A stretch of DNA of 64,000 nt, taken from contig NZ_RRYI01000002.1 of assembly GCF_003931565.1 (NCBI RefSeq), positions 806,001 through 870,000 on the forward strand, read 5' to 3'. Origin of the DNA: Caulobacter sp. 602-1. Lineage in GTDB: Bacteria; Pseudomonadota; Alphaproteobacteria; Caulobacterales; Caulobacteraceae. The position numbers and the translations under genes were made by a program. The notes under the pieces are model-generated. The model ran no database searches. It saw nothing but the letters and a program-made list of their open reading frames with translations, and was not told the DNA's origin. Positions 1 through 64,000 of the stretch are shown here, in pieces (position 1 is the stretch's first letter; every line of letters begins with the position of its first letter).

Positions 1-980
1 ACGCCGAGCCGAGCGCCAACCTGGCCTTGCTGGGCGACAAGCGCTTTCTGTTCTCGGCCTCGGGCGAGAGCTTCCTGATGTTCGGCGTGCGAGGGCGGTC
101 GTGGATCGCCCTGGGCGCGCCGGTTGGCAAGGAAGAGGAGCGCATGGAGCTCTTCTGGCGCTTCCGCGAACTGGCCGACGCCCACGCCGCACGGGCCGGC
201 TTCTATGGCCTGGGCCCCGACGACCTGCCGGACTCCGTGGACCTGGGCCTGGCTATCCAGAAGACCGGCGAGAGCGCCGCGGTGCCGCTGGAGGCCTTCA
301 GCCTGGCTGGCCGCCGCCGCGAGGTGCTGCGCCGCAACTGGCGCAAGGCCGGGGAGGGCGGGGCGGCCTTCGAGATCCTGCCGGTCGGCGCCGCCACGGC
401 GATCATGGACGAGCTGAAGGCGATCTCCGACGCGTGGCTCAGCCACCACGCCGGCGGCGAGAAGAGCTTCTCGATGGGCGGCTTCGATCCGCGCTACGTG
501 GCCGAGTTCCCGGTCGCGGTGGTGCGCGGCGAGGAGGGCAAGATCGTCGCCTTCGCCACCCTGTGGCTGACGGCGTGCAAGACCTCGTTCTCGATGGACC
601 TGATGCGCTACTCCGACGAGGCGCCCAAGAACGTCATGGACTATCTGTTCGTCGAGCTGCTGCAGTGGGGCAAGGACGAGGGCTACCAGGCGTTCGAGTT
701 CGGCATGGCCCCGCTGGCGGGACTCGAGGACCGGCCGCTGGCGCCGATCATGTCGCGCGTCGGCCGGCTGCTCTACGAGCGCGGCGAGGAGATCTACAAT
801 TTCCAGGGCGTGCGGCGGTACAAGGACAAGTACGATCCCGTCTGGCAGCCGCGCTACATTGCCGCGCCCCACAAATGGGCGATCCCTTTCCTGCTCGCCG
901 ACATCGGTCTGTTGTCCTCTGGCGGCATGTCGGGCCTGACCAAGCGGCCCAAGAAAGCCCCAGCGGCGCCTGCGACCTAG
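1..980 (+). CDS. MprF-type phosphatidylglycerol lysyltransferase, C-terminal part (5' truncated by window)
   Basis: The frame is open from base 3, so about 325 C-terminal residues are visible and the start lies upstream of the window. The segment matches the DUF2156/GNAT-like synthase domain of MprF, which transfers lysine (or alanine) from charged tRNA to phosphatidylglycerol on the inner membrane and lowers surface negative charge. The typical opening ANLALLGDKRFLF, then GVRGRSWIALGAPVG, and later a FEFGMAPLAGL stretch and YNFQGVRRYKDKYDP are all of this family. The N-terminal flippase membrane domain would be outside the window, so whether it is present cannot be seen. It ends in a 4-bp overlap with the convergent gene that follows. 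Confidence 0.85.
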   Translation, partial: AEPSANLALLGDKRFLFSASGESFLMFGVRGRSWIALGAPVGKEEERMELFWRFRELADAHAARAGFYGLGPDDLPDSVDLGLAIQKTGESAAVPLEAFSLAGRRREVLRRNWRKAGEGGAAFEILPVGAATAIMDELKAISDAWLSHHAGGEKSFSMGGFDPRYVAEFPVAVVRGEEGKIVAFATLWLTACKTSFSMDLMRYSDEAPKNVMDYLFVELLQWGKDEGYQAFEFGMAPLAGLEDRPLAPIMSRVGRLLYERGEEIYNFQGVRRYKDKYDPVWQPRYIAAPHKWAIPFLLADIGLLSSGGMSGLTKRPKKAPAAPAT

Positions 981-1192
981 TAGCGCTGCTGGTTGCCGGT
1001 CTGCACGCCCAGGAGGTTCGCCAGATGCACCAGCATCAGCATCAGGCCGACCACGCAGGCCATCATCAACGGGCGCCACGGAACCATCCGCGGACCCTTT
1101 AGGACGTTGATGGGGCGCGCGCCGAGCCACCCGAAGACGAGTGCAAATGCAAGGAACGCAACCGCGGCGGAAATGGTTAGGGGCAGGTCCAT
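977..1192 (-). CDS. Small two-helix inner membrane protein, unknown function
   Basis: A 71-residue protein with two clear hydrophobic segments (about residues 5-24 and 42-62) separated by a short basic loop containing RPINVLKGPR. I do not recognise the family beyond saying that short membrane proteins of this kind are common in Caulobacterales. No strong Shine-Dalgarno is visible before the ATG. Its stop codon overlaps that of the convergent mprF-like gene (bases 977-980, CTAG). It is transcribed divergently from podJ, so its promoter shares the 1193-1400 region. Confidence 0.6.
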   Translation of the reverse strand: MDLPLTISAAVAFLAFALVFGWLGARPINVLKGPRMVPWRPLMMACVVGLMLMLVHLANLLGVQTGNQQRY

Positions 1193-1231
1193 GGCCGCTT
1201 CTAGGCCTGCGACAATCCGCCTGGCAAATGG

Positions 1232-1398
1232 TTAACCTGCGTTAACCCTCTTGCGTTTTAACCACGCTACAGAACCTTGGGACTCTGTCCCGATTCCTCC
1301 ACAGTGAATCGTGCAGCCACTACATCTGGCGTTTTGGTCGCGTTTACACCCCAGGAATCGGTGACTAGCGTTTTCCTCAGATGCGAGGAGATCGATTC
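1232..1398 (+). promoter_or_regulatory. podJ control region with GANTC cluster and TTAA repeats
   Basis: Five GANTC sites (the CcrM methylation target) lie in 118 bp: GACTC 1281-1285, GATTC 1292-1296, GAATC 1306-1310, GAATC 1355-1359 and GATTC 1394-1398. Upstream are TTAA tetramers at 1232-1235, 1242-1245 and 1258-1261; the first two belong to repeated GTTAACC units. TTAA pairs recall CtrA sites, but the spacing is 6 rather than the consensus 7. In C. crescentus podJ is known to depend on GcrA and CcrM methylation, which fits. Confidence 0.6.
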
Positions 1399-1401
1399 GC
1401 A

Positions 1402-4356
1402 ATGACTGCGGCGTCGCCATGGAGCGTTAAGGGGATCGACCCCAAGGCACGGGAGGTCGCCAAGGACCTCGCGCGTCGCTCCGGCATGACCCTGGGGGAA
1501 TGGCTCAATCGCATGATCATCGAGGGTGATGGTCAGGCGGCGGATCAGTTCTCGGACAAGCCCGCGGATCGGGAAGAGGCGCGTAGCCGCGCCTATCTGG
1601 AAATCGTCAAGGAAGACGCGCCCCCGCGTATCGAGATCGCCGAGCATCCGGCCGACGAGGTCGGCCGCGTGGCCCTGGCCCTCGACCGGCTGACCCAGCG
1701 CATCGAGGCCGCCGAGGGCCGCAACGCCGCCGCCATCTCCGGCATCGACCATTCCGTCCGTGACGCGCTCGCGCGCCTGGGACAGTCGGAGCGTGAACAG
1801 ATCGCCGTCGCCGCCCGTTTCGAGGGGGCCGTGAACGAACTGAAGACCGAGCAGGCGCGCGCCGCCGAGCGCACGCGCCGCATGGAAGCCGAGGCGGCCG
1901 GGCCGCGCTCGGCCGAGGCGCTTCGTGCGCTCGAAGGCGCCTTGGGCAAGGTCGCCAGCCACCTCTATGACGGCGAGGCCCGCACCCGCGAGGCGATCGC
2001 CGCATTGGAAGCCCGCGTCAACGCGACGTCGGCGCCGCAGGATCCCACCGCCTTGGTCGACGCCGTCGTGGCGCGCCTCAGCGAACGCTTGGAAGCCGCC
2101 GAGACCCGCACCAGCGAGGCCCTGCGCGACATGAGCTCGTCGTTCTCGGCGCTGGACCAGCGTCTGGGCGCGGTCGAGGGCGCCAATCCGGCCGCGGGCG
2201 TGCAGGAGCGCCTCGACAGCCTGGCCGTCAGCCTGACCCAGAAGATGGAAGCCGCGCGCCTGGAGATGGCCGCCAAGCTGAAGGAATCCGCCGACGGTCG
2301 CTTCGACCGCATGGAGCGCAAGCTGGGCGAGATGGCCGCCCACGTTCAGGCCGCCGAGCAGCGCTCGGCCCAGGCCATCGAGCGCATGGGCCGCGAAGTG
2401 GTCGGCGTCGCCGACGCCTTCAATCGCCGCGTCCAGGCGGCCGAGCAGCGCAACGCCACGGCCATCGAGCAGGTCGGCGGCGAGGTGGCGCGCATCGCCG
2501 CCAGCGTCGAGCACAAGCTGAACCGCGCCGACAGCGTCCAGGCGCAAGCCCTGGAAAAGCTGGGCGCGGAAATCGCCCGCATCACCGAGAAGCTGGCCGA
2601 GCGTATCGGCAGCGCCGAGCGCCGCAACGCCCTGGCCATCGACGATGTCGGCGAGCAGGTCGCCCGCGTCACCGAGCGCCTGAACCAACGCCACGAACGC
2701 TCCAGCCAGGAGCTGGTCGACCGCATCCGCCAGAGCGAGGAACGTACGCTCCGCATGCTGGAAGAGGCGCGCGAAAAGATCGACACTCGCCTGCACGACG
2801 CCCAGCGCAAGCTGGAAGCCGCGGCGCCGCCGGTCGCGCCCGCTCCCGCGCCGGCCCGTGTCGCGCCGGCCCCGGCGGTCTCGCCGTTCGACGATCCCTA
2901 TTTCGGGCGGTCCGCCTCGTTCAGCCAGTCGTCTTCGTTCGACGACGATCAGGACGTGTTCGAAGCGCCGGTCGCCCCGTCGCGCGAGCCCAGCTTCGAG
3001 ATCGCCGAGTTCCCGGCCGCCGAACCGGAAGAGCGCGCCTTCGCGCATGACGACTACGCCCTGGCAGACGGCTTCGAGCCGGAAGCGCCGCGCTACGAGG
3101 AGGTCGAGCCCGAGGTCTCCGACTTCGCGCCGGCCCAGCCCGCCCGGCCGATGTCCACCCGCGACATCATCGAGCAGGCCCGCGCCGCCGCGCGCGCCGC
3201 CGCGGCCGCCGACGCCAAGGTCGTGGGCAAGGCCAAGCCGGAAAAGAAGGCCAAGACCCCCAAGGCCGCGAAGGGGGAAAAGACCGGAACGCCGCTGTTC
3301 AGCGGCTTCGGCTTCGCCAAAAAGTCCAAGAACCGCCTGGGCGCGACCGTCGCCACCGCCGTGATGGTGTTTGGCGGCGCCGGCGCCCTGGGCGCCATGG
3401 TCGGCGGATTCATGCTGCTGAGCGCCGACGGCAGCGGGGCGACCCCGACGCGCGTCGCCGACGCCATCGCCGGCCGCAAGTCGGACGTCGAGGTCACTCG
3501 CCCGGAAGCCGACACCACGCCGGGCCAGCCGCGCGCCGCCGTGGCCCTGACCGCGGGCGCTGCGCCCGTCCAGGCCGACGCCCCCGTCGCGCCGGTCGCC
3601 ACCGACAACGCCAAGGCCCTGTTCGAGGACGGGGTCCGCAAGATCGAGACCGGCGACCGCTCGGGCCTCGAGACGCTGCGCAAGGCCGCCAACGGCGGCT
3701 ATCCCGCCGCCCAGTTCTATCTTTCGAAGATGTATGAGGGCGGCAAGGGCGGCGTGAAGCAGGACATGCCGGAAGCCCGCCGCTGGAGCGAACGCGCGGC
3801 CGCCGGCGGCGACCCGCGCGCCATGCACAATCTGGCCCTCTACTATTTCAAGGGCGAGGGCGGTCCGCGCAACTCGACCACGGCGGCGAGCTGGTTCCGC
3901 AAGGCCGCCGACACCGGTCTGGTCGACAGCCAGTTCAACCTGGCCCAGCTCTATGAAAGCGGCCTTGGCGTCAGCCAGAATCCGGCCGAGGCCTACAAGT
4001 GGTACGTGATCGCCGGCCGTTCGGGCGACGCCACCGCCCGCAGCCGCGCCAACGCCTTGCGCTCTCAACTGACGGCCGAGGCCCAGCAGACCGCCGACCG
4101 CTCGGCCTTGGCCTTCCGTCCGCAAACCCAGACCCAGACGGCCAGCCTGACCGCATCGGCTCCGGCCGCTAACGCCAACCTCGGCATGGCCCAGAAAGTG
4201 CTGTCGCAACTCGGCTACTATCAAGGTCCGCGCGACGGCGTCGCATCGCCGGCCCTGCGCATGGCCATCGCCGCCTACCAGCGCGACCAGGGCCTGCCGG
4301 CGTCGGGTGCGATGGACGGCGAGACCCTGAACCGTCTGTCGGTTTACGCCCGCTGA
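1402..4356 (+). CDS. podJ: Polar organelle development/localization factor PodJ
   Basis: A 984-residue polarity scaffold that in Caulobacter marks the flagellar pole and recruits PleC and pilus components. The start MTAASPWSVKGIDPKAREV is preceded by an AGGAG about 12 bases upstream, so I prefer it to the in-frame ATG at 1381. Visible layout: long Ala/Glu/Arg coiled-coil region (about 70-480), Pro/Ala-rich acidic linker (about 475-640), one membrane helix (about 650-675), three or four Sel1-type repeats in the periplasm (about 735-890, e.g. AMHNLALYYFKGEGG), and a C-terminal peptidoglycan-binding domain (about 927-984, YYQGPRDGVASPALRMAI). This order is diagnostic of PodJ. In C. crescentus the periplasmic part is cleaved by PerP to give PodJS; the site cannot be read here. 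Confidence 0.93.
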   Translation: MTAASPWSVKGIDPKAREVAKDLARRSGMTLGEWLNRMIIEGDGQAADQFSDKPADREEARSRAYLEIVKEDAPPRIEIAEHPADEVGRVALALDRLTQRIEAAEGRNAAAISGIDHSVRDALARLGQSEREQIAVAARFEGAVNELKTEQARAAERTRRMEAEAAGPRSAEALRALEGALGKVASHLYDGEARTREAIAALEARVNATSAPQDPTALVDAVVARLSERLEAAETRTSEALRDMSSSFSALDQRLGAVEGANPAAGVQERLDSLAVSLTQKMEAARLEMAAKLKESADGRFDRMERKLGEMAAHVQAAEQRSAQAIERMGREVVGVADAFNRRVQAAEQRNATAIEQVGGEVARIAASVEHKLNRADSVQAQALEKLGAEIARITEKLAERIGSAERRNALAIDDVGEQVARVTERLNQRHERSSQELVDRIRQSEERTLRMLEEAREKIDTRLHDAQRKLEAAAPPVAPAPAPARVAPAPAVSPFDDPYFGRSASFSQSSSFDDDQDVFEAPVAPSREPSFEIAEFPAAEPEERAFAHDDYALADGFEPEAPRYEEVEPEVSDFAPAQPARPMSTRDIIEQARAAARAAAAADAKVVGKAKPEKKAKTPKAAKGEKTGTPLFSGFGFAKKSKNRLGATVATAVMVFGGAGALGAMVGGFMLLSADGSGATPTRVADAIAGRKSDVEVTRPEADTTPGQPRAAVALTAGAAPVQADAPVAPVATDNAKALFEDGVRKIETGDRSGLETLRKAANGGYPAAQFYLSKMYEGGKGGVKQDMPEARRWSERAAAGGDPRAMHNLALYYFKGEGGPRNSTTAASWFRKAADTGLVDSQFNLAQLYESGLGVSQNPAEAYKWYVIAGRSGDATARSRANALRSQLTAEAQQTADRSALAFRPQTQTQTASLTASAPAANANLGMAQKVLSQLGYYQGPRDGVASPALRMAIAAYQRDQGLPASGAMDGETLNRLSVYAR

Positions 4357-4366
4357 CCACTGTGCG

Positions 4367-4373
4367 TTGACGC
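4367..4373 (+). promoter_or_regulatory. Possible -35 (TTGACGC) for the TauE operon
   Basis: TTGACGC matches the Caulobacter housekeeping -35 consensus TTGACGS and lies 58 bases before the TauE start. No good GCTANAWC -10 follows at the expected distance; GCAATC is the nearest candidate. Offered as a weak call only. Confidence 0.25.
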
Positions 4374-4430
4374 AACCGCGCCCACCCGGCAATCAGGGAT
4401 CTCTCTGACGTCGAGAGGGTCGCGCGCGCC

Positions 4431-5354
4431 TTGCACTTCTACCTGCCCATCGCCGAGGTGTCGGTGAACGCGCTGCTGCTGGTGGTGCTGGGCGGGCTCG
4501 TGGGCTTCATCTCAGGCATGTTCGGCATCGGTGGCGGCTTCCTGATGACGCCGGTGCTGGTGTTCATGGGCATCCCCCCGGTCGTGGCCGTGGCCAGCGA
4601 GGCCAACCACGTCGCCGCCTCGTCGGTCTCCAGCGTCATCGCCTATAGCAGGAAGCGGTCCGTCGACTTCCGGATGGGCGGGGTGCTGGCCTGTGGCGGG
4701 GCGATCGGCTCGTTCATCGGGGTCGAGGTGTTCCGCTGGCTGCGCCTGATCGGCCAGGCGGACTTCGCCGTGTCGCTGTCCTACCTGCTGTTCCTGGGCG
4801 TCATCGGCGGGCTGATGCTGACGGAGTCGGTGGGGACGATCCTGCGCCGCCGGAGCGGTCAGCCGCCCAAGCCGCGCCGCGACCGGCGGCCCGCGCTGCT
4901 CTACGCCCTGCCGTTCAAGGTGCGTTTCCCGCGCTCGCGGCTTTATATCAGCGTCATCCCGCCGATTCTGCTGGGCGTGTTCGTCGGCATTCTATCGGCG
5001 GTGATGGGCGTCGGCGGCGGCTTCATCCTGGTGCCGGCCATGATCTATCTGCTGCGCATGCCCGCGCCCGTGGTGGTGGGCACCAGCCTGTTCCAGATCG
5101 TCATCACCACCTCGCTGACCAGCGTGTTGCAGGCCGGCCGCAACCAGACGGTCGACATCGTGCTGGCCACTCTGCTGTTGATCGGAGGGGTGATCGGGGC
5201 GCAACTGGGCGCCCGGGCCTCGGGGCGTTTCCGCGCCGAGGAGTTGCGGGCGCTCCTGGCCCTGCTGGTGCTGCTGGTCGGCCTGCGCATGGGCGCGGAC
5301 CTGTTCATCAAGCCCGAGGAAGCCTTCGTCCTGATGACCGGGGCGACGCGATGA
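4431..5354 (+). CDS. TauE/SafE family sulfite/organic anion exporter
   Basis: A 307-residue polytopic inner membrane protein of the TauE/SafE (DUF81) family, whose members export sulfite, sulfoacetate or related small anions. The internal duplication typical of the family is visible as GMFGIGGGFLMTPVL near the N-terminus and VMGVGGGFILVPAMIY near residue 190, each followed by hydrophobic helices. A basic cytoplasmic loop (about 140-165) separates the halves. I use the TTG start at 4431, with a GAGAGGG Shine-Dalgarno-like run 13-19 bases upstream. It overlaps the TIGR02186 gene by ATGA (5351-5354), a pairing common in Alphaproteobacteria, so the two probably act together. The substrate cannot be inferred. 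Confidence 0.85.
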   Translation: MHFYLPIAEVSVNALLLVVLGGLVGFISGMFGIGGGFLMTPVLVFMGIPPVVAVASEANHVAASSVSSVIAYSRKRSVDFRMGGVLACGGAIGSFIGVEVFRWLRLIGQADFAVSLSYLLFLGVIGGLMLTESVGTILRRRSGQPPKPRRDRRPALLYALPFKVRFPRSRLYISVIPPILLGVFVGILSAVMGVGGGFILVPAMIYLLRMPAPVVVGTSLFQIVITTSLTSVLQAGRNQTVDIVLATLLLIGGVIGAQLGARASGRFRAEELRALLALLVLLVGLRMGADLFIKPEEAFVLMTGATR

Positions 5355-6139
5355 TCCCGCTCGTCGAAGCGCCGCCGGCGCCTCCCCTCGTTCTGGCGCC
5401 GCCCGCGCCGGCGGTTTCCGCCGCCCTGACCGACACCGAGATTCGCGTCAGCTCCGGCTTCCGGGGCGCTCGGATCGTGCTCTACGGCGCGGTCTTCGAT
5501 CCCAAGGACCGGCCCAGCGACATCGTCGTCATCGTCCGCGGTCCCGATCAGCCGCTGCGCATCGCCCGCAAGACCCAGGTGGCGGGCCTGTGGCTGAACA
5601 GCCGTCCCGTGGTGTTCCGCGGCGCGCCGGGATTCTACCGCGTGGCCTCCACCCGCGAGCTTCAGGAGATCGCCGGCTTCGCGCCGCTGCGCCATCTGGG
5701 GGCGGGGCTGGAGCACCTGGCCATCGCCGCGCCGCTGGAGCAGCGGGTCGAGACCACTTATGGCGTTCGCGACGTGGTGGTCAGCCGCTTGGGCGCGGAC
5801 TATCTCGACTGGCGGCGCGCCGTGGTGCGCCTGAAGGAGAAGGCCGGCCTCTACGCCGCCGACCCGCGAGGCGTCCGGTTCGTCGACAAGGGCCTGTTCC
5901 GCGCCCAGTTGGACTTGCCAGCCGAGGCCCCGATCGGCCAGTACACGGCCCGCATCGTGCTTTTCCAGGACGGCAAGCCGGTGTCGATCCGCGACCGCGC
6001 CCTGGTGGTCGAGAAGGCCGGCGCCGAGCGGGCGCTCTATGTGTTCGCCAAAGATCGTCCGTGGACCTATGGGCTCGTGTCGGTAATAGTCGCGCTCGGG
6101 GCAGGGTGGGCGGCTTCGGTCGCCTTCCGAAGGAGTTGA
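5351..6139 (+). CDS. TIGR02186 family membrane-anchored protein
   Basis: A 262-residue protein of the alphaproteobacterial TIGR02186 family, seen almost only next to TauE-type exporters. The N-terminus is Pro/Ala-rich, followed by a domain of mainly beta character (TDTEIRVSSGFRGARIVLYG and VVIVRGPDQPLRIARK are family signatures), and the C-terminus has one membrane helix (about 240-258) with a short basic tail. The topology suggests a periplasmic domain anchored at the C-terminus. The first four bases overlap the exporter gene, and a DUF3429 gene follows 3 bases after its stop, so the three look co-transcribed. Its molecular role is unknown; a partner role for the exporter is inference from linkage. 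Confidence 0.8.
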   Translation: MIPLVEAPPAPPLVLAPPAPAVSAALTDTEIRVSSGFRGARIVLYGAVFDPKDRPSDIVVIVRGPDQPLRIARKTQVAGLWLNSRPVVFRGAPGFYRVASTRELQEIAGFAPLRHLGAGLEHLAIAAPLEQRVETTYGVRDVVVSRLGADYLDWRRAVVRLKEKAGLYAADPRGVRFVDKGLFRAQLDLPAEAPIGQYTARIVLFQDGKPVSIRDRALVVEKAGAERALYVFAKDRPWTYGLVSVIVALGAGWAASVAFRRS

Positions 6140-6142
6140 GTC

Positions 6143-6604
6143 ATGAACGAGTCCGCGGGCGAGCGGACGCCGGTTCCGCCGGCGGTATGGGTCTTTGGTC
6201 TATCGACCCTCATTCCCTTCTTCGTTTCGTCGGTGCTGTTCTGCTATGGCCCCGACAGCATCCAGAGGTCGTCGCTGATCGCGCTGCTGTCCTATTCGGC
6301 CGCCATGGTCTCGTACTTCGGCGGCGTGCGGACGGGGCTGGAGATCGAGAACCCCAGTCCGCGCTGGTCGGTGCTGGGCATTTCGCTGCTGTTTCCCCTC
6401 GCGGGCTTTGGCCTTTTGCTGGGCGAGCTGAAGTTCGATCCGGCCTGGCAGCTGTCGGGCTTCCTGCTGGTCTTCCTGCTGCAATGGGTTTGGGACGTCA
6501 CCGACCACGACGGCCCAACCTGGCGTCCGCGGATGCGCACCCTGTTGACCGCCGGCGCGGCCATCTCCCTGGCCTTCGCGCTGGAGCAGGCGCTGCATAT
6601 GTGA
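6143..6604 (+). CDS. DUF3429 family inner membrane protein
   Basis: A 153-residue protein with about five membrane helices. The segment LSYSAAMVSYFGGVRTGLEI matches the conserved core of DUF3429, a family of unknown function that often carries SFLGG in this position. The gene starts 3 bases after the TIGR02186 stop, so it is the last gene of the TauE operon. It ends 15 bases before the stop of the convergent pdeM, leaving little room for a terminator. Confidence 0.75.
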   Translation: MNESAGERTPVPPAVWVFGLSTLIPFFVSSVLFCYGPDSIQRSSLIALLSYSAAMVSYFGGVRTGLEIENPSPRWSVLGISLLFPLAGFGLLLGELKFDPAWQLSGFLLVFLLQWVWDVTDHDGPTWRPRMRTLLTAGAAISLAFALEQALHM

Positions 6605-6619
6605 CCTGTCCGCGGCCGC

Positions 6620-7327
6620 TCAGTCCGGCCGCAGCGACTTCCGGCCCACCGCGTGGACCCGCTTGGGGCCCAGCGCGCCGGCCAGCAGCGGACCGGCGAA
6701 CAGGTTCGAGAACGCCTCGTCCAGAATGTTCAGCCCGCCGGTGAAGGCGCCGAACGCCGGGAGCACCAGCCTCTGGCCGTCGGTGACGAAGCAGCGGCGG
6801 CGCGTCGTGGCGCGGCCGCTGGTGATCTTGGCCGCCGGATGCAAGTGGCCAGCGACCTCGCCCAGCTGGACGCCAGGGACTGGCTCGTGGCGCAGGGTCA
6901 GGCCGGCCACGGCCGCCTCGTCGACGATGTCGCCGGGCAGGACCTTCGGCCCGTCGGCGTCGTGGTTGCCCACCGCCCAGACCAGCTCGCGGCCGACTGC
7001 CAGGCCTTCCAGCCGTCGATAGTCGTCCGCCGCCAGCCGGGACTCGCCGCCGCCGTCATGGAAGCTGTCGCCGAGGAAGATCAGAGCCGCGGGCGAGAGC
7101 AGGGCGATCTCACGGTCCAGGCGGTCCAGGGTCTCGCGGGTGTCGTAGGGCGGCAGCATCTGGCCGAAGCGCGCGGCGTAGCTGCTGCCCTTCTCGAAGT
7201 GCAGGTCGGCGACCACCAGCGTGCTCTCGCGCTCCAGCCACAGGGCGCCGGACCAGCGCAGCATGACCTCGACATTGGCCAGGCCGACCCGCAGGCCGCC
7301 GCAGAGGGAGGGTTCGAAACGCGTCAC
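6620..7327 (-). CDS. pdeM: Ligase-associated DNA damage response endonuclease PdeM
   Basis: A 235-residue calcineurin-like metallophosphoesterase of the PdeM type. Metal-binding motifs are intact: DLH at 41-43, GDSFHD at 86-91, GNHD at 120-123, and GHLHP at 160-164, with a further His at 146. PdeM proteins are predicted DNA nucleases found with a ligase, an exonuclease and a DEXH helicase in a bacterial DNA-damage module. Here the gene begins with GTG overlapping the helicase stop (GTGA, 7324-7327), so translation is coupled to the helicase. Neither the ligase nor the exonuclease of the module lies in the window. Confidence 0.88.
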   Translation of the reverse strand: MTRFEPSLCGGLRVGLANVEVMLRWSGALWLERESTLVVADLHFEKGSSYAARFGQMLPPYDTRETLDRLDREIALLSPAALIFLGDSFHDGGGESRLAADDYRRLEGLAVGRELVWAVGNHDADGPKVLPGDIVDEAAVAGLTLRHEPVPGVQLGEVAGHLHPAAKITSGRATTRRRCFVTDGQRLVLPAFGAFTGGLNILDEAFSNLFAGPLLAGALGPKRVHAVGRKSLRPD

Positions 7328-9774
7328 GACATGGCCTCGGCGATCAGGTCTTCCTCGGCCTCGGCCAGGATCATCTCGCCCGCGGCGTCGCCCGGCGCAC
7401 GCTCGCGGCCGATCTCCAGCATGATCGGAACGGCGAAGGGCGAGACACGATCCAGCCGGACGTGGCGGATATGGCCCTGCACGCGGGTCAGCATGTCGCC
7501 CAGGCGGGCGATGTCGAGCATGCCGGTGGCGGCGTCATGGCGCGCGCAGCGGAGCATCAGATGGTCGGGTTGGTGTTTGCGCAGCACGTCGTAGATCAGG
7601 TCGGTTGAGAAGGTCACCTGTCGCCCTGACTTCTCGGCGCCCGGGTGGCGGCGCTCGATCAGCCCGGCGATCAGGGCGCAGTGCTTGAAGGCCCGCTTCA
7701 TCATGAAGCTCTCGTCCAGCCAGGCCTCCAGGTCGTCGCCGAGCATGTCCTGGGCGAACAGTTCGTCGAGATCCAGACCGTCCATCGGTCGCAGCGACCA
7801 GATATTGAGAGCGTAGTCGTTGCAGACGAAGCCTAGCGGCCCGACGCCCAGGCGGTCCAGTCGCCGGGTCAACAGCATGGCCAGGGTGGTGTGGGCCAGC
7901 CGGCCGTCGAACGGATAGCAGACCAGGTGGAAGCGCTTGCCGCGCTGGAAGGTCTCCAGCAGCATCTCGCCATCGCCCGGAATGGCCGAGCGGACCTTCT
8001 GCCAGCTCAGCCACTCCTGGACGTCGGCGGGCAGGGCGGCCCATTCGCGCTCGTCGTGCATCATCTGGCGCACGCGGCTGGCCAGATAGGTGGATAGCGG
8101 AAACTTAGAGCCGCCCCAGCTGGGCATCTTCGGATCGTCGTTGGGGGCGGGCGAGACGAAGGCGTCGGCGCCGACCAGGCTGTTGTAGCGCCAGACCTGC
8201 CCGGCGAAGACGAAGGTGTCGCCCGGCGTCAGCTGCTCGAAATAGCCTTCCTCGGCCTCGCCGATCTTGCGGCCGCCCATAGGTCTTTTGCCGCCGCCGA
8301 TGCGGATGTTGATCATGCCCGGCGACACGATGGCGCCGACATTCATCCGGTGCTGCTGGCGGGCCTGGGCGTTGCGCGCGGTCCACAGGCCGTCGGCGTT
8401 CTGCACGATGCGGCGGAACTTGTCATAGGTGCGCAGGGCGTAGCCGCCCGTCGAGACGAAGTCGACGACGGTCTCGAAGTCTTCCCAGGAGAGCTCGGCG
8501 TAGGGGCCGGCCGAGCGGACCTCGTCATAGAGCTCGGTCAGCTTGAAGGGCTCCGAGCACGCGCAGCCCATGACGTGCTGAGCCAGGACATCCAGCGCGC
8601 CGACCCGCGGCGGGTCGCCGTCCAAATGGTTCTCCAGGATGGCGTCGGCGGCGGCGCGGCACTCCAGCATCTCGAAGCGGCTGGCGGGCACGAACAGGGC
8701 GCGGCTGGGTTCGTCCAGGCGGTGGTTGGCGCGCCCGATCCGCTGCACCATCCGCGAGGCCCCCTTGGGCGCGGCCAGCTGGATGACGAGATCGACGTCG
8801 CCCCAGTCGATGCCCATGTCCAGGGTCGAGGTGCAGACCACGGCCCGCAGCGCGCCCCGCGTCATGGCCGCCTCGACCTTGCGCCGTTGCTCGGCCGACA
8901 GGCTGCCGTGGTGCAGGGCGATCGGCAGGTCGTCCTCGTTCAGCTCCCACAGGCGCTGGAAGGCGAACTCGGCCTGGAAGCGGGTGTTGACGAAGATCAG
9001 CGCCGTCTTCGACGACTTGATGATCTCGTAGACCTCGGCCATGGCGTGCTCGGCCGTGTGGCCGGCCCAGGGGACGCGGCCGCCGGAGACCAGCACCTCG
9101 ACAACAGGCTGGGCGCCGCCGGAGCCGAGGACGAGGTCGATACTGTCGCGGCCGCTGTCGCCCAGCCACCTCCTCACCAGGTCCGGATCATCCACCGTCG
9201 CCGACAGCCCCACCCGTCGCATCGACGGCGCGAACTGCTGCAGGCGCGCGAGACCCAGCGCCAGCAGGTCGCCCCGCTTGCTCGGCCAGATCGCGTGGGC
9301 CTCGTCGATGATCACGCAGCGCAGGTCGCTGAAGTATTCGCGCGCGCCTTCCCAGGCGCAGAACAGGGCCAGTTGTTCGGGCGTGGTCAGCAGGATGTCC
9401 GGCGGTCTCACCCTCTGGCGGGCCTTGCGGGCCTCGCCGGTGTCGCCCGTGCGGCTCTCGGCCACAATCTTCAGGCCCATCTCGCGTATGGGGGTCAGGA
9501 GGTTGCGCTCGACATCGACGGCCAGGGCCTTCAGCGGCGAGATGTAGAGGGTATGCACCCCCGCTGGCGTGTTACGCGGCGGGCGCTCGGACAGCTCGAT
9601 CAGGCTGGGCAGGAAGCCGGCCAGGGTCTTGCCGCCGCCGGTCGGGGCGATCAGCAGGGCGCCGCGTCCCTCGCGCGCCTTCTCCAGCATGGCCAGCTGA
9701 TGCTCGCGCGGGCTCCAGCCGCGGGCGGCGAACCAGTCTCGAAACCTGGGAGGAAGGGCGTCAGCCGCGAGCAT
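7324..9774 (-). CDS. Ligase-associated DNA damage response DEXH-box helicase (Lhr-like)
   Basis: An 816-residue superfamily 2 helicase. Walker A APTGGGKT is at 43-50, DEAH at 157-160, SAT (GLSATVDD) and the QRIGRANHR motif VI follow, and the C-terminal half is the Lhr-type accessory region. Length matches the ligase-associated family. I chose the ATG at 9774 (MLAADALPPRF); the open frame runs 300 bases further but overlaps the divergent gene and has no better start. No Shine-Dalgarno precedes this ATG, but a perfect Caulobacter -10 lies so close that the mRNA is probably leaderless. First gene of the operon with pdeM. Confidence 0.88.
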   Translation of the reverse strand: MLAADALPPRFRDWFAARGWSPREHQLAMLEKAREGRGALLIAPTGGGKTLAGFLPSLIELSERPPRNTPAGVHTLYISPLKALAVDVERNLLTPIREMGLKIVAESRTGDTGEARKARQRVRPPDILLTTPEQLALFCAWEGAREYFSDLRCVIIDEAHAIWPSKRGDLLALGLARLQQFAPSMRRVGLSATVDDPDLVRRWLGDSGRDSIDLVLGSGGAQPVVEVLVSGGRVPWAGHTAEHAMAEVYEIIKSSKTALIFVNTRFQAEFAFQRLWELNEDDLPIALHHGSLSAEQRRKVEAAMTRGALRAVVCTSTLDMGIDWGDVDLVIQLAAPKGASRMVQRIGRANHRLDEPSRALFVPASRFEMLECRAAADAILENHLDGDPPRVGALDVLAQHVMGCACSEPFKLTELYDEVRSAGPYAELSWEDFETVVDFVSTGGYALRTYDKFRRIVQNADGLWTARNAQARQQHRMNVGAIVSPGMINIRIGGGKRPMGGRKIGEAEEGYFEQLTPGDTFVFAGQVWRYNSLVGADAFVSPAPNDDPKMPSWGGSKFPLSTYLASRVRQMMHDEREWAALPADVQEWLSWQKVRSAIPGDGEMLLETFQRGKRFHLVCYPFDGRLAHTTLAMLLTRRLDRLGVGPLGFVCNDYALNIWSLRPMDGLDLDELFAQDMLGDDLEAWLDESFMMKRAFKHCALIAGLIERRHPGAEKSGRQVTFSTDLIYDVLRKHQPDHLMLRCARHDAATGMLDIARLGDMLTRVQGHIRHVRLDRVSPFAVPIMLEIGRERAPGDAAGEMILAEAEEDLIAEAMS

Positions 9775-9781
9775 TGACCGC

Positions 9782-9806
9782 GATATAGCATGTTCCCCTT
9801 CTGTTT
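9782..9806 (-). promoter_or_regulatory. Promoter with SOS-box-like LexA site for helicase-pdeM operon
   Basis: On the minus strand GCTATATC (9789 to 9782) matches the Caulobacter -10 consensus GCTANAWC at every position, and it ends only 7 bases before the helicase ATG at 9774. Just upstream, on the plus strand, GTTC (9792-9795), seven bases, then GTTT (9803-9806) match the alphaproteobacterial LexA box GTTC-N7-GTTC in 7 of 8 bases. A DNA-damage operon behind a LexA site is consistent; binding is inferred. Confidence 0.55.
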
Positions 9807-9919
9807 CATCTGTCTTTTGAACCCGTATCGGGCGAGTCCGGTTGCGCGGGGCCGAGCGCGCGGTTGTCTGCCTTGACGCCCCGGCCGCCGATGCGACGAT
9901 CCGGGACGGTGGGGACCTG

Positions 9920-10909
9920 ATGCGCACCAGAGTGCTGCCCGCGATGTTGGCCTTGGCGTTGTCGCCGTCCTTATCGATGGGCGGCGGCGCGGCTTTCGCG
10001 CGGGTCGATGGCGCCGCCGAAGCCAAGGCGGCCTTCGCCGCGACTCTGAGGAGCGCCCAGGACGGCGACGCCACGCGCTATGTCGACCTGGCCAAGCTGT
10101 ACCTGGACGGCGAAGGCGTCGATCGCGACGTGACCCAGGCCCTGGCCTGGCTGCGCAAGGGCGTGGCCGGCGGCGATCCCGACGCCATGGTCGAGCTCGG
10201 TAATATCTATTTCGATGGCGCTGACGGGGTGAAGATCGACCGCCGCGCCGCCATGAAGCTCTACGCCCAGGCCGCCCGGTTGGGCGATCCCAATGGGATG
10301 TACAATCTCGGCGTCGCCTACGAAGGCGGCGAGGGGCTGCCCGAGAACCCGCGCCTGGCGCTGGCCTGGTACCTGAAGGCCGCCGCCGCCGGGTCCGCGC
10401 GCGGCTATTATAGCGCCGGCGAGGCCTATCTGGACGGCGATGGCGCGCCGGTCGACACGGCCAAGGGCGTGGCCCTGCTGCGCAAGGCGATCGAGATGGG
10501 CTCGCCCGACGCCATGAACGAGATGGGCCGGCTGCATTCGGAGGGGACGGGCGTGCGCCTCGACCCCGCCGAGGCCCTGAAGTTCTACCGCGCCGCCGCG
10601 GCCAACGATCTGGCGGCCGGCATGGCGAACCTGGGCGTCGCGCACCACAACGGCGAGGGCGTTCCCGTCAACTACACGGAGGCCATGCGCTGGTTCCAGA
10701 TGGCGGCCGATCGGGGCTATCTGGAGGCCTGGTACGACCTCGGCGTCATGTGCGAGCGCGGGCAGGGCATCAAGGCCGACGATGACCTGGCGCTACGGAT
10801 GTATCGCAAGGCGGCCGAGAGCAAGGACGCCGACCTGCGCCAGAAGGCCCAGAAGGCGATCAACCGCCTGCAGGGCGTCGACGACGATGACGAGGTGCCT
10901 GTCGTCTGA
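9920..10909 (+). CDS. Exported Sel1/TPR-like repeat protein
   Basis: A 329-residue protein with an N-terminal signal peptide (MRTRVLPAMLALALSPSLS..., cleavage near residue 30) followed by about seven Sel1-like repeats of 36 residues, each with the A-x-x-x-L-G-x-x-Y-x-x-G-x-G pattern (for example YNLGVAYEGGEG and ANLGVAHHNGEG). It ends in an acidic tail. Sel1 proteins act as protein-interaction scaffolds, often in the periplasm. The ATG at 9920 is preferred over the upstream in-frame start because it begins the signal peptide. It is divergent from the helicase operon. No partner can be named from context. Confidence 0.8.
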   Translation: MRTRVLPAMLALALSPSLSMGGGAAFARVDGAAEAKAAFAATLRSAQDGDATRYVDLAKLYLDGEGVDRDVTQALAWLRKGVAGGDPDAMVELGNIYFDGADGVKIDRRAAMKLYAQAARLGDPNGMYNLGVAYEGGEGLPENPRLALAWYLKAAAAGSARGYYSAGEAYLDGDGAPVDTAKGVALLRKAIEMGSPDAMNEMGRLHSEGTGVRLDPAEALKFYRAAAANDLAAGMANLGVAHHNGEGVPVNYTEAMRWFQMAADRGYLEAWYDLGVMCERGQGIKADDDLALRMYRKAAESKDADLRQKAQKAINRLQGVDDDDEVPVV

Positions 10910-10910
10910 G

Positions 10911-10925
10911 GCGCTAGGGAAGCGC
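10911..10925 (+). terminator. Weak hairpin with T-rich tail after Sel1 gene
   Basis: GCGCT (10911-10915) pairs with AGCGC (10921-10925) across a 5-base loop, and TTGTTCTTATTCTGTTT follows. The stem is short, so termination would be weak. The same T-rich stretch also runs into the promoter region of the next gene. Confidence 0.35.
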
Positions 10926-10969
10926 TTGTTCTTATTCTGTTTCGTCGCGGTTTCTGCTAACGGAGTCGG

Positions 10970-13798
10970 GTGACCGCTTTCCCGCCGACTCTGGATCTCG
11001 CCCCCGCGCTCGTCGTGCTGCCGGGGCCGCGCGCGGGCGTGGCCGACGGGGCGGGCGAGGGGCGGATGCTGCGCCCGCCGGACGCCCGCGACCTCTTTGA
11101 GCACGGTCCTGTGCTGGTGGCCCACGCGGCGATGACCGCCCGCCGCCTGAACCTGTCGCCGCCCTCGCGCCACGCCCGCCTGTTCGACGTGCTGGAGCTC
11201 TATGCCTTCGTCCGGCCGGCGACCTTCTGCGCCCCGTCGGCCGTGGGTCTGGCCATGGCGCTGGGGTTGCGTGAACCGCATGGCGCCGCGGAGCAGGCCC
11301 AGAGTCTGCGCGAGAGCGCCGACGCCCTGTTGCGCGATCTGGCCCTGGCGCCTGTCCCGTCGCGCGAAGAAGCCCTGGCCGTCGCCGAGACCCTGGCCAA
11401 GGCCGGCTGGTCGTGGGGCCCCGCCGTGATCGGCGCGCTGCGCTCGGTTCAGGCCGGCAACCAGTTTCGCGGCTCGGGCCTCGATGTCTGGGCGCGTCTG
11501 GCCGAGTGGGAAGACCAGGCCCCGCCCGGCGAGCCCGGCTCGCGGCCGATCGATCCCGAACGCGCCGGCGAGCGCCTGGCCGAGCTGCTGAAACGCTCCG
11601 GCCTGGATGAGGTGCGCGAGGCCCAGGTCACCTTCGCCAAGGAGGCGGCCTTCGCCTTCCAGCCCCGCGAGCGCGAGGGCGAGCCGCGCATGATGCTGGC
11701 CGAGGCCGGCACCGGCGTCGGCAAGACGCTCGGCTACCTGGCGCCCGCCTCGCTGTGGGCCGAGGCCAACGGACCGTCGGTCTGGGTCAGCACCTACACC
11801 CGCGCCCTGCAGCGCCAGATCGAGCGCGAAAGCCGCTCGATCTATCCCGACCCCAAGGAGCGGGCCAGGAAGGCCGTCGTTCGCAAGGGGCGTGAGAACT
11901 ATCTCTGCCTGCTGAATTTCCAGGAGCAGATCAACGGCGCCCAGCTGGGCAATGGCGATCTGATCGGCCTGGCGCTGACGACCCGGTGGGCGCGGGCGAC
12001 CCGCGACGGCGACATGACCGGCGGCGACTTCCCCGCCTGGTTGCCGACGCTGTCGGCGGTGCCGCCGTCGGCCCAGGCCAGCCCGTCGAACCTGGTCGAT
12101 CGGCGCGGCGAGTGCATCCACGCCGGCTGCCAGCACTATCGCATCTGCTTCGTCGAGAAGGCCGTGCGGGCGTCCAAGCGCGCCGACATCGTCATCGCCA
12201 ACCACGCCCTGGTCCTGACCCAGGCCGCCTTCGACGGCGCGCGAACGGCGCGGGGCCTGAAGGGCGACAACGAGACCACCAGCCTCAAGCGCATCGTCTT
12301 CGACGAGGGCCACCACCTGTTCGAGGCCGCCGATAGCGCGTTCTCGGCCGCCCTGTCCGGCGCCGAGGCCGCCGAATTGCGCCGCTGGATCCGCGGGCCC
12401 GAGGGGCGCGGTCGGCGCGGCCGGGGGCTCGAGGCGCGCCTGCTCGACATCCTCGGCGACCGCGAGGGCGCGCGCGGGGCGATGACCCAGGCCCTGCACG
12501 CCGCCGCCGCCCTGCCGGGCGAAGGGTGGTCGGGCCGGGTGGCGCCGCCGGATGGCCAGATCAACCCGATCGGGCCGATCGAGAACTTCCTGGTCGCGGT
12601 AATCGAGCAACTGCGGGCCCGCGTCGGCGAGCGGGTCGGCGGCGCGGATCTGGGCCTGCAATGCGACGCTCGACCCGCCACCGATCTGGTCCGCGAGCGC
12701 GCGCCGGAGGCCGCCAAGGCCCTGGCCGCCATCGAGGCCCCGCTGCTGGCTCTGGCTCGGGCGCTGGAGGATGTGCTGGACGAGGACGCCGAGCACCTGG
12801 GGCCCTCCGAACGCGCCCGGATCGAAGGCGCGCTGCGCGGTCTGGACCGCCGCGCCCGCATGACCCTGCCGGCCTGGCGCTCGATCCTGAAGGCGATCGA
12901 GGACGACGACGTCGAGCCCAGCGAGACCGATCCGGACTTCGTCGACTGGTTCGAGGCCACGTTCCTGTACGGTCGCGTGGTCGACGCCGCCTGCCGCCGC
13001 CACTGGGTGGACCCGACCGAGCCGCTGCGCGCGGCGGTGCTATCGCCGGCCCACGGGGTGCTGGTGACCAGCGCCACCCTGGTCGACCCGGCTCTGGAAG
13101 ATCCGTTCGCCCTGGCGGAGATGCGGACCGGCGCGGCCCGCCTGCCGACCGCGCCCAAGGTGCTGCGGCTGGTCTCGCCGTTCGACTACGAGAACAACGC
13201 CAAGGCCTATGTCGTCACCGACGTGAACAAGGAAGACCCACGCCAGGTCTCGGCCGCCATGCGCGAGCTGTTCCTGGCCGCCGGCGGCGGCGGGCTTGGC
13301 CTGTTCACCGCCATCCGCCGGCTGAAGGCCGTGCACGAGCGCATCGCCGCCCCGCTGGCCGACCAGGGGCTGGCCCTTTACGCCCAGCACGTCGATCCGC
13401 TGGAGGTGGGCGCGCTGGTCGACATCTTCCGGGCCGAGGAGGACGCCTGCCTGCTCGGCACCGACGCCATCCGCGACGGGGTGGACGTGCCGGGGCGCTC
13501 CCTGCGTCTGCTGGTCTTCGACCGGGTGCCGTGGCCGCGTCCGGACGTGCTGCACAAGGCCCGCCGCCTGCGTTTCGGCGGCAAGGGCTATGACGACGCC
13601 GTGGCCCGCGCCCGCATCAGCCAGGCGTTCGGCCGCCTGATCCGCCGCGCCGACGACAGGGGCGTGTTCGTCATGCTGGACGCCGCTGCGCCCACGCGGC
13701 TGTTCTCCAGCCTGCCCGAGGGGGTGACCCTGGAGCGGGTCAGCCTGGTCGAGGCGATCGAGGCCACGGCCGCTTTTCTGGCCAAACAAGGCGCCTGA
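10970..13798 (+). CDS. DinG/XPD-family iron-sulfur DNA helicase with degenerate exonuclease-like N-terminus
   Basis: A 942-residue superfamily 2 helicase. Walker A EAGTGVGKT is at 245-253, four Cys at 313, 382, 387 and 393 have the spacing of the XPD/DinG [4Fe-4S] cluster, motif II is DEGHH at 445-449 (DEGH, not DEAH), and motif VI is QAFGRLIRRADD near the C-terminus. Such enzymes unwind DNA 5' to 3' and resolve R-loops or recombination intermediates. Residues about 45-105 (PVLVAHAAM, then LFDVLELYAF, then GLAMALGL) resemble a DnaQ-type exonuclease fold without its acidic residues, as in fused DinG proteins. The GTG start has GGAG 5 bases upstream. Confidence 0.85.
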   Translation: MTAFPPTLDLAPALVVLPGPRAGVADGAGEGRMLRPPDARDLFEHGPVLVAHAAMTARRLNLSPPSRHARLFDVLELYAFVRPATFCAPSAVGLAMALGLREPHGAAEQAQSLRESADALLRDLALAPVPSREEALAVAETLAKAGWSWGPAVIGALRSVQAGNQFRGSGLDVWARLAEWEDQAPPGEPGSRPIDPERAGERLAELLKRSGLDEVREAQVTFAKEAAFAFQPREREGEPRMMLAEAGTGVGKTLGYLAPASLWAEANGPSVWVSTYTRALQRQIERESRSIYPDPKERARKAVVRKGRENYLCLLNFQEQINGAQLGNGDLIGLALTTRWARATRDGDMTGGDFPAWLPTLSAVPPSAQASPSNLVDRRGECIHAGCQHYRICFVEKAVRASKRADIVIANHALVLTQAAFDGARTARGLKGDNETTSLKRIVFDEGHHLFEAADSAFSAALSGAEAAELRRWIRGPEGRGRRGRGLEARLLDILGDREGARGAMTQALHAAAALPGEGWSGRVAPPDGQINPIGPIENFLVAVIEQLRARVGERVGGADLGLQCDARPATDLVRERAPEAAKALAAIEAPLLALARALEDVLDEDAEHLGPSERARIEGALRGLDRRARMTLPAWRSILKAIEDDDVEPSETDPDFVDWFEATFLYGRVVDAACRRHWVDPTEPLRAAVLSPAHGVLVTSATLVDPALEDPFALAEMRTGAARLPTAPKVLRLVSPFDYENNAKAYVVTDVNKEDPRQVSAAMRELFLAAGGGGLGLFTAIRRLKAVHERIAAPLADQGLALYAQHVDPLEVGALVDIFRAEEDACLLGTDAIRDGVDVPGRSLRLLVFDRVPWPRPDVLHKARRLRFGGKGYDDAVARARISQAFGRLIRRADDRGVFVMLDAAAPTRLFSSLPEGVTLERVSLVEAIEATAAFLAKQGA

Positions 13799-13819
13799 AG
13801 ACTTCGCCCTGACTCAAAG

Positions 13820-13843
13820 CCGTCGAATTTCTGCAATCGACGG
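13820..13843 (+). terminator. Hairpin downstream of DinG-like helicase
   Basis: CCGTCGA (13820-13826) and TCGACGG (13837-13843) form a 7-bp stem with a 10-base loop, 22 bases after the helicase stop. No T-run follows, so it may stabilise the 3' end or pause polymerase rather than terminate on its own. Confidence 0.3.
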
Positions 13844-13885
13844 AGCCTAGAAGCCCTCCTCGGGGATAGGCGTAGGAGCGTACCG

Positions 13886-14149
13886 ATGATCAGACCCGCC
13901 GACCCCGCGATCGATGAAGCCGCCGCCCCCTCGCGGGCTCGATCCGCCCGCGCCCTGGTTCAGGCGGTCCGTTGGCGCACAGGCTTGAGCCAGGCCGACT
14001 TCGCGCGCAGCTTCCACATAGATCGGAAGCTGCTGGAAGACCTGGAGCACGGCGACGTCCGCCCCGACGCCGCCCTGACCGCCTACCTCCGCGTCATAGA
14101 CCACGCCCCCGACGTGGTGCGCGAGGCGCTGGAGCGCTCGGATCTGTAG
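13886..14149 (+). CDS. Small XRE/antitoxin-like helix-turn-helix protein
   Basis: An 87-residue protein with a helix-turn-helix at about 33-56 (GLSQADFARSFHIDRKLLED), the arrangement of XRE/HigA-type antitoxins and short regulators. The start has TAGGAG about 12 bases upstream. No toxin-like gene is adjacent, so it is either a solitary regulator or an orphan antitoxin. Its targets are unknown. Confidence 0.65.
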   Translation: MIRPADPAIDEAAAPSRARSARALVQAVRWRTGLSQADFARSFHIDRKLLEDLEHGDVRPDAALTAYLRVIDHAPDVVREALERSDL

Positions 14150-14210
14150 CGCGGTCTTCGCGTCCGTCAGCCCGCCGCGGACGTAGCTGCTCCAGGCAAG
14201 GAGCGGACAC

Positions 14211-14792
14211 ATGCGGCGATGGATGGTGATGGCGGGGATGGCGTGGGCCCTGAGCGGTTCCGCCCACGCTTTCGAACTGACGGCCAAGGCCCAGGCGGCC
14301 CTCGCCAAGGGGGAGGCCCATGCAGAGGTGACGCCTGATCCCGACGGCGTTTCAGGGCGCGTGCGGGCGGTGATCGACATCGCCGCGACGCCCGAGAGGG
14401 TCTGGGCGATCATGACCGACTGCGCCACGGCGGGGCGGATGATCACCAACCTGGCCAGCTGTCGCATCGTCTCGGGCGACCAACGCAGGGGCTGGGACAT
14501 CCGCGAGCACGTCACGCGTCGCACCTTCGTCTTTCCGGGGATGCGGATCGTGTTCCGCTCCGACTACGAGCCGGTCAGCCGGATCCGCTTCCACCTCGTG
14601 GAGGGGGACCTGAAGGTCGAGCAAGGCGAGTGGCGGCTGCAGCCGCTGGACGGTGGGCGCGGCACGCGGGTGTTCTACGACAACCGCCTGGCGGTCGACT
14701 GGCCCGTCCCCAAGGCCATGATGCGCGAGGCGCTGCGCAAGGACACGCCGAAGGTCCTGATGAACCTCCGGCGCGCCTGCGAGCAGGGTTAG
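14211..14792 (+). CDS. Exported SRPBCC (START-like/polyketide cyclase) family protein
   Basis: A 193-residue protein with a signal peptide (MRRWMVMAGMAWALSGSAHA, cleavage around residue 20) and an SRPBCC fold: GRVRAVIDIAATPERVWAIMTD is the opening strand and helix of the hydrophobic ligand-binding barrel, and a LNLRRA-type terminal helix closes it (LMNLRRACEQG). Such proteins bind lipids or aromatic ligands; no ligand can be inferred. An AAGGAG lies 13-8 bases before the ATG. Its stop overlaps the stop of the convergent pectate lyase gene (14789-14792). Confidence 0.72.
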   Translation: MRRWMVMAGMAWALSGSAHAFELTAKAQAALAKGEAHAEVTPDPDGVSGRVRAVIDIAATPERVWAIMTDCATAGRMITNLASCRIVSGDQRRGWDIREHVTRRTFVFPGMRIVFRSDYEPVSRIRFHLVEGDLKVEQGEWRLQPLDGGRGTRVFYDNRLAVDWPVPKAMMREALRKDTPKVLMNLRRACEQG

Positions 14793-16426
14793 GCGACGTC
14801 GACATATTTGATCAGCGTGGCCATGTTGGCGATGAACGCGGCGGTCGAGACGCCGATCTTCGGGTTCGGATCGGGATAGGGCGAGGTATCGTACTTGTCG
14901 CCGACCTTGGTCTCCGAGAAGTCGCCCGGCGTCGGCTCGGCCGGAGGCTCGCCGGCATAGGGGTGGCTGGTCGAGGTCAGGGGCGTGGGCCACCAGCCTT
15001 CGGCGTTGAGCTCCACGGTCAGCTTGGCGACCTTGTCGGCGTCGGCCGACACGGCCTTGGGGGCGGAGCTGGACAGGTCGCCGCCGACCGACAGGTCCTC
15101 GACCGAGATGTCCTTGACCATGAAGTATTTGGGCAGCGGACGCTGGCCCTTCAGCGGCGAGTGCTTGCTGGCCTCTTCCGGCGGCGTGGCTTTCAGCGTC
15201 TGGTAGCGGGCGCGCAGGCCCTTCACATCCACGTTCCGGAACGACGAGTAGTGGGTGACCGTGTTGTGCGGGTTCTCGTCGGTGAAGTAACGGCCGCTGA
15301 CCACGTTCGAGCCGGCGCGATGCACGTACAGCGGTCGGCCGTTGCCGATCTGGATGAAGGTCGGATAGCGCGGCTTGCCGGGCATGACGTCGTCGGGCAG
15401 TCGCACGGAGTCCAACCAGTCCAAGGCCTCGGGCACCCGGGTCAGGTACTTCGGGTCGCCGGTCAGCTGGTAGAAGGTCATCATCTGCGACAGGCAGCTG
15501 GCCGTGGCGTGGGTGGCGAACGCCTTGGGCTCGTAGGTGCGGGCGCCGGCCGGCTTCAGGTCGGCTACGGTGTGCTGCAGGCCCCAGGCCGGTTGCGGCT
15601 GTGGCTGTTGGCAGGCGATGTAGCAGTCCATGGCGCGGCGGATCGGCTCCAGGACGCTCTTATCGCCCAGGGCCTGGTAGACCATGATCAGGAACTCGAT
15701 GTTCTCGCCGATCACATCGTCATTGAAAGTGATGAAGCTGGTGTAGTCCGGGTTGCCGTGGTGGTGGAACTCGTTCTTCAGCGGATAGCGCTGCGGCCAG
15801 CCGCCGACGGGATACTGGCTCTCCAGCACGAACTTCAGGGCCTTCTCGAAGGCGGCCTTGTACTTCGGATCCTTCTTTTCGACGTACATGCGCAGCATGA
15901 ACTTGCAGCACTCGGCAGTGCCTTCGTCGTCGAAGGTGCAGTTGCCGTAGTAGTGCTGGAATTCCTCGAGGCGCCAGCCGTTCTTGCCGATCGTGTCGTA
16001 CCACCGCTTCAGCGAGGCCTCGCCGGCGAAGTCGCCGATATAGTTCCAGCCGCCGGCCGGGTTCTGGATAGCGATCAGGGCGTCGGCGGCCTTGCGGGCG
16101 GCGTCGTAGTAATATTCGTCCCGGGTGGCGTGATAGGCGTCGAGGAACAGGTGACCGACCGTGCCGGTGCCGGGCGGCTGCACCCAGATCATCGTCGGAA
16201 AGGCTTCCATCTCGCCCCAGCGACGCGACAGGTCGGCCGAGTAGGACCAGACATAGCCGCCCTTGTAGGCGGCCTTCTCGACCATGAACCTGGCCGCCTT
16301 CTTCATGGTCCCCAAGGCGTCCGCCTTGGTCGGCGCGGCCAGGGCCTTCAGCGGCAGGCCCGCGGCGGCGAAGGCGGCGGCCGTGGTGGCCATCAGGCGG
16401 CGACGGGAGAGGGGGGAGAGCGGCAT
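14789..16426 (-). CDS. Tat-exported pectate lyase (PL10-like)
   Basis: A 545-residue protein with a twin-arginine signal (LSRRRLMATTAAAF, then an Ala-rich hydrophobic stretch ending ALAAPT). The mature part is an alpha-toroid pectate lyase: repeated W/Y-rich helices with AIQNPAGGWNYIGDF and SQYPVGGWPQRYPL, as in the PL10 family, which cleaves polygalacturonate by beta-elimination using Ca2+. I start at ATG 16426 rather than the longer frame because the Tat signal begins there and GGAG lies upstream. Two LacI-type operator-like sites lie about 175-210 bases upstream, consistent with induction by pectin products. Solitary here, without a transporter or pathway genes. Confidence 0.85.
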   Translation of the reverse strand: MPLSPLSRRRLMATTAAAFAAAGLPLKALAAPTKADALGTMKKAARFMVEKAAYKGGYVWSYSADLSRRWGEMEAFPTMIWVQPPGTGTVGHLFLDAYHATRDEYYYDAARKAADALIAIQNPAGGWNYIGDFAGEASLKRWYDTIGKNGWRLEEFQHYYGNCTFDDEGTAECCKFMLRMYVEKKDPKYKAAFEKALKFVLESQYPVGGWPQRYPLKNEFHHHGNPDYTSFITFNDDVIGENIEFLIMVYQALGDKSVLEPIRRAMDCYIACQQPQPQPAWGLQHTVADLKPAGARTYEPKAFATHATASCLSQMMTFYQLTGDPKYLTRVPEALDWLDSVRLPDDVMPGKPRYPTFIQIGNGRPLYVHRAGSNVVSGRYFTDENPHNTVTHYSSFRNVDVKGLRARYQTLKATPPEEASKHSPLKGQRPLPKYFMVKDISVEDLSVGGDLSSSAPKAVSADADKVAKLTVELNAEGWWPTPLTSTSHPYAGEPPAEPTPGDFSETKVGDKYDTSPYPDPNPKIGVSTAAFIANMATLIKYVDVA

Positions 16427-16601
16427 GCGGGACTCCGGATGAGGCGGAGCCGTCGACGATCGGAAAGCCGCTAGAGCCTGTTTGGACAGGTTCCATCTCA
16501 AAGCCTGGAGCGTGATAGGCGCCGAAATCGGCATCCATTTTCGACTGTCGCGCTAGACGGCTTTTGGCGTTTCTCCCGGCCATGATGGCTCCGTCGTCTG
16601 A

Positions 16602-16636
16602 TGCAACGGTTTCAGTTAACATGCTACCGGTGTCAT
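16602..16636 (-). promoter_or_regulatory. Two LacI-family-type operator sites upstream of pectate lyase
   Basis: ATGCTACCGGTGTCAT (16621-16636) is a dyad around ACCGGT matching its reverse complement at 12 of 16 positions. TGCAACGGTTTCA (16602-16614) is a second, weaker dyad around the same AACSGTT core. A central CCGGT with flanking TG...CA is typical of LacI-family operators for sugar catabolism in Caulobacter and Xanthomonas. Position upstream of a pectate lyase suggests a pectin-responsive repressor; none is encoded nearby. Confidence 0.45.
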
Positions 16637-16644
16637 AGCTTTTG

Positions 16645-16925
16645 GCTACCCACTTTTTGCGACGAGTTCTCTCATTCTGGGATGGCCGCGTCAGTGCGCC
16701 GCGGCCCGGCTCAAACCCCTTTTGTGCAAAGGATTTCAAGCCCCGTAGCGTCCCCGAAATGGGGCCTGCGACAGGTCGACGCGTTGCCTAAGGATCCGCG
16801 TTCGGCGAAAGCAATGGCGCCAGTTTACGAGGCGACGCCGCTGCGCTCGATGTCAGCGCGGCCGACGCCGTCCTGTTGGGGAACAGGACGACACCCCCGG
16901 ACCTTCCAAGTCCGGGGGTGTTTTC
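16645..16925 (+). ncRNA. Candidate small RNA ending at an orphan intrinsic terminator (5' end uncertain)
   Basis: The strong plus-strand terminator at 16891-16924 has no plus-strand protein gene in the preceding 2.1 kb (the last ends at 14792), so something short must be transcribed into it. The sequence before it contains a second perfect hairpin (16870-16889). It lacks the marker sequences of tmRNA (no tag-coding frame), SRP RNA or RNase P RNA. The 5' end given is a guess and no promoter is convincing. Confidence 0.35.
16870..16924 (+). terminator. Strong intrinsic terminator preceded by a second hairpin
   Basis: Stem 1: GTCCTGTT (16870-16877) and AACAGGAC (16882-16889) with loop GGGG. Stem 2: ACACCCCCGGAC (16891-16902) and GTCCGGGGGTGT (16910-16921), a perfect 12-bp stem with a 7-base loop, followed by TTT then CATT. 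The T-run is on the plus strand only. Confidence 0.8.
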
Positions 16926-17053
16926 ATTCGCGCGTCATGCTTGCGAATTTAACATTCTGTGACAATTGGGCGCACGCAAAACGATGGTTAATGAACGGTG
17001 TGCGTCCAGCGGTCGCATGGTGGCTCTGTTCATGTCCTGTAAATGTTCGCCCC

Positions 17054-17236
17054 ATGGGGAACAGCAACGATCATCTCAGCGAAGCCGAGCGTCTCGAGCG
17101 ACAAGCCGAGATCGCCGAGACTGCTCATGTCCGGGCGGCGCTGCTGCGCATGGCCCAGGCTTCGCGCGGCGCGGCGGCCCTCCTGGGGCTGTTCGAAGCC
17201 TCGCGCGAAGACGGCCAGCCCTCGATTATGCGCTAA
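17054..17236 (+). CDS. Small 60-residue helical protein, unknown function
   Basis: MGNSNDHLSEAERLERQAEI begins a 60-residue protein that is mostly amphipathic helix; the following AETAHVRAALLRMAQASR resembles short alphaproteobacterial proteins with an AE(T/A)A-x3-VRA-x-LL-x-MA pattern. No clear Shine-Dalgarno precedes the ATG. Its stop lies inside the convergent racemase gene (11-bp overlap at 17226-17236). Coding potential is supported by the family-like pattern, not by strong start signals. Confidence 0.5.
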   Translation: MGNSNDHLSEAERLERQAEIAETAHVRAALLRMAQASRGAAALLGLFEASREDGQPSIMR

Positions 17237-17918
17237 TATCCTCGAGGCAGACCGCCACGCAGCGCTTGGCCAACTCTTCCGTCGCATCGAGGAAGGGAAC
17301 CGACAGGTCGGCCGCGCTCAGCACCAGCGGCACTTCCGTACAGCCCGCCACCACGCTCTGCGCGCCCTTGCCGACCAGGCGGTGGGCAAGGGCGGCCATG
17401 GTCTCGCGCGAGTCCGGGCCGACGTGGCCCTGCTTGATGCGATAGAGCAGGGCCATGAACTCGACCTGCTCGTGGTCGTCCAGCATCACCACCTCCAGGC
17501 CCATATGCGAGAAGCGGTCGCGATAGAGGCCGAGCGCCAGACCGGTGCCCAGCACGCCGACGACGCCGGCGCCCTTGGCCTGGGCGGCCAGGCCCGCCGT
17601 CTCCAGCATGTCGACCAGCGGCAGACCCGAGGCGCGAACCGCGTCTGCATAGGCATGGGCGGTGTTGCAGGCGATGGCCAGCACCTGGGCCCCGCCGTCG
17701 CGCAGGCCCGCCGCCATGGCGGCCAGCACGGGGCCGGGGTCCGAGGCGCTGACATTGCGGTCCGGCACCTTGGGATTGATGTCGACCAGCACCCGTAGGT
17801 GGTCCTGCTCGCGCTTGACCGGCGTGGCGGCCTGCAGCTTGGCGAGGAAGTCCAGGGTCGCCGCCGGGCCCATGCCGCCCAGCACCCCCAAGACCTTGCT
17901 CTGGGGACTCTTGCTCAT
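17226..17918 (-). CDS. Aspartate/glutamate racemase family protein
   Basis: A 230-residue cofactor-independent racemase. The two catalytic Cys are present: C84 in AIACNTAH and C193 in VAGCTEVPL, and the N-terminal [16 protein letters not shown] is the family signature. It would interconvert L- and D-aspartate, glutamate or a related amino acid; the exact substrate is unknown. The ATG overlaps the stop of the upstream D-cysteine desulfhydrase-like gene (17915-17918), so the two are translationally coupled and probably serve one D-amino acid pathway. Confidence 0.85.
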
Positions 17919-18916
17919 CGGAGGGCGGGCTCCAGCACGGACTGATAGCCGAACAGGCCCTGGGCGCCGCCGGTGTGCAGGAACACCACCCGCTCGTTCT
18001 TGAACGCGCCTTTGGCGGCCTGGTCGATCAGGCCTTTCAGCGCCTTGCCCGAATAGACCGGATCGAACAGCAGGCCCTCGGTCCGAGCCGCCAGGGCCAG
18101 GGCGTCGATCACGCCCTGATCGACCAGGCCATAGCCCTCGCCTACATAGTCGCAGTCGGCCACGACCATCTCGCGATTGACGCGGCCGGCCGCGCCGATC
18201 TTCTCGGCGGTGGCGAGCGCCAAGTTGAAGACGTTCTCCTCCTGCTTGGGCTTGGGGGCGCGCACGCCGAAGCCCAGGATCGGGATGTCGACCGACAGGG
18301 CCGCGAAGCCCGCCACCAGGCCCGCGTGGGTGCCGGCGCTGCCGGTCGCCGTGACCAGGCGGTCGATCTTCAGGTCCATCCCGTCGGCCTGGACCACCAG
18401 TTCACGGGCGCAGTCGACATAGCCCAGCGCGCCGACCGTATTCGAGCCGCCACCCGGGATGACATAGGGCTTGCCGCCGCGCTGGCGGACGCTGTCGGCG
18501 GTGGCTTCCAGCTCGGCGACCATGTCCGCGCCGCCGGGCACGTAGCGGATCGCCGCGCCCAGCAGCTTGTCGAGCAGGACATTGCCGTTGCCCATGTAGT
18601 CGCTGGCCTTGGAGCCGGTGCGTTCTTCCAGGATCACTTCGGTCCTGAGGCCAAAGCGGGCGCCAGCGGCGATGGTCTGGCGCACGTGGTTGGACTGCAC
18701 CGCGCCTTGCGTGACCAGCGTGTCGGCGCCCTGGGCTAGGGCCTCGCCGAGCAGGAACTCCAGCTTGCGGGTCTTGTTGCCGCCGCCAGCCAGGCCGGTG
18801 CAGTCGTCGCGCTTGACCCAGAGGTCGATCCCGAGCGCCGCGCCCAGGCGGGGCAGCGGCTCCAGCGGGGTCGGCAGGTGGGCGAAGCGGGCGCGGGGGA
18901 AGCGGGCGAGGTGCAT
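17915..18916 (-). CDS. D-cysteine desulfhydrase / ACC deaminase family PLP enzyme
   Basis: A 333-residue fold-type II PLP enzyme. The PLP lysine motif [12 protein letters not shown] is present (K51 is the expected Schiff-base Lys), with the [16 protein letters not shown] and [17 protein letters not shown] segments of the family. Candidates are D-cysteine desulfhydrase (D-cysteine to pyruvate, H2S, ammonia), L-cysteate sulfo-lyase (CuyA) or ACC deaminase; sequence reading alone does not decide. The partner racemase gene (ATGA overlap) favours a D-amino acid or cysteate substrate. First gene of the two-gene minus-strand operon. Confidence 0.8.
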
Positions 18917-18983
18917 GAGCGGAAGTCCCTGACGGAGTCGCCGCCTCTGTTAGCACGACCCGCCCCCGATGCGATGGCGCCGC

Positions 18984-19012
18984 TTCGAGCCGCCGCGCGA
19001 CGGTGCTATGAT
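18984..19012 (+). promoter_or_regulatory. Possible promoter for exported TPR gene
   Basis: TATGAT (19007-19012), preceded by GTGC, is a good -10 about 50 bases upstream of the start at 19063. The -35 candidate TTCGAG (18984-18989, spacing 17) is poor. A GC-rich hairpin-prone leader (GGCCGG ... CCGGCC) follows. Confidence 0.35.
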
Positions 19013-19062
19013 CGCCGCATAAGCGGCCGGCCAGAGAGACCGGCCCGATGGGAGGAAGACAT

Positions 19063-19620
19063 ATGCGAGCGATCCCTGTCGCCGCCCTCTGCGCTACGGC
19101 CATGCTGGCCGCCGCCGGAGCCGCTGGCGCTTCGAACCTGATCATCGGCGGCGGTTCCGCCCAGGAATGCTCCGACGCGGCGGAAAAGGGCCGCACGGAC
19201 AACCGCGCCGTCCTGGCCTGCACCACCGCCCTTGAGGTCGAGACTTTGAGCTTCCGCGATCGCGCCCGGACCTATGTGAACCGCGGCGTCCTGCAGATGC
19301 GCCAGCGTCAGTTCGACGCCGCTCGCGCCGACTTCGACCAGGCCTCGGCCATCGATCCGAACCTGGGCGAGGCCTATGTGAACCGCGGGGCGACCTTCGT
19401 CGGCGAGGAGCGCTATCGCGAGGGCGTGGAACAGATCGACAAGGGCCTTTCCATGGGCGTAAGGGCGCCGGAAAAGGCCTTCTTCAATCGCGGCCTGGCC
19501 AATGAAGGGCTCGGCGACCTGACCGCGGCCTATAATGACTATTCGCGAGCGGCCCAGTTGAAGCCCGATTGGCCGGCGCCGAAGACCGAACTCGCGCGTT
19601 TCACGGTCAAGCGGCCCTGA
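19063..19620 (+). CDS. Exported TPR repeat protein
   Basis: A 185-residue protein with a signal peptide (MRAIPVAALCATAMLAAAGAAGA) and three TPR-like units (RARTYVNRGVLQMRQRQFDAAR, then EAYVNRGATFVGEERYREG, then KAFFNRGLANEGLGDLTAA). GGAGGA 7 bases before ATG 19063 fixes the start against the ATG at 19048. It begins a run of three plus-strand envelope genes. The binding partner is unknown. Confidence 0.78.
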   Translation: MRAIPVAALCATAMLAAAGAAGASNLIIGGGSAQECSDAAEKGRTDNRAVLACTTALEVETLSFRDRARTYVNRGVLQMRQRQFDAARADFDQASAIDPNLGEAYVNRGATFVGEERYREGVEQIDKGLSMGVRAPEKAFFNRGLANEGLGDLTAAYNDYSRAAQLKPDWPAPKTELARFTVKRP

Positions 19621-19664
19621 CGCGCGGCGCGTCGTCGGCTCGCCCCGTTTGTAGGAGCATCCCG

Positions 19665-20030
19665 ATGACGCGCACGGTTCTTTGGCTCACGATAGGCTTG
19701 GCGGCGCTGGGCGGCGCGGCCCAGGCCCAGACGACCCTGCGCGACATCCAGGCGCGCAACGCCGCCGCGCAAGCGGTCGACGACGTGCGGCGCGACATGC
19801 TGTCGAACCAGATCGACGCTTCGAACGCCAACGAGCGGGCCAGGACCCAGGTGATCCTGCGCGACCTCAACGATCAGCGAAGCGGGACCCTCCCGCCGCG
19901 CGACGACGCCGCGCGCCGTGACGCGGAGCTTTCAGCTTCGATCAGCCGCATGGAACGCTTGACGCAGGACGCTCTGGACCAGAGCAATGCGCGCATGCGG
20001 GCGATCAAGCCCGCCAGCCAACCGAACTGA
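19665..20030 (+). CDS. Small exported hypothetical protein
   Basis: A 121-residue protein with a signal peptide (MTRTVLWLTIGLAALGGAAQA) and a mature part that is Asp/Arg/Ala-rich and predicted helical (ARNAAAQAVDDVRRDMLSNQ). TAGGAG lies 8 bases before the ATG. I do not recognise a named family. It sits 44 bases after the TPR gene and 11 bases before the metallopeptidase gene, so all three may be co-transcribed. Confidence 0.65.
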   Translation: MTRTVLWLTIGLAALGGAAQAQTTLRDIQARNAAAQAVDDVRRDMLSNQIDASNANERARTQVILRDLNDQRSGTLPPRDDAARRDAELSASISRMERLTQDALDQSNARMRAIKPASQPN

Positions 20031-20041
20031 GCGAGGACGGC

Positions 20042-20890
20042 ATGGAGTGGGAAGGCGGACGTCGGTCCGGCAATATCGAGGATCGGCGCGGTCTGGGGCC
20101 TGTCGGCATCGCTGGCGGCGGCATCGGCGCGGTGGTGCTGGCCGCCATCGGCTATTTCGTGTTCGGTATCGATCCGCGCACCACCATGGAAGCGACGCAG
20201 GGCCTGCAGCAACCCGCCCAACAGGAGGGGACGCGCGGCCAGGTGTCTGATCGCGAGGGCCAGTTCATCGATGTGATAGAGACATCGAACCGCGAGGTCT
20301 GGACACCGATCTTCCGCAACGAGGGCGTCGACTACCGGCCGCCCGAGGCCATCGTGCTCTATAACCAGGCCACCGGCACGGGCTGCGGCACGGGCCAGTC
20401 GGCCATGGGGCCGTTCTATTGTCCGGCCGACCAGAAGGTCTATCTGGACCTGTCGTTCTGGCAGGAACTGGAAGGCCGCTTCGGGGCGAAGGGCGAGTTC
20501 GCGCGCGCCTATGTCGTCAGCCACGAGATCGGCCACCACGTGCAGCACCTGCTGGGCGCGGACCAGCAGGCCCGCCGCCTGGGCGCGCGGGGCGAAGAGA
20601 GCGGCTCGGTAAGGCTCGAACTGCAGGCCGACTGCTATGCCGGCGTCTGGGCGGCCCACGCGGGCGAGGCCTCGGGCGGCAAGATCGTCATCAACCGCGC
20701 CGACATCCAGGACGGCCTGGGCGCCGCCGCCGCGGTGGGCGACGACACCATCCAGAAGCAGACCCAAGGCCAAGTCGTGCCCGACAGCTTCACCCACGGC
20801 AGCAGCGCCCAGCGGATGCGCTGGTTCACGCGCGGCTACGACCAGGGCGATCCGTCGGCCTGCGACACCTTCTCGGCCAGCCGGCTTTAA
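20042..20890 (+). CDS. YpfJ-like neutral zinc metallopeptidase
   Basis: A 282-residue membrane-anchored metallopeptidase of the YpfJ/neutral zinc family. One N-terminal membrane helix (about 20-42), then a periplasmic domain with HEIGHHVQ at 161-168 (Zn-binding HExxH) and the later ELQADCYAGVWAA (third ligand region), the family hallmarks. The opening MEWEGGRRSGNIEDRRG is also highly conserved in the family. Substrates are unknown. It ends 3 bases before the stop of the convergent RidA gene. Confidence 0.9.
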   Translation: MEWEGGRRSGNIEDRRGLGPVGIAGGGIGAVVLAAIGYFVFGIDPRTTMEATQGLQQPAQQEGTRGQVSDREGQFIDVIETSNREVWTPIFRNEGVDYRPPEAIVLYNQATGTGCGTGQSAMGPFYCPADQKVYLDLSFWQELEGRFGAKGEFARAYVVSHEIGHHVQHLLGADQQARRLGARGEESGSVRLELQADCYAGVWAAHAGEASGGKIVINRADIQDGLGAAAAVGDDTIQKQTQGQVVPDSFTHGSSAQRMRWFTRGYDQGDPSACDTFSASRL

Positions 20891-20893
20891 GGC

Positions 20894-21415
20894 CTACTTC
20901 TTCGGGGCGTAGGCGATCAGCTGGATCTCGACGATCCCGCCGGCGGGCAGCAGACCGCTGGTCCCGACGGCGGTCCAGGCCGGGTTTGGACCCTTGATGA
21001 ACTCGCTTTTGACGGCGTTGATCATGGCCAGCTGCTCCCATCGCGGGGCGGGCTGATCGGGCCCCTCCCAGACGTGGAAGCTGTTGATCATCACCACGTC
21101 GTCGAAGGTGGCGCCCGAGGCCTTCAACGTGTTGTCCAGGGCGACGAAGGCGCGGCGGACCTGCCGCTTGAACGACTCCGGGTCCGTGCCCTCGTCCTTG
21201 GCGCGCCCGGCGACCGCGCCCGAGACGTAGAGCATGTCGCCGGCCCGGCGGGCGGGGGCGTACTTGAACTCGTCATAGGACTTCTGGTGACGTTCGGACG
21301 GGATGATCACCTCGCCGCCCGAGGACGGGATCGTCTTGGGATAGGTCTCCTGCGCCAGGGCGGGCGTGGCGATCAGGGCGCAGAGGATGGGCAAGGCCAG
21401 GCGGCGGAAGGTCAT
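20894..21415 (-). CDS. Exported RidA/YjgF family protein
   Basis: A 173-residue protein: signal peptide (MTFRRLALPILCALIATPALA), then a RidA domain (KYAPARRAGDMLYVSGAVAG, AFVALDNTLKASGATFDDVV, WTAVGTSGLLPAGGIVEIQLIA). RidA proteins hydrolyse reactive imines/enamines; exported forms are less understood. The Arg of the canonical RRPARS-type active site is not obviously kept (WTAVGTSGLL in its place). The ATG at 21415 starts the signal peptide; the much longer open frame is not coding. It lies 68 bases downstream of an exported alpha/beta hydrolase on the same strand. Confidence 0.82.
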   Translation of the reverse strand: MTFRRLALPILCALIATPALAQETYPKTIPSSGGEVIIPSERHQKSYDEFKYAPARRAGDMLYVSGAVAGRAKDEGTDPESFKRQVRRAFVALDNTLKASGATFDDVVMINSFHVWEGPDQPAPRWEQLAMINAVKSEFIKGPNPAWTAVGTSGLLPAGGIVEIQLIAYAPKK

Positions 21416-21483
21416 GGGGGATCTCCATGGAACGCGGGTCTCCGGATCGCGTGACCGGCCGCCGGCCGCAAGTGAATTAACCG

Positions 21484-22236
21484 TCACCCGGCGGCGCGGA
21501 TGATCAGATCCACGATCGCCTTGGGATGCGAGATCATCGACACGTGGCTGGACGGCAGCTCGATGGTCGTCGCTTTCATGCGCTTGGCCAGGAACCGCTC
21601 GAGGTCCGGGCTGGTCGTCTGGTCGTTGGCCGAGACGGCGTAGAAGCTGGGCTTGTCGCGCCAGGCCGCCACGGTGGTCCGGCCGGCGAACAGGTTGGCG
21701 GCGATCGGCTGCTGGGTCGCGAAGAGCGCCAGGGCGCGGGCCGGTTCGACGTCGCCGGCGAAAAAGCGGACGAAGGCGTCCTGGGTCAGCCATGAATAGC
21801 CGTCGGTCGTCACGACTCCGGCCCGCACCGGCATGGTCGGATAGGTCGCAGCCAGGGCGTTGAAGTCCTCGCCGGCGTCTGGCGCGCGGGCGGCGACATA
21901 GACCAGGGCCGTGACCTTGGGGTCGACGCCGGCCTCGGTGATCGGCACGCCGCCCCACGAGTGGCCGACCAGCACGGTCGGGCCGTCCTGCCGCGCGAGG
22001 ACCCGCCGGGTGGCCGCCACGTCGTCGGCCAGCGAAGTGAGGGGGTTCTGCACCGCCGTGACGTTGAAGCCCTTGGCCTGTAGCGAAGGGATCACCTCGT
22101 TCCAGCACGAGCCATCGGCCCAGGCTCCGTGAACCAGAACAATGTTTTTCGCCGGTGTTCGAGCCAGGGCCGGCGTGGCGAGGCCTGCGGCGAGCGCGCC
22201 CAGTAGGACGGCGCGGCGATTGGGGATGGCGTTCAT
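21484..22236 (-). CDS. Exported alpha/beta hydrolase
   Basis: A 250-residue alpha/beta-hydrolase of the small esterase/salicylate-esterase-like type. The N-terminal NRRAVLLGALAAGLATPALA is a signal (possibly Tat). VLVHGAWADGSCW is the oxyanion loop, the nucleophile elbow is GHSWGG (Ser93), and the C-terminal SSHVSMISHP supplies the His. It is followed on the same strand by the RidA-like gene. The substrate is not inferable. Confidence 0.82.
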   Translation of the reverse strand: MNAIPNRRAVLLGALAAGLATPALARTPAKNIVLVHGAWADGSCWNEVIPSLQAKGFNVTAVQNPLTSLADDVAATRRVLARQDGPTVLVGHSWGGVPITEAGVDPKVTALVYVAARAPDAGEDFNALAATYPTMPVRAGVVTTDGYSWLTQDAFVRFFAGDVEPARALALFATQQPIAANLFAGRTTVAAWRDKPSFYAVSANDQTTSPDLERFLAKRMKATTIELPSSHVSMISHPKAIVDLIIRAAG

Positions 22237-22385
22237 GAGTATGCCCTCGGCGGTGGTGACCAGAGGCGGTCACGCTCCATTCGCGCCGGCAAGGCCAAGG
22301 GTAACGAGGTTGACGACTTCGTGATCGCCAGGGCGCGCGACGCTTGACCTTGGCGTCAACGCGCCTAGTGTCGGGCCGTTGTTCA
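22237..22385. promoter_or_regulatory. Divergent promoter region, hydrolase / thiC; TTGACC dyad
   Basis: TTGACC (22344-22349) could be the thiC -35, with TAGTGT (22366-22371) as a weak -10 at spacing 16, giving a transcript that begins just before the riboswitch. TTGAC and GTCAA (22354-22358) also form an inverted repeat with 5-6 bases between. Upstream bases carry the hydrolase promoter, not resolved. Confidence 0.35.
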
Positions 22386-24392
<2,007 letters not shown>

Positions 24393-24462
24393 GGCGGGTT
24401 TGACCCACCGCAAGGTGAGGCAAGAGGCGGCGGCTACAGCTTGGGCTTTCGGAGCCGCCGCC

Positions 24463-25533
24463 ATGCCCACCCGTCGCGCCCTGATCGCCGCCATGCCGCT
24501 GCTGGTCGCGGGTTGTTCCGGCGGTGAAAGCCCTTACGACCGCGCGGTCCGGGACCTCTGGCGGCTGCCGGACCTGGGCGGCGGCGGCGTTCCGATGATC
24601 GCCCTGATCCGTGCCGCGACGCTGGCCGCGAACGGGCACAACACCCAGCCCTGGCGCTTTCGAATCGAGCCCCGCGCGATTGAGATCCTGCCGAACTTTT
24701 CGCGACGGACCCCGGTGGTGGATCCGGACGACCATCACCTGTTCGTCAGTCTCGGCTGCGCCTTGGAGACCCTGCTGCGGGCAGGGCTCGGCTATGGCTG
24801 GGCGGGCGAGCCGGAGCTTCTGCCGGGAGGCGGCGTCCGTGTGACCTTCTCCAGCGCGCAGGCGCGTCCCGACGCCCTGTTCCAGGCCATACCCCGTCGC
24901 GCGTCGACGCGGACCAAGTACGACGGAAGACCGGTGGACGCGGCCACGCTCCGTCGGCTTGAAGCCGCCATTGGACAGGACGTGGGGCTTCGATGGGTGC
25001 TGGAGCCTGACGCGCGGGCTCGCCTGACGGACATGATCGTCGCCGGGAACAGCGCTCAGCTCGCCAATCCCGCCTTCATGCGCGAACTTACCGACTGGAT
25101 CCGTTTCGACGCCGGAGAAGCCTTGGCGCGACGTGACGGCCTGTTCACGGCCGCTTCCGGCAACATCACGGCGCCACGCTGGCTGGGCGAGCGGCTTTTG
25201 CCCATGGTCATGACGAAGAACGGCGAGGCCGATCGCCTCGCCGGCTGGATGAGGAGCTCGGCGGGCGCGGCGATCTTCACCGGTCCGGCCGAGACGCCCG
25301 CCAGCTGGATCGCCGTGGGGCGTGCCTTCACCCGGTTCGCGCTGACGGCGACCGCCGCGGGCTTGAAGCTGGCCTTCCTCAATCAGCCGGTCGAGGATCC
25401 GGCGACGCGCCGCCGGATGGCCGCATGGCTGGGTGAGCCGGCCAAACGCCCCGATCTCGTCGTCCGCTTCGGCTATGGACCCGAATTGCCGCGCTCCCTG
25501 CGCCGCGGCCCTCAGGCCGTTCTGCTCCGCTAG
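24463..25533 (+). CDS. Nitroreductase-like (Acg family) lipoprotein
   Basis: A 356-residue protein with a lipoprotein signal (MPTRRALIAAMPLLVAGCSG, lipobox LVAGC, Cys18), then an Acg-type nitroreductase fold: AATLAANGHNTQPWRFRIEP is the FMN-binding opening and RRASTRTKYDGRPV the second conserved block. The RR near the start and the downstream hydrophobic stretch could also make this a Tat lipoprotein, sensible for a flavoprotein. I prefer ATG 24463 (GGAG 8 bases upstream) to the TTG at 24400. Function of Acg-type proteins is poorly known; some bind but do not reduce flavin. It is 70 bases after thiC with no visible terminator between. Confidence 0.75.
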   Translation: MPTRRALIAAMPLLVAGCSGGESPYDRAVRDLWRLPDLGGGGVPMIALIRAATLAANGHNTQPWRFRIEPRAIEILPNFSRRTPVVDPDDHHLFVSLGCALETLLRAGLGYGWAGEPELLPGGGVRVTFSSAQARPDALFQAIPRRASTRTKYDGRPVDAATLRRLEAAIGQDVGLRWVLEPDARARLTDMIVAGNSAQLANPAFMRELTDWIRFDAGEALARRDGLFTAASGNITAPRWLGERLLPMVMTKNGEADRLAGWMRSSAGAAIFTGPAETPASWIAVGRAFTRFALTATAAGLKLAFLNQPVEDPATRRRMAAWLGEPAKRPDLVVRFGYGPELPRSLRRGPQAVLLR

Positions 25534-25593
25534 CGTCGGGCGTCGCGGCGATTTCACTGGCGCGGCGGCGGAGACGCCTCCACCGTCGCGCCC

Positions 25594-26988
25594 ATGAAAC
25601 GCTTGAGTCTTCTGGCCGCCGCCGCCGCCGCCGTTCTTGCCTTCGCCGCGCCGGCGCTCGCCGAAAGTCCGTTCTGGCCGGTGCAGCCCAAGGGCGCGCC
25701 CGTGGCGGCCGAGCTGCGCGGCGCCTGGAAGTCGCGCGGCTACGGCTGGATCGTGCTGTTCGGTCCCGACGGCGCCCAACTGTTCCAGACCGCTGGCGAG
25801 GCCTGCTATCCGGACCCGCGCCGGGAACCCGATCCCGACGGGGTCTTGTCCCTCTGGCGCGCCGAGGGGCAGGGGACGATCACCCTGACCGGCAGTCAGG
25901 ACGGCACGCGCTACCTGTTCGACAAGCTGCCCAACCTGCCAACGCCCTGCATCGCGGCGGCGGCCTGGACGCCGGACCGCATCGTCGCCTTCGCCGCCGA
26001 CACCTTCGCCGCCTACTACCCGCGTTCGGCCGAGCGCGGGCTGGACTGGCCGGCGCGCAAAGTCGCCGCCCTGGCCCAGGTCGGTCCCAGCGCCACCGAC
26101 GCCCAGCTGTGGACGGCGCTCTCGGGCCTGATGGCCGGCCTCGACGACCCGCATGTCGAGCTGCACGGCATGGTCGCCGGTTCCCGGCGCGACCTGGAGC
26201 CCGGCGAGTCTCCGACCCTGAACCGTGTCCACGCCGCCGATCCGCAGGGCGACGAGAAGGCGTGGCTGCAGGCCTATCGCGAGGGGATCCTGACGGGGAT
26301 CCTGCAAGGGCGCGGGCGACAGGCGGCCAACAACCGCGTCTTCTGGGGCCGGGTCGACGACATCGGCTATATGAACATTGTCACCATGGGCGCCTTCGCC
26401 CGCAACGCCGCGCCGGACGATCCCCGGCCTTTGGATCCCGTGCTCGACGAGGCCATGGCCGCTTTCGCCGGGGCCAAGGCGGTCATCGTCGACGTCAGCA
26501 ACAACCGCGGCGGCTACGACACCATCGGCCAGCGGATCGCCGCTCGCTTTGCCGCCCAACCGCGCGCGGCCTACGCCAAGGTCCCGGTCGGGGCCAAGGC
26601 GCCGCCGCAGCCGGTCAAGGTCGAGCCCGCCAGCGCGGCCGGCTTCACCGGGCCGGTCTATCTGGTCACCAGCGACATCACCGTCAGCGCCGGCGAGACG
26701 TTCACCCTGATGATGAAGGCCCTGCCCAATGTCACCCAGGTGGGCGGGGCGACCCGCGGCGCGTTCTCCGACCAGTTGCCCAAGCCGCTGCCAAACGGCT
26801 GGACGATGGCGCTGCCGGCCGAGCTCTACAAGGGACCCGAAGGCCAGGACCTGGAGGGCAGGGGGCTCGTTCCCGACGTGCCGATGGCGATCTTTCCGGA
26901 CTCGGATCTTTCCGGCGGCCACGCCAAGGCGATCGCCGGCCTGATCACGAAAATTCGCGACGGGAGTGTCGGAACGGGAAGCCGCTGA
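25594..26988 (+). CDS. Exported S41 family peptidase
   Basis: A 464-residue protein with a signal peptide (MKRLSLLAAAAAAVLAFAAPALA) and a tail-specific-protease (S41) domain: MAGLDDPHVELHG is the typical LDDPH motif, VIVDVSNNRGGYD the DxRxNxGG-like strand, and TSDITVSAGETF carries the nucleophile (about Ser365). No PDZ domain is evident between the N-terminal region and the peptidase core, which is usual for the retinol-binding-protein-like or lactone-linked S41 subfamily. A likely periplasmic processing enzyme with unknown target. Confidence 0.82.
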   Translation: MKRLSLLAAAAAAVLAFAAPALAESPFWPVQPKGAPVAAELRGAWKSRGYGWIVLFGPDGAQLFQTAGEACYPDPRREPDPDGVLSLWRAEGQGTITLTGSQDGTRYLFDKLPNLPTPCIAAAAWTPDRIVAFAADTFAAYYPRSAERGLDWPARKVAALAQVGPSATDAQLWTALSGLMAGLDDPHVELHGMVAGSRRDLEPGESPTLNRVHAADPQGDEKAWLQAYREGILTGILQGRGRQAANNRVFWGRVDDIGYMNIVTMGAFARNAAPDDPRPLDPVLDEAMAAFAGAKAVIVDVSNNRGGYDTIGQRIAARFAAQPRAAYAKVPVGAKAPPQPVKVEPASAAGFTGPVYLVTSDITVSAGETFTLMMKALPNVTQVGGATRGAFSDQLPKPLPNGWTMALPAELYKGPEGQDLEGRGLVPDVPMAIFPDSDLSGGHAKAIAGLITKIRDGSVGTGSR

Positions 26989-27027
26989 GCGTCCTTGTCC
27001 CGTCAACGACGACCAAGGGAGAACATC

Positions 27028-27381
27028 ATGGCCTATGTCGATGGTTTCGTGCTCGCCGTGCCCAAGGATAAGCTGGACGATTACAAGGCCATGGCCCGGC
27101 TCGGGGCCGAGGTCTGGATGGAGCATGGCGCGCTGTCGTATGTCGAGTGCATCGGCGACGACGTGCCCTATGGCGAGCTGACCTCGTTCCCGCGCGCCGT
27201 CCAGGCCAAGGAAGACGAGATCGTGATCTTCTCGTGGATCACCTACAAGGATCGCGCCAGTCGAGATGAGATCAACGCCAAGGTCATGTCCGACGAGCGC
27301 CTGAAGGCGGGCATGGCCAACATGCCGTTCGACGGCAAGCGAATGATCTATGGCGGCTTCGAGAGTTTCCTGGAAGGGTAA
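27028..27381 (+). CDS. DUF1428 (YbaA-like) protein
   Basis: A 117-residue cytosolic protein of the DUF1428/YbaA family, a dimeric alpha-beta barrel-like (ferredoxin-type) fold. MAYVDGFVLAVPKDKLDDYK, GALSYVECIGDDV and MIYGGFESF are family signatures. AAGGGAGAA precedes the ATG. It lies 39 bases after the S41 peptidase gene. Biochemical function is not known. Confidence 0.85.
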   Translation: MAYVDGFVLAVPKDKLDDYKAMARLGAEVWMEHGALSYVECIGDDVPYGELTSFPRAVQAKEDEIVIFSWITYKDRASRDEINAKVMSDERLKAGMANMPFDGKRMIYGGFESFLEG

Positions 27382-27696
27382 CCCGTTAGGATTGCAAACT
27401 CGCGCGGATACGCCGCCAGGCGACGCTTCGAAACCGCGCGAGGAAGACGCCTGCGACAGGGGGGGGCGGTTTATTGCCAAGCTGCAACATCGTTTCGATG
27501 TGCAACACGTGGCCGTCGAAAATGTGACGATATTTCAATGCGTGAACGCTCTTTGAGCGCCGAAAGACACACGAGTGTGCGCTTTATAGCGCATTGCTTT
27601 TTCTTAACGCCGGGGGGCGTTGCGGAGGGGGGCGCACCCCCGTAAGGAGCGACAACCCAGCGTTGGCGCGACCGAGCGTCGACGTTCCTGTCACTC
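27382..27696. promoter_or_regulatory. 315-bp region with four dyads upstream of TonB-dependent receptor
   Basis: Four short perfect dyads lie in about 110 bp: ACATCG-TTT-CGATGT (27487-27501), CGCTC-TTT-GAGCG (27547-27559), CACAC-GA-GTGTG (27568-27579) and GCGCT-TTAT-AGCGC (27579-27592). A Shine-Dalgarno AAGGAG sits at 27644-27649. Local base composition is less GC-rich than the genes. These are likely regulator sites or leader hairpins for the receptor; no regulator gene is adjacent. Confidence 0.45.
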
Positions 27697-30462
27697 GTGT
27701 TTCTCGTGGGCCTGATGACCCTTTCGACCATCCTCCTGTATGGGCTGGCCTTGGCCGCGTTCGACCCGGCGACCGCGGCCTCGGCCGCGCCGGCGATCCC
27801 CGTCTCGTCGCCGGCCGAGGCGGTCGCCGACACCGACCCGAAGAAGCCGCAGGTCAAGGACGACGGTCCCAACGAGGTCGAGGGTCTGGTCGTCCAGGCC
27901 GACCCGCGCGGCAAGGTCGAGGGCAATATCGAGCCCGAACTCGAGCTGAACGAGGAAGAGATCAAGAGCTTCGGCGCCACCAGCATCGGCGAACTGCTCA
28001 CCATGCTGACGCCCCAGACCACCAGCACGCGCGGCCGCGACAGCGGCGGACCGGTGCTGCTGATCAATGGCCGTCGTATCTCGGGCTTCCAGGAGATCCA
28101 GGGCATCCCGCCCGAGGCCATCGAGAGATTCCAGATACTTCCGGAGGAGGTGGCGCTGAGCTACGGCTACAAGGCCGACCAGCGGGTCGTGAACATCATC
28201 CTCAAGAAGAACTACAACGCGCTGCAGATGCAGGCGGCGGCGACGGTCGCCACCGACGGCGGCCGGGTTTCAGGCGGCGGTGGCGGCAACCGCGTGAACA
28301 TCAACGGCGATAAGCGCTGGAACGTCGACGTCCAGCTATCGCATGACCCCTATCTGCTGGAAACCGACCGCAACATCGTCCGCTCGCCGAACGGCCAGCC
28401 GTTCGATCTGGTCGGTAATGTCGCCAGCCTGAACGGCGCGGCCCTCGACCCGACGATTCCCGCCAGCTTCGCGGGCGTGCCGGACTCGGCCGTGAACGGC
28501 CGCGCGCCGCTGGCCGACTTCGGTCCGCTGGCCGGCCGCTACAATACCGGCGACCTGACGGCCAGCCGCTCCCTGATCTCCAAGTCCGACAAGGGCACCT
28601 TCCGGGGCTCGATCAGCCGCGACCTCAACAAGCAGACCCAGCTGACCCTCAGCGGCAATCTGGAAGACACGAGCAGCCACGCCCTGCTGGGCCTGCCGGG
28701 CGTGAACTTCACCCTGCCGTCCGGAAGCCCGTTCTCGCCGTTCTCGCAGGCCGTGACCGGCTATCGCTACATCGACGCGCCGGGCGCCCTGTCGCGCGAC
28801 GTGGACACCCTGCGCACCCAGGTCAGCATGGCCGCCAACGGCCGGATCAAGGACTGGCGCTGGAACGTCACCGGCGACTTCGACCGCACCAAGACCGACA
28901 CCGAGACCGGTCGCGGTCTAGACGCCTCGGCGTTCCAGACGGCGGTGGCGGCGGGCGATCCGACCGTCAATCCGTTCGGCGTGATCGCGCCCAGCCTCTA
29001 CAAGGCCGTCGCTCCGGACACGGCCCACTCGATCTCGACCGCGGCCAGCGCCGAACTGGTGTTGAACGGCAATCTCTTCATGCTGCCGGCCGGCGGCCTG
29101 CAGACGACGTTCAAGGTCGGGGCCAACAGCAAGGGCCTGAACTCGGAGACGGTCCGTTCGGGCGTCACCACCAAGCGCGATATCACCCGCACGACGGAGA
29201 GCTTCCAGAGCAGCTTCAACCTGCCGATCACCAGCACGCGCAACAACGTTCTGGCCAAGCTGGGCGACCTCTCGGCCAACTTCAACGCCGGCTATGACAA
29301 CCTGTCGGACCTGGGCGGGCTGACCACCCTGGGGGGCGGCTTCAACTGGTCGCCGATCAAGCCGATCAGCTTCATCGCCAGCTACACCGACGAAGAGGGC
29401 GCGCCCACGACCAACCAGATCAACGACCCTCTGGTGGTGACGCCGAACGTCTCGGTGTTCGACTTCACGACCGGCCAGACCGTGATCATCAGCCGCACCG
29501 ACGGCGGCAACGCCAACCTGCTGAACGACAACCGCCGGGTGAGCAAGTTCGGCGTCAACTACAAGCCGTTCACCAGCATCGAGCTGACCTTCAACGCCAC
29601 CTACACCCGGGCCGAGACCAAGAACGTGATCGCGTCTTTCCCCGCGATCACGCCGGACCTGGAGCGCGCCTTCCCGGATCGTTTCGTGCGCGACGCCTCG
29701 GGCCGCCTGTTGTCGATCGACGCCCGGCCGGTGAACTTCGCCAGCGCGCAGAACGAGAACATCCGCTGGGGCTTCAACCTGTTCAAGGCGATCGGCAAGC
29801 CGACGCCGGGCGCGGCTGGCGGTCCCGGAGGGCGCTTCGGCGGCCCGGGCGGCGGCCCGCCCGGCGGCGGCATGATGCGCATGGGCGGCGGCGGTCCTGG
29901 CGGTCCGCCGGGCGGCGGCGGCGGTCCCGGCGGCGGCATGATGGGCCCGCCCCCGGGCATGATGCGTCCCGGCCAGGGCCTGTTCCAGTTGTCGGTCTAT
30001 CACACCTGGCGCCTCAGCGACGAGATCACCGTCCGCAAGGGGATGCCCGTTCTGGACCAGCTGGACGGCGCGGCGATCAGCGCCCGCAACGGCCAGGCGC
30101 GCCACGAGGTCTCGATCCAGGGCGGCTATTTCAAGGATGGTCTGGGCTTCCGCTTCAACGGCGCCTGGAAGGCCTCGACCTGGGTCGACGGCGGCTCGAC
30201 CGGCGGCCAGGCCCTGTACTTCTCGGACCTGGCGACGCTGGGCGTGAACCTGTTCGCCAATTTCGGCGCGCCCGCGCGCAAGCCGATGGTCGACAAGTTC
30301 CCGATCCTGAAAGGGGCCCAGGTGTCGCTGAACTTCGAGAACCTGTTCGACTCCAAGCAGTCGGTGCATGACCAGAGCGGCGCGACGCCCCAGGCCTACC
30401 AGCGCGACTATCTGGACCCGCTGGGCCGGACGGTGCGCCTGGGCTTCCGGAAGCTGCTCTAG
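27697..30462 (+). CDS. TonB-dependent receptor with Gly/Pro/Met-rich insert
   Basis: About 921 residues. A hydrophobic N-terminal segment, an acidic linker, a plug domain (SIGELLTMLTPQTT, GGPVLLINGRRISGF, EEVALSYGYKADQRVVNIILKK), then a long outer membrane beta-barrel. Near residues 705-765 an unusual run of Gly, Pro and Met interrupts the barrel. It takes up an unknown ligand with TonB energy. The N-terminus is unsure: GTG 27697 is the first standard start in frame, but the basic residues expected before the signal core (RWRDR) and the AAGGAG at 27644 lie upstream of it with no ATG/GTG/TTG in frame. Confidence 0.8.
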   Translation: MFLVGLMTLSTILLYGLALAAFDPATAASAAPAIPVSSPAEAVADTDPKKPQVKDDGPNEVEGLVVQADPRGKVEGNIEPELELNEEEIKSFGATSIGELLTMLTPQTTSTRGRDSGGPVLLINGRRISGFQEIQGIPPEAIERFQILPEEVALSYGYKADQRVVNIILKKNYNALQMQAAATVATDGGRVSGGGGGNRVNINGDKRWNVDVQLSHDPYLLETDRNIVRSPNGQPFDLVGNVASLNGAALDPTIPASFAGVPDSAVNGRAPLADFGPLAGRYNTGDLTASRSLISKSDKGTFRGSISRDLNKQTQLTLSGNLEDTSSHALLGLPGVNFTLPSGSPFSPFSQAVTGYRYIDAPGALSRDVDTLRTQVSMAANGRIKDWRWNVTGDFDRTKTDTETGRGLDASAFQTAVAAGDPTVNPFGVIAPSLYKAVAPDTAHSISTAASAELVLNGNLFMLPAGGLQTTFKVGANSKGLNSETVRSGVTTKRDITRTTESFQSSFNLPITSTRNNVLAKLGDLSANFNAGYDNLSDLGGLTTLGGGFNWSPIKPISFIASYTDEEGAPTTNQINDPLVVTPNVSVFDFTTGQTVIISRTDGGNANLLNDNRRVSKFGVNYKPFTSIELTFNATYTRAETKNVIASFPAITPDLERAFPDRFVRDASGRLLSIDARPVNFASAQNENIRWGFNLFKAIGKPTPGAAGGPGGRFGGPGGGPPGGGMMRMGGGGPGGPPGGGGGPGGGMMGPPPGMMRPGQGLFQLSVYHTWRLSDEITVRKGMPVLDQLDGAAISARNGQARHEVSIQGGYFKDGLGFRFNGAWKASTWVDGGSTGGQALYFSDLATLGVNLFANFGAPARKPMVDKFPILKGAQVSLNFENLFDSKQSVHDQSGATPQAYQRDYLDPLGRTVRLGFRKLL

Positions 30463-30470
30463 GGTTTGTT

Positions 30471-30524
30471 TTGACGCATTTTTTGACGGCGAACCGGTAT
30501 CCACTTCGTCGGAAAATGCTCTAG
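30471..30524. repeat. Dispersed alphaproteobacterial intergenic palindrome
   Basis: GCATTTT (30476-30482) pairs with AAAATGC (30513-30519) and GACG (30485-30488) with CGTC (30507-30510), enclosing GAACCGGTATCCACTTC. This pattern (GCATTTT ... GAACCGGTNTCCACTTC ... AAAATGCTCTAG) is one I know from many intergenic regions of Caulobacterales and Rhizobiales. It fills the gap between two convergent genes and may act as a bidirectional terminator. Confidence 0.6.
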
Positions 30525-30527
30525 CGC

Positions 30528-31337
30528 TTAAGGCTTGGGCGGGGCGGCGTCACCGTCCTTGGCCTTGTCGCCGGTGACCAGGCCGATGTCGGCCTGAGCG
30601 CCGCCGCCGCGCTGCTTTTTGATGTACTCCAACTCGGCCTTGGCGCCGGCGTGGTTGGGCTCCAGCTTCAGCGCCGCCTCGTAAGCGGCCTGGGCCTCGT
30701 CCAGGCGCTTCAGTTCGATCAGGGCGAAGCCCTTGCCGCGCAGCACGCGCGCCTCGCCGCCAGGCTCAAGCAGCTTGGTGATGAAATCGATCTTCTCGGC
30801 GCGCTCGTAGAGGTCGAGGGCGTCCGAGAAGCGCTTGAGTACGACCAGGGCGCCGCCCTTTTCGGTGATCAGCGCCAAATTGTCGGGCTGCAGGGCCAAG
30901 CCCTTGTCCAGATAGGCGATGGCCCCACGCGGGTCGCGCTGCTCGTTGGCGATCGAGCCCAGCAGCAGGGCGGCCATCGGATAGGTGTTGAGGCTGGTGG
31001 CGATCGTCCCGGCCTTACCTTCCCTGCTGTTGAGCGCGCTGACCAGGATCGCGCCGCTCATGGCCGCCGTGCGGGACTGGGCGCGGATGACGGTCAGGTC
31101 GTCCCTGCGCTCGATTTGCGGATAGCTGGCCGGGGCGTGGCTGAGAACGGTCGTCAGGTCCTTTTCGAACGCCTTGGCGGCCTGCAGCGAGCCGGATTGG
31201 TAAGCCTTCTTCAGGACCTCCTGATCCTGGGCTTCCTGTTCGGAAACCTTCAACTGGATGATGGTCTGGTTGGCGGCCAGGACCGGCATGGGCGAAATCG
31301 CCAGGGCGACGGCGGAGAAGGCGGCGATCCAGCGCAT
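30528..31337 (-). CDS. Exported TPR protein
   Basis: A 269-residue protein with a signal peptide (MRWIAAFSAVALAISPMPVLA) and at least three TPR units in the second half (GAIAYLDKGLALQPDNLALITE, SDALDLYERAEKID, DEAQAAYEAALKLEPNHAGAK). The ATG at 31337 has AAGGAG 6 bases upstream, better than the GTG two codons earlier. The C-terminal tail is Gly/Ala/Pro-rich and polar. Role unknown; convergent with the TonB-dependent receptor across the palindromic repeat. Confidence 0.75.
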   Translation of the reverse strand: MRWIAAFSAVALAISPMPVLAANQTIIQLKVSEQEAQDQEVLKKAYQSGSLQAAKAFEKDLTTVLSHAPASYPQIERRDDLTVIRAQSRTAAMSGAILVSALNSREGKAGTIATSLNTYPMAALLLGSIANEQRDPRGAIAYLDKGLALQPDNLALITEKGGALVVLKRFSDALDLYERAEKIDFITKLLEPGGEARVLRGKGFALIELKRLDEAQAAYEAALKLEPNHAGAKAELEYIKKQRGGGAQADIGLVTGDKAKDGDAAPPKP

Positions 31338-31490
31338 GAGCACTCCTTAGGTATCGAGACTCTAAGCTACGTCTGTAATAAATCAACCTAGGCATTAGTC
31401 GATTGGTCGCATCGCGGCTCAACGCGTCATTAAACTCTCAAGCGCACGCTTCCTGCTAGAACCGCCGCTCTCGGCGGATCGGAGGCCGTC

Positions 31491-31877
31491 ATGGCGACCA
31501 TGACTTCCAGCACGCGCCGCACAGGCGACCACTTCGAGCCCACCGACACCGATCCCCAGGTCCAGCGCCGCCTGCGCGGCTATCTGGAGCAGATCGACTA
31601 TACGGCCTACGCTTCGAACAAGGCGGTGCTTGGCGCGATCGTGCCGAAAGCCGAAGCCGGCCGCTTCCAGCGCCTGGCCGTGGCCACCGCGACTGCCCGC
31701 GCCAAGTGGGTGGCCGAGGCCGCGGCGATGACCGACGCTAGCGCATCGCTCTCAGAAGCCCAGGTCGCGCGCCTGGCTCACCTGCGTTCGGCCTATGAGG
31801 AACTGGCGGCGGTCTACGAGGCCACTCGGCGTCTGGTCGAGCGGGGCTATGTGGCCTACCGCGCTGCTGACGGATAA
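31491..31877 (+). CDS. Hypothetical protein, 128 residues
   Basis: A soluble, mostly helical protein. The middle (GYLEQIDYTAYASNKAVLGAIV) and the C-terminal helices (LAHLRSAYEELAAVYEATRRLVERG) are the best ordered parts. I do not recognise the family. CGGAGG lies 10-5 bases before the ATG. Its stop codon overlaps the first operator-like palindrome of the following operon, so it is probably a separate transcript. Confidence 0.6.
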   Translation: MATMTSSTRRTGDHFEPTDTDPQVQRRLRGYLEQIDYTAYASNKAVLGAIVPKAEAGRFQRLAVATATARAKWVAEAAAMTDASASLSEAQVARLAHLRSAYEELAAVYEATRRLVERGYVAYRAADG

Positions 31878-31919
31878 TTACCCGGGCAATATTGACTTGA
31901 AGTTTCGTCCGGGTAAAAG
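31877..31919 (+). promoter_or_regulatory. Promoter flanked by two ACCCGGGT-type operators (GIY-YIG operon)
   Basis: ATTACCCGGGCAAT (31877-31890) is a palindrome in 12 of 14 positions. The related half-rich site TCGTCCGGGTAA (31905-31916) matches TTACCCGGGTAA in 9 of 12. Between and over them, TTGACT (31892-31897) and TAAAAG (31914-31919) form a -35/-10 pair with 16-base spacing. Palindrome centres are 27 bp apart, so one dimer could sit upstream of the -35 and another on the -10, the geometry of repression. Confidence 0.55.
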
Positions 31920-31953
31920 GCGCGTCAGACGGTAGCCTCTGGAGGAGCTTGGC

Positions 31954-32289
31954 ATGTCCGACCGCAAGGCGCTGCTGCGCGAGTATAAGGAACGCAAGGT
32001 CGAGGCCGGGATCTACGCCGTGCGTTGCGTCCCGACGGGTGCGGTGTGGATCGGCGCGGCGCCGGACCTCTCCAATCGCCAGAACGGCGTCTGGTTCTCG
32101 CTGCGCCTTGGCTCCCATCGCGAGAAGAGCCTGCAGGCGGCCTGGAACAGCCATGGCGCGGACGCCTTCGTGTTCGAGGCCGTCGAGGCGGTCGATGTCG
32201 CGGACCTTGACGGCGCCATGCGCGCCTCGAAGCTCAAGGATCGTCGCGCCCACTGGATCGCAACGCTGAACGCCACGGGGCTGAACTGA
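31954..32289 (+). CDS. GIY-YIG nuclease family protein
   Basis: A 111-residue protein with the GIY-YIG fold of the short, single-domain type. EAGIYAVRCVPTGAVWIGAAP carries the GIY and (as VWIG) the YIG motif; RLGSHREKSLQAAWNSHGAD follows with the conserved Arg/His region. Single-domain members may be DNA or RNA endonucleases, or inactive. GGAGG lies 13-9 bases before ATG. It overlaps the DUF2239 gene by one base, forming a two-gene operon behind the double operator. Confidence 0.8.
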   Translation: MSDRKALLREYKERKVEAGIYAVRCVPTGAVWIGAAPDLSNRQNGVWFSLRLGSHREKSLQAAWNSHGADAFVFEAVEAVDVADLDGAMRASKLKDRRAHWIATLNATGLN

Positions 32290-32837
32290 TGGACGAGGTG
32301 TTTGTCGTTTTCCACGGGCCGACGCGCGTGGCGGTCGGCTCGCGCCTCGACGCGGCCCTGGCGGCCCAGAGGCTGGTCGGCGAGGCGGGGGTGCTGATCT
32401 TCGATCCCGCGGGTCGCTCGGTGGACTTTGATCTCAGCGGCGGGCCGGACGTCCTGGCCGCGCGTCTCGCGCCGCCCGCGGAGACGCCGCGCGGTAGAGG
32501 CCGGCCTAAGCTTGGCGTGGTGGCGCGGGAGGTGACCTTGCTGCCCCGCCACTGGGACTGGCTGGCCACGCAGCCCGGCGGCGCGTCGGTGGCCCTGCGC
32601 AAGCTGGTGGAGGCCGCCCGCCGGGCCAGCGAAGGTCCGGACCGCGTCCGCGCCGCCCGCGAGGCGGCCTATCGCTTCGCCTCGGCGATCGGCGGCGACC
32701 TGCCGGCGTTCGAGGAGGCCATGCGGGCCCTGTTCGCTGGCGATGACGCGGCTTTCGAGGCCCGGATCCAGGCCTGGCCGGGGGACATCGCCGCCCAGCT
32801 GCGGACCTATGCGGCGGAGGCGTTCGGGGAGGCTTAA
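32289..32837 (+). CDS. DUF2239 family protein
   Basis: A 182-residue protein of DUF2239: the N-terminal VGSRLDAALAAQRL block, then GRGRPKLGVVAREVTLLPRHWDWLATQPGGASVALRKLVE, which is the conserved core and resembles a ribbon-helix-helix-like DNA-binding segment. This suggests, but does not prove, a regulator. Translation is coupled to the upstream GIY-YIG gene (TGATG). It ends with a 4-bp stop-stop overlap with thuA-like gene. Confidence 0.82.
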   Translation: MDEVFVVFHGPTRVAVGSRLDAALAAQRLVGEAGVLIFDPAGRSVDFDLSGGPDVLAARLAPPAETPRGRGRPKLGVVAREVTLLPRHWDWLATQPGGASVALRKLVEAARRASEGPDRVRAAREAAYRFASAIGGDLPAFEEAMRALFAGDDAAFEARIQAWPGDIAAQLRTYAAEAFGEA

Positions 32838-33892
32838 CCGCCGGACTTCGCAACGACCTCGTCCAGCACGGCCTTGTAGGCTGTGTCGAACGGAGCCTTG
32901 TCGCTGTCGGGCTTGGCGGGCCACAGCGGCCGCAGGGCGGCCGTGCGGGCGGCGGCGTTGCTCAGCCAGGCGGGATCGGCCTTGGCCAGCCTGGTCAGGC
33001 GCGCCTCGATCTCGGCCTTGGGCCGACCGTCATAGGCCAGCAGCGAGCGAAGCGCCCACAGCGCCTGCTCGTCCGGATTGGGTTTGGCCGCGCCAGGCTT
33101 GCGATGGGCGGTCCAGCGTACGGCGTCCAGGATCTGGGCGCGATAGAGCGGGTCGTTCCAGGTGCTGGGCGTATGACCCAGGCTGGTGTGGAACAGGCGG
33201 CCCTGGCCGATCTGGCGCGTCCAGGTGACCGGCACGAACCATGGGCGCTTGAGGGCCATGTCGGTGAAGTCGAGAGCCTGCAGCGCGCGGACCTTGGTCG
33301 GATCATAGTCCGAGTACTGATAGATCTCCTCGGCATAGGTGAAGCGGGCGGGCCAGGCGGTGTTGACGGGATCCTTGCCGCCCCCCGCTTTCTGACCGAG
33401 CGCCTGGACGGTGATCGGCGTGCCCTGGGTCCAGGGATGGCCGGCGAACTTGCCGTTGATGAAGGCGGTGTAGGTCAGTCCGGGGCCGCTATAGTCCCAA
33501 TGGGTGTCGGTGGCGCTATGCAGGCCCACGAAGCCGCCCTTGCCGCTCTCGACCCACCGCTGCACGGCGGCCCAGTTCTCGGCCGAAATCGGCAGTTCGC
33601 CGGTCGTGTAGAAGATCAGGACGTCGACGTCCTTGAGCTTCTGGGGCGTGATCACGCGTGCGTCCTGGGTGGACTCCACGGTGAAGGCGCCGGTCCTGGC
33701 CGCGATTTCGGCCAGGGCGATCTCGGACGGGGTCGGGCCGTTGCTGTTGGCGGGACGCGTGACGGGCTTGTGCACGAAACCGACGGACTGATCGAGATAG
33801 AGCACCCGGATCTTCGCGGGCGCGGCCTGGGCGACCGGACCAGAAAGCGCGGCGACCGCCGCGAACAGAGGCAGCAATCGGCGCATCATCAT
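32834..33892 (-). CDS. Exported ThuA-domain protein
   Basis: A 352-residue protein with a signal peptide (MMMRRLLPLFAAVAALSGPVAQA) and a ThuA-like class I glutamine-amidotransferase fold: VLIFYTTGELPISAENWAAV, GKGGFVGLHSATDTHWD, and a C-terminal RLFHTSLGHTPSTW. ThuA-type domains are linked to trehalose or other sugar utilisation. It begins 1 base after the stop of the VOC gene, so they form an operon. The C-terminal 90 residues are an extra helical part of unclear role. Confidence 0.82.
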   Translation of the reverse strand: MMMRRLLPLFAAVAALSGPVAQAAPAKIRVLYLDQSVGFVHKPVTRPANSNGPTPSEIALAEIAARTGAFTVESTQDARVITPQKLKDVDVLIFYTTGELPISAENWAAVQRWVESGKGGFVGLHSATDTHWDYSGPGLTYTAFINGKFAGHPWTQGTPITVQALGQKAGGGKDPVNTAWPARFTYAEEIYQYSDYDPTKVRALQALDFTDMALKRPWFVPVTWTRQIGQGRLFHTSLGHTPSTWNDPLYRAQILDAVRWTAHRKPGAAKPNPDEQALWALRSLLAYDGRPKAEIEARLTRLAKADPAWLSNAAARTAALRPLWPAKPDSDKAPFDTAYKAVLDEVVAKSGG

Positions 33893-33893
33893 C

Positions 33894-34280
33894 TCAGCCC
33901 TTGGGTTGCATCAGGTCCCAGCGATTGCCGGAAAGGTCCTCGAACACCGCCACCGTGCCGTAGGCCTCGTGGCGTGGTTCTTCCAGGAAGGTGACGCCGG
34001 CGGCGCTCATACGGGCGTGGTCGCCGGCGAAGTCGTCCGTGTGCAGAAAGAGCCAGACCCGGCCGCCGCCCTGGCGGCCGATCGCCTCGGCCTGGTCGCC
34101 GGTGGCGCGGGCCAGCAGAAAGTTCGTGCCCTCGCTCCCAGGCGAGACCACGACCCAGCGCTTGCCGTGGCCCATGTCGGTGTCTTCCACCAGGGTGAAG
34201 CCGAGCTTGCCGACATAGAAGGCGATGGCCTCGTCGTAGTCGGCGACCAGCAGGGAGACGAGGGCGACGCGGCGGGCCAT
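33894..34280 (-). CDS. VOC family (glyoxalase/bleomycin resistance-like) protein
   Basis: A 128-residue VOC protein with two beta-alpha-beta-beta-beta units: VALVSLLVADYDEAIAFYVGKLGFTLVED and GRVWLFLHTDDFAGDHARMSAAGVTFLE, ending FEDLSGNRWDLMQP with the metal-ligand Glu/Asp position. Such proteins may be lyases, isomerases or binding proteins; the substrate is unknown. First gene of the VOC-ThuA operon. Confidence 0.83.
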   Translation of the reverse strand: MARRVALVSLLVADYDEAIAFYVGKLGFTLVEDTDMGHGKRWVVVSPGSEGTNFLLARATGDQAEAIGRQGGGRVWLFLHTDDFAGDHARMSAAGVTFLEEPRHEAYGTVAVFEDLSGNRWDLMQPKG

Positions 34281-34348
34281 GGCGGGACTCGAGCTTGAAG
34301 GACGCGCGAGCCTAGCCGTTCCCGCCGGGAAGGAAAGTGGTCAGGCCA

Positions 34349-35368
34349 TTAGCCTCCGGCATAGCCGCCAATGATCGGCAGGATCTCGCCGGTGATGAAG
34401 CTGGCCGTCTGGGGCGAGGCCAGGAACACGTAGGCCGGCGCGATCTCCTCCGGCTGGGCCGCCCGCTTCATCGGGGTCTTGGCGCCGAACTGGGCGACGT
34501 CGGGGCCCAGCTTGTCGGCCGGGTTCAGCGGGGTCCAGACGGGGCCGGGCGCGACGGCGTTCACCCGGATGCCCCTGTCGATCAGGTGCGTGGCCAGCGA
34601 GCGGGTGAAGGCGTGGATGCCGCCCTTGGTCATCGAGTAGTCCAGCAGGTCCTTGTTGCCCAGAAGGCCGGTCACCGAGCCGGTGTTGATGATCGCGCCG
34701 CCGTTGGGCAGGTGCTTCACCGCCGCCTTGGCCATGTGGAAATAGCCATAGAGGTTGGTCTTTAAGGTGCGGTCGAAGTGCGCCTCGGTCAGGTCCTCGA
34801 AGTCGAGCACGTGCTCCTGGAACGCGGCGTTGTTGACCAGGATGTCGAGCCGGCCGAACTCGGCCACCGTCCTTTCCACGGCCGCCTTGGCGTAGGCCGG
34901 GTCGGCGACGTCGCCCGGCAGCAGGATGGCCCGCCGGCCCTCCTGCTCGACGGCCATGCGGGTCAGGTTGGCGTCGTCGTCCTCGTTGAGATAGCCGATG
35001 GCGACATCCGCGCCCTCGCGGGCGAACAGCACGGCCACGGCCCGGCCGATGCCGCTGTCGGCGCCGGTGATCAGGGCCACCTTGCCCTCAAGCTTGCCCG
35101 AGCCCTTGTAGAATGGGGCGTCATACATTGGGGCCGGGTTCAGCGCGGCCTCGTCGCCGGGCTTGGCCTGGTGCTGTTCGGGATACGGCGGAGCGGGGTA
35201 GGGGCGGGCGCCCGCCTGCATGGCATGGCTGCGTTCGGCGTCCTTGGCCTCGTCCTTGGACTGGAAGGAGCGTTCCTCCTTGGCGTCCAGCGGGGCCTGG
35301 ATCTCGCGATAGGCCTTGGCGACCTGATCGCTGGTGTGCTCGAACTCGGGGGTCTGTGTCTCGGCCAT
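34349..35368 (-). CDS. SDR family oxidoreductase with N-terminal extension
   Basis: A 339-residue short-chain dehydrogenase. The first 90 residues (charged, then GARPYPAPPYPEQHQAKPGDE and FYKGSGKLEGK) are the extension typical of stress-associated GSP39/YhxD-like SDRs. The Rossmann motif is TGADSGIGRAV, the NNAA motif LVNNAAFQEH, and the catalytic Ser-Tyr-Lys are in TGSVTGLLG and YSMTKGG. I start at ATG 35368 because the upstream frame overlaps the divergent MATE leader. Substrate unknown. Confidence 0.85.
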   Translation of the reverse strand: MAETQTPEFEHTSDQVAKAYREIQAPLDAKEERSFQSKDEAKDAERSHAMQAGARPYPAPPYPEQHQAKPGDEAALNPAPMYDAPFYKGSGKLEGKVALITGADSGIGRAVAVLFAREGADVAIGYLNEDDDANLTRMAVEQEGRRAILLPGDVADPAYAKAAVERTVAEFGRLDILVNNAAFQEHVLDFEDLTEAHFDRTLKTNLYGYFHMAKAAVKHLPNGGAIINTGSVTGLLGNKDLLDYSMTKGGIHAFTRSLATHLIDRGIRVNAVAPGPVWTPLNPADKLGPDVAQFGAKTPMKRAAQPEEIAPAYVFLASPQTASFITGEILPIIGGYAGG

Positions 35369-35519
35369 GGCGCGCTCCTCTCGGGGACTGAGCCCGAAGA
35401 ACCGTTGGCCGCTCGCGATGTTCCAAGCCTCGCCGAAAGCGGGTTGCCCACAAATCGGGCATGAGCCACTTTGCGCGCCCTTCTTCGACCACCGCCTTCC
35501 AGATTTCGGGGTGAAGACC

Positions 35520-36917
35520 ATGCCGCGCGACGCGGCCGGAGCGGCGCTTCCCTCGGGGCAGCCGCGCGGCCCGATCCTGACCGACCTCCTCGAACTGCTC
35601 CGTCTGGCGGGGCCGGTCGTGCTGTCGCGCCTGGGCATCATGGTCATGGGCCTGACCGACGCCATCGTCGTCGGCCACTTCTCGGCCCGGCAACTGGGCT
35701 TCCACGCCATGGCCTGGGCCCCGACCTCGGTGTTCGTCACCGCCACGGTCGGCCTGCTGGTCGGGGTGCAGGTGATGACCGCCCGCGCGATCGGCGCCGG
35801 CAAGCCGCACGAGACCGGCGCGGTGCTGCGGCGAGGTCTCAGCTACGGCGCCTGGCTGGGCGTCGGCTCGGCGGCGCTGCTGGCCCTGTTCGGGCCCTTG
35901 TTCCTGCACGCCATGGGCCTGAAGGACGGCCTGGCCGACGGGGCGACCGCGCCGCTGATCGTCTTCTCGCTGTCGCTGCCGGTCTATGCGATCTCGGTGG
36001 TGCTGACCTTCTGGCTGGAGGGCCTGGCGCGGCCGGCTCCGGGGGCGGTGATGATGTGGTTGGCCAATGTCGTGAACCTGGCCGCCAACCTGCTGTTCGT
36101 GCCCGGGACCTTCGGCCTGCCAGCCATGGGCGCGGTCGGCGGCGCCTGGTCGACCTTCGTGGCTCGCACCGCCCTGGCGATCGCCCTGGCGATCTACGTC
36201 CTGCGCATGAAGGACTCCCGCGAACTGGGCGTCTTCGACAAGCCGGCCCACAACAAGGCCGCCGAGATCGAGCAGCGCAAGATTGGCTACGGCGCCGGGG
36301 CGTCCAATTTCTTCGAGGTCTCGGCCTTCGCGGGCATGAACCTGATCTGCGGATGGATCGGCAGCCTTGCCGTGGCCGCATACACCGTGGTCCTGAACGT
36401 CTCGGCCATCGTCTTCATGGTCCCGCTGGGCGTGGCGACGGCCACCGCCGTACAGGTCGGCCGGGCCTATGGCGCGCGCGACCCGGAAGGCATGAAGCGG
36501 GCCGGCTGGATCGCCTTCGCTGTTATCGCGGTGATCGGGACGCTGTTTGGCCTTCTGCTCTATCCGGCCAAGCACTGGGTGGCGCTGGCCTACACCACTG
36601 ACCCGGCGGCCATGACGCTGATCCTCCCGGCGATGGCGTTGGCCTGCCTGTTCTTCGCGCCCGACGCGGTGCAGGTAGTGGCCGCCCAGGCGCTGCGGGC
36701 GCGGGGCGAGGTGTGGATCCCGACTGTGACCCACCTGATCAGCTACGCGCTGGTCATGGGCCCGCTGGCCTGGTGGCTGGCGATCCCGCGCGGCATGGGC
36801 CTGAACGGGGTGCTGATCTCGATCATTATCACCAGCTTCCTGGCCGCCGGCTTCCTGCTCTTCAGGTTCAGGATGCTGGACTGGCGGGATCGGAAGCTGG
36901 CGGGCGAGGAGGCCTAA
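35520..36917 (+). CDS. MATE family multidrug/toxin efflux transporter
   Basis: A 465-residue transporter of the MATE (NorM-like) type with twelve membrane helices in two halves. SRLGIMVMGLTDAIVVGHFS at the start and VVLNVSAIVFMVPLGVATATAVQVGRAYGA in the second half are family landmarks. It couples Na+ or H+ entry to export of cationic compounds. An in-frame GTG at 35511 is an alternative start; Shine-Dalgarno is weak. It is divergent from the SDR gene and ends in a 4-bp stop overlap with the next gene. Confidence 0.88.
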   Translation: MPRDAAGAALPSGQPRGPILTDLLELLRLAGPVVLSRLGIMVMGLTDAIVVGHFSARQLGFHAMAWAPTSVFVTATVGLLVGVQVMTARAIGAGKPHETGAVLRRGLSYGAWLGVGSAALLALFGPLFLHAMGLKDGLADGATAPLIVFSLSLPVYAISVVLTFWLEGLARPAPGAVMMWLANVVNLAANLLFVPGTFGLPAMGAVGGAWSTFVARTALAIALAIYVLRMKDSRELGVFDKPAHNKAAEIEQRKIGYGAGASNFFEVSAFAGMNLICGWIGSLAVAAYTVVLNVSAIVFMVPLGVATATAVQVGRAYGARDPEGMKRAGWIAFAVIAVIGTLFGLLLYPAKHWVALAYTTDPAAMTLILPAMALACLFFAPDAVQVVAAQALRARGEVWIPTVTHLISYALVMGPLAWWLAIPRGMGLNGVLISIIITSFLAAGFLLFRFRMLDWRDRKLAGEEA

Positions 36918-37810
36918 GCCCCCAGGATCCAGCCTTCTTCGGTCGAAGCCGCTTCCAGCGCGTCCTCGGAGAGGCCCTTCGGCGCGTCGAACAACGCCCC
37001 CAGCTTTCCCGCTTCGTCCAATTTGGCGAAGTGTTCGGCCAGGGTGCGCACCTGGGTCAGGTCCTTGACCTCGCCCGGCGTGGCCGTGACCTTCAGCAGC
37101 GACGGATAGACCTCGGCCGCCACCACGGCGACGCCATCGAGATCGGCCTCGGTCAGGGCCTTGAAACCGGTCTCGAACGGCCACACGCGCACGGCCTCGC
37201 CGCGGGCGTCCTTCAGGCGGCGCACCGCCGGGATGCCCATGATCGCCTGACCGCCGACCGAACCGTTGTAGTAGAGCTTCCAGATCGAGTGAGCGCCTTT
37301 GGCGGCCTCATCGGCGTAACGGAACTCCGGCAGGTCGTCAGGCCCGTGCTCGCGCGGGCGCTTGGGCTGCAGCGTGGTCAGCGCGTCCTTGGGCGGGCAG
37401 CCCCAGAACGGGAAGGGGCCGCCGGTCAGGCGACGATTGATCTCCGAGCCGACGCCGAAGCGGTTGTTGGTGTTGTCGGCCTTGTCCTTGACCATCTTGG
37501 CCAGCTGGTCCCAGACCGCGCGCCAGGGCGTTTCGCCCGGCAGCGAGAGGGCCTTGGAAAGCCCGCGCGGGAAGCCCAGCGGGAAGTCGAAGCCCACCAG
37601 GGCCCGTTCGCCGCGCTTCTTCAGGTCGTCGAGGATGGCGGCCAGCCGCGTCTCGGCCTCGCCGCGCGTCGCGGGATTATAGCTCTCGAAGGTCAGGCGG
37701 AAGCGCACGTCGCGCTTGAGCACGCCAATCCAGATGGAGTCCGCGCCCGTCGTCGGCTTGGCCGCGGCGCTCCAGTCGACGATCACATAGGCGCTGAACA
37801 GACGCGACAC
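36914..37810 (-). CDS. DUF429-like conserved protein (sometimes annotated CbiG/MobA), unknown function
   Basis: A 298-residue protein. SAYVIVDWSAAAKPTTGADSIW, ALVGFDFPLGFPRGL, KADNTNNRFGVGSEINRRL, FPFWGCPP and VAAEVYPSLLKV are its conserved blocks. The pattern of an early DWS, a GFD(F)P-x-G-x-P and a late E-x-YPS resembles the RNase H-like DUF429 group of predicted nucleases. Database labels such as cobalamin biosynthesis CbiG or molybdopterin-guanine dinucleotide synthesis that I recall for this family do not fit its motifs. GTG 37810 has GGGGAG upstream. Confidence 0.6.
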   Translation of the reverse strand: MSRLFSAYVIVDWSAAAKPTTGADSIWIGVLKRDVRFRLTFESYNPATRGEAETRLAAILDDLKKRGERALVGFDFPLGFPRGLSKALSLPGETPWRAVWDQLAKMVKDKADNTNNRFGVGSEINRRLTGGPFPFWGCPPKDALTTLQPKRPREHGPDDLPEFRYADEAAKGAHSIWKLYYNGSVGGQAIMGIPAVRRLKDARGEAVRVWPFETGFKALTEADLDGVAVVAAEVYPSLLKVTATPGEVKDLTQVRTLAEHFAKLDEAGKLGALFDAPKGLSEDALEAASTEEGWILGA

Positions 37811-37898
37811 GGTACGCGGCTCCCCGGGAAGGACAGGAGCCGCGCTTCTACTCCGGCGCGAACCCCACGGCCAGCCCGCCGCTAAGCCCAAAAGAAAA

Positions 37899-37924
37899 AG
37901 AGCCTGTCCTTTCGGACAGGCTCT
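37899..37924 (-). terminator. Intrinsic terminator of opgH
   Basis: AGAGCCTGTCC (37899-37909) and GGACAGGCTCT (37914-37924) form an 11-bp stem with a 4-base loop. The A-rich run before it on the plus strand reads as TTTTTCTTTT after the hairpin on the minus strand, so it terminates the opgH transcript, 20 bases after its stop. Confidence 0.9.
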
Positions 37925-37943
37925 CGGGTGTTTGAGCTGAGGA

Positions 37944-39935
37944 TCAGGCCGCGTCGCGGATCCGGGTGGTCGGGCCGATCGGGCGGCCGTCGCGGGCGAA
38001 CCAGCGGATCGGCGGCTCGCAGGCGCTGCCCAGGGCCGCGCGGACGATGGCCGGCGGGCGGCGTTCTTCCGGGGTCATGAACAGGCCGTTGGTCTTGACC
38101 TTCAGGCCGGCGATCTTGTTGGCGCCCAGCATGGTCAGCGGCACGGCCAGGACCAGGCCCAACAGGATCGGGGCGGTCGAGGTGAACAGGTCCGGGGTGA
38201 ACCAGAACACGCCGCCCAGGATCAGGCCCGTGACGCTGATCCAGCCCATCGCGGCGCTGGCCTCCTTGAAGGCGACCTTGTCGGCGTCGCGGCGCTGGGT
38301 GGCCCAGCCGCCGACCTTGCCGGCCATGATTTCCACGATGGCGCGGGTCTGGGTGAACATCAGCATCGGGGCGACGAGCGCCGAGAGCAGCATCTCGACG
38401 GCCAGGCCGGCGGCGACGCGGCGCTTGCCGCCAAAGCCCTTGATCTCGGCCTTGCGGCTGAAGACCAGGATCGAGCCCATGATCTTGGGGCCGAACAGCA
38501 GCAGGAAGGTGATGATCATGGCCCAGGCGGTGGCCTGGATTTCGCGCCAGTCGATCAGGGCGTGCGCCGCGGCCTGCAGGTCGGCCATGGTGAAGGCGGC
38601 CTTCTTCAGCTCAGGCATCAGGGCGCGCGAGGTGACGCCCGCCGTCAGAGCGATGAACCACAGCGGCGACAGGGCGTAGCTCAGCACGCCGATCACCAGG
38701 TGCAGCCGGCTCATCCAGTGCAGGCCGGGCAGGGCGATCAGCGGCACGTGCTGAACATTGCCCCGGCACCAGCGGCGATCGCGCGTGGCGAAGTCCAACA
38801 GGTTCGAGGGGCTCTCCTCGTACGAGCCTTCCAGATAGGGCGCCAGGTGGACGCTCCAGCCCCCCCGGCGCAGCAGGGCGCTTTCCAGGGCGTCGTGGCT
38901 CATCACCTCGCCGCCGAAGGGCTTGGGGCCATTGAGGTGCGGCAGGCCGCAGGTCTCGGCGAAGGCGCGGGTGCGGACGATGGCGTTGTGACCCCAGAAG
39001 GAGCTCTCCGACCCCGACCACCAGGCCAGGCCCGTCCAGGCGACACGGCCGTACAGGCGCGTGGCGAACTGCAAGGTGCGGGCGAAGATCGTCTGGCCGT
39101 TGATGATCATCGGCATGGTCTGGATCAGGCCGGCGCCGGGGTGACGCTCCATGGCGTCGGCCAGGCGCACCATGGCCTCGCCGGTCATCAGGCTGTCGGC
39201 GTCCAGCACCAGCATGTGCTCATAGGCGCTGCCCCAGCGGCGCACCCAGTCGGCGACGTTGCCCGCCTTGCGGCCCGTGTTTTCCTTGCGGACGCGATAG
39301 AAGACGTTGCTGTGGGCCTCGCGGCGGAAGCGGGCGAAGCAGGCCTGCTCGGCCAGGGCCACCTGCGCGTCGCGGGTGTCGCTGAGCACGAAAATGTCGA
39401 AGTGGCGGCTCATGCCCGTCTCGGCGATGGAGGCGTCCATGGCGCGCAGGCGGGCGAAGACCGCGGCGGCGTCCTCGTTGTGCACCGGCATCAGGATGGC
39501 CGTGCGCGTGTGCAGCTTGGGCATCGGGGCCTCGCCGTCGATGCCGAGCGGATCCTTGGGCTTGCCCAGCAGGATCACGAAGCCAGCCACGGCGGTGCAG
39601 AACCATAGCGACAGGGCCAGGAACAGCGGGGCCAGCAGGGTCAGGACCACGCCTTCCAGGCGGGTTACGCCACCGAGCGCGATGGTGTCGAAGGTGGCCT
39701 TCCAGCCGGCGAAGCCCATGGCGATCGTCGCCAGCGCCACGACCCAGCGGCGGAAGGTCATGTCGGCGACCAGGGCGGAGGCGCGGCGCGAGCCGCCTTG
39801 CCAGAAGCCCAGCGGCTGAACCGGCATGGCTAGCGGCGCCTCGGCGGGGACTTCCACCGTCTCACGGCGAACGACCTGATCGAGGGTCACGCTCGTGGAG
39901 GAGCGCACGTCGAAGAGGCTGGAGCGATCGCTCAT
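37944..39935 (-). CDS. opgH: Glucans biosynthesis glucosyltransferase OpgH (MdoH)
   Basis: A 663-residue family 2 glycosyltransferase with several membrane helices that polymerises osmoregulated periplasmic glucans from UDP-glucose. Catalytic features: HTRTAILMPVHNED, VLDADSLM (the D-x-D), and RDRRWCRGNVQH (an R/QxxRW-type motif). It is shorter than the E. coli protein because the N-terminal region is reduced. The usual partner opgG is not adjacent, unlike in E. coli. In C. crescentus OpgH has been linked to cell shape. A terminator follows. Confidence 0.92.
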   Translation of the reverse strand: MSDRSSLFDVRSSTSVTLDQVVRRETVEVPAEAPLAMPVQPLGFWQGGSRRASALVADMTFRRWVVALATIAMGFAGWKATFDTIALGGVTRLEGVVLTLLAPLFLALSLWFCTAVAGFVILLGKPKDPLGIDGEAPMPKLHTRTAILMPVHNEDAAAVFARLRAMDASIAETGMSRHFDIFVLSDTRDAQVALAEQACFARFRREAHSNVFYRVRKENTGRKAGNVADWVRRWGSAYEHMLVLDADSLMTGEAMVRLADAMERHPGAGLIQTMPMIINGQTIFARTLQFATRLYGRVAWTGLAWWSGSESSFWGHNAIVRTRAFAETCGLPHLNGPKPFGGEVMSHDALESALLRRGGWSVHLAPYLEGSYEESPSNLLDFATRDRRWCRGNVQHVPLIALPGLHWMSRLHLVIGVLSYALSPLWFIALTAGVTSRALMPELKKAAFTMADLQAAAHALIDWREIQATAWAMIITFLLLFGPKIMGSILVFSRKAEIKGFGGKRRVAAGLAVEMLLSALVAPMLMFTQTRAIVEIMAGKVGGWATQRRDADKVAFKEASAAMGWISVTGLILGGVFWFTPDLFTSTAPILLGLVLAVPLTMLGANKIAGLKVKTNGLFMTPEERRPPAIVRAALGSACEPPIRWFARDGRPIGPTTRIRDAA

Positions 39936-40304
39936 GTCTTGGAACTCGGGCTGTTTCGGCGTGGAGAGCCGCCGACCTCTCTTAGAGTAAAACCTCGATC
40001 ACAAATTCGCTACCGGAAATCACGCGAATTTCGCAGTTGCGAGAAAAAACCTCCGCGACGGTATGGAGCAGGGATGCTCGCTCATATGGGGAATTTCAAT
40101 AAGTAATTGAATATGTGGACGTTAAATTGTGGAAGAGAAGCTTGGCCATTAGAAATCCGTTCGCAAGCTTAGCCGCGTAGACCATCACGTTCCCCCCTCG
40201 CGGGAGCGCCTTCGAGCGCCGATTTGATGCTGAAAGGCGCCTCGCCGCGCGGCATTTCGGACCCTGGGCTCCGGATTCTCACGCGCGATCACGGAGCCGC
40301 GAGG
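39936..40304. other. 369-bp AT-richer leader of opgH with three inverted repeats
   Basis: Perfect inverted repeats: AAATTCGC (40003-40010) with GCGAATTT (40024-40031); TTCAAT (40095-40100) with ATTGAA (40106-40111); AAGCTTG (40138-40144) with CAAGCTT (40164-40170). The stretch is clearly less GC-rich than its neighbours. No open frame with coding character was found. It should contain the opgH promoter and perhaps the 3' end of kdsA transcripts. Confidence 0.5.
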
Positions 40305-41156
40305 TCAGGCCCGCACGACCTCGTGCAGAACCTTCAGGGTCTTCAGCAGCGCCGCCGCGCCGTCCAGCGGCAGGCAGCTGGGGCCGTCGCAGAGGGCCTT
40401 GTCGGGATCGGGGTGGAATTCCAGGAACACCGCGTCGGCGCCGGCCGCCACCGCGGCCTTGGCGATGATCGGCACGCCGGAGCGGCGGCCGCCCGTCGAG
40501 GCGCCGCCGGTGCGAGGGTCCGCGCCCGGCAGCTGCACGGCGTGGGTGGCGTCGATCGAGACCGGCACGCCCAGGGCCTGCATCTCGGCGATGCCCAGCA
40601 TGTCGACCACCAGGTTGTTGTAGCCGAACGAGGCGCCGCGCTCGCACAGCACGATTTCCAGGTCCGACGCGGCCTCGCGGGCCTTGCTGATGATGTTCTT
40701 GCAGTCCCAGGGCGCGATGAACTGCGCCTTCTTGGCGTGCATGATCCCTTGCTGGGCCGCCGTGGCCTTTGCGGCGGCGACGATCAGGTCGGTCTGGCGC
40801 ACCAGGAAGGCGGGGATCTGGACCAGGTCGGCGACGGCGGCGACCGGTTCGGCCTGTTCGACCTCGTGCAGGTCGGTGGCGATCGGTACGTTCAGCTGAC
40901 GCTTGACCTCGGCCAGGATCTTGAGGCCCTCGGTCAGGCCCGGACCGCGATAGCTCTTGATCGACGAGCGGTTGGCCTTGTCGAAGCTGGCCTTGAAAAT
41001 ATAGGGCAGGCCCAGCTCGGTCGTGACCGCCTTCAGCTCGCGGCCGACCTCCAGCGCCAGGTCCAGGTTCTCCAGGACGTTCAGGCCCGCGATCACGGCC
41101 AGCGGCTGGCCGTCGCCGATCGCGATGTTCCAGCGCTTGAGGTGGGCGACGGGCAT
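40305..41156 (-). CDS. kdsA: 3-deoxy-8-phosphooctulonate synthase KdsA
   Basis: A 283-residue TIM-barrel enzyme making Kdo-8-phosphate from arabinose-5-phosphate and PEP, for lipopolysaccharide. Signatures: KASFDKANRSSIKSYRGPGL, VPIATDLHEVEQAEPVA, QIPAFLVRQTDL, CERGASFGYNNLVVDM and DATHAVQLPGADP. The N-terminal GLNVLEN has Asn where metal-dependent forms have Cys, so it is the metal-independent type. ATG 41156 (MPVAHLKRWN) gives the normal family length; the longer open frame is not coding. 59 bases downstream of an NADP-dependent reductase on the same strand. Confidence 0.95.
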   Translation of the reverse strand: MPVAHLKRWNIAIGDGQPLAVIAGLNVLENLDLALEVGRELKAVTTELGLPYIFKASFDKANRSSIKSYRGPGLTEGLKILAEVKRQLNVPIATDLHEVEQAEPVAAVADLVQIPAFLVRQTDLIVAAAKATAAQQGIMHAKKAQFIAPWDCKNIISKAREAASDLEIVLCERGASFGYNNLVVDMLGIAEMQALGVPVSIDATHAVQLPGADPRTGGASTGGRRSGVPIIAKAAVAAGADAVFLEFHPDPDKALCDGPSCLPLDGAAALLKTLKVLHEVVRA

Positions 41157-41215
41157 GGGAATCTCCAAGGGCGTAGAGGCGAAGGCCGCATCTACGCCCA
41201 GGAGCGGGGTGGGAA

Positions 41216-42241
41216 CTAGTCCAGTTTCACCAGCATCTTGCCCATGTTCTCGCCCGAGAACAGCTTGATGAAGGCGTCCGGCGCGCGTTCGACGCCCTCT
41301 TCGACGGTCTCTTTCCAGGTAATCTTCCCGGCCTTGATCCACTCGCCCATGTCCTTGGCGAACTGCGGATAGAGGTCGTAGTGGTTGGAGACGATGAAGC
41401 CCTCCAGGCGCAGGCTCTTGCCGACGGCCAGGATGATGTTGGACGGGCCTTCGGCCTTACCGGTCTCGTTGTATTGCGAAATCATCCCGCAGAGAGCGAA
41501 GCGGGCGAACGGACGGGCCGAGTTCAGCGCCGCCTCCAGGTGAACGCCGCCGACGTTCTCGAAATAGACGTCGATGCCCTTGGGCGCGGCCTTGGCCAGC
41601 TCGGCGACCACGTCGGGCGTGGCCTTGTAGTCGATGACGTGGTCGACGCCGATCGACTTCAGGAACGCGACCTTCTCCGGGCCGCCGGCCGAACCGATGA
41701 CGGTGTGGCCCTTCAGCTTGGCGATCTGGCAGACGATCGAGCCGACCGCGCCGGCGGCGGCCGAGACGAACACCACGTCGCCTTCCTTCAGCGCCGCGAT
41801 CTTCAGCAGGCCGACATAGGCGGTCATGCCCGGCATACCGGCGACGCCGAGGAAAGCCTGGGGCGGCACGCCTTGCGTGTCGATCTTGGTGATCGCGCCC
41901 ATGCCGGCGGCGGCCAGCGCCTTGGGGTTGGCGTTGAACGCCTCGCGCCAGCCGAACATCGAATTGACGATATCGCCCGGCTTGAAGTCGGGATCGTTGG
42001 AGGCGACGACCTCGCCGATCGCGCCGCCCTGCAGGGCCTGGCCGATCTGGAACGGCGGCACATAGCTGGGACGATCGTACATGCGGCCGCGCATATAGGG
42101 ATCGACCGACATCCAGAGGTTCTTCACCTGGATCTCGCCGTCGCCCGGCCCGGCCAGCTCGACCGTGGCCAGGTCGAAGTCGGAAACCTTGGGCACGCCC
42201 ACGGGACGGCTCTTCAGGCGGATTTCGCGCGAGATGGTCAT
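41216..42241 (-). CDS. NADP-dependent MDR-family oxidoreductase (CurA/LTB4DH-like)
   Basis: A 341-residue zinc-independent medium-chain reductase. MSVDPYMRGRMYD, the AAAGAVGSIVCQIAKLKG nucleotide-binding motif, GSAGGPEKVAFLKSIGVDHVIDYK, and FENVGGVHLEAAL are typical of curcumin reductase/leukotriene B4 12-hydroxydehydrogenase-like double-bond reductases. GGGAGGAA before ATG 42241 decides the start over the ATG seven codons earlier. It precedes kdsA. A TetR-like operator candidate lies upstream. Physiological substrate unknown. Confidence 0.88.
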   Translation of the reverse strand: MTISREIRLKSRPVGVPKVSDFDLATVELAGPGDGEIQVKNLWMSVDPYMRGRMYDRPSYVPPFQIGQALQGGAIGEVVASNDPDFKPGDIVNSMFGWREAFNANPKALAAAGMGAITKIDTQGVPPQAFLGVAGMPGMTAYVGLLKIAALKEGDVVFVSAAAGAVGSIVCQIAKLKGHTVIGSAGGPEKVAFLKSIGVDHVIDYKATPDVVAELAKAAPKGIDVYFENVGGVHLEAALNSARPFARFALCGMISQYNETGKAEGPSNIILAVGKSLRLEGFIVSNHYDLYPQFAKDMGEWIKAGKITWKETVEEGVERAPDAFIKLFSGENMGKMLVKLD

Positions 42242-42272
42242 GGTCGTTCCTCCCTGGCTCATGGCCAGTGTT

Positions 42273-42295
42273 GCTAATTCAAACGAATGTTTAGC
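42273..42295. promoter_or_regulatory. TetR/PsrA-like operator candidate
   Basis: AAAC (42281-42284), GAAT, GTTT (42289-42292) is a dyad, flanked by GCTAA (42273-42277) and TTAGC (42291-42295). CAAAC-N4-GTTT resembles the PsrA-type G/CAAAC-N2-4-GTTTG/C box. It lies between the divergent reductase and Gfo/Idh genes, about 32 bases from the reductase start. Confidence 0.35.
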
Positions 42296-42356
42296 GCGTC
42301 CTTACGGAAGGCTCCAGTGCTTCTAAGCGTCGCCGAAGCGGAGTAGACAGCGGGCC

Positions 42357-43292
42357 ATGACTCAGACCTTGCCTCCTTCCTCTTCCCTTCGGGCGGGCGT
42401 CATCGGCGCCGGCGTGTTTGGCGGCTACCACGCCAAGAAATACGCCGAGCTGGAGGGCGTCACCCTGGTCGGCGTGTTCGACATCGACCTGTCGCGCGCC
42501 CAGGCCCTGGCCGAGCCGCTGGGCGCGAACGGCTTCGACGACATGGACGCCTTCCTGGCGGCCGTTGACGTGGTCACGGTCGCAACCCCCGCCGTCCATC
42601 ACGCCGAAGCGGCGCTGAAGGCGCTGAAGGCTGGCAAGCCGGTCTATTGTGAAAAGCCCCTGGCGGTGACGCCGGAGGACGCTGACCGGATGGTCGCCGC
42701 CGCCGCCAAGGCCGGGGTCCCGCTGGCCTGCGGTCATCAGGAACGGGTGGTGTTCCAGGCCATGGGTCTGCTGGACATTCCCGAGCAGCCGCTGCGCCTG
42801 GAAGCCGTGCGACGGGGCGTGCCTTCGGACCGCAATCTCGACGTCTCGGTGGTGCTGGACCTGATGATCCACGACATCGATCTCGCCCTGGCCCTGTGCG
42901 AGGCCCTGCCCATGACCGTGGACGGCGAAGGGGGGATCACCCGCTCGACCTCGCTCGATTGGGTGAAGGTCGAGGCGATGTTCGAGAACGGCTTCATCGC
43001 CGTGTTCGACAGCTCTCGCGTCGCCGAGACCCGCGAGCGGACCATGAAGGTCGTCTACCCGTCGGGCGAGGTCGAGATCGACTTCCTCACCCGCGCCTTC
43101 CGCAACACCACGCCGTTCCCGCTGATCGAGAACTTCACCGAGACCCCGGCCGGCAAGGATCCGCTGGGCCCGTCGGTCGCAGGCTTCCTCGCGGCCGTGC
43201 GCGGCGAGGCCCCCCGTCCCGTCGTGACCGGCGAGGAGGCGGCCCGGGCGCTGGACCTGGCGCTGGCGGTCGAGCAGGCTGTCGAGGGTTAG
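42357..43292 (+). CDS. Gfo/Idh/MocA family oxidoreductase
   Basis: A 311-residue sugar or cyclitol dehydrogenase. RAGVIGAGVFGGYHAKKYAE is the Rossmann nucleotide-binding motif and GKPVYCEKPLAVTPEDAD the EKP motif with catalytic Lys; LDLMIHDIDLALAL holds the conserved His-Asp. It oxidises the hydroxyl of a sugar or nucleotide sugar with NAD(P). Caulobacter lipid A contains 2,3-diamino sugar, made with a GnnA-type member of this family, but nothing here ties this gene to that role. Ends in a 4-bp stop overlap with the next gene. Confidence 0.85.
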   Translation: MTQTLPPSSSLRAGVIGAGVFGGYHAKKYAELEGVTLVGVFDIDLSRAQALAEPLGANGFDDMDAFLAAVDVVTVATPAVHHAEAALKALKAGKPVYCEKPLAVTPEDADRMVAAAAKAGVPLACGHQERVVFQAMGLLDIPEQPLRLEAVRRGVPSDRNLDVSVVLDLMIHDIDLALALCEALPMTVDGEGGITRSTSLDWVKVEAMFENGFIAVFDSSRVAETRERTMKVVYPSGEVEIDFLTRAFRNTTPFPLIENFTETPAGKDPLGPSVAGFLAAVRGEAPRPVVTGEEAARALDLALAVEQAVEG

Positions 43293-46200
43293 GGCAGGTC
43301 CGGCACGTCCTTGGCCACCCCGGCCTCGATCAGCTCGGCATCGACCGTTGGCGAGATGGTCTTGGCCGCGGCGATGTCGGCACGACCGCCGGGCACGTCG
43401 CCCCTGCTCAGCCTGGCCAGGCCGCGTCCGTACAGCGATCCGGCCAGCCTGGGCTGCAGCGTCAGGGCCTGGTCATAGCGCTTGAGCGCCTCGTCGAGCC
43501 GGCCCGTCCGCAGCGCCACCAGGGCGTAGCTGTCCCAGAAAGCGGCAATCCCAGGCGACATCTTCACCGCCTCTGCGCAATCGGCCTCGGCGCCGGCCAG
43601 TTCGACCTTGGACAGGGCGCGCGCCCAGCAGCGACTGTTGAGATTCTGACTGTTGCGCTCCAGCGCGACCATTCGATCGAAGACAGCGGCGGCCTCGGCG
43701 TTGCGACCGGCCTGGCGTAGGATTTGGGACTTGATCGTCAAGGCGCCGCTGCTGATCGGGTCCATGCGGATGGCTTCGTCGACATCGGCGAGGGCTTCAT
43801 CGATTCTGCCCAGATGGCGATACGCGATGGCGCGGTTGACCAAGTTGATGCTCTGCTCGGGCTCCAGACGGAACGCTTCCTGCATCTCGACCAAGGCGTC
43901 AGCGTAGCGCATCTGGTCGACGAGCAACGCTGCCTTCACGCGATGCGAGGTCACGTTGCCGGGCATAAGCTTGATCGACGCTGCAATGGCCTGAAGCGCC
44001 TCGTCGGTCCGTCTCGCCTGCCGCGCTTCCTCGGCATAGTCGGACAGCACGCCAGCGTCGTCAGGATGGGCGGCGGCCACGGCGTCCATGGCCGCGAAGC
44101 CCTCATCGCGGCGGCCCTGCTTGATCAGCAGCCGGGCGCGGGCCAAGGCCAGCGCGGTGGTCGGATCGGTCTTTAGCCTCGCGTCGGCGAAGGCCAGGGC
44201 CTTCTTCGCGTCTCTGTCCGCGGCTAGGATGTCGAACTTCAACTGCGCGGCGTCCTTGGATCTTGGGTCCGCGACGAGGGCCTTGTCCAGAAGCTTCAGA
44301 GCTAGGTCCGTCTCGCCCTCGCCGCGCATGAAGCGTGCGCCGTCAGTGAGCTTCTGCGGATCCTTGCCCGCCCGCTCTTCGACGCTCGCCTTCATGACCG
44401 CGTTCGAGGGCAGCGGCTCGTCCTGGTAGACGAAAGACACCCGGTTATCGAAGGTCTGAAGCTGCTTGTTGGTCTCGCGCGCTTCGTCGGCGGTGATCTC
44501 CGGCGCCAGGGCGCGGCGGCTCATGATCGTGCGCAGGGTCTCTTGATGGGTGACGTTGTCACGATAAAGGACCGCGTCCCGGCGATACGCGACGCCGCCC
44601 ATACGGATATCCATGTCCGAGGCGCGGAAGCTCCAGCTCTTGCCTTCGACGTGCGGCAGGCGGAGCACGGTGGTCCAGCGCCGATACGCGGGGAATTCGA
44701 TGAGCCAAGGCGCATCCTGGTCCTGCTCGCGGCCGCGCTTGTAGGGGGCGGGCGGGGAGAAGCCAGCGTTTTGGATGTCCAGGCGGCGGCCTTCCGTCTC
44801 GTCGCCCTCCCACTCCAGCGGGCCTTCGCCGGTCATGGTCATGATCAACAGTGTCTGGGCCGGGTCGTAGGTCCAGCCGACAGTTTTGGGCTCGGCCCAG
44901 GTCTGGTCCTTAGCCCAGTAGTCGCGCTGGGCGCGTTCGGAGTCCTCGGGCGAGAGCTGGGACAGTTTGGCCTTCAGCATCAGGGCCTCGTCGCCCCGGA
45001 AGAACTCACGGGCCTCGATCTTGGCCGGCTTGTCGAACCCCGCTCGCGCGTCGATGTCTAGGATCTGGCCCGTCTCGGCTAGCATCGGCGCGTCGGGCTG
45101 AATACGCTCCACGGCCGCGTCCTTGGTCCGGATCGGCAGGGCCCAGCGCGAGGTTGGAGGCGTCAACTGGTCCAGGCGCTGGTCGCCGATCCGCGTGCCA
45201 TCCAGCCAATAGGACTTGTCACCGATCCGCGCGCGCACCAGCACATGGTCGAAGGCGTTCAGCATTGGCAGCAGGCCTTCGATCGCATCGCCGCCCTGGC
45301 TGTTGACCAGCACCGCCTCGGCCGGAATGTCCAGTTCGCGCAGGAGGGCCAGCAGCAAGGCAGTCTTGGCCTTGCAGTCACCGAACTTGCGGGTCCATGT
45401 CTCGTCGACCGAGGCAGGACGATAATTGGCGTCGGCCAGGCCGACATAGACGTAGCGGATGCGCTCCTGCACCAGTTTCAGCGCCGCCTCTGCGCGGGCG
45501 GCCGGGTCCTGGGTCGAGACCGCGATTCGGGCCGCCTCGGCGCGGATGGGCGAGTTGGGGGCCGCCGTCTGCGCCACCTCGTAGAACGGCGCGAGGACCG
45601 AGGAGACCTCCGACCAAGAGGAGAAGCCGCTGAATTGCAGCAGGCGGCGGACATTGTAGCGTGGCGGGGCGCCGTCGGTCAGCACAACGGTCTTCGGATC
45701 GCGCAACTCGTAGCTCAGCAGGTTCTCACCGCCAGCCTGGATGGGACGAAGCTCGCCCAGGTCGCTGGAGGCGCGCCATTGCACGGCCTTGCCGGTCGGC
45801 CACAGGAGCCGCAGGCGGTAGGCTCCGGGCGCCCCCTGGGCCGGCAGTTGCAGAGCGCCTTGGGCGTGGTCGCCCAGGGTCGGGTCGCGCCGGCGGATGG
45901 TCAGGGCGAACTCCAGCTCGTCGCCGACCTGCAGCCCCGGCGCTTGCAGTGTCGCCGTCAGGTTGCCGTAGAGCATCGCCGCGGCGAGCTCGTCCTCGCG
46001 CTGGATCACCTTGAACCTGTTGGCGGCCAGAACATCGATCTCGCGGCCGTCCCGGATGATCTTCAGCCGGTGGATGCGGATGTCGTCCGAGCCGGGACTC
46101 CAGACCGCCGTCAGGTTGCCGATCGACAGGGCCTCGGGCCGGAGGATCTTGAACCGGTAGGCGGTGTAGAACTCGTCTCCGTCCGACGACAGCCGGGTCT

Positions 46201-46375
46201 GGTTGTCCAGATAGATCACTTGGAACGCGGCGCCCTCTTGCGCCGGAGAGCCGGTGGCGGCAGGCGAGGCAATGACCCAGGCGGGGGCCGGCCCGTACTG
46301 CACCGTCCGGGAGCCCGCGTGAGCGCCGCCGGCCAGGACCAGGGCGGCCATCGCCGCCAGACTCATCACACGCAT
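43289..46375 (-). CDS. DUF3857 transglutaminase-like protein with TPR repeats
   Basis: A 1028-residue exported protein: signal peptide (MRVMSLAAMAALVLAGGAHA), DUF3857 domain (about 50-250), transglutaminase-like core with Cys in KFGDCKAKTALLLALL, His in NAFDHVLV and Asp in WLDGTRIG (the Cys-His-Asp triad intact), a further beta domain, then about 350 residues of TPR repeats at the C-terminus (for example ALVEMQEAFRLEPEQSINLVNRAIAYRHLGR). Probably periplasmic; may cleave or cross-link peptides. Solitary in this window. Confidence 0.87.
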   Translation of the reverse strand: MRVMSLAAMAALVLAGGAHAGSRTVQYGPAPAWVIASPAATGSPAQEGAAFQVIYLDNQTRLSSDGDEFYTAYRFKILRPEALSIGNLTAVWSPGSDDIRIHRLKIIRDGREIDVLAANRFKVIQREDELAAAMLYGNLTATLQAPGLQVGDELEFALTIRRRDPTLGDHAQGALQLPAQGAPGAYRLRLLWPTGKAVQWRASSDLGELRPIQAGGENLLSYELRDPKTVVLTDGAPPRYNVRRLLQFSGFSSWSEVSSVLAPFYEVAQTAAPNSPIRAEAARIAVSTQDPAARAEAALKLVQERIRYVYVGLADANYRPASVDETWTRKFGDCKAKTALLLALLRELDIPAEAVLVNSQGGDAIEGLLPMLNAFDHVLVRARIGDKSYWLDGTRIGDQRLDQLTPPTSRWALPIRTKDAAVERIQPDAPMLAETGQILDIDARAGFDKPAKIEAREFFRGDEALMLKAKLSQLSPEDSERAQRDYWAKDQTWAEPKTVGWTYDPAQTLLIMTMTGEGPLEWEGDETEGRRLDIQNAGFSPPAPYKRGREQDQDAPWLIEFPAYRRWTTVLRLPHVEGKSWSFRASDMDIRMGGVAYRRDAVLYRDNVTHQETLRTIMSRRALAPEITADEARETNKQLQTFDNRVSFVYQDEPLPSNAVMKASVEERAGKDPQKLTDGARFMRGEGETDLALKLLDKALVADPRSKDAAQLKFDILAADRDAKKALAFADARLKTDPTTALALARARLLIKQGRRDEGFAAMDAVAAAHPDDAGVLSDYAEEARQARRTDEALQAIAASIKLMPGNVTSHRVKAALLVDQMRYADALVEMQEAFRLEPEQSINLVNRAIAYRHLGRIDEALADVDEAIRMDPISSGALTIKSQILRQAGRNAEAAAVFDRMVALERNSQNLNSRCWARALSKVELAGAEADCAEAVKMSPGIAAFWDSYALVALRTGRLDEALKRYDQALTLQPRLAGSLYGRGLARLSRGDVPGGRADIAAAKTISPTVDAELIEAGVAKDVPDLP

Positions 46376-46478
46376 CTACCGAACGCCCCCAAGCACCCCA
46401 TCGTCCGGACAATAACCGTGAGAGCGGGTGAGGCAACTTTCGCGCTGCGATTTCGCCCGTCCTAACCTCCGGTGGCGC

Positions 46479-48446
46479 CTACAAGCTGACCTGCGCCCCC
46501 AGCTCCACCACGCGCCCGGGCGGCAGGTGGAAGAAGGTGGTCGGATCGGCCGCGTTGCGGGTCAGGAAGGTGAAGAGCTTGCGCTTCCAGGCGGGCAGGG
46601 CGTCGGTGCCCACCGACGGCACGATCGTGCGGCGGCTGACGAAGAACGACGTGCTCATGATGTCGAACTTGAGGCCCTGCTTGCGGCAGGCCGCCAGGGC
46701 CTGCGGGATGTTGGGGCTTTCCATATAGCCGTAGCGCACGGTGACCAGCGAGAAGCGGTCGTCGAGGGTCTTGGCCTCGATGCGCTGGTCGTCGGGCACG
46801 TAGGGTGTGGTCTCGTTGACCACTTTCAAGAGCACGTTTCGCTCGTGCAGCACCTTGAAGTGCTTGAGGCTGTGCATCAGGGCCGGCGGCGTCGTCTCCG
46901 GGTCCGAGGTCAGATAGACCGCCGTGCCGGGCGTCGCGGCGGCCGGACGGCGGGCGATCATCTCGCGGAAGTCGGCGAACGGCAGGCCGTCCTTGTTGAG
47001 CTTGGCCCGCAGGCGTTCGGTGGCGCTGACGAAGATCGACATCAGCAGGCACAGGCCCGCGCCCAGGGCCAGAGGGGCCCAGCCGCCGGTCAGCACCTTC
47101 AGCAGGTTGGCGACGAAGAAGGTCAGGTCCAGGGCGAACAGCGGCACGATCAGGGCCAGGGACGCCAGCAGGCTCCACTTCCAGACGTGGCGCACGACGA
47201 TGTAGGCCAGCAAGGTGGTGACCACCATCGTGCCGGTCACCGAGATGCCATAGGCGTGCGACAGGGCGCTGGACGAGCGGAACGACAGCACCACCAGGAC
47301 GACGCCGACGAACAGCAGCCAGTTGATCGGCGCGACATAGATCTGGCCGGCCTCGGTGGTCGAGGTGATCTTGATGTCCATGCGCGGCAGGAGGCCCAGC
47401 TGGATCGCCTGCTGGGTCAGGGAGAACGCCCCGGTGATCACCGCCTGGCTGGCGATGACGGTGGCGACCCCGGAGAACAGCACCAGGGCCAGCCGCCACT
47501 GGTGCGGGGCCAGGAGAAAGAACCAGTCCGCGTTGGGCAGGGCGGTCCCGGCGGCCTCGGCCGCGGCCAGCGCCTTCGAGGCGAGGGCCGCCTGGCCGAA
47601 ATAGTTCAGGGCCAGCATCGGCAGGGCCAGGCTGAACCACGACATCTGGATCGGGCCACGGCCGAAATGGCCCATGTCGGCGGTCAGAGCCTCGGCCCCG
47701 GTGACCGTCAGAAACACCGCCCCCATGACCAGAAAGCCGGTCAGGCCGTGATGGGCGAGGAAATAGATGGCGTAGGTCGGCGAGATCGCCGCCAGCACGC
47801 TGGGGTCGTCCTTGATGTGCCACACGCCCAGAGCGCCCAGGCACAGGAACCAGCAGACCATGATCGGACCGAAGATGCCCGCCACCTTGGCCGTGCCCTT
47901 GGCCTGGAACGCGAAGAGGGCGGTCAGGATCACCAGGCTGGTGACGATCACCTCCTGCGTGCCGAACCAGCCGGAGAAGCCGCGGACCGACTTCAGGCCC
48001 TCGACCGCCGACAGCACCGAGATGGCCGGGGTGATCACGCCGTCGCCATAGAACAGCGCCGCGCCGATGGCGCCGAGGGCGAAGATCAGGCCCGTGCGGC
48101 CCTTGGCGCCCTGCTGGGCCAGCGCCATCAGCGACAGCACCCCGCCTTCGCCCTTGTTGGAGGCGCGCATGAGGAACAGGACGTACTTGACCGTCACGAC
48201 CAGGATCAGCGCCCACAGCGCCAGGGACAGCACGCCCATGATCTCGGGACGGACCAGGCCGTCGCGGGCGGCCTCCTCCAGCGCGTCGCGGAAGGCGTAG
48301 AGAGGGCTGGTGCCGATGTCGCCGAACACGACGCCCACGCTGCCCAGCGCCAAAGCCCAGAAACGCGACGCCGCGTGGCCGTGGTGGGAAGCTTGAGTTG
48401 TCGGGGTGGCAGAGTCGGACGCGGCGAGGGGGTCTTTACCCGCCAT
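46479..48446 (-). CDS. kup: Low-affinity potassium transporter Kup
   Basis: A 655-residue KUP/HAK/KT-family K+ uptake protein with about twelve membrane helices and a cytoplasmic C-terminal domain. ALGSVGVVFGDIGTSPLYAF is the family signature near the N-terminus, and GDGVITPAISVLSAVEGL follows. The ATG at 48446 is preferred to the TTG six codons upstream. K+ enters with H+. It lies 114 bases downstream of a minus-strand membrane-anchored protein gene. Confidence 0.95.
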   Translation of the reverse strand: MAGKDPLAASDSATPTTQASHHGHAASRFWALALGSVGVVFGDIGTSPLYAFRDALEEAARDGLVRPEIMGVLSLALWALILVVTVKYVLFLMRASNKGEGGVLSLMALAQQGAKGRTGLIFALGAIGAALFYGDGVITPAISVLSAVEGLKSVRGFSGWFGTQEVIVTSLVILTALFAFQAKGTAKVAGIFGPIMVCWFLCLGALGVWHIKDDPSVLAAISPTYAIYFLAHHGLTGFLVMGAVFLTVTGAEALTADMGHFGRGPIQMSWFSLALPMLALNYFGQAALASKALAAAEAAGTALPNADWFFLLAPHQWRLALVLFSGVATVIASQAVITGAFSLTQQAIQLGLLPRMDIKITSTTEAGQIYVAPINWLLFVGVVLVVLSFRSSSALSHAYGISVTGTMVVTTLLAYIVVRHVWKWSLLASLALIVPLFALDLTFFVANLLKVLTGGWAPLALGAGLCLLMSIFVSATERLRAKLNKDGLPFADFREMIARRPAAATPGTAVYLTSDPETTPPALMHSLKHFKVLHERNVLLKVVNETTPYVPDDQRIEAKTLDDRFSLVTVRYGYMESPNIPQALAACRKQGLKFDIMSTSFFVSRRTIVPSVGTDALPAWKRKLFTFLTRNAADPTTFFHLPPGRVVELGAQVSL

Positions 48447-48560
48447 GCAAGCTCGAAGCTCCAAAGCGCCGGCTCACGTCCGGCGGCGGCGATTTACGCT
48501 TGTCGCCGCGTCGCAGCAATCGAAATTCGACGGATCGGCATTCCGTTCCCGTGGGCGTGA

Positions 48561-49481
48561 TCAGTCGTCGAGATCGAAGGGCAACTCGTCCTGGTCGGCG
48601 GCGGTGTCGCGGCGGGCCTTTGAAACGGGCTTGTAGGTCGGGGCCGCGGGCGGGACGAGGGGCTCGTCGTCCGCGTCGTCCCACGGCGGATCGTCAAACA
48701 TATCGGGCTCGACAAGCGGCCTTGGCGCGGGAGCCGGAGCCGTCGGCCGCGAAACCGGCCGCGCCGGCGCGGCGCGCGGGGCGTCGTCGAACGAAGAGCG
48801 TCGAGCAAGCGGCGGCGGGGTGTCGGGCAGGGGCGGTGGCGCGCGGAAATCGTCCTCGTCGTCTTCGTCGTGATCGAAGGACACGGGCGGCTCTGGCGGC
48901 GGCGCGGGGCGGGCGGCGACTACCGGAGCGCCCTCTGGCTTCACGGGGCGCGGCGGCAGTGGCCGGCGGACGATGGCTTCGCAACGGGCCAGCCAGCGGT
49001 TGGCCTCCTGCACCAACTCGCCCGGCGAGCGGCTTTCACGGCGCTGCTCGTCGCCGGGCGCCCAGAGCTCGAGAGCGAAGTCGGGATGGCGCGGATCGTC
49101 GAAGATCAGGCGCAGGGTGACCGACTGGGCCTGGGGCGCGACATGGTCGATGGCGCGGCGGCCTTCGCCGCGGAAGACGCGGCCCATCACCTGACCGTCG
49201 ACCAGCAACTCGGCGCCCATCAGCTCTTCCAGGCGATAGATCAGGCACCAGGCGCCTCGATCCCAGGCCACGGCCAGCAGGTTGGTCGAGAACGAGAAGC
49301 CGGCGCCTCGGCCCCGGCCGCGCGCCACGATGAAGCCTTCCGGGTCGCTTTTCAGCACATGGCGCAGGGCCCGGCGCAGGCGCCGGTCCTCGTCGCCGTA
49401 CCAGATGGCCAGGCTGCCCAGGAACGTCACCGCCGAGCCGGCGATGGCCACGAACAGCAAAAGACGCGCGAGTTCGCTCAT
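48561..49481 (-). CDS. Membrane-anchored protein with acidic, Pro-rich C-terminus, unknown function
   Basis: A 306-residue protein: one N-terminal membrane helix (about 5-27), a globular region (about 35-170, with GFIVARGRGRGAGFSF and QSVTLRLIFDDPRHPDF), and a long Pro/Asp-rich low-complexity tail ending DELPFDLDD. I do not recognise a named family; the pattern fits a Caulobacterales-specific membrane-tethered protein. It lies 54 bases after xthA on the same strand. Role unknown. Confidence 0.65.
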   Translation of the reverse strand: MSELARLLLFVAIAGSAVTFLGSLAIWYGDEDRRLRRALRHVLKSDPEGFIVARGRGRGAGFSFSTNLLAVAWDRGAWCLIYRLEELMGAELLVDGQVMGRVFRGEGRRAIDHVAPQAQSVTLRLIFDDPRHPDFALELWAPGDEQRRESRSPGELVQEANRWLARCEAIVRRPLPPRPVKPEGAPVVAARPAPPPEPPVSFDHDEDDEDDFRAPPPLPDTPPPLARRSSFDDAPRAAPARPVSRPTAPAPAPRPLVEPDMFDDPPWDDADDEPLVPPAAPTYKPVSKARRDTAADQDELPFDLDD

Positions 49482-49535
49482 AGTGAGCCCAGGCTATCGA
49501 GAGTCCTGATTCCCGGACAGAGGGGCCATGAAGCC

Positions 49536-50324
49536 TCAGTCGCGGAAGTGACCGACGACCGGCACGTGGTCGGACGGCTTTTCCTTGTCGCGCTCGTCGC
49601 GGTGGATGACGACGTCGGTCAGCCGGTCGGCGGCCTGGGGCGAGCACAGCAGATGGTCGATGCGAATCCCCAGATTCCGGGGCCAGGCGCCGGCCTGGTA
49701 GTCCCAGAACGTGTAGCCGCCCGGCGCGCCGTCGACCTGCATGTAGGCGTCGGTGAGCCCGAGGTTCTTCAGCGCCCGGAACGCGCCGCGGCTCTCGGGC
49801 TGGAACAGGGCGTCGCCGAGCCAGGCCTCGGGATTAGCCACGTCCTCGGCTTCGGGGATGACGTTGTAGTCGCCCAGGATGACCAGCGGCTCCTCGAAGG
49901 CCAGCAAGCCCTGGGCGTGAGCTTGCAGGCGGCGCATCCAGGCCAGCTTGTAGTCGAACTTCTCGGTGCCGATCGGATTGCCGTTGGGCAGGTAGATGCC
50001 GACCACGCGGAACGGTACCGGCGCGGCGATCACCGCCTCGATATAGCGCGACTGCTCGTCGACCTCGTCCTCGGACAGAACCGGCAGGCCCTTGCGGACG
50101 TCCTCGACCGGGAACTTCGAGAGCAGGGCGACGCCGTTATAGGTCTTCTGGCCGTGGACGACGACGTTGTAGCCCAGCCGCTCGAAGGCCTCGGCCGGGA
50201 ACTTCTCGTCGACGCACTTGATCTCCTGCAGCACGGCCACGTCCGGCGCTTCCGATTCGAACCAAGCCAACACGCCTTCCAGGCGAGCGTTGATCGAATT
50301 GACGTTCCATGTGGCGATACGCAT
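49536..50324 (-). CDS. xthA: Exodeoxyribonuclease III (AP endonuclease)
   Basis: A 262-residue ExoIII-family AP endonuclease/3' exonuclease for base excision repair. MRIATWNVNSINAR, AVLQEIKC (catalytic Glu), GDYNVIPE and the terminal KPSDHVPVVGHF (catalytic Asp-His) are all present. The length matches the family. It is divergent from a small membrane protein gene and precedes the membrane-anchored gene. Confidence 0.95.
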   Translation of the reverse strand: MRIATWNVNSINARLEGVLAWFESEAPDVAVLQEIKCVDEKFPAEAFERLGYNVVVHGQKTYNGVALLSKFPVEDVRKGLPVLSEDEVDEQSRYIEAVIAAPVPFRVVGIYLPNGNPIGTEKFDYKLAWMRRLQAHAQGLLAFEEPLVILGDYNVIPEAEDVANPEAWLGDALFQPESRGAFRALKNLGLTDAYMQVDGAPGGYTFWDYQAGAWPRNLGIRIDHLLCSPQAADRLTDVVIHRDERDKEKPSDHVPVVGHFRD

Positions 50325-50359
50325 TGACGGCTCCAGACTGCGGCGGGAGGCTAGAGCCC

Positions 50360-50698
50360 ATGAAGGTCGCGCTCAAGCCGGCAGGCAAATCCATCGATCG
50401 GAGACAGCTGGCGCTGATGGTTCTGGCGACCGTCGCGTGCCTGGCCTTCGCCAGCGTCGGGGCGATCCTGGCCATCTTCACGCCTCTGGTCTTCGACCGG
50501 GCGGGCAACATGCTCAATCCGATCGCCTGGCTGGGCTTCGGCTTCGCGGCGCTGTTCTGGGTGGTGTGCCTGCTGGCCCCGCTGGCCGGCTGGATACTGT
50601 GGCGCAAGGGGCAGACGCCCTTCGCCTGGGCCGCCATGGCCGCGCCGCTGGCCTGGGGCGCGCTGACGCTGACCCTGCTGCAGTTCGTGCCGGCTTAG
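50360..50698 (+). CDS. Small inner membrane protein, three helices
   Basis: A 112-residue protein with three hydrophobic segments (about 18-40, 50-77, 88-110) and a basic N-terminus (MKVALKPAGKSIDRRQ). GGGAGG lies 9 bases before the ATG at 50360; the longer open frame upstream overlaps xthA. No family recognised. Ends before the nested inverted repeat at 50707. Confidence 0.6.
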   Translation: MKVALKPAGKSIDRRQLALMVLATVACLAFASVGAILAIFTPLVFDRAGNMLNPIAWLGFGFAALFWVVCLLAPLAGWILWRKGQTPFAWAAMAAPLAWGALTLTLLQFVPA

Positions 50699-50706
50699 GT
50701 CCTGTG

Positions 50707-50751
50707 GCGCCTTCCGGGTGGCGAACCGAAGGCCAGTTCGCCTGAAGGCGC
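50707..50751. repeat. Nested inverted repeat between convergent genes
   Basis: GCGCCTTC (50707-50714) pairs with GAAGGCGC (50744-50751); inside it GGCGAAC (50720-50726) pairs with GTTCGCC (50736-50742). Together they can form one long hairpin in the 56-bp gap between the membrane protein and erpA. No T-run flanks it, so it may block transcription from both sides by structure, or be a dispersed palindrome. Confidence 0.55.
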
Positions 50752-50754
50752 TCG

Positions 50755-51087
50755 CTAGATAGAGAAGCTGACCCCGCAGCCGCAGCTGGACTTGGCGTTC
50801 GGATTGCGGACGCGGAACTCCGCCCCGGCCAGTTCGTCGACGAAATCGATCTCCGAACCCTTGAGCAGGGCCAGGGAGACGACGTCGACCAGGGCCACGG
50901 CGTCGTCGCGCTCGACCTTGAGGTCGTCGTCCTCGACGGCGTCGACCAGATCGAAGCGATACTGGAAGCCGGAGCATCCGCCGCCATCGACGGCGACGCG
51001 CAACATCAGGGGGCGGCCCTCGCTGGCGGCGATGGCCTTGATCCGACGAGCGGCGTTTTCGGAAAGCGTTAAGTCTACTTGGGTCAT
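50755..51087 (-). CDS. erpA: Iron-sulfur cluster insertion protein ErpA
   Basis: A 110-residue A-type carrier that delivers [Fe-S] clusters to target enzymes. The three ligand Cys are C38 (GGGCSGFQY), C102 and C104 (SCGCGVSF). Opening LTLSENAARRIKAIA is typical. It is divergent from the dGTPase gene; the 88-bp gap holds a GTCACC...GGTGAC inverted repeat (51100-51105 with 51121-51126). Confidence 0.92.
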   Translation of the reverse strand: MTQVDLTLSENAARRIKAIAASEGRPLMLRVAVDGGGCSGFQYRFDLVDAVEDDDLKVERDDAVALVDVVSLALLKGSEIDFVDELAGAEFRVRNPNAKSSCGCGVSFSI

Positions 51088-51175
51088 GGCTGTGGAAAAG
51101 TCACCTTGAGCCTATATGAGGGTGACGCGGCCTCTACGGAAGGGGCCAAATCGTCCAACGCGATAAAGGCGGTTC

Positions 51176-52360
51176 ATGACCTCGACCCCGTACTTCGTTC
51201 CGCGCGCCCCCTACGCCGAAGATCCGTTCAAGTCGCGGGGCCGCCGGTTCAAGGAGGACGAGAGCCGCACCCGGACGCCGTTCGCGCGGGATCGCGATCG
51301 CATCATCCACACCTCGGCCTTCCGCCGGTTGAAGGAGAAGACCCAGGTGTTCGTGGCCCACGAGGGCGACAACTTCCGCACGCGCCTGACCCATTCGCTG
51401 GAGGTGGCGCAGGTGGCGCGCTCGCTGGCCACGGCGCTCGGCCTGGACAGCGACCTCGCCGAGACCATCGCTCTTGGCCATGACATCGGCCATCCGCCGT
51501 TCGGCCACGCCGGCGAGGACGAGCTCGAACTGCAGATGAAGGACTACGGCGGCTTCGACCACAACGTCCAGACCTTCCGGGTCGTGACCGAACTGGAGCA
51601 CCGTTATCCGGACTTTCTCGGGCTGAACCTGACCTGGGAGACCCTGGAAGGGATCATCAAGCACAATGGTCCGGTGACCAACAAGCTGGGCAAGCCGTCC
51701 TGGAAGGCGATCCAGAAGTACGACGCCGAGTACGACCTCGGCTTGAACACCTGGGCGTCGGCCGAGGCCCAGGTGGCGGCCTTGGCCGACGACATCGCCT
51801 ACAACAACCACGACGTCGACGATGGCGTCACCGCGGGCCTGTTCACCCTGGACGAACTGATGGACGTGCCGCTGATCGGCCCGATCCTGGCGGCCGTGAA
51901 GAGCGAGCGCCCCGATCTCGACCCGCGCCTGACCCACCTGGAAGCCATCCGCCGCATGATCGGCGCGATGATCGACGACGTGATGGGCGAGACGCTGCAG
52001 CGCGCGGCGGCCACCGGCGTCGGTTCGGCCGACGATGTCCGGGCCCTGGACCACGCCCTGGTCGCCTTCTCGCCCGACATGGCCGAGGACCTGGCTCGCC
52101 TGCGCGCTTTCCTGCACGAACGCATGTACCGCCACTGGCGCGTCAACCGCACCCGCAGCCAGGCCCGCCGTATTCTGGGCGAAATGTTCGCGCTATTCCT
52201 GAAGGAGCCGGAGGTCCTGCCGACCATCTGGTTCGCCAAGTCGCAGAACCGCGACGAAGCTGGCCGCGCCCGCGTGGTATGCGATTACATCGCGGGCATG
52301 ACCGACCGCTTCGCGATAGAAGAACACCGCAAGCTGTTCCACCTGGACGTCTGGAACTAG
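51176..52360 (+). CDS. dgt: Deoxyguanosinetriphosphate triphosphohydrolase-like protein
   Basis: A 394-residue HD-domain dNTPase. R[14 protein letters not shown] and [16 protein letters not shown] carry the HD metal ligands (His ... HisAsp ... Asp in [11 protein letters not shown]). It hydrolyses dNTPs to deoxynucleosides and triphosphate and so controls dNTP pools. Type 2-like length without long insertions. In many Alphaproteobacteria argS follows at this point; here a 180-bp gap and the SPOR gene follow instead. Confidence 0.92.
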
Positions 52361-52540
52361 GCCTTCGGGCCAGGGATCCGGAACGTGGGCGCGAGCGGCC
52401 GATCGTCTGCCACCTGAGCGGGGCGGACGCTTCTTGGACGGGCCGCCGTTGGGTAACCTAGGGTCGCGCGCGTCTGATTCGATGCGTTCGACCTGTGCGC
52501 CCTTGTTTGGACGCCCGAGAGTATCTGGAGCCTAGCCGAG

Positions 52541-53323
52541 ATGTCCGATCCGCACCGCGGGGCCTATACGCCGCCCACCGACGCGCCGCTGTCGTTCGAT
52601 GCGCGTCAGCCCGTGCGAGGCGCGCGCCCGCTGCCCATGACCCTGATCATCAGCGCGGTGGTGCTGGTGACCCTCGTTGTCGGGGTGATCCTGGTCTATC
52701 GCGGCGGCGTGCGGAACCCGAACGATCCGCCGCAGGCCGTCGGGACCGAAGTGGCCCAGATGAAGACCCCGCCGCCGGCCGGCAGCCAGCCGCAGGATCC
52801 GGCCGCGGGTCTGCAGATCTATCACAACGAGGACCCGCAGCCCTCGGCCACCTTCGCCGCGCCGCCCGAGGCGCCGCAGGCTCGTCCGGCCGCGCCGGTC
52901 GCCAGCGCCCCGGTGCAGACCGCCGCCCTGCCGGCCGCCAAGCCCGCGCCGGCCGCGGCCCCGGCTCCGACCATCGAATCCCTAGCCACCGCCGCCGCCC
53001 AGAAGCCGGCGCCCAAGCCGGTTCAACTCGCCGCCGCCGCTCCCGCCAAGCCGGTCGCCGCGCCCCCCGCGACCGCATCGAGCGGTCCGGCCATGGTGCA
53101 GATCGGCGCGCTGTCGTCTCCGGCCCTGGCCGACAAGGCCTGGACCGACGCCACGCGCCTGGCCCCGGGCCTGGCCGCTGGCAAGGGCAAGAAGGTCGAG
53201 GCGATCGACAAGAACGGCACGACGCTCTACCGCACCTCGGTGACCGGCTTCGCTTCGCGTGAGGCGGCCAAGGCCTTCTGCGAGGCGATCTCGGCCTCGG
53301 GCAAGTCCTGCTTCGTCAAGTAA
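52541..53323 (+). CDS. SPOR domain-containing membrane protein
   Basis: A 260-residue bitopic protein: basic cytoplasmic start, one membrane helix (about 27-48, LIISAVVLVTLVVGVILVY), a Pro/Ala-rich periplasmic linker (about 75-180), and a C-terminal SPOR domain (about 182-260, MVQIGALSSPALADKAW ... LYRTSVTGFASREAAKAFC). SPOR domains bind denuded glycan strands at division sites. It lies 12 bases before nagZ, consistent with cell-wall functions for both. GATTC upstream (52476-52480) is a single GANTC site. Confidence 0.88.
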   Translation: MSDPHRGAYTPPTDAPLSFDARQPVRGARPLPMTLIISAVVLVTLVVGVILVYRGGVRNPNDPPQAVGTEVAQMKTPPPAGSQPQDPAAGLQIYHNEDPQPSATFAAPPEAPQARPAAPVASAPVQTAALPAAKPAPAAAPAPTIESLATAAAQKPAPKPVQLAAAAPAKPVAAPPATASSGPAMVQIGALSSPALADKAWTDATRLAPGLAAGKGKKVEAIDKNGTTLYRTSVTGFASREAAKAFCEAISASGKSCFVK

Positions 53324-53335
53324 GGAGCTACCCCT

Positions 53336-54361
53336 TTGAGCACCTCTTCCGCCGCTATTCTCGGCTGCGCCGGGACGACGCTGACGGCCGAGGAGGTCGC
53401 CTTCTTCCGGGATGTGAAGCCGTGGGGCTTCATCCTGTTCAAGCGCAATATCGCCGATCCCGAGCAGGTAAGGGCGCTGACCGCCGCCCTGCGCGCCACG
53501 GTCGGCCGCGACGACGCCCCGATCCTGATCGACCAGGAGGGCGGCCGCGTCGCCCGCCTGCAGCCGCCGCACTGGCGCATCTATCCGCCGGGCCGCGCCT
53601 ATGGCGAACTGGTCGCCAACGATCCGTTGACGGCGCGCGAGATCACCCGCCTGGGCTCGCGCCTGATCGCCCATGACCTGCGCGCGATCGGGATCAATGT
53701 CGACTGCGTGCCGGTGCTGGACGTGCCGGACCCCCAGGGGCACGAGATCATCGGCGATCGCGCCTATGGCGACACGCCCGAACAGGTGGCGACCCTGGGC
53801 CGCGCGGCCGCCGAAGGCCTGCTGGCCGGCGGCGTCCTGCCGATCATCAAGCACATCCCCGGCCACGGTCGCGCCCTGAGCGACAGCCACCTGGAACTGC
53901 CCGTCGTGAAGGCCAAGCTGCTCGAGCTGGAAATCCGCGATTTCGCACCGTTCCGGGTGCTGTCGGACATGCCGATGGCGATGACCGCCCACGTCGTCTA
54001 CACGGCCATCGACCGCAACCGTCCGGCCACGACCTCGAAGAAGGTCATCCGGAAGATCATCCGCGAATCCATCGGCTTCGACGGACTTCTGATGAGCGAC
54101 GACCTGTCGATGAAGGCGCTGAGCGGCGACTTCAAGCAGCGGGCCAAGGACAGCCTGTCGGCCGGCTGCGACGTCGTCCTGCACTGCAATGGCGACATGG
54201 TCGAGATGAAGGCCGTGATGTCCGGCGTCGGCCGGCTGGGCAAGGAGGCCCGCCGTCGGGCCCAGGCCGTGATGGGTCGCCTGGTCAAGGTTCCCGAGCC
54301 GTTCGACGCGGCCGAGGCGCGGGCCCGCTTCGACGCCGCCTTCGACGGCAAGTACGCTTGA
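53336..54361 (+). CDS. nagZ: Beta-N-acetylhexosaminidase NagZ
   Basis: A 341-residue family 3 glycoside hydrolase that removes GlcNAc from anhydromuropeptides in peptidoglycan recycling. KHIPGHGRALSDSH is the catalytic acid/base loop and LLMSDDLSMKAL holds the nucleophile Asp; the first strand SAAILGCAGTTLTAEEV is typical. It begins with TTG (AAGGAG 53322-53327, 8 bases upstream). Its last bases overlap the TTG start of scpA (TTGA, 54358-54361). Confidence 0.95.
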   Translation: MSTSSAAILGCAGTTLTAEEVAFFRDVKPWGFILFKRNIADPEQVRALTAALRATVGRDDAPILIDQEGGRVARLQPPHWRIYPPGRAYGELVANDPLTAREITRLGSRLIAHDLRAIGINVDCVPVLDVPDPQGHEIIGDRAYGDTPEQVATLGRAAAEGLLAGGVLPIIKHIPGHGRALSDSHLELPVVKAKLLELEIRDFAPFRVLSDMPMAMTAHVVYTAIDRNRPATTSKKVIRKIIRESIGFDGLLMSDDLSMKALSGDFKQRAKDSLSAGCDVVLHCNGDMVEMKAVMSGVGRLGKEARRRAQAVMGRLVKVPEPFDAAEARARFDAAFDGKYA

Positions 54362-55182
54362 GCACGGGCTTCCAGCCGACCTTCGACTTCGAGGCCGCCA
54401 ACGAGGCGGCCGAGGACGGCGCGGCGCTGGTCATCGACATCGACGGCTACGAAGGCCCGCTGCACGTTCTGCTGGCCCTGGCGCGCAGCCAGAAGGTCGA
54501 CCTGCTGCAGCTGTCGATCACCAAGCTGGCCGAGCAGTACCTGGCTTTCGTGCAGCAGGCGCGCCGCGTGCGGTTCTCGCTGGCCGCCGACTATCTGGTC
54601 ATGGCCGCCTGGCTGGCCTATCTCAAGTCCCGCCTGCTGCTGCCCAAGCCCGAGCGCGCCAAGGCCGAGGAGCCGCCGGCCGAGGAAATGGCCGCCCAGC
54701 TGGCCTTCCGCCTGGCCAAGCTGGACGTGATGCGCAAGGCCGTCGAGGCCCTGAAGGAGCGCCCGATCCTGGGGCGCGACGTCTTCATGCGCGGCGACCC
54801 AGAGGCGGTGAGCATCGTTTCCTCGACCCGGCTCGAAGGCGACCTCTACGGCCTGATGAGCGCCTACATCACTCAGCGCAAGCGCGAGCACAGCCGCCAC
54901 TACGCCCCGCGCCCGCCGACCGCCTATCCGCTGGAGGACGCCCGCGACCGCCTGCGCGGCCTGCTGCCGAAGATGCGCGACTGGACGATCCTCTCCACCG
55001 TCGCCCCGATCGAGCGGGCGCTGGAGGAGGAGGACGGCCCCACGCCCGCCTCCTACCTGGCCTCGACCCTGTCGGCCTCGCTGGAACTGGTCAAGGAGGG
55101 CATCCTTGAGGCGCGGCAGATGGAGCACTTCCAGGAGATCTACTTGCGGACCAGGGCGGAGCCGCTAGAGGTCGGCGAATGA
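54358..55182 (+). CDS. scpA: Segregation and condensation protein A
   Basis: A 274-residue kleisin. The N-terminal block VIDIDGYEGPLHVLLALARSQKVDLLQLSITKLAEQYL is the SMC-neck binding part, and the C-terminal winged helix (LVKEGILEARQMEHFQEIYLR) binds the SMC head. With SMC and ScpB it forms the chromosome-compacting complex. TTG start in a TTGA overlap with nagZ; it overlaps scpB by ATGA. Confidence 0.95.
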   Translation: MSTGFQPTFDFEAANEAAEDGAALVIDIDGYEGPLHVLLALARSQKVDLLQLSITKLAEQYLAFVQQARRVRFSLAADYLVMAAWLAYLKSRLLLPKPERAKAEEPPAEEMAAQLAFRLAKLDVMRKAVEALKERPILGRDVFMRGDPEAVSIVSSTRLEGDLYGLMSAYITQRKREHSRHYAPRPPTAYPLEDARDRLRGLLPKMRDWTILSTVAPIERALEEEDGPTPASYLASTLSASLELVKEGILEARQMEHFQEIYLRTRAEPLEVGE

Positions 55183-55850
55183 CCGTCGAGCTGGAACCTC
55201 TCTTCGTCGAGCGCTGCATCGAGGCCCTGCTGTTCGCGGCGGCCGAGCCGCTCAGCGATATCGACCTGGCCAAGCGCCTGCCGGAGGGCGCGGACATCGC
55301 CGCCGGCCTCGCGGGCCTGCGGACGCGTTACGAGGGCCGGGGAATCGAACTGGTCTGCGTGGCCGATCGCTGGCGTTTCCAGACGGCGACCGACCTGTCG
55401 TTCCTGATGACCGAAGAACGCGAGGAGCCGCGCCGCCTGTCCAAGGCCGCCCAGGAGACCCTGGCGATCGTCGCCTATCACCAGCCCGTCACCCGGGCCG
55501 AGATCGAGGCCGTGCGCGGGGTGCAGGCCAGCCGGGGCACGCTGGACGTCCTGCTGGAGCTGGGCTTGATCCGCATGCGTGGTCGCCGGCGCACGCCGGG
55601 CCGGCCGGTGACCTTCGGGACGACGGACGCCTTCCTGGAGCACTACGGCCTGGCCGCGCTGTCGGACCTGCCGGGCATCGCCGAGATGAAGGCCGCGGGC
55701 CTGCTGGAAATGAACCTGCCGCCAGGCTTCACCGTGCCCGACCCGCTAGGCCTGCGCGTCGATGACGAGGACCCGCTAGATCTGGACGACGGCGAACAGC
55801 CGGAATTCGCTCAGGACTTCCTGGGCGAGCCGGAGAAGGCGGATCGCTAG
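55179..55850 (+). CDS. scpB: Segregation and condensation protein B
   Basis: A 223-residue double winged-helix protein that binds ScpA. FVERCIEALLFAAAEPLSDIDLAKRL and KAAQETLAIVAYHQPVTRAEIEAVRGVQASR are the two wing cores; TFGTTDAFLEHYGLAAL closes the fold. The acidic tail (DDEDPLDLDDGEQPEF) is variable in the family. ATG overlaps scpA; the stop overlaps that of the convergent 103-residue gene (CTAG). Confidence 0.95.
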   Translation: MTVELEPLFVERCIEALLFAAAEPLSDIDLAKRLPEGADIAAGLAGLRTRYEGRGIELVCVADRWRFQTATDLSFLMTEEREEPRRLSKAAQETLAIVAYHQPVTRAEIEAVRGVQASRGTLDVLLELGLIRMRGRRRTPGRPVTFGTTDAFLEHYGLAALSDLPGIAEMKAAGLLEMNLPPGFTVPDPLGLRVDDEDPLDLDDGEQPEFAQDFLGEPEKADR

Positions 55851-56158
55851 GCGAGGACGTCGGCGATCTGGCCGGTCTTGTCCTTCTTGTCCGGATCGTT
55901 CTGGACCTGCTGCTTGATCATGTCCTTGAGCTTTTGCTCGACCTTGGCCCGATCCTCGGGGCTCATCGCCTTGAGCTGCTCCTCGGTGACGCCCAGCTTT
56001 GCCAGCATCGCGGCCCGCATCTTCTGGGCCGGGGTCATCGCCTGGTACTTCAGGAACTCGTCCTTGGCGGACGTTTCGCCGATGGATGACGAATTGCTGG
56101 CGGACATGCCGCCGTAGGCCCCGGCATAGGCCGATGAGCCGATGGACGAAATGGACAT
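55847..56158 (-). CDS. Small hypothetical protein, 103 residues, inserted antisense in the scp-tat run
   Basis: MSISSIGSSAYAGAYGGMSA begins a Ser/Gly-rich flexible start, followed by a helical domain (KDEFLKYQAMTPAQKMRAAMLAKLGVTEEQLKAMSPEDRAKVEQKLKDMI) seen in several short alphaproteobacterial proteins. ATG 56158 is chosen over an upstream in-frame ATG. It is the only minus-strand gene between nagZ and tatC. Function unknown. Confidence 0.68.
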   Translation of the reverse strand: MSISSIGSSAYAGAYGGMSASNSSSIGETSAKDEFLKYQAMTPAQKMRAAMLAKLGVTEEQLKAMSPEDRAKVEQKLKDMIKQQVQNDPDKKDKTGQIADVLA

Positions 56159-56439
56159 GAAAACGCTCCCGAACCCCAGGGTGCGACACTTTGTGCAAGG
56201 CAAGGGCCACGGGCGGGAAGCTAGGCTTTACAGATCCTTAGCGGACAAGGGGGCGCTGAAGGCGTGGCCGGTCGGTCAACTCCGCCGAGCAGAACTTGCC
56301 CAGAGGACGCGCCGAGCTCCGCGACCTCGCGTCTCTCGGGTGAACGATGGTCGCCGGCCCCGCGAGCGCCTATATTCTTCGGCATGTTGTAACTACGCTT
56401 CGCAGCGGCTATCTGGCGCTGTCGCAAGGAGTCTCGATT

Positions 56440-56664
56440 ATGGGAAGTCTCGGTCCGATCCACTGGATCATCGTCGCCGTCGTGGTGCTGCTGCTGTTCG
56501 GCGGCCGCGGCAAGCTGTCGGGCATCATGGGCGACGCAGCCAAGGGCATTCGCGCGTTCAAGGACGGCCTGAAGGACGACACCAGCAGCGAAGTCGCCGA
56601 CAACAAGTCCAAGGGCGCCCTGCCGCGTACCGAGCAGGAAGCCGAAGAGCTTCGCAAGTCGTAA
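56440..56664 (+). CDS. tatA: Twin-arginine translocase subunit TatA
   Basis: A 74-residue protein with one N-terminal membrane helix ([16 protein letters not shown]), the [13 protein letters not shown] hinge and amphipathic helix, and a charged tail. It forms the variable-size pore of the Tat system, which exports folded proteins. AAGGA lies 10 bases before ATG 56440. The 281-bp gap upstream should hold the tatABC promoter. The pectate lyase in this window is a likely Tat client. Confidence 0.93.
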
Positions 56665-56749
56665 GGCCTTGAAGCGCGGGGAGGGTTCTTCGCGCGCATC
56701 TGTTCAACCCCGCGGGGAGCTTACGGGCTCCGCGTTCTAAGGCGCGTCC

Positions 56750-57340
56750 ATGCTTCCTGATATCGGCGGCACAGAACTCCTTGTCATCGCCGCCGTCGCT
56801 TTGATCGTGGTTGGTCCCAAGGATTTGCCCGCTTTGCTGCGCAAGCTGGGCCAGTTCGTGGGCCGGATGCGGGGCATGGCGTCGGAATTCCGCGCCAGCT
56901 TCGACGAGATGGCGCGCCAGTCCGAACTGGACGAGCTGCGCCGCGAAGTGCAGGCCATGCGCTCGGGTCAGTTCACCAATTCGACGCCGGCCGCGGATCC
57001 GCATGTCGACCAGGTGTTCGCCGACATCGACGCCTCGCTGTCCAGCGGCGCGACCCAGATGCACCCCTATGCCGGAGCCGAAATCCACAATCCGGCCCTG
57101 AGCACGGACAATTCGGTTCCGGAGCCGGCCGCTCAGATCGTCGAGAAGCCCAAGCGCGCGCCGCGCAAGAAGGTCGTCGCGGTCGCCGAGCAGGCTCCGG
57201 TCGAAACCGCGAAAGCTCCGCGCAAGCGCGCCGCCGCGCCCAAGAAGGACATTACGGTCGAGGCCCCCAAGGCCGTCCGCACGCCGCGTAAGCGCGCGGC
57301 CAAGGCCGGCGGCTCCACCGCTTCGGACATCGTCTCGTGA
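56750..57340 (+). CDS. tatB: Sec-independent protein translocase TatB
   Basis: A 196-residue protein: N-terminal helix with the MLPDIGGTELLVIAAVALIVVGPKDLP signature, amphipathic helix, then a long Ala/Lys/Pro-rich tail (KAPRKRAAAPKKDITVEAPK). TatB with TatC recognises twin-arginine signals. It is 85 bases after tatA and overlaps tatC by GTGA. Confidence 0.93.
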   Translation: MLPDIGGTELLVIAAVALIVVGPKDLPALLRKLGQFVGRMRGMASEFRASFDEMARQSELDELRREVQAMRSGQFTNSTPAADPHVDQVFADIDASLSSGATQMHPYAGAEIHNPALSTDNSVPEPAAQIVEKPKRAPRKKVVAVAEQAPVETAKAPRKRAAAPKKDITVEAPKAVRTPRKRAAKAGGSTASDIVS

Positions 57341-58245
57341 ACGACAAGGCCATCGGATACGAACCCGAGGACGAGATCGAGTCCTCGCGCGCGCCGCTTC
57401 TGGATCACCTGATCGAGCTGCGCACCCGCCTGATCATCTGCGTCGGCGCGATCGCCGTCGCCTTCGGCGTCTGCTTCGCCTTCGTGAAGCCGATCTTTCT
57501 GTTCCTCGTGCGCCCCTTCACTGTGGCTGAGGGCCTGAAGGCGGTGCAGGACGCGGGCGGCCATCATGGCTCGTTCGACCTGATCCTGGCCCTGGTCGGC
57601 ATCAAGCACGTGCCGCCCACCGCCCTGAAGGACATCACCCTGCAGGCCACCGCGCCGCTGGAGCAGTTCTTCACCAACATCAAGCTGTCGGCGTTCGCGG
57701 CCATCGTGGTGGCCTTCCCGATCATCGCCTGGCAGCTCTACCGCTTCGTCGCGCCCGGTCTCTACAAGAAGGAGCGCAACGCGTTCCTGCCGTTCCTGAT
57801 CGCCTCGCCGGTGCTGTTCCTGATGGGCTCGGCGCTGGTCTATTACGTGATGCTGCCGTTCGTGCTGTGGTTCTCGCTGAGCCAGCAGATCGTCGGCGAT
57901 GGCGTGAAGGTCGTCCTGCAGACGCGGGTCTCGGAATACCTGACCTTGGTGACGACCTTGCTCTTGGCCTTCGGCCTCAGCTTCCAGCTTCCCGTGGTCC
58001 TGTCTCTGGGCGGCCTGGCGGGTCTGGTCACGTCGGATATGCTGCGGACCGGCCGTCGCTACGCCATCGTCGCCGTCTTCGTGGTGGCCGCCATCGTCAC
58101 CCCGCCGGACCCGATCAGCCAGATCACCCTCGCGGTGCCGCTGTGCCTGCTTTACGAGATTTCGATCTGGTGCGTCTGGCTGATCGAGCGTCGCCGCAAG
58201 CGGGAAGACGACGAGGAAGCCGGCAAGGACATCGTCACCGTCTGA
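57337..58245 (+). CDS. tatC: Sec-independent protein translocase TatC
   Basis: A 302-residue inner membrane protein with six helices that binds twin-arginine signal peptides. PLLDHLIELRTRLIICVG, the FTNIKLSAFAAIVVAFPIIAWQLYRFVAPGLYKKER segment and IVTPPDPISQITLAVPLCLLYE are family hallmarks. GTG start overlaps tatB. A strong hairpin follows at 58257. Confidence 0.96.
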   Translation: MNDKAIGYEPEDEIESSRAPLLDHLIELRTRLIICVGAIAVAFGVCFAFVKPIFLFLVRPFTVAEGLKAVQDAGGHHGSFDLILALVGIKHVPPTALKDITLQATAPLEQFFTNIKLSAFAAIVVAFPIIAWQLYRFVAPGLYKKERNAFLPFLIASPVLFLMGSALVYYVMLPFVLWFSLSQQIVGDGVKVVLQTRVSEYLTLVTTLLLAFGLSFQLPVVLSLGGLAGLVTSDMLRTGRRYAIVAVFVVAAIVTPPDPISQITLAVPLCLLYEISIWCVWLIERRRKREDDEEAGKDIVTV

Positions 58246-58256
58246 GCCAATGGAAA

Positions 58257-58285
58257 AGGGCTCCGCGATCGAGTCGCGGAGCCCT
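58257..58285 (-). terminator. Intrinsic terminator of urcA (possibly bidirectional with tatC)
   Basis: AGGGCTCCGCGA (58257-58268) and TCGCGGAGCCCT (58274-58285) make a perfect 12-bp stem with a TCGAG loop. The AAAA before it gives TTTTCC after the hairpin on the minus strand, so its main orientation serves urcA, 29 bases past that stop. It may also stop tatC readthrough. Confidence 0.88.
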
Positions 58286-58313
58286 CCGGTTCCACTTGGA
58301 AAGGCGAGGGAAA

Positions 58314-58769
58314 CTAGGCCGCGGCGCCGATGCGCGCCTGCAGCTGGGCCTTGGCGGCGCGCACCGTCTCGGCGACGCACGACGAGTAGTTCACGACGCT
58401 GACGTTCGGGCGCTGGGCCTTGCAAACCGTCTGGGCGGCCGTGCGGATCTCGGCGCGGATCTGGTTCTGGGTCTTGCCCTTCAGCGAGATGCGGACGACC
58501 GAGACGGTCTCGACGGCGGCCGGCTTGCCGATGTCGCGCGCGCGCATGATCGAGGCCAGCTGGCGATGAGCGTTCATCAGGGCGTTGTCGACGCAGGTCG
58601 CGTCGCCGGCGCCGCAGACCGAAGCGGCGGCGGCCTTGATCTCGTTTTCGATCTGGACCGAGTTCTTGCCCGTCAGCGACACGCGGACTTCGTTGGCGGT
58701 CTTGGCGCCGGCCGGAACGGCCACAGCGGCGGCGATGGCGAGGGCGGCGAAAGCGGCGAACGACTTCAT
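58314..58769 (-). CDS. UrcA family periplasmic protein
   Basis: A 151-residue protein: signal peptide (MKSFAAFAALAIAAAVAVPAGA) and two tandem copies of the same motif, EVRVSLTGKNSVQIENEIKAAAASVCGAG and SVVRISLKGKTQNQIRAEIRTAAQTVCKAQ, each with a Cys pair downstream. This is the UrcA family (TIGR04433), secreted proteins of unknown function common in Caulobacter and Sphingomonads. Convergent with tatC. Confidence 0.85.
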   Translation of the reverse strand: MKSFAAFAALAIAAAVAVPAGAKTANEVRVSLTGKNSVQIENEIKAAAASVCGAGDATCVDNALMNAHRQLASIMRARDIGKPAAVETVSVVRISLKGKTQNQIRAEIRTAAQTVCKAQRPNVSVVNYSSCVAETVRAAKAQLQARIGAAA

Positions 58770-59138
58770 GATTTCAAATTCCTTGGAATGATCGGGCGGC
58801 CGGGGAGGGCCGAAAAAGGACGCGTACTGAAGTTGGCGCGGCTTTTCGGCGATCGGGATTAAGCCGGCGTGTGAAAGCGCGGCTAATTTCCGTTAACATT
58901 TGGATTGTTCGTGCCGCTATCTGGCGGAAGCGGGTGAATCTCTTTTTCGCGCCCTGCGTCATCCGGTCGCATATTTTAAATTTCGACGGTTCTGAGCAAC
59001 GTGACGGTGTTTTGGCCCCCGGCCGCCGAGATCACGAAGCCGTGGGGAGGGCGCGCCCCCGTCCGGAAAGCTTGGCGCCCCCGCCGACGCGCCTTAGAGA
59101 GGGCGTTTCTCCACCGCCTATCCCTGAGCTTGCGTTAG
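58770..59138. promoter_or_regulatory. 369-bp divergent region, urcA / serS
   Basis: GCCGAAAA (58809-58816) with TTTTCGGC (58843-58850) is an 8-bp inverted repeat, 40-81 bases upstream of urcA. An AT-richer stretch (about 58880-58990) contains GTTAAC and other TTAA tetramers; a CTAA-N6-TTAAC arrangement recalls a CtrA site but deviates from it. No coding frame was found here. Confidence 0.4.
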
Positions 59139-61221
<2,083 letters not shown>

Positions 61222-61225
<4 letters not shown>

Positions 61226-61890
61226 GCGGAGGGACGTCCAAGGCCGCAGAGAACGCCAAGGCCGACCTGCCGCGCCTGATGCAAGCCCTGCGCGACCAGG
61301 GGGTCACCGATCCGCAGGTGCTGAAGGCCATCGAGACCACGCCGCGCGACCTGTTCACGCCGGACCTGTTCAAGGACCGCTCGTGGGAGGATTCGGCCCT
61401 TCCGATCGCCTGCGGCCAGACGATCAGCCAGCCCTATATCGTCGGTCTGATGACCCAGGCCCTGACGATCGAGCCGCGCTGCCGGGTGCTGGAGATCGGC
61501 ACGGGCTCAGGCTACCAGACCACGATCCTCAGCAAGGTCTCGCGCCTCGTCTATACGATCGAGCGCTACCGGACCCTGATGAAGGAGGCCGAGGGCCGCT
61601 TTCAAAAGCTGGGCCTGACTAATGTCATCACCAAGTTCGGCGATGGCGGCGAGGGTTGGGCCGAACAGGCGCCATTCGACCGCATTATGGTCACGGCCGC
61701 AGCCGAAGATGATCCGAAACGGCTGCTTTCGCAGCTGAAGCCCAACGGCGTGCTGGTCGCGCCGGTGGGGAAGGGGCCAGTTCAAAGCCTTCGCCGCTAT
61801 GCCGGCGACGGCAAGGGGGGCTTCCGGGTCGAGATTCTCTGCGACGTGCGCTTCGTGCCCCTGCTGGCCGGCGTCGCGAAGGATCAGTGA
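61222..61890 (+). CDS. pcm: Protein-L-isoaspartate O-methyltransferase
   Basis: A 222-residue SAM methyltransferase that repairs isoaspartyl residues. The SAM motif is [35 protein letters not shown] is the conserved substrate-side loop and [18 protein letters not shown] the C-terminal motif. ATG 61222 is coupled to surE. It ends 94 bases before dipM. Confidence 0.94.
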
Positions 61891-61984
61891 AGGTTGGGGG
61901 ACGCGGCGTTTCGCGGCCTCTGGTGTTAAAGGTTGGTTTACCCTGGCGGAGCCCTTTGGTGGCGACGGCGGGAAAGGAGAGGCT

Positions 61985-63892
61985 ATGAGGCAGTTGTGGA
62001 CGCGCGCGGCGGTGATCGCCCTGACGGCTGGAACGCTCGGCGCCCATGCGGAGGACGCGCGCGCCGCGGGCCAGCGCTTCACGCCGAACTTCCCGATCAC
62101 CCAGCCCCCCGCCGCCCAGCCGGTTCCGCAATCCACGGCGCCGGCGTCGGAGGCCGTCTCGACCGCGCCCAACGAGGCCGAGACCCTGTCGCGTCCGACG
62201 CCGATCTCGACCTCGGCCGCGCCGTCGGTCACCCAGTCCGAGCTGCCGCCGCCCGCCCGCGCCACGACCTCGGCGCCCGCGCCGCAGCTGCGCGCCGCCC
62301 CGCCCAGGACCGTGGTCACCACCACCGTCACCGGTCCCGTGGTCAATGTTCCCGGCAAGCCGCAAGTGCGTGTCGTCGAATCCGGTGACGCGCTGGACGC
62401 CATCGCCCGCGGCTTCGGCGCGACCCGCGCCGAGCTGGTCGAGCTGAACGATCTGAAGCCTCCGTATCGCCTGAAGCTGGGTCAGAAGATCAAGGGCCCG
62501 GCCAAGGACGACCAGAAGGCCTATGTGGTCCAGACCGGCGACACGATGTTCGCCATCGCCAAGCGCTTCAACGTCACCGCCGCCGCCTTGGCCGACGAGA
62601 ACGACCTGAAGGCCGGCTCGGCGATCAAGAAGGGTCAGAAGCTGATCCTGCCGGACGGCTACAAGGACAAGGGGCCGATCAAGACGACGACCGTGCTGGC
62701 CGGCGCGCCCGCCTCGCAGCCCAGCTCCGCCGAGGCCGAGCCGACCCCGAGCCGTCCGGCGACCACGACCCCGTCGCGCCCGACGCCCGGATCGCTGCAT
62801 CCGGCCAATCAACTGACGCCGACGGAACCGGGCGATCTGGGCCCCGTCAGCACGACGACGCTCAGCGTCACCGGTTCGGTCACGACCGTCGCGGGGCCGC
62901 GCCAGATCCACACCGTCAAGTCGGGCGACACGCTCACGGCCATCGCCCGCAAGTTCGGCGTCAGCGTCAGCGACCTGGCGGACGACAACAAGCTGAAGAC
63001 CGACACGCCGCTGAAGCTAGGCGCCAAGATCAAGGGGCCGGCGACCACTCAGAAGGCCTATGTCGCGGTGAGCGGCGATACGCTGGCCGGTATCGCCAAG
63101 CGCTTCAATGTCAGCGTCAAGGAACTGGCCGCGGAGAACAACCTGCGGGCCACGGCCTCGGTGAAGAAGGGCCAGAAGGTCCTGCTGCCCGACGGCTACA
63201 AGGACAAGGGCCCGATCCGGACCACCACCACCACCGTGGCGAAGCGTCCCGAGCCGACACGAGCGCCTTCGCCGTCGACGCCCTCGAACACCTACGCCCG
63301 CGTCGACAGCTCGGCGCCCACGGCCCCCACGCCGTCGACGCCATCCAGCCCGCAGCCCTACCAGCCCAGCGGCAACAGTTATTCGCGTCCCAGCGCGCCG
63401 ATCGCCGCCCAGCCGGTCACTCCGCCGCCGTCGTCGGCGCGGCCGATCATCGAAAGCAGCGCCGCCCCGACTGAGGCCGAGATCATCGCCTCGGGCAAGG
63501 GCAAGTTCGCCTGGCCGGTCCGCGGCGAGATCATCTCGACCTTCGGCGTCAAGGGCACGGGCCAGCGTAATGACGGCCTGGACATCCGCGCCGCGCAAGG
63601 CACGCCGGTGCTGTCCGCCGCCGACGGCGAAGTGGCCTATGCCGGCAACCAGGTCCCGACCTTCGGCAATCTGGTGCTGGTCAAGCACGCCGACGGCTGG
63701 GTCACGGCCTACGCTCACCTGTCCAGCATCAACGTCAAGATGCGCCAGGCCGTGCGCCAGGGCGAGCAATTGGGCGCGGTCGGCGCCACCGGCGGGACCA
63801 ACGAGTCCAAGCTGCACTTCGAGATGCGCTATGCGCCGACGGTCAAGGACAAGGCCAAGCCGGTCGACCCGGCCCTGGTGCTGCCGCGCTGA
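61985..63892 (+). CDS. dipM: LysM/LytM division factor DipM (degenerate M23 domain)
   Basis: A 635-residue exported protein: signal peptide (MRQLWTRAAVIALTAGTLGAHA), Pro/Thr-rich linkers, four LysM domains in two tandem pairs (about 128-170, 180-225, 306-350, 357-400), and a C-terminal LytM (M23) domain (about 505-635). The pairs share the tail LPDGYKDKGPI, showing internal duplication. In the LytM core two metal ligands are replaced: Asn529 and Lys609 stand where His should be, while Asp533 and His611 remain. In C. crescentus DipM coordinates autolysins at the septum without enzymatic activity. Start follows GGAGAGG. Confidence 0.93.
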   Translation: MRQLWTRAAVIALTAGTLGAHAEDARAAGQRFTPNFPITQPPAAQPVPQSTAPASEAVSTAPNEAETLSRPTPISTSAAPSVTQSELPPPARATTSAPAPQLRAAPPRTVVTTTVTGPVVNVPGKPQVRVVESGDALDAIARGFGATRAELVELNDLKPPYRLKLGQKIKGPAKDDQKAYVVQTGDTMFAIAKRFNVTAAALADENDLKAGSAIKKGQKLILPDGYKDKGPIKTTTVLAGAPASQPSSAEAEPTPSRPATTTPSRPTPGSLHPANQLTPTEPGDLGPVSTTTLSVTGSVTTVAGPRQIHTVKSGDTLTAIARKFGVSVSDLADDNKLKTDTPLKLGAKIKGPATTQKAYVAVSGDTLAGIAKRFNVSVKELAAENNLRATASVKKGQKVLLPDGYKDKGPIRTTTTTVAKRPEPTRAPSPSTPSNTYARVDSSAPTAPTPSTPSSPQPYQPSGNSYSRPSAPIAAQPVTPPPSSARPIIESSAAPTEAEIIASGKGKFAWPVRGEIISTFGVKGTGQRNDGLDIRAAQGTPVLSAADGEVAYAGNQVPTFGNLVLVKHADGWVTAYAHLSSINVKMRQAVRQGEQLGAVGATGGTNESKLHFEMRYAPTVKDKAKPVDPALVLPR

Positions 63893-63917
63893 GGCGACGC
63901 CATCCCTGAAACCGGCG

Positions 63918-63948
63918 ACGGCCCGCTTCGAAAGAGGCGGGCCGTTCT
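63918..63948 (+). terminator. dipM terminator hairpin
   Basis: ACGGCCCGC (63918-63926) pairs with GCGGGCCGT (63937-63945), a perfect 9-bp stem with a 10-base loop, followed by TCT. The T-run is short. It lies between convergent dipM and the minus-strand gene at the edge. Confidence 0.6.
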
Positions 63949-63958
63949 GCCGTTCGCC

Positions 63959-64000
63959 TCAGACCAAACCGCGCGGCGCGAAGCGGCTGGGCGAGACGCC
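63959..64000 (-). CDS. C-terminal 13 residues of a gene continuing beyond the window (AraC-like tail?)
   Basis: A minus-strand frame ends with TGA at 63961-63959 and reads GVSPSRFAPRGLV. GxSPSRFR is the usual end of the second helix-turn-helix of AraC/XylS regulators, so that is the best guess; 13 residues cannot prove it. Confidence 0.4.
   Translation of the reverse strand, partial: GVSPSRFAPRGLV

Follow-up and report, generated by a model that had tools for sequence, protein, structure and literature searches.

The locus between the pectate lyase gene and the small ORF

The window analysed here, a 64-kb stretch of a 5.4-Mb genome (G000), carries two neighbouring hairpins in the intergenic stretch between a pectate-lyase-like gene (pel) on the minus strand and an open reading frame (ORF) of 60 aa on the plus strand. 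The features of the locus are listed below.

14211-14792, plus strand: Polyketide_cyc gene by family match, the last plausible plus-strand gene 5' of the terminator
14789-16426, minus strand: pectate-lyase-like gene (pel), matching the Pec_lyase family, with its start at 16426
16621-16636: pectate lyase operator of LacI type, ATGCTACCGGTGTCAT, degenerate, 5' of the lyase start
16767-16786, plus strand: conserved block TGCGACAGGTCGACGCGTTG, a proposed part of the promoter or operator of the small RNA (sRNA) gene
16784-16812, plus strand: proposed RpoD-type promoter, weak, with the -35-like TTGCCTA (16784-16790), 14 nt and the -10-like GCGAAAGC (16805-16812)
16818-16924, plus strand: proposed sRNA transcript of about 105 nt, its start placed from the -10-like element and its end from the terminator
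16831-16869, plus strand: 5' domain of the RNA, in which GGCG (16831-16834) pairs with CGCC (16866-16869) and encloses a short stem-loop
16869-16877/16882-16890, plus strand: GGGG-loop hairpin CGTCCTGTT-GGGG-AACAGGACG of nine perfect pairs, directly 5' of the terminator, a proposed recognition element
16891-16924, plus strand: intrinsic terminator, a 12-bp stem and a short T-run
17054-17236, plus strand: small ORF of 60 aa, kept in relatives, with no match in Pfam or NCBIfam

Longer plus-strand ORFs are also present at 14630-16474, opposite pel, and at 16601-17236, spanning the RNA and reaching into the small ORF; both were taken as chance open frames. A near-palindromic block, TGCGTCCAGCGGTCGCATGG, at 17001-17020 lies 5' of the 60-aa ORF and is kept in the aligned relatives, and a TGTAAA element near the start codon of this ORF might indicate a leaderless mRNA. 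On the minus strand at 17226-18916, two adjoining genes exceed the NCBIfam equivalog cut-offs for the cysteate racemase CuyB and the D-cysteate sulfo-lyase CuyA, and may together degrade D-cysteate. Farther along, a TPP riboswitch (22377-22482, plus strand) precedes thiC.

An orphan terminator preceded by a GGGG-loop hairpin

The terminator stem, ACACCCCCGGAC-CTTCCAA-GTCCGGGGGTGT, consists of 12 perfect pairs (16891-16902/16910-16921) and is followed by a short T-run, GTTTTC, one T of which belongs to the stem. The initial annotation had described both this stem with its T-run and the perfect hairpin preceding it, and both were confirmed in the sequence. Folding of positions 16850-16930 gave -43.9 kcal/mol (z -4.0), and none of the 200 shuffles reached so low an energy.

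The whole window was scanned for terminators using a strict criterion (a perfect stem of at least 8 bp, a loop of 3-8 nt, and TTTT). Three terminators were found, and only the one at 16891-16921 follows no gene; the other two (37899-37924 and 58257-58285, both on the minus strand) each follow an ORF of that strand, at a distance of 20 and 29 nt. Three of the 20 first-order Markov controls held one strict-scan site, and none held a stem of 10 bp or more. A lax scan returned three terminator-like sites versus 2.6 in shuffles and, therefore, only the strict criterion discriminates. The terminator was also rightly described as lacking any plus-strand gene end in the preceding 2.1 kb, the last family-matched gene ending at 14792. 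As for the extent first proposed for the unit, 16645-16925, its right end agrees with the terminator, whereas 16645-16765 lies outside the widely conserved part (approximately 16767-16925).

Conservation within the genus Caulobacter

A BLASTN search with positions 16640-16940 against 75 genomes of the genus, its own included, gave matches in 45 genomes, 42 of which were retained; G032, G036, and G065, together with a second match in G001, were left out as short chance matches. Most matches span approximately 16764-16928 or less, those of the nearest relatives extending further to the left. Alignment A1 comprises 41 of the 42 loci, the locus in G050 being cut by a contig end. The covariance model R1 matched 42 of the 75 genomes (own included) at 100-131 bits, the next match scoring 40 bits, and these are the same 42 genomes as those retained from BLASTN. 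Retention of the hairpins in close relatives had been set beforehand as one of the tests of the RNA, and they were indeed retained, at 100 bits or more, in these genomes. The remaining 33 genomes gave no 100-bit match. Matches at E ≤ 0.001 were present in 59 of the 75 genomes, 17 of which had no match above 34 bits and were scored as misses, most of them uninspected.

The search of 390 family genomes gave a match at this E-value in at least 167, and none of the matches listed above 48 bits lay outside the genus. A search of the genome collection for the exact 19-mer of the hairpin gave 32 stretches. Of these, 30 come from records titled Caulobacter (28), Caulobacterales (1), or Proteobacteria isolate CAULO1 (1); the remaining two belong to Firmicutes and, by eye, have neither the block nor the terminator. 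No match was found in plasmids and phages.

A coding role was rejected: stop codons interrupt each of the frames in 17-21 of the 42 genomes and so none is kept, though frames are often open by chance in single genomes. No Rfam 15 family reached its gathering cut-off at the RNA, the TPP riboswitch being the only one in the window, and the three sub-threshold matches at the RNA scored 19-24 bits versus cut-offs of 50-52. The conservation of the candidate RNA gene is well supported, and what was found, a conserved non-coding unit with an intrinsic terminator and a conserved structure, is one mark of an independently transcribed intergenic sRNA.

Distant or doubtful relatives

An exact CCTGTTGGGGRACAGG search of the 390 family genomes gave matches in 49 genomes, versus three in the reversed control. 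These 49 are the 42 genomes named above, three in which the match looks coding by eye (G114, G154, and G236), and G263, G280, G382, and G386. Eight covariance-model matches below 100 bits were inspected; four of them contain the hairpin motif (G280, G382, G386, and G383) and four do not. G280 has no TGCG[AT]C block, and neither G280 nor G382 has a T-run after the last stem. T-runs are present in G383 and in G263, the latter found by pattern, and the local hairpin is not formed in their minimum-energy folds. G386 has both the block and the hairpin, and three T follow its stem. Of 14 window proteins, none turned up near the matches in G280, G382, G386, and G383. Some of these five loci (G263, G280, G382, G386, and G383) may be distant relatives, a doubtful assignment.

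Predicted structure and covariation

In the predicted structure, which was derived from the same alignment (A1) on which covariation was measured, 98.7% of the cells are paired, versus 37-66% when the partners are slid by 1-3 columns. Pairing reaches 97.5% of the cells in helix 1 of the 5' domain, 92.5% and 100% in its helices 2 and 3, and 99.2% in the terminator stem. Changes on both sides of a pair were counted in 65 cells against a shuffle mean of 20, and none of the 500 shuffles was as high. The number of paired cells, the number of cells with both-side changes, and the covariation score each lay above all 500 shuffles; two of the five measures were less clear, namely the number of pairs with both-side changes (21 of 500 shuffles as high) and that of further pair types (55 of 500).

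The both-side changes affect 4 of the 12 pairs of the terminator stem and are also found in the short 5' stem-loop. In the 5' domain, a CG pair at columns 40/49 is exchanged for UA in 15 of the 40 distinct rows. In the GGGG hairpin, by contrast, 8 pairs were counted, 7 of which are the same in all 40 distinct rows, and its loop columns are invariant. The hairpin is unchanged in the 41 aligned genomes, beside stems that co-vary.

The upstream block and a candidate promoter

A block resembling TGCGACAGG..G.CGCGTTG precedes the hairpin by 96-105 nt in 41 loci, the 42nd being cut by the contig end. At best, 15-19 of the 20 consensus positions are matched in these 41 loci, compared with 9-13 in stretches 600-680 nt upstream. 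In its own genome, the block is matched exactly once, once with one mismatch, and five times with two. A regulon search with TGCGNCNNGNGGNCGC gave 31 matches versus 47 in the control, i.e., no enrichment.

The Caulobacter RpoD consensus is TTGaCgS / GCtANAWC, as given in the part of PMC8144410 available to us. The proposed promoter fits it weakly, at 4 of 7 positions of the -35 and 6 of 8 of the -10 element, N counted, and a lax tool scan did not find an E. coli-type promoter. At or beside the fixed offset of the -10 element, most loci carry a GCGAAA-like sequence, and 8 of 41 carry ACAAAT. Judged from these letters, transcription would start at approximately 16818.

The block 5' of the small ORF was also considered as a counterpart of the sRNA block under a shared regulator. 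This was rejected, as only 12 of 20 positions agree, within the range of unrelated stretches (9-13). The palindrome TGCGWCC-N3-GGWCGCA has two exact sites in the own genome, the small-ORF site and L127:1501-1517; the latter precedes a flagellin-like ORF (named from its translation) and may be due to chance. At up to one mismatch, the palindrome gave 10 matches versus 28 in the control.

Independence of the RNA from its neighbours

The RNA could instead serve the 60-aa ORF as a 5' leader or attenuator, with a start at 16767-16812, a usual stop at 16924, and conditional read-through. In 38 of the 42 loci, the small ORF does lie 3' of the RNA and is read in the same direction, and in the own genome the open frame from 16601 runs through the RNA into it. 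However, the other four loci (G011, G023, G063, and G026) have the RNA without the ORF, and in G011, whose locus also lacks pel, the RNA is flanked by an SRPBCC gene and the racemase gene. Conversely, G005, G028, and G041 keep the lyase, the small ORF, and the racemase gene in order, and the hairpin and terminator are missing there. The constant link to a downstream gene that marks a leader or attenuator is, therefore, absent. In addition, the ORF has a conserved upstream block of its own (17001-17020), and the near-complete pairing of the terminator stem in the alignment speaks against a leader as well. We consider this explanation improbable.

A still smaller chance is left for a pectin-responsive RNA that is controlled together with the divergent pectate lyase or acts on it. 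The LacI-type site announced opposite the RNA, at the lyase promoter, is present as ATGCTACCGGTGTCAT, and several other genomes carry the full ACACCGGTGT operator palindrome. The lyase gene adjoins the RNA in 37 of the 41 assessable loci, but the operator goes with the lyase and not with the RNA: using patterns picked after the alignment was seen, it was found in all 37 lyase-adjacent loci, in none of the 4 assessable sRNA loci that lack the lyase, and in 8 of 9 lyase loci that were inspected and lack the RNA. In four RNA-bearing genomes a close lyase is missing: one gives no match, and the best matches in the others reach 57, 59, and 67 bits. A lyase scoring above 200 bits is present in 11 of the 33 genomes that lack the RNA. 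Duplex energies of the RNA with the two neighbours were not clearly better than those of shuffles, 92 of 100 being as low for the pel 5' region and 10 of 100 for the small ORF. As the RNA, the lyase, and the ORF are present or absent separately, the RNA and its neighbours have been gained or lost separately. From the interpretation in the initial annotation, an unannotated sRNA gene that probably ends at the orphan terminator is retained, and both the pectin response and the leader are abandoned.

It is very unlikely that the element is a bare terminator which stops antisense transcription or shields the pel promoter and yields no functional RNA. Its position upstream of a divergent gene would suit such a role, but the conserved sequence also takes in the 5' domain and the upstream block, the hairpin that does not vary is a separate element from the terminator, and the unit persists without pel. 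A CsrA/RsmA decoy of the RsmY/Z/W kind, for which GGGGA within the hairpin and a weak RsmW match (19.6 bits, E 0.27) could be quoted, has next to no probability, since the match is far under its cut-off of 52 and a CsrA family match occurs in 0 of the 75 genus genomes, by a search that was positive in 3 of 14 known genomes as a control.

A probable stand-alone sRNA gene and its proposed mode of action

The orphan terminator is most likely the end of an sRNA gene of about 105 bases, shared by a large part of the genus Caulobacter. We give a probability of roughly three in four to a stand-alone intergenic sRNA gene with its own promoter, whose hairpin is read in trans. This reading builds on the computed conservation and structure, on the lack of a conserved frame, and on the independence from pel and the small ORF; transcription itself, the 5' end, the action in trans, and the role of the hairpin as a recognition site are what we infer from them.

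Transcription of the plus strand would begin from a promoter within approximately 16767-16812 and stop at the intrinsic terminator at 16924, giving an RNA of about 105 nt. This RNA would fold into a 5' multi-stem domain, the invariant GGGG-loop hairpin of 8-9 bp, and the terminator stem. As this hairpin is invariant while the neighbouring stems co-vary, its partner would read the letters of the hairpin and not the shape alone. A short T-run disfavours strong Hfq binding. Together with the absence of CsrA, this favours an action in which the hairpin most likely would base-pair with other RNAs in trans; alternatively, it would bind a protein other than CsrA.

A search of the own genome for TTGGGGAACAGG and its complement gave 61 matches at up to one mismatch versus 23 in the reversed control. 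There are five exact copies of TTGGGGAACAGG, including that of the sRNA; the other four are inside long ORFs, one of them, in sense orientation, being just 5' of an ORF start, and the search indicated no target.

Relation to known sRNAs

The proposed sRNA is similar in length to GsrN. GsrN, which has a sigma-T promoter, reads G-tracts by a C-rich loop of six cytosines (PMC5869019). Both are Caulobacteraceae sRNAs that expose a homopolymeric loop and have an intrinsic terminator; the loop is C-rich in GsrN, whereas the conserved exposed loop here is GGGG. No GGAAC of the sigma-T promoter GGAAC...CGTT was found in 16640-16830. ChvR is an 84-nt sRNA encoded between CCNA_00157 and CCNA_00158, which is under ChvI and works without Hfq (PMC6237742); the short T-run seen here might fit the same Hfq-independent class. 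The ChvI motif TTGC-N3-GCAA (PMC9731502) is absent from 16640-16850. CrfA is a Caulobacter sponge sRNA whose G/A-rich stem loop pairs with the core of alphaR8 SisA-D (PMC12559287). Like CrfA, the RNA described here is an intergenic Caulobacter sRNA with a purine-rich stem-loop, a likeness of description. The alphaR8 SisA-D RNAs are alphaproteobacterial sRNAs with a Rho-independent terminator as well (PMC12559287), and their core UUUCCUCCCU is absent from 16818-16924. All these comparisons draw on the parts of the cited papers that were available.

The thiC gene is presumably CCNA_02107 in C. crescentus NA1000. From it and the helicase gene CCNA_02118 (PMC3951458, available in part), the RNA would map to 2.262-2.266 Mb in NA1000. 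The GsrN pull-down table (PMC5869019) has no entry at this place, which speaks against a sponge for GsrN, provided that the location is correct and the RNA was expressed. The main text of the literature searched names no sRNA at the locus. The parts available of two papers count 133 ncRNAs (PMC4117421) and 199 with tRNA and rRNA (PMC4287350), and the RNA may well be one of these, numbered but uncharacterised in NA1000. We filed it as an intergenic sRNA that lies outside every Rfam family cut-off and outside the literature searched.

One tentative and rather unlikely idea is that the GGGG hairpin serves as a decoy for the C-rich-loop RNAs of Caulobacteraceae (GsrN- or alphaR8-like), as a second sponge after CrfA. 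If true, it would tie the RNA to stress or starvation networks. According to the parts available of PMC4117421 and PMC4287350, few sRNAs of Caulobacter have known roles. With the RNA, this developmental model genus gains a conserved non-coding gene for which a covariance model is at hand and whose proposed recognition hairpin is clearly delimited. Kept letter for letter in the aligned genomes next to co-varying stems, this hairpin points to a strongly constrained interaction.
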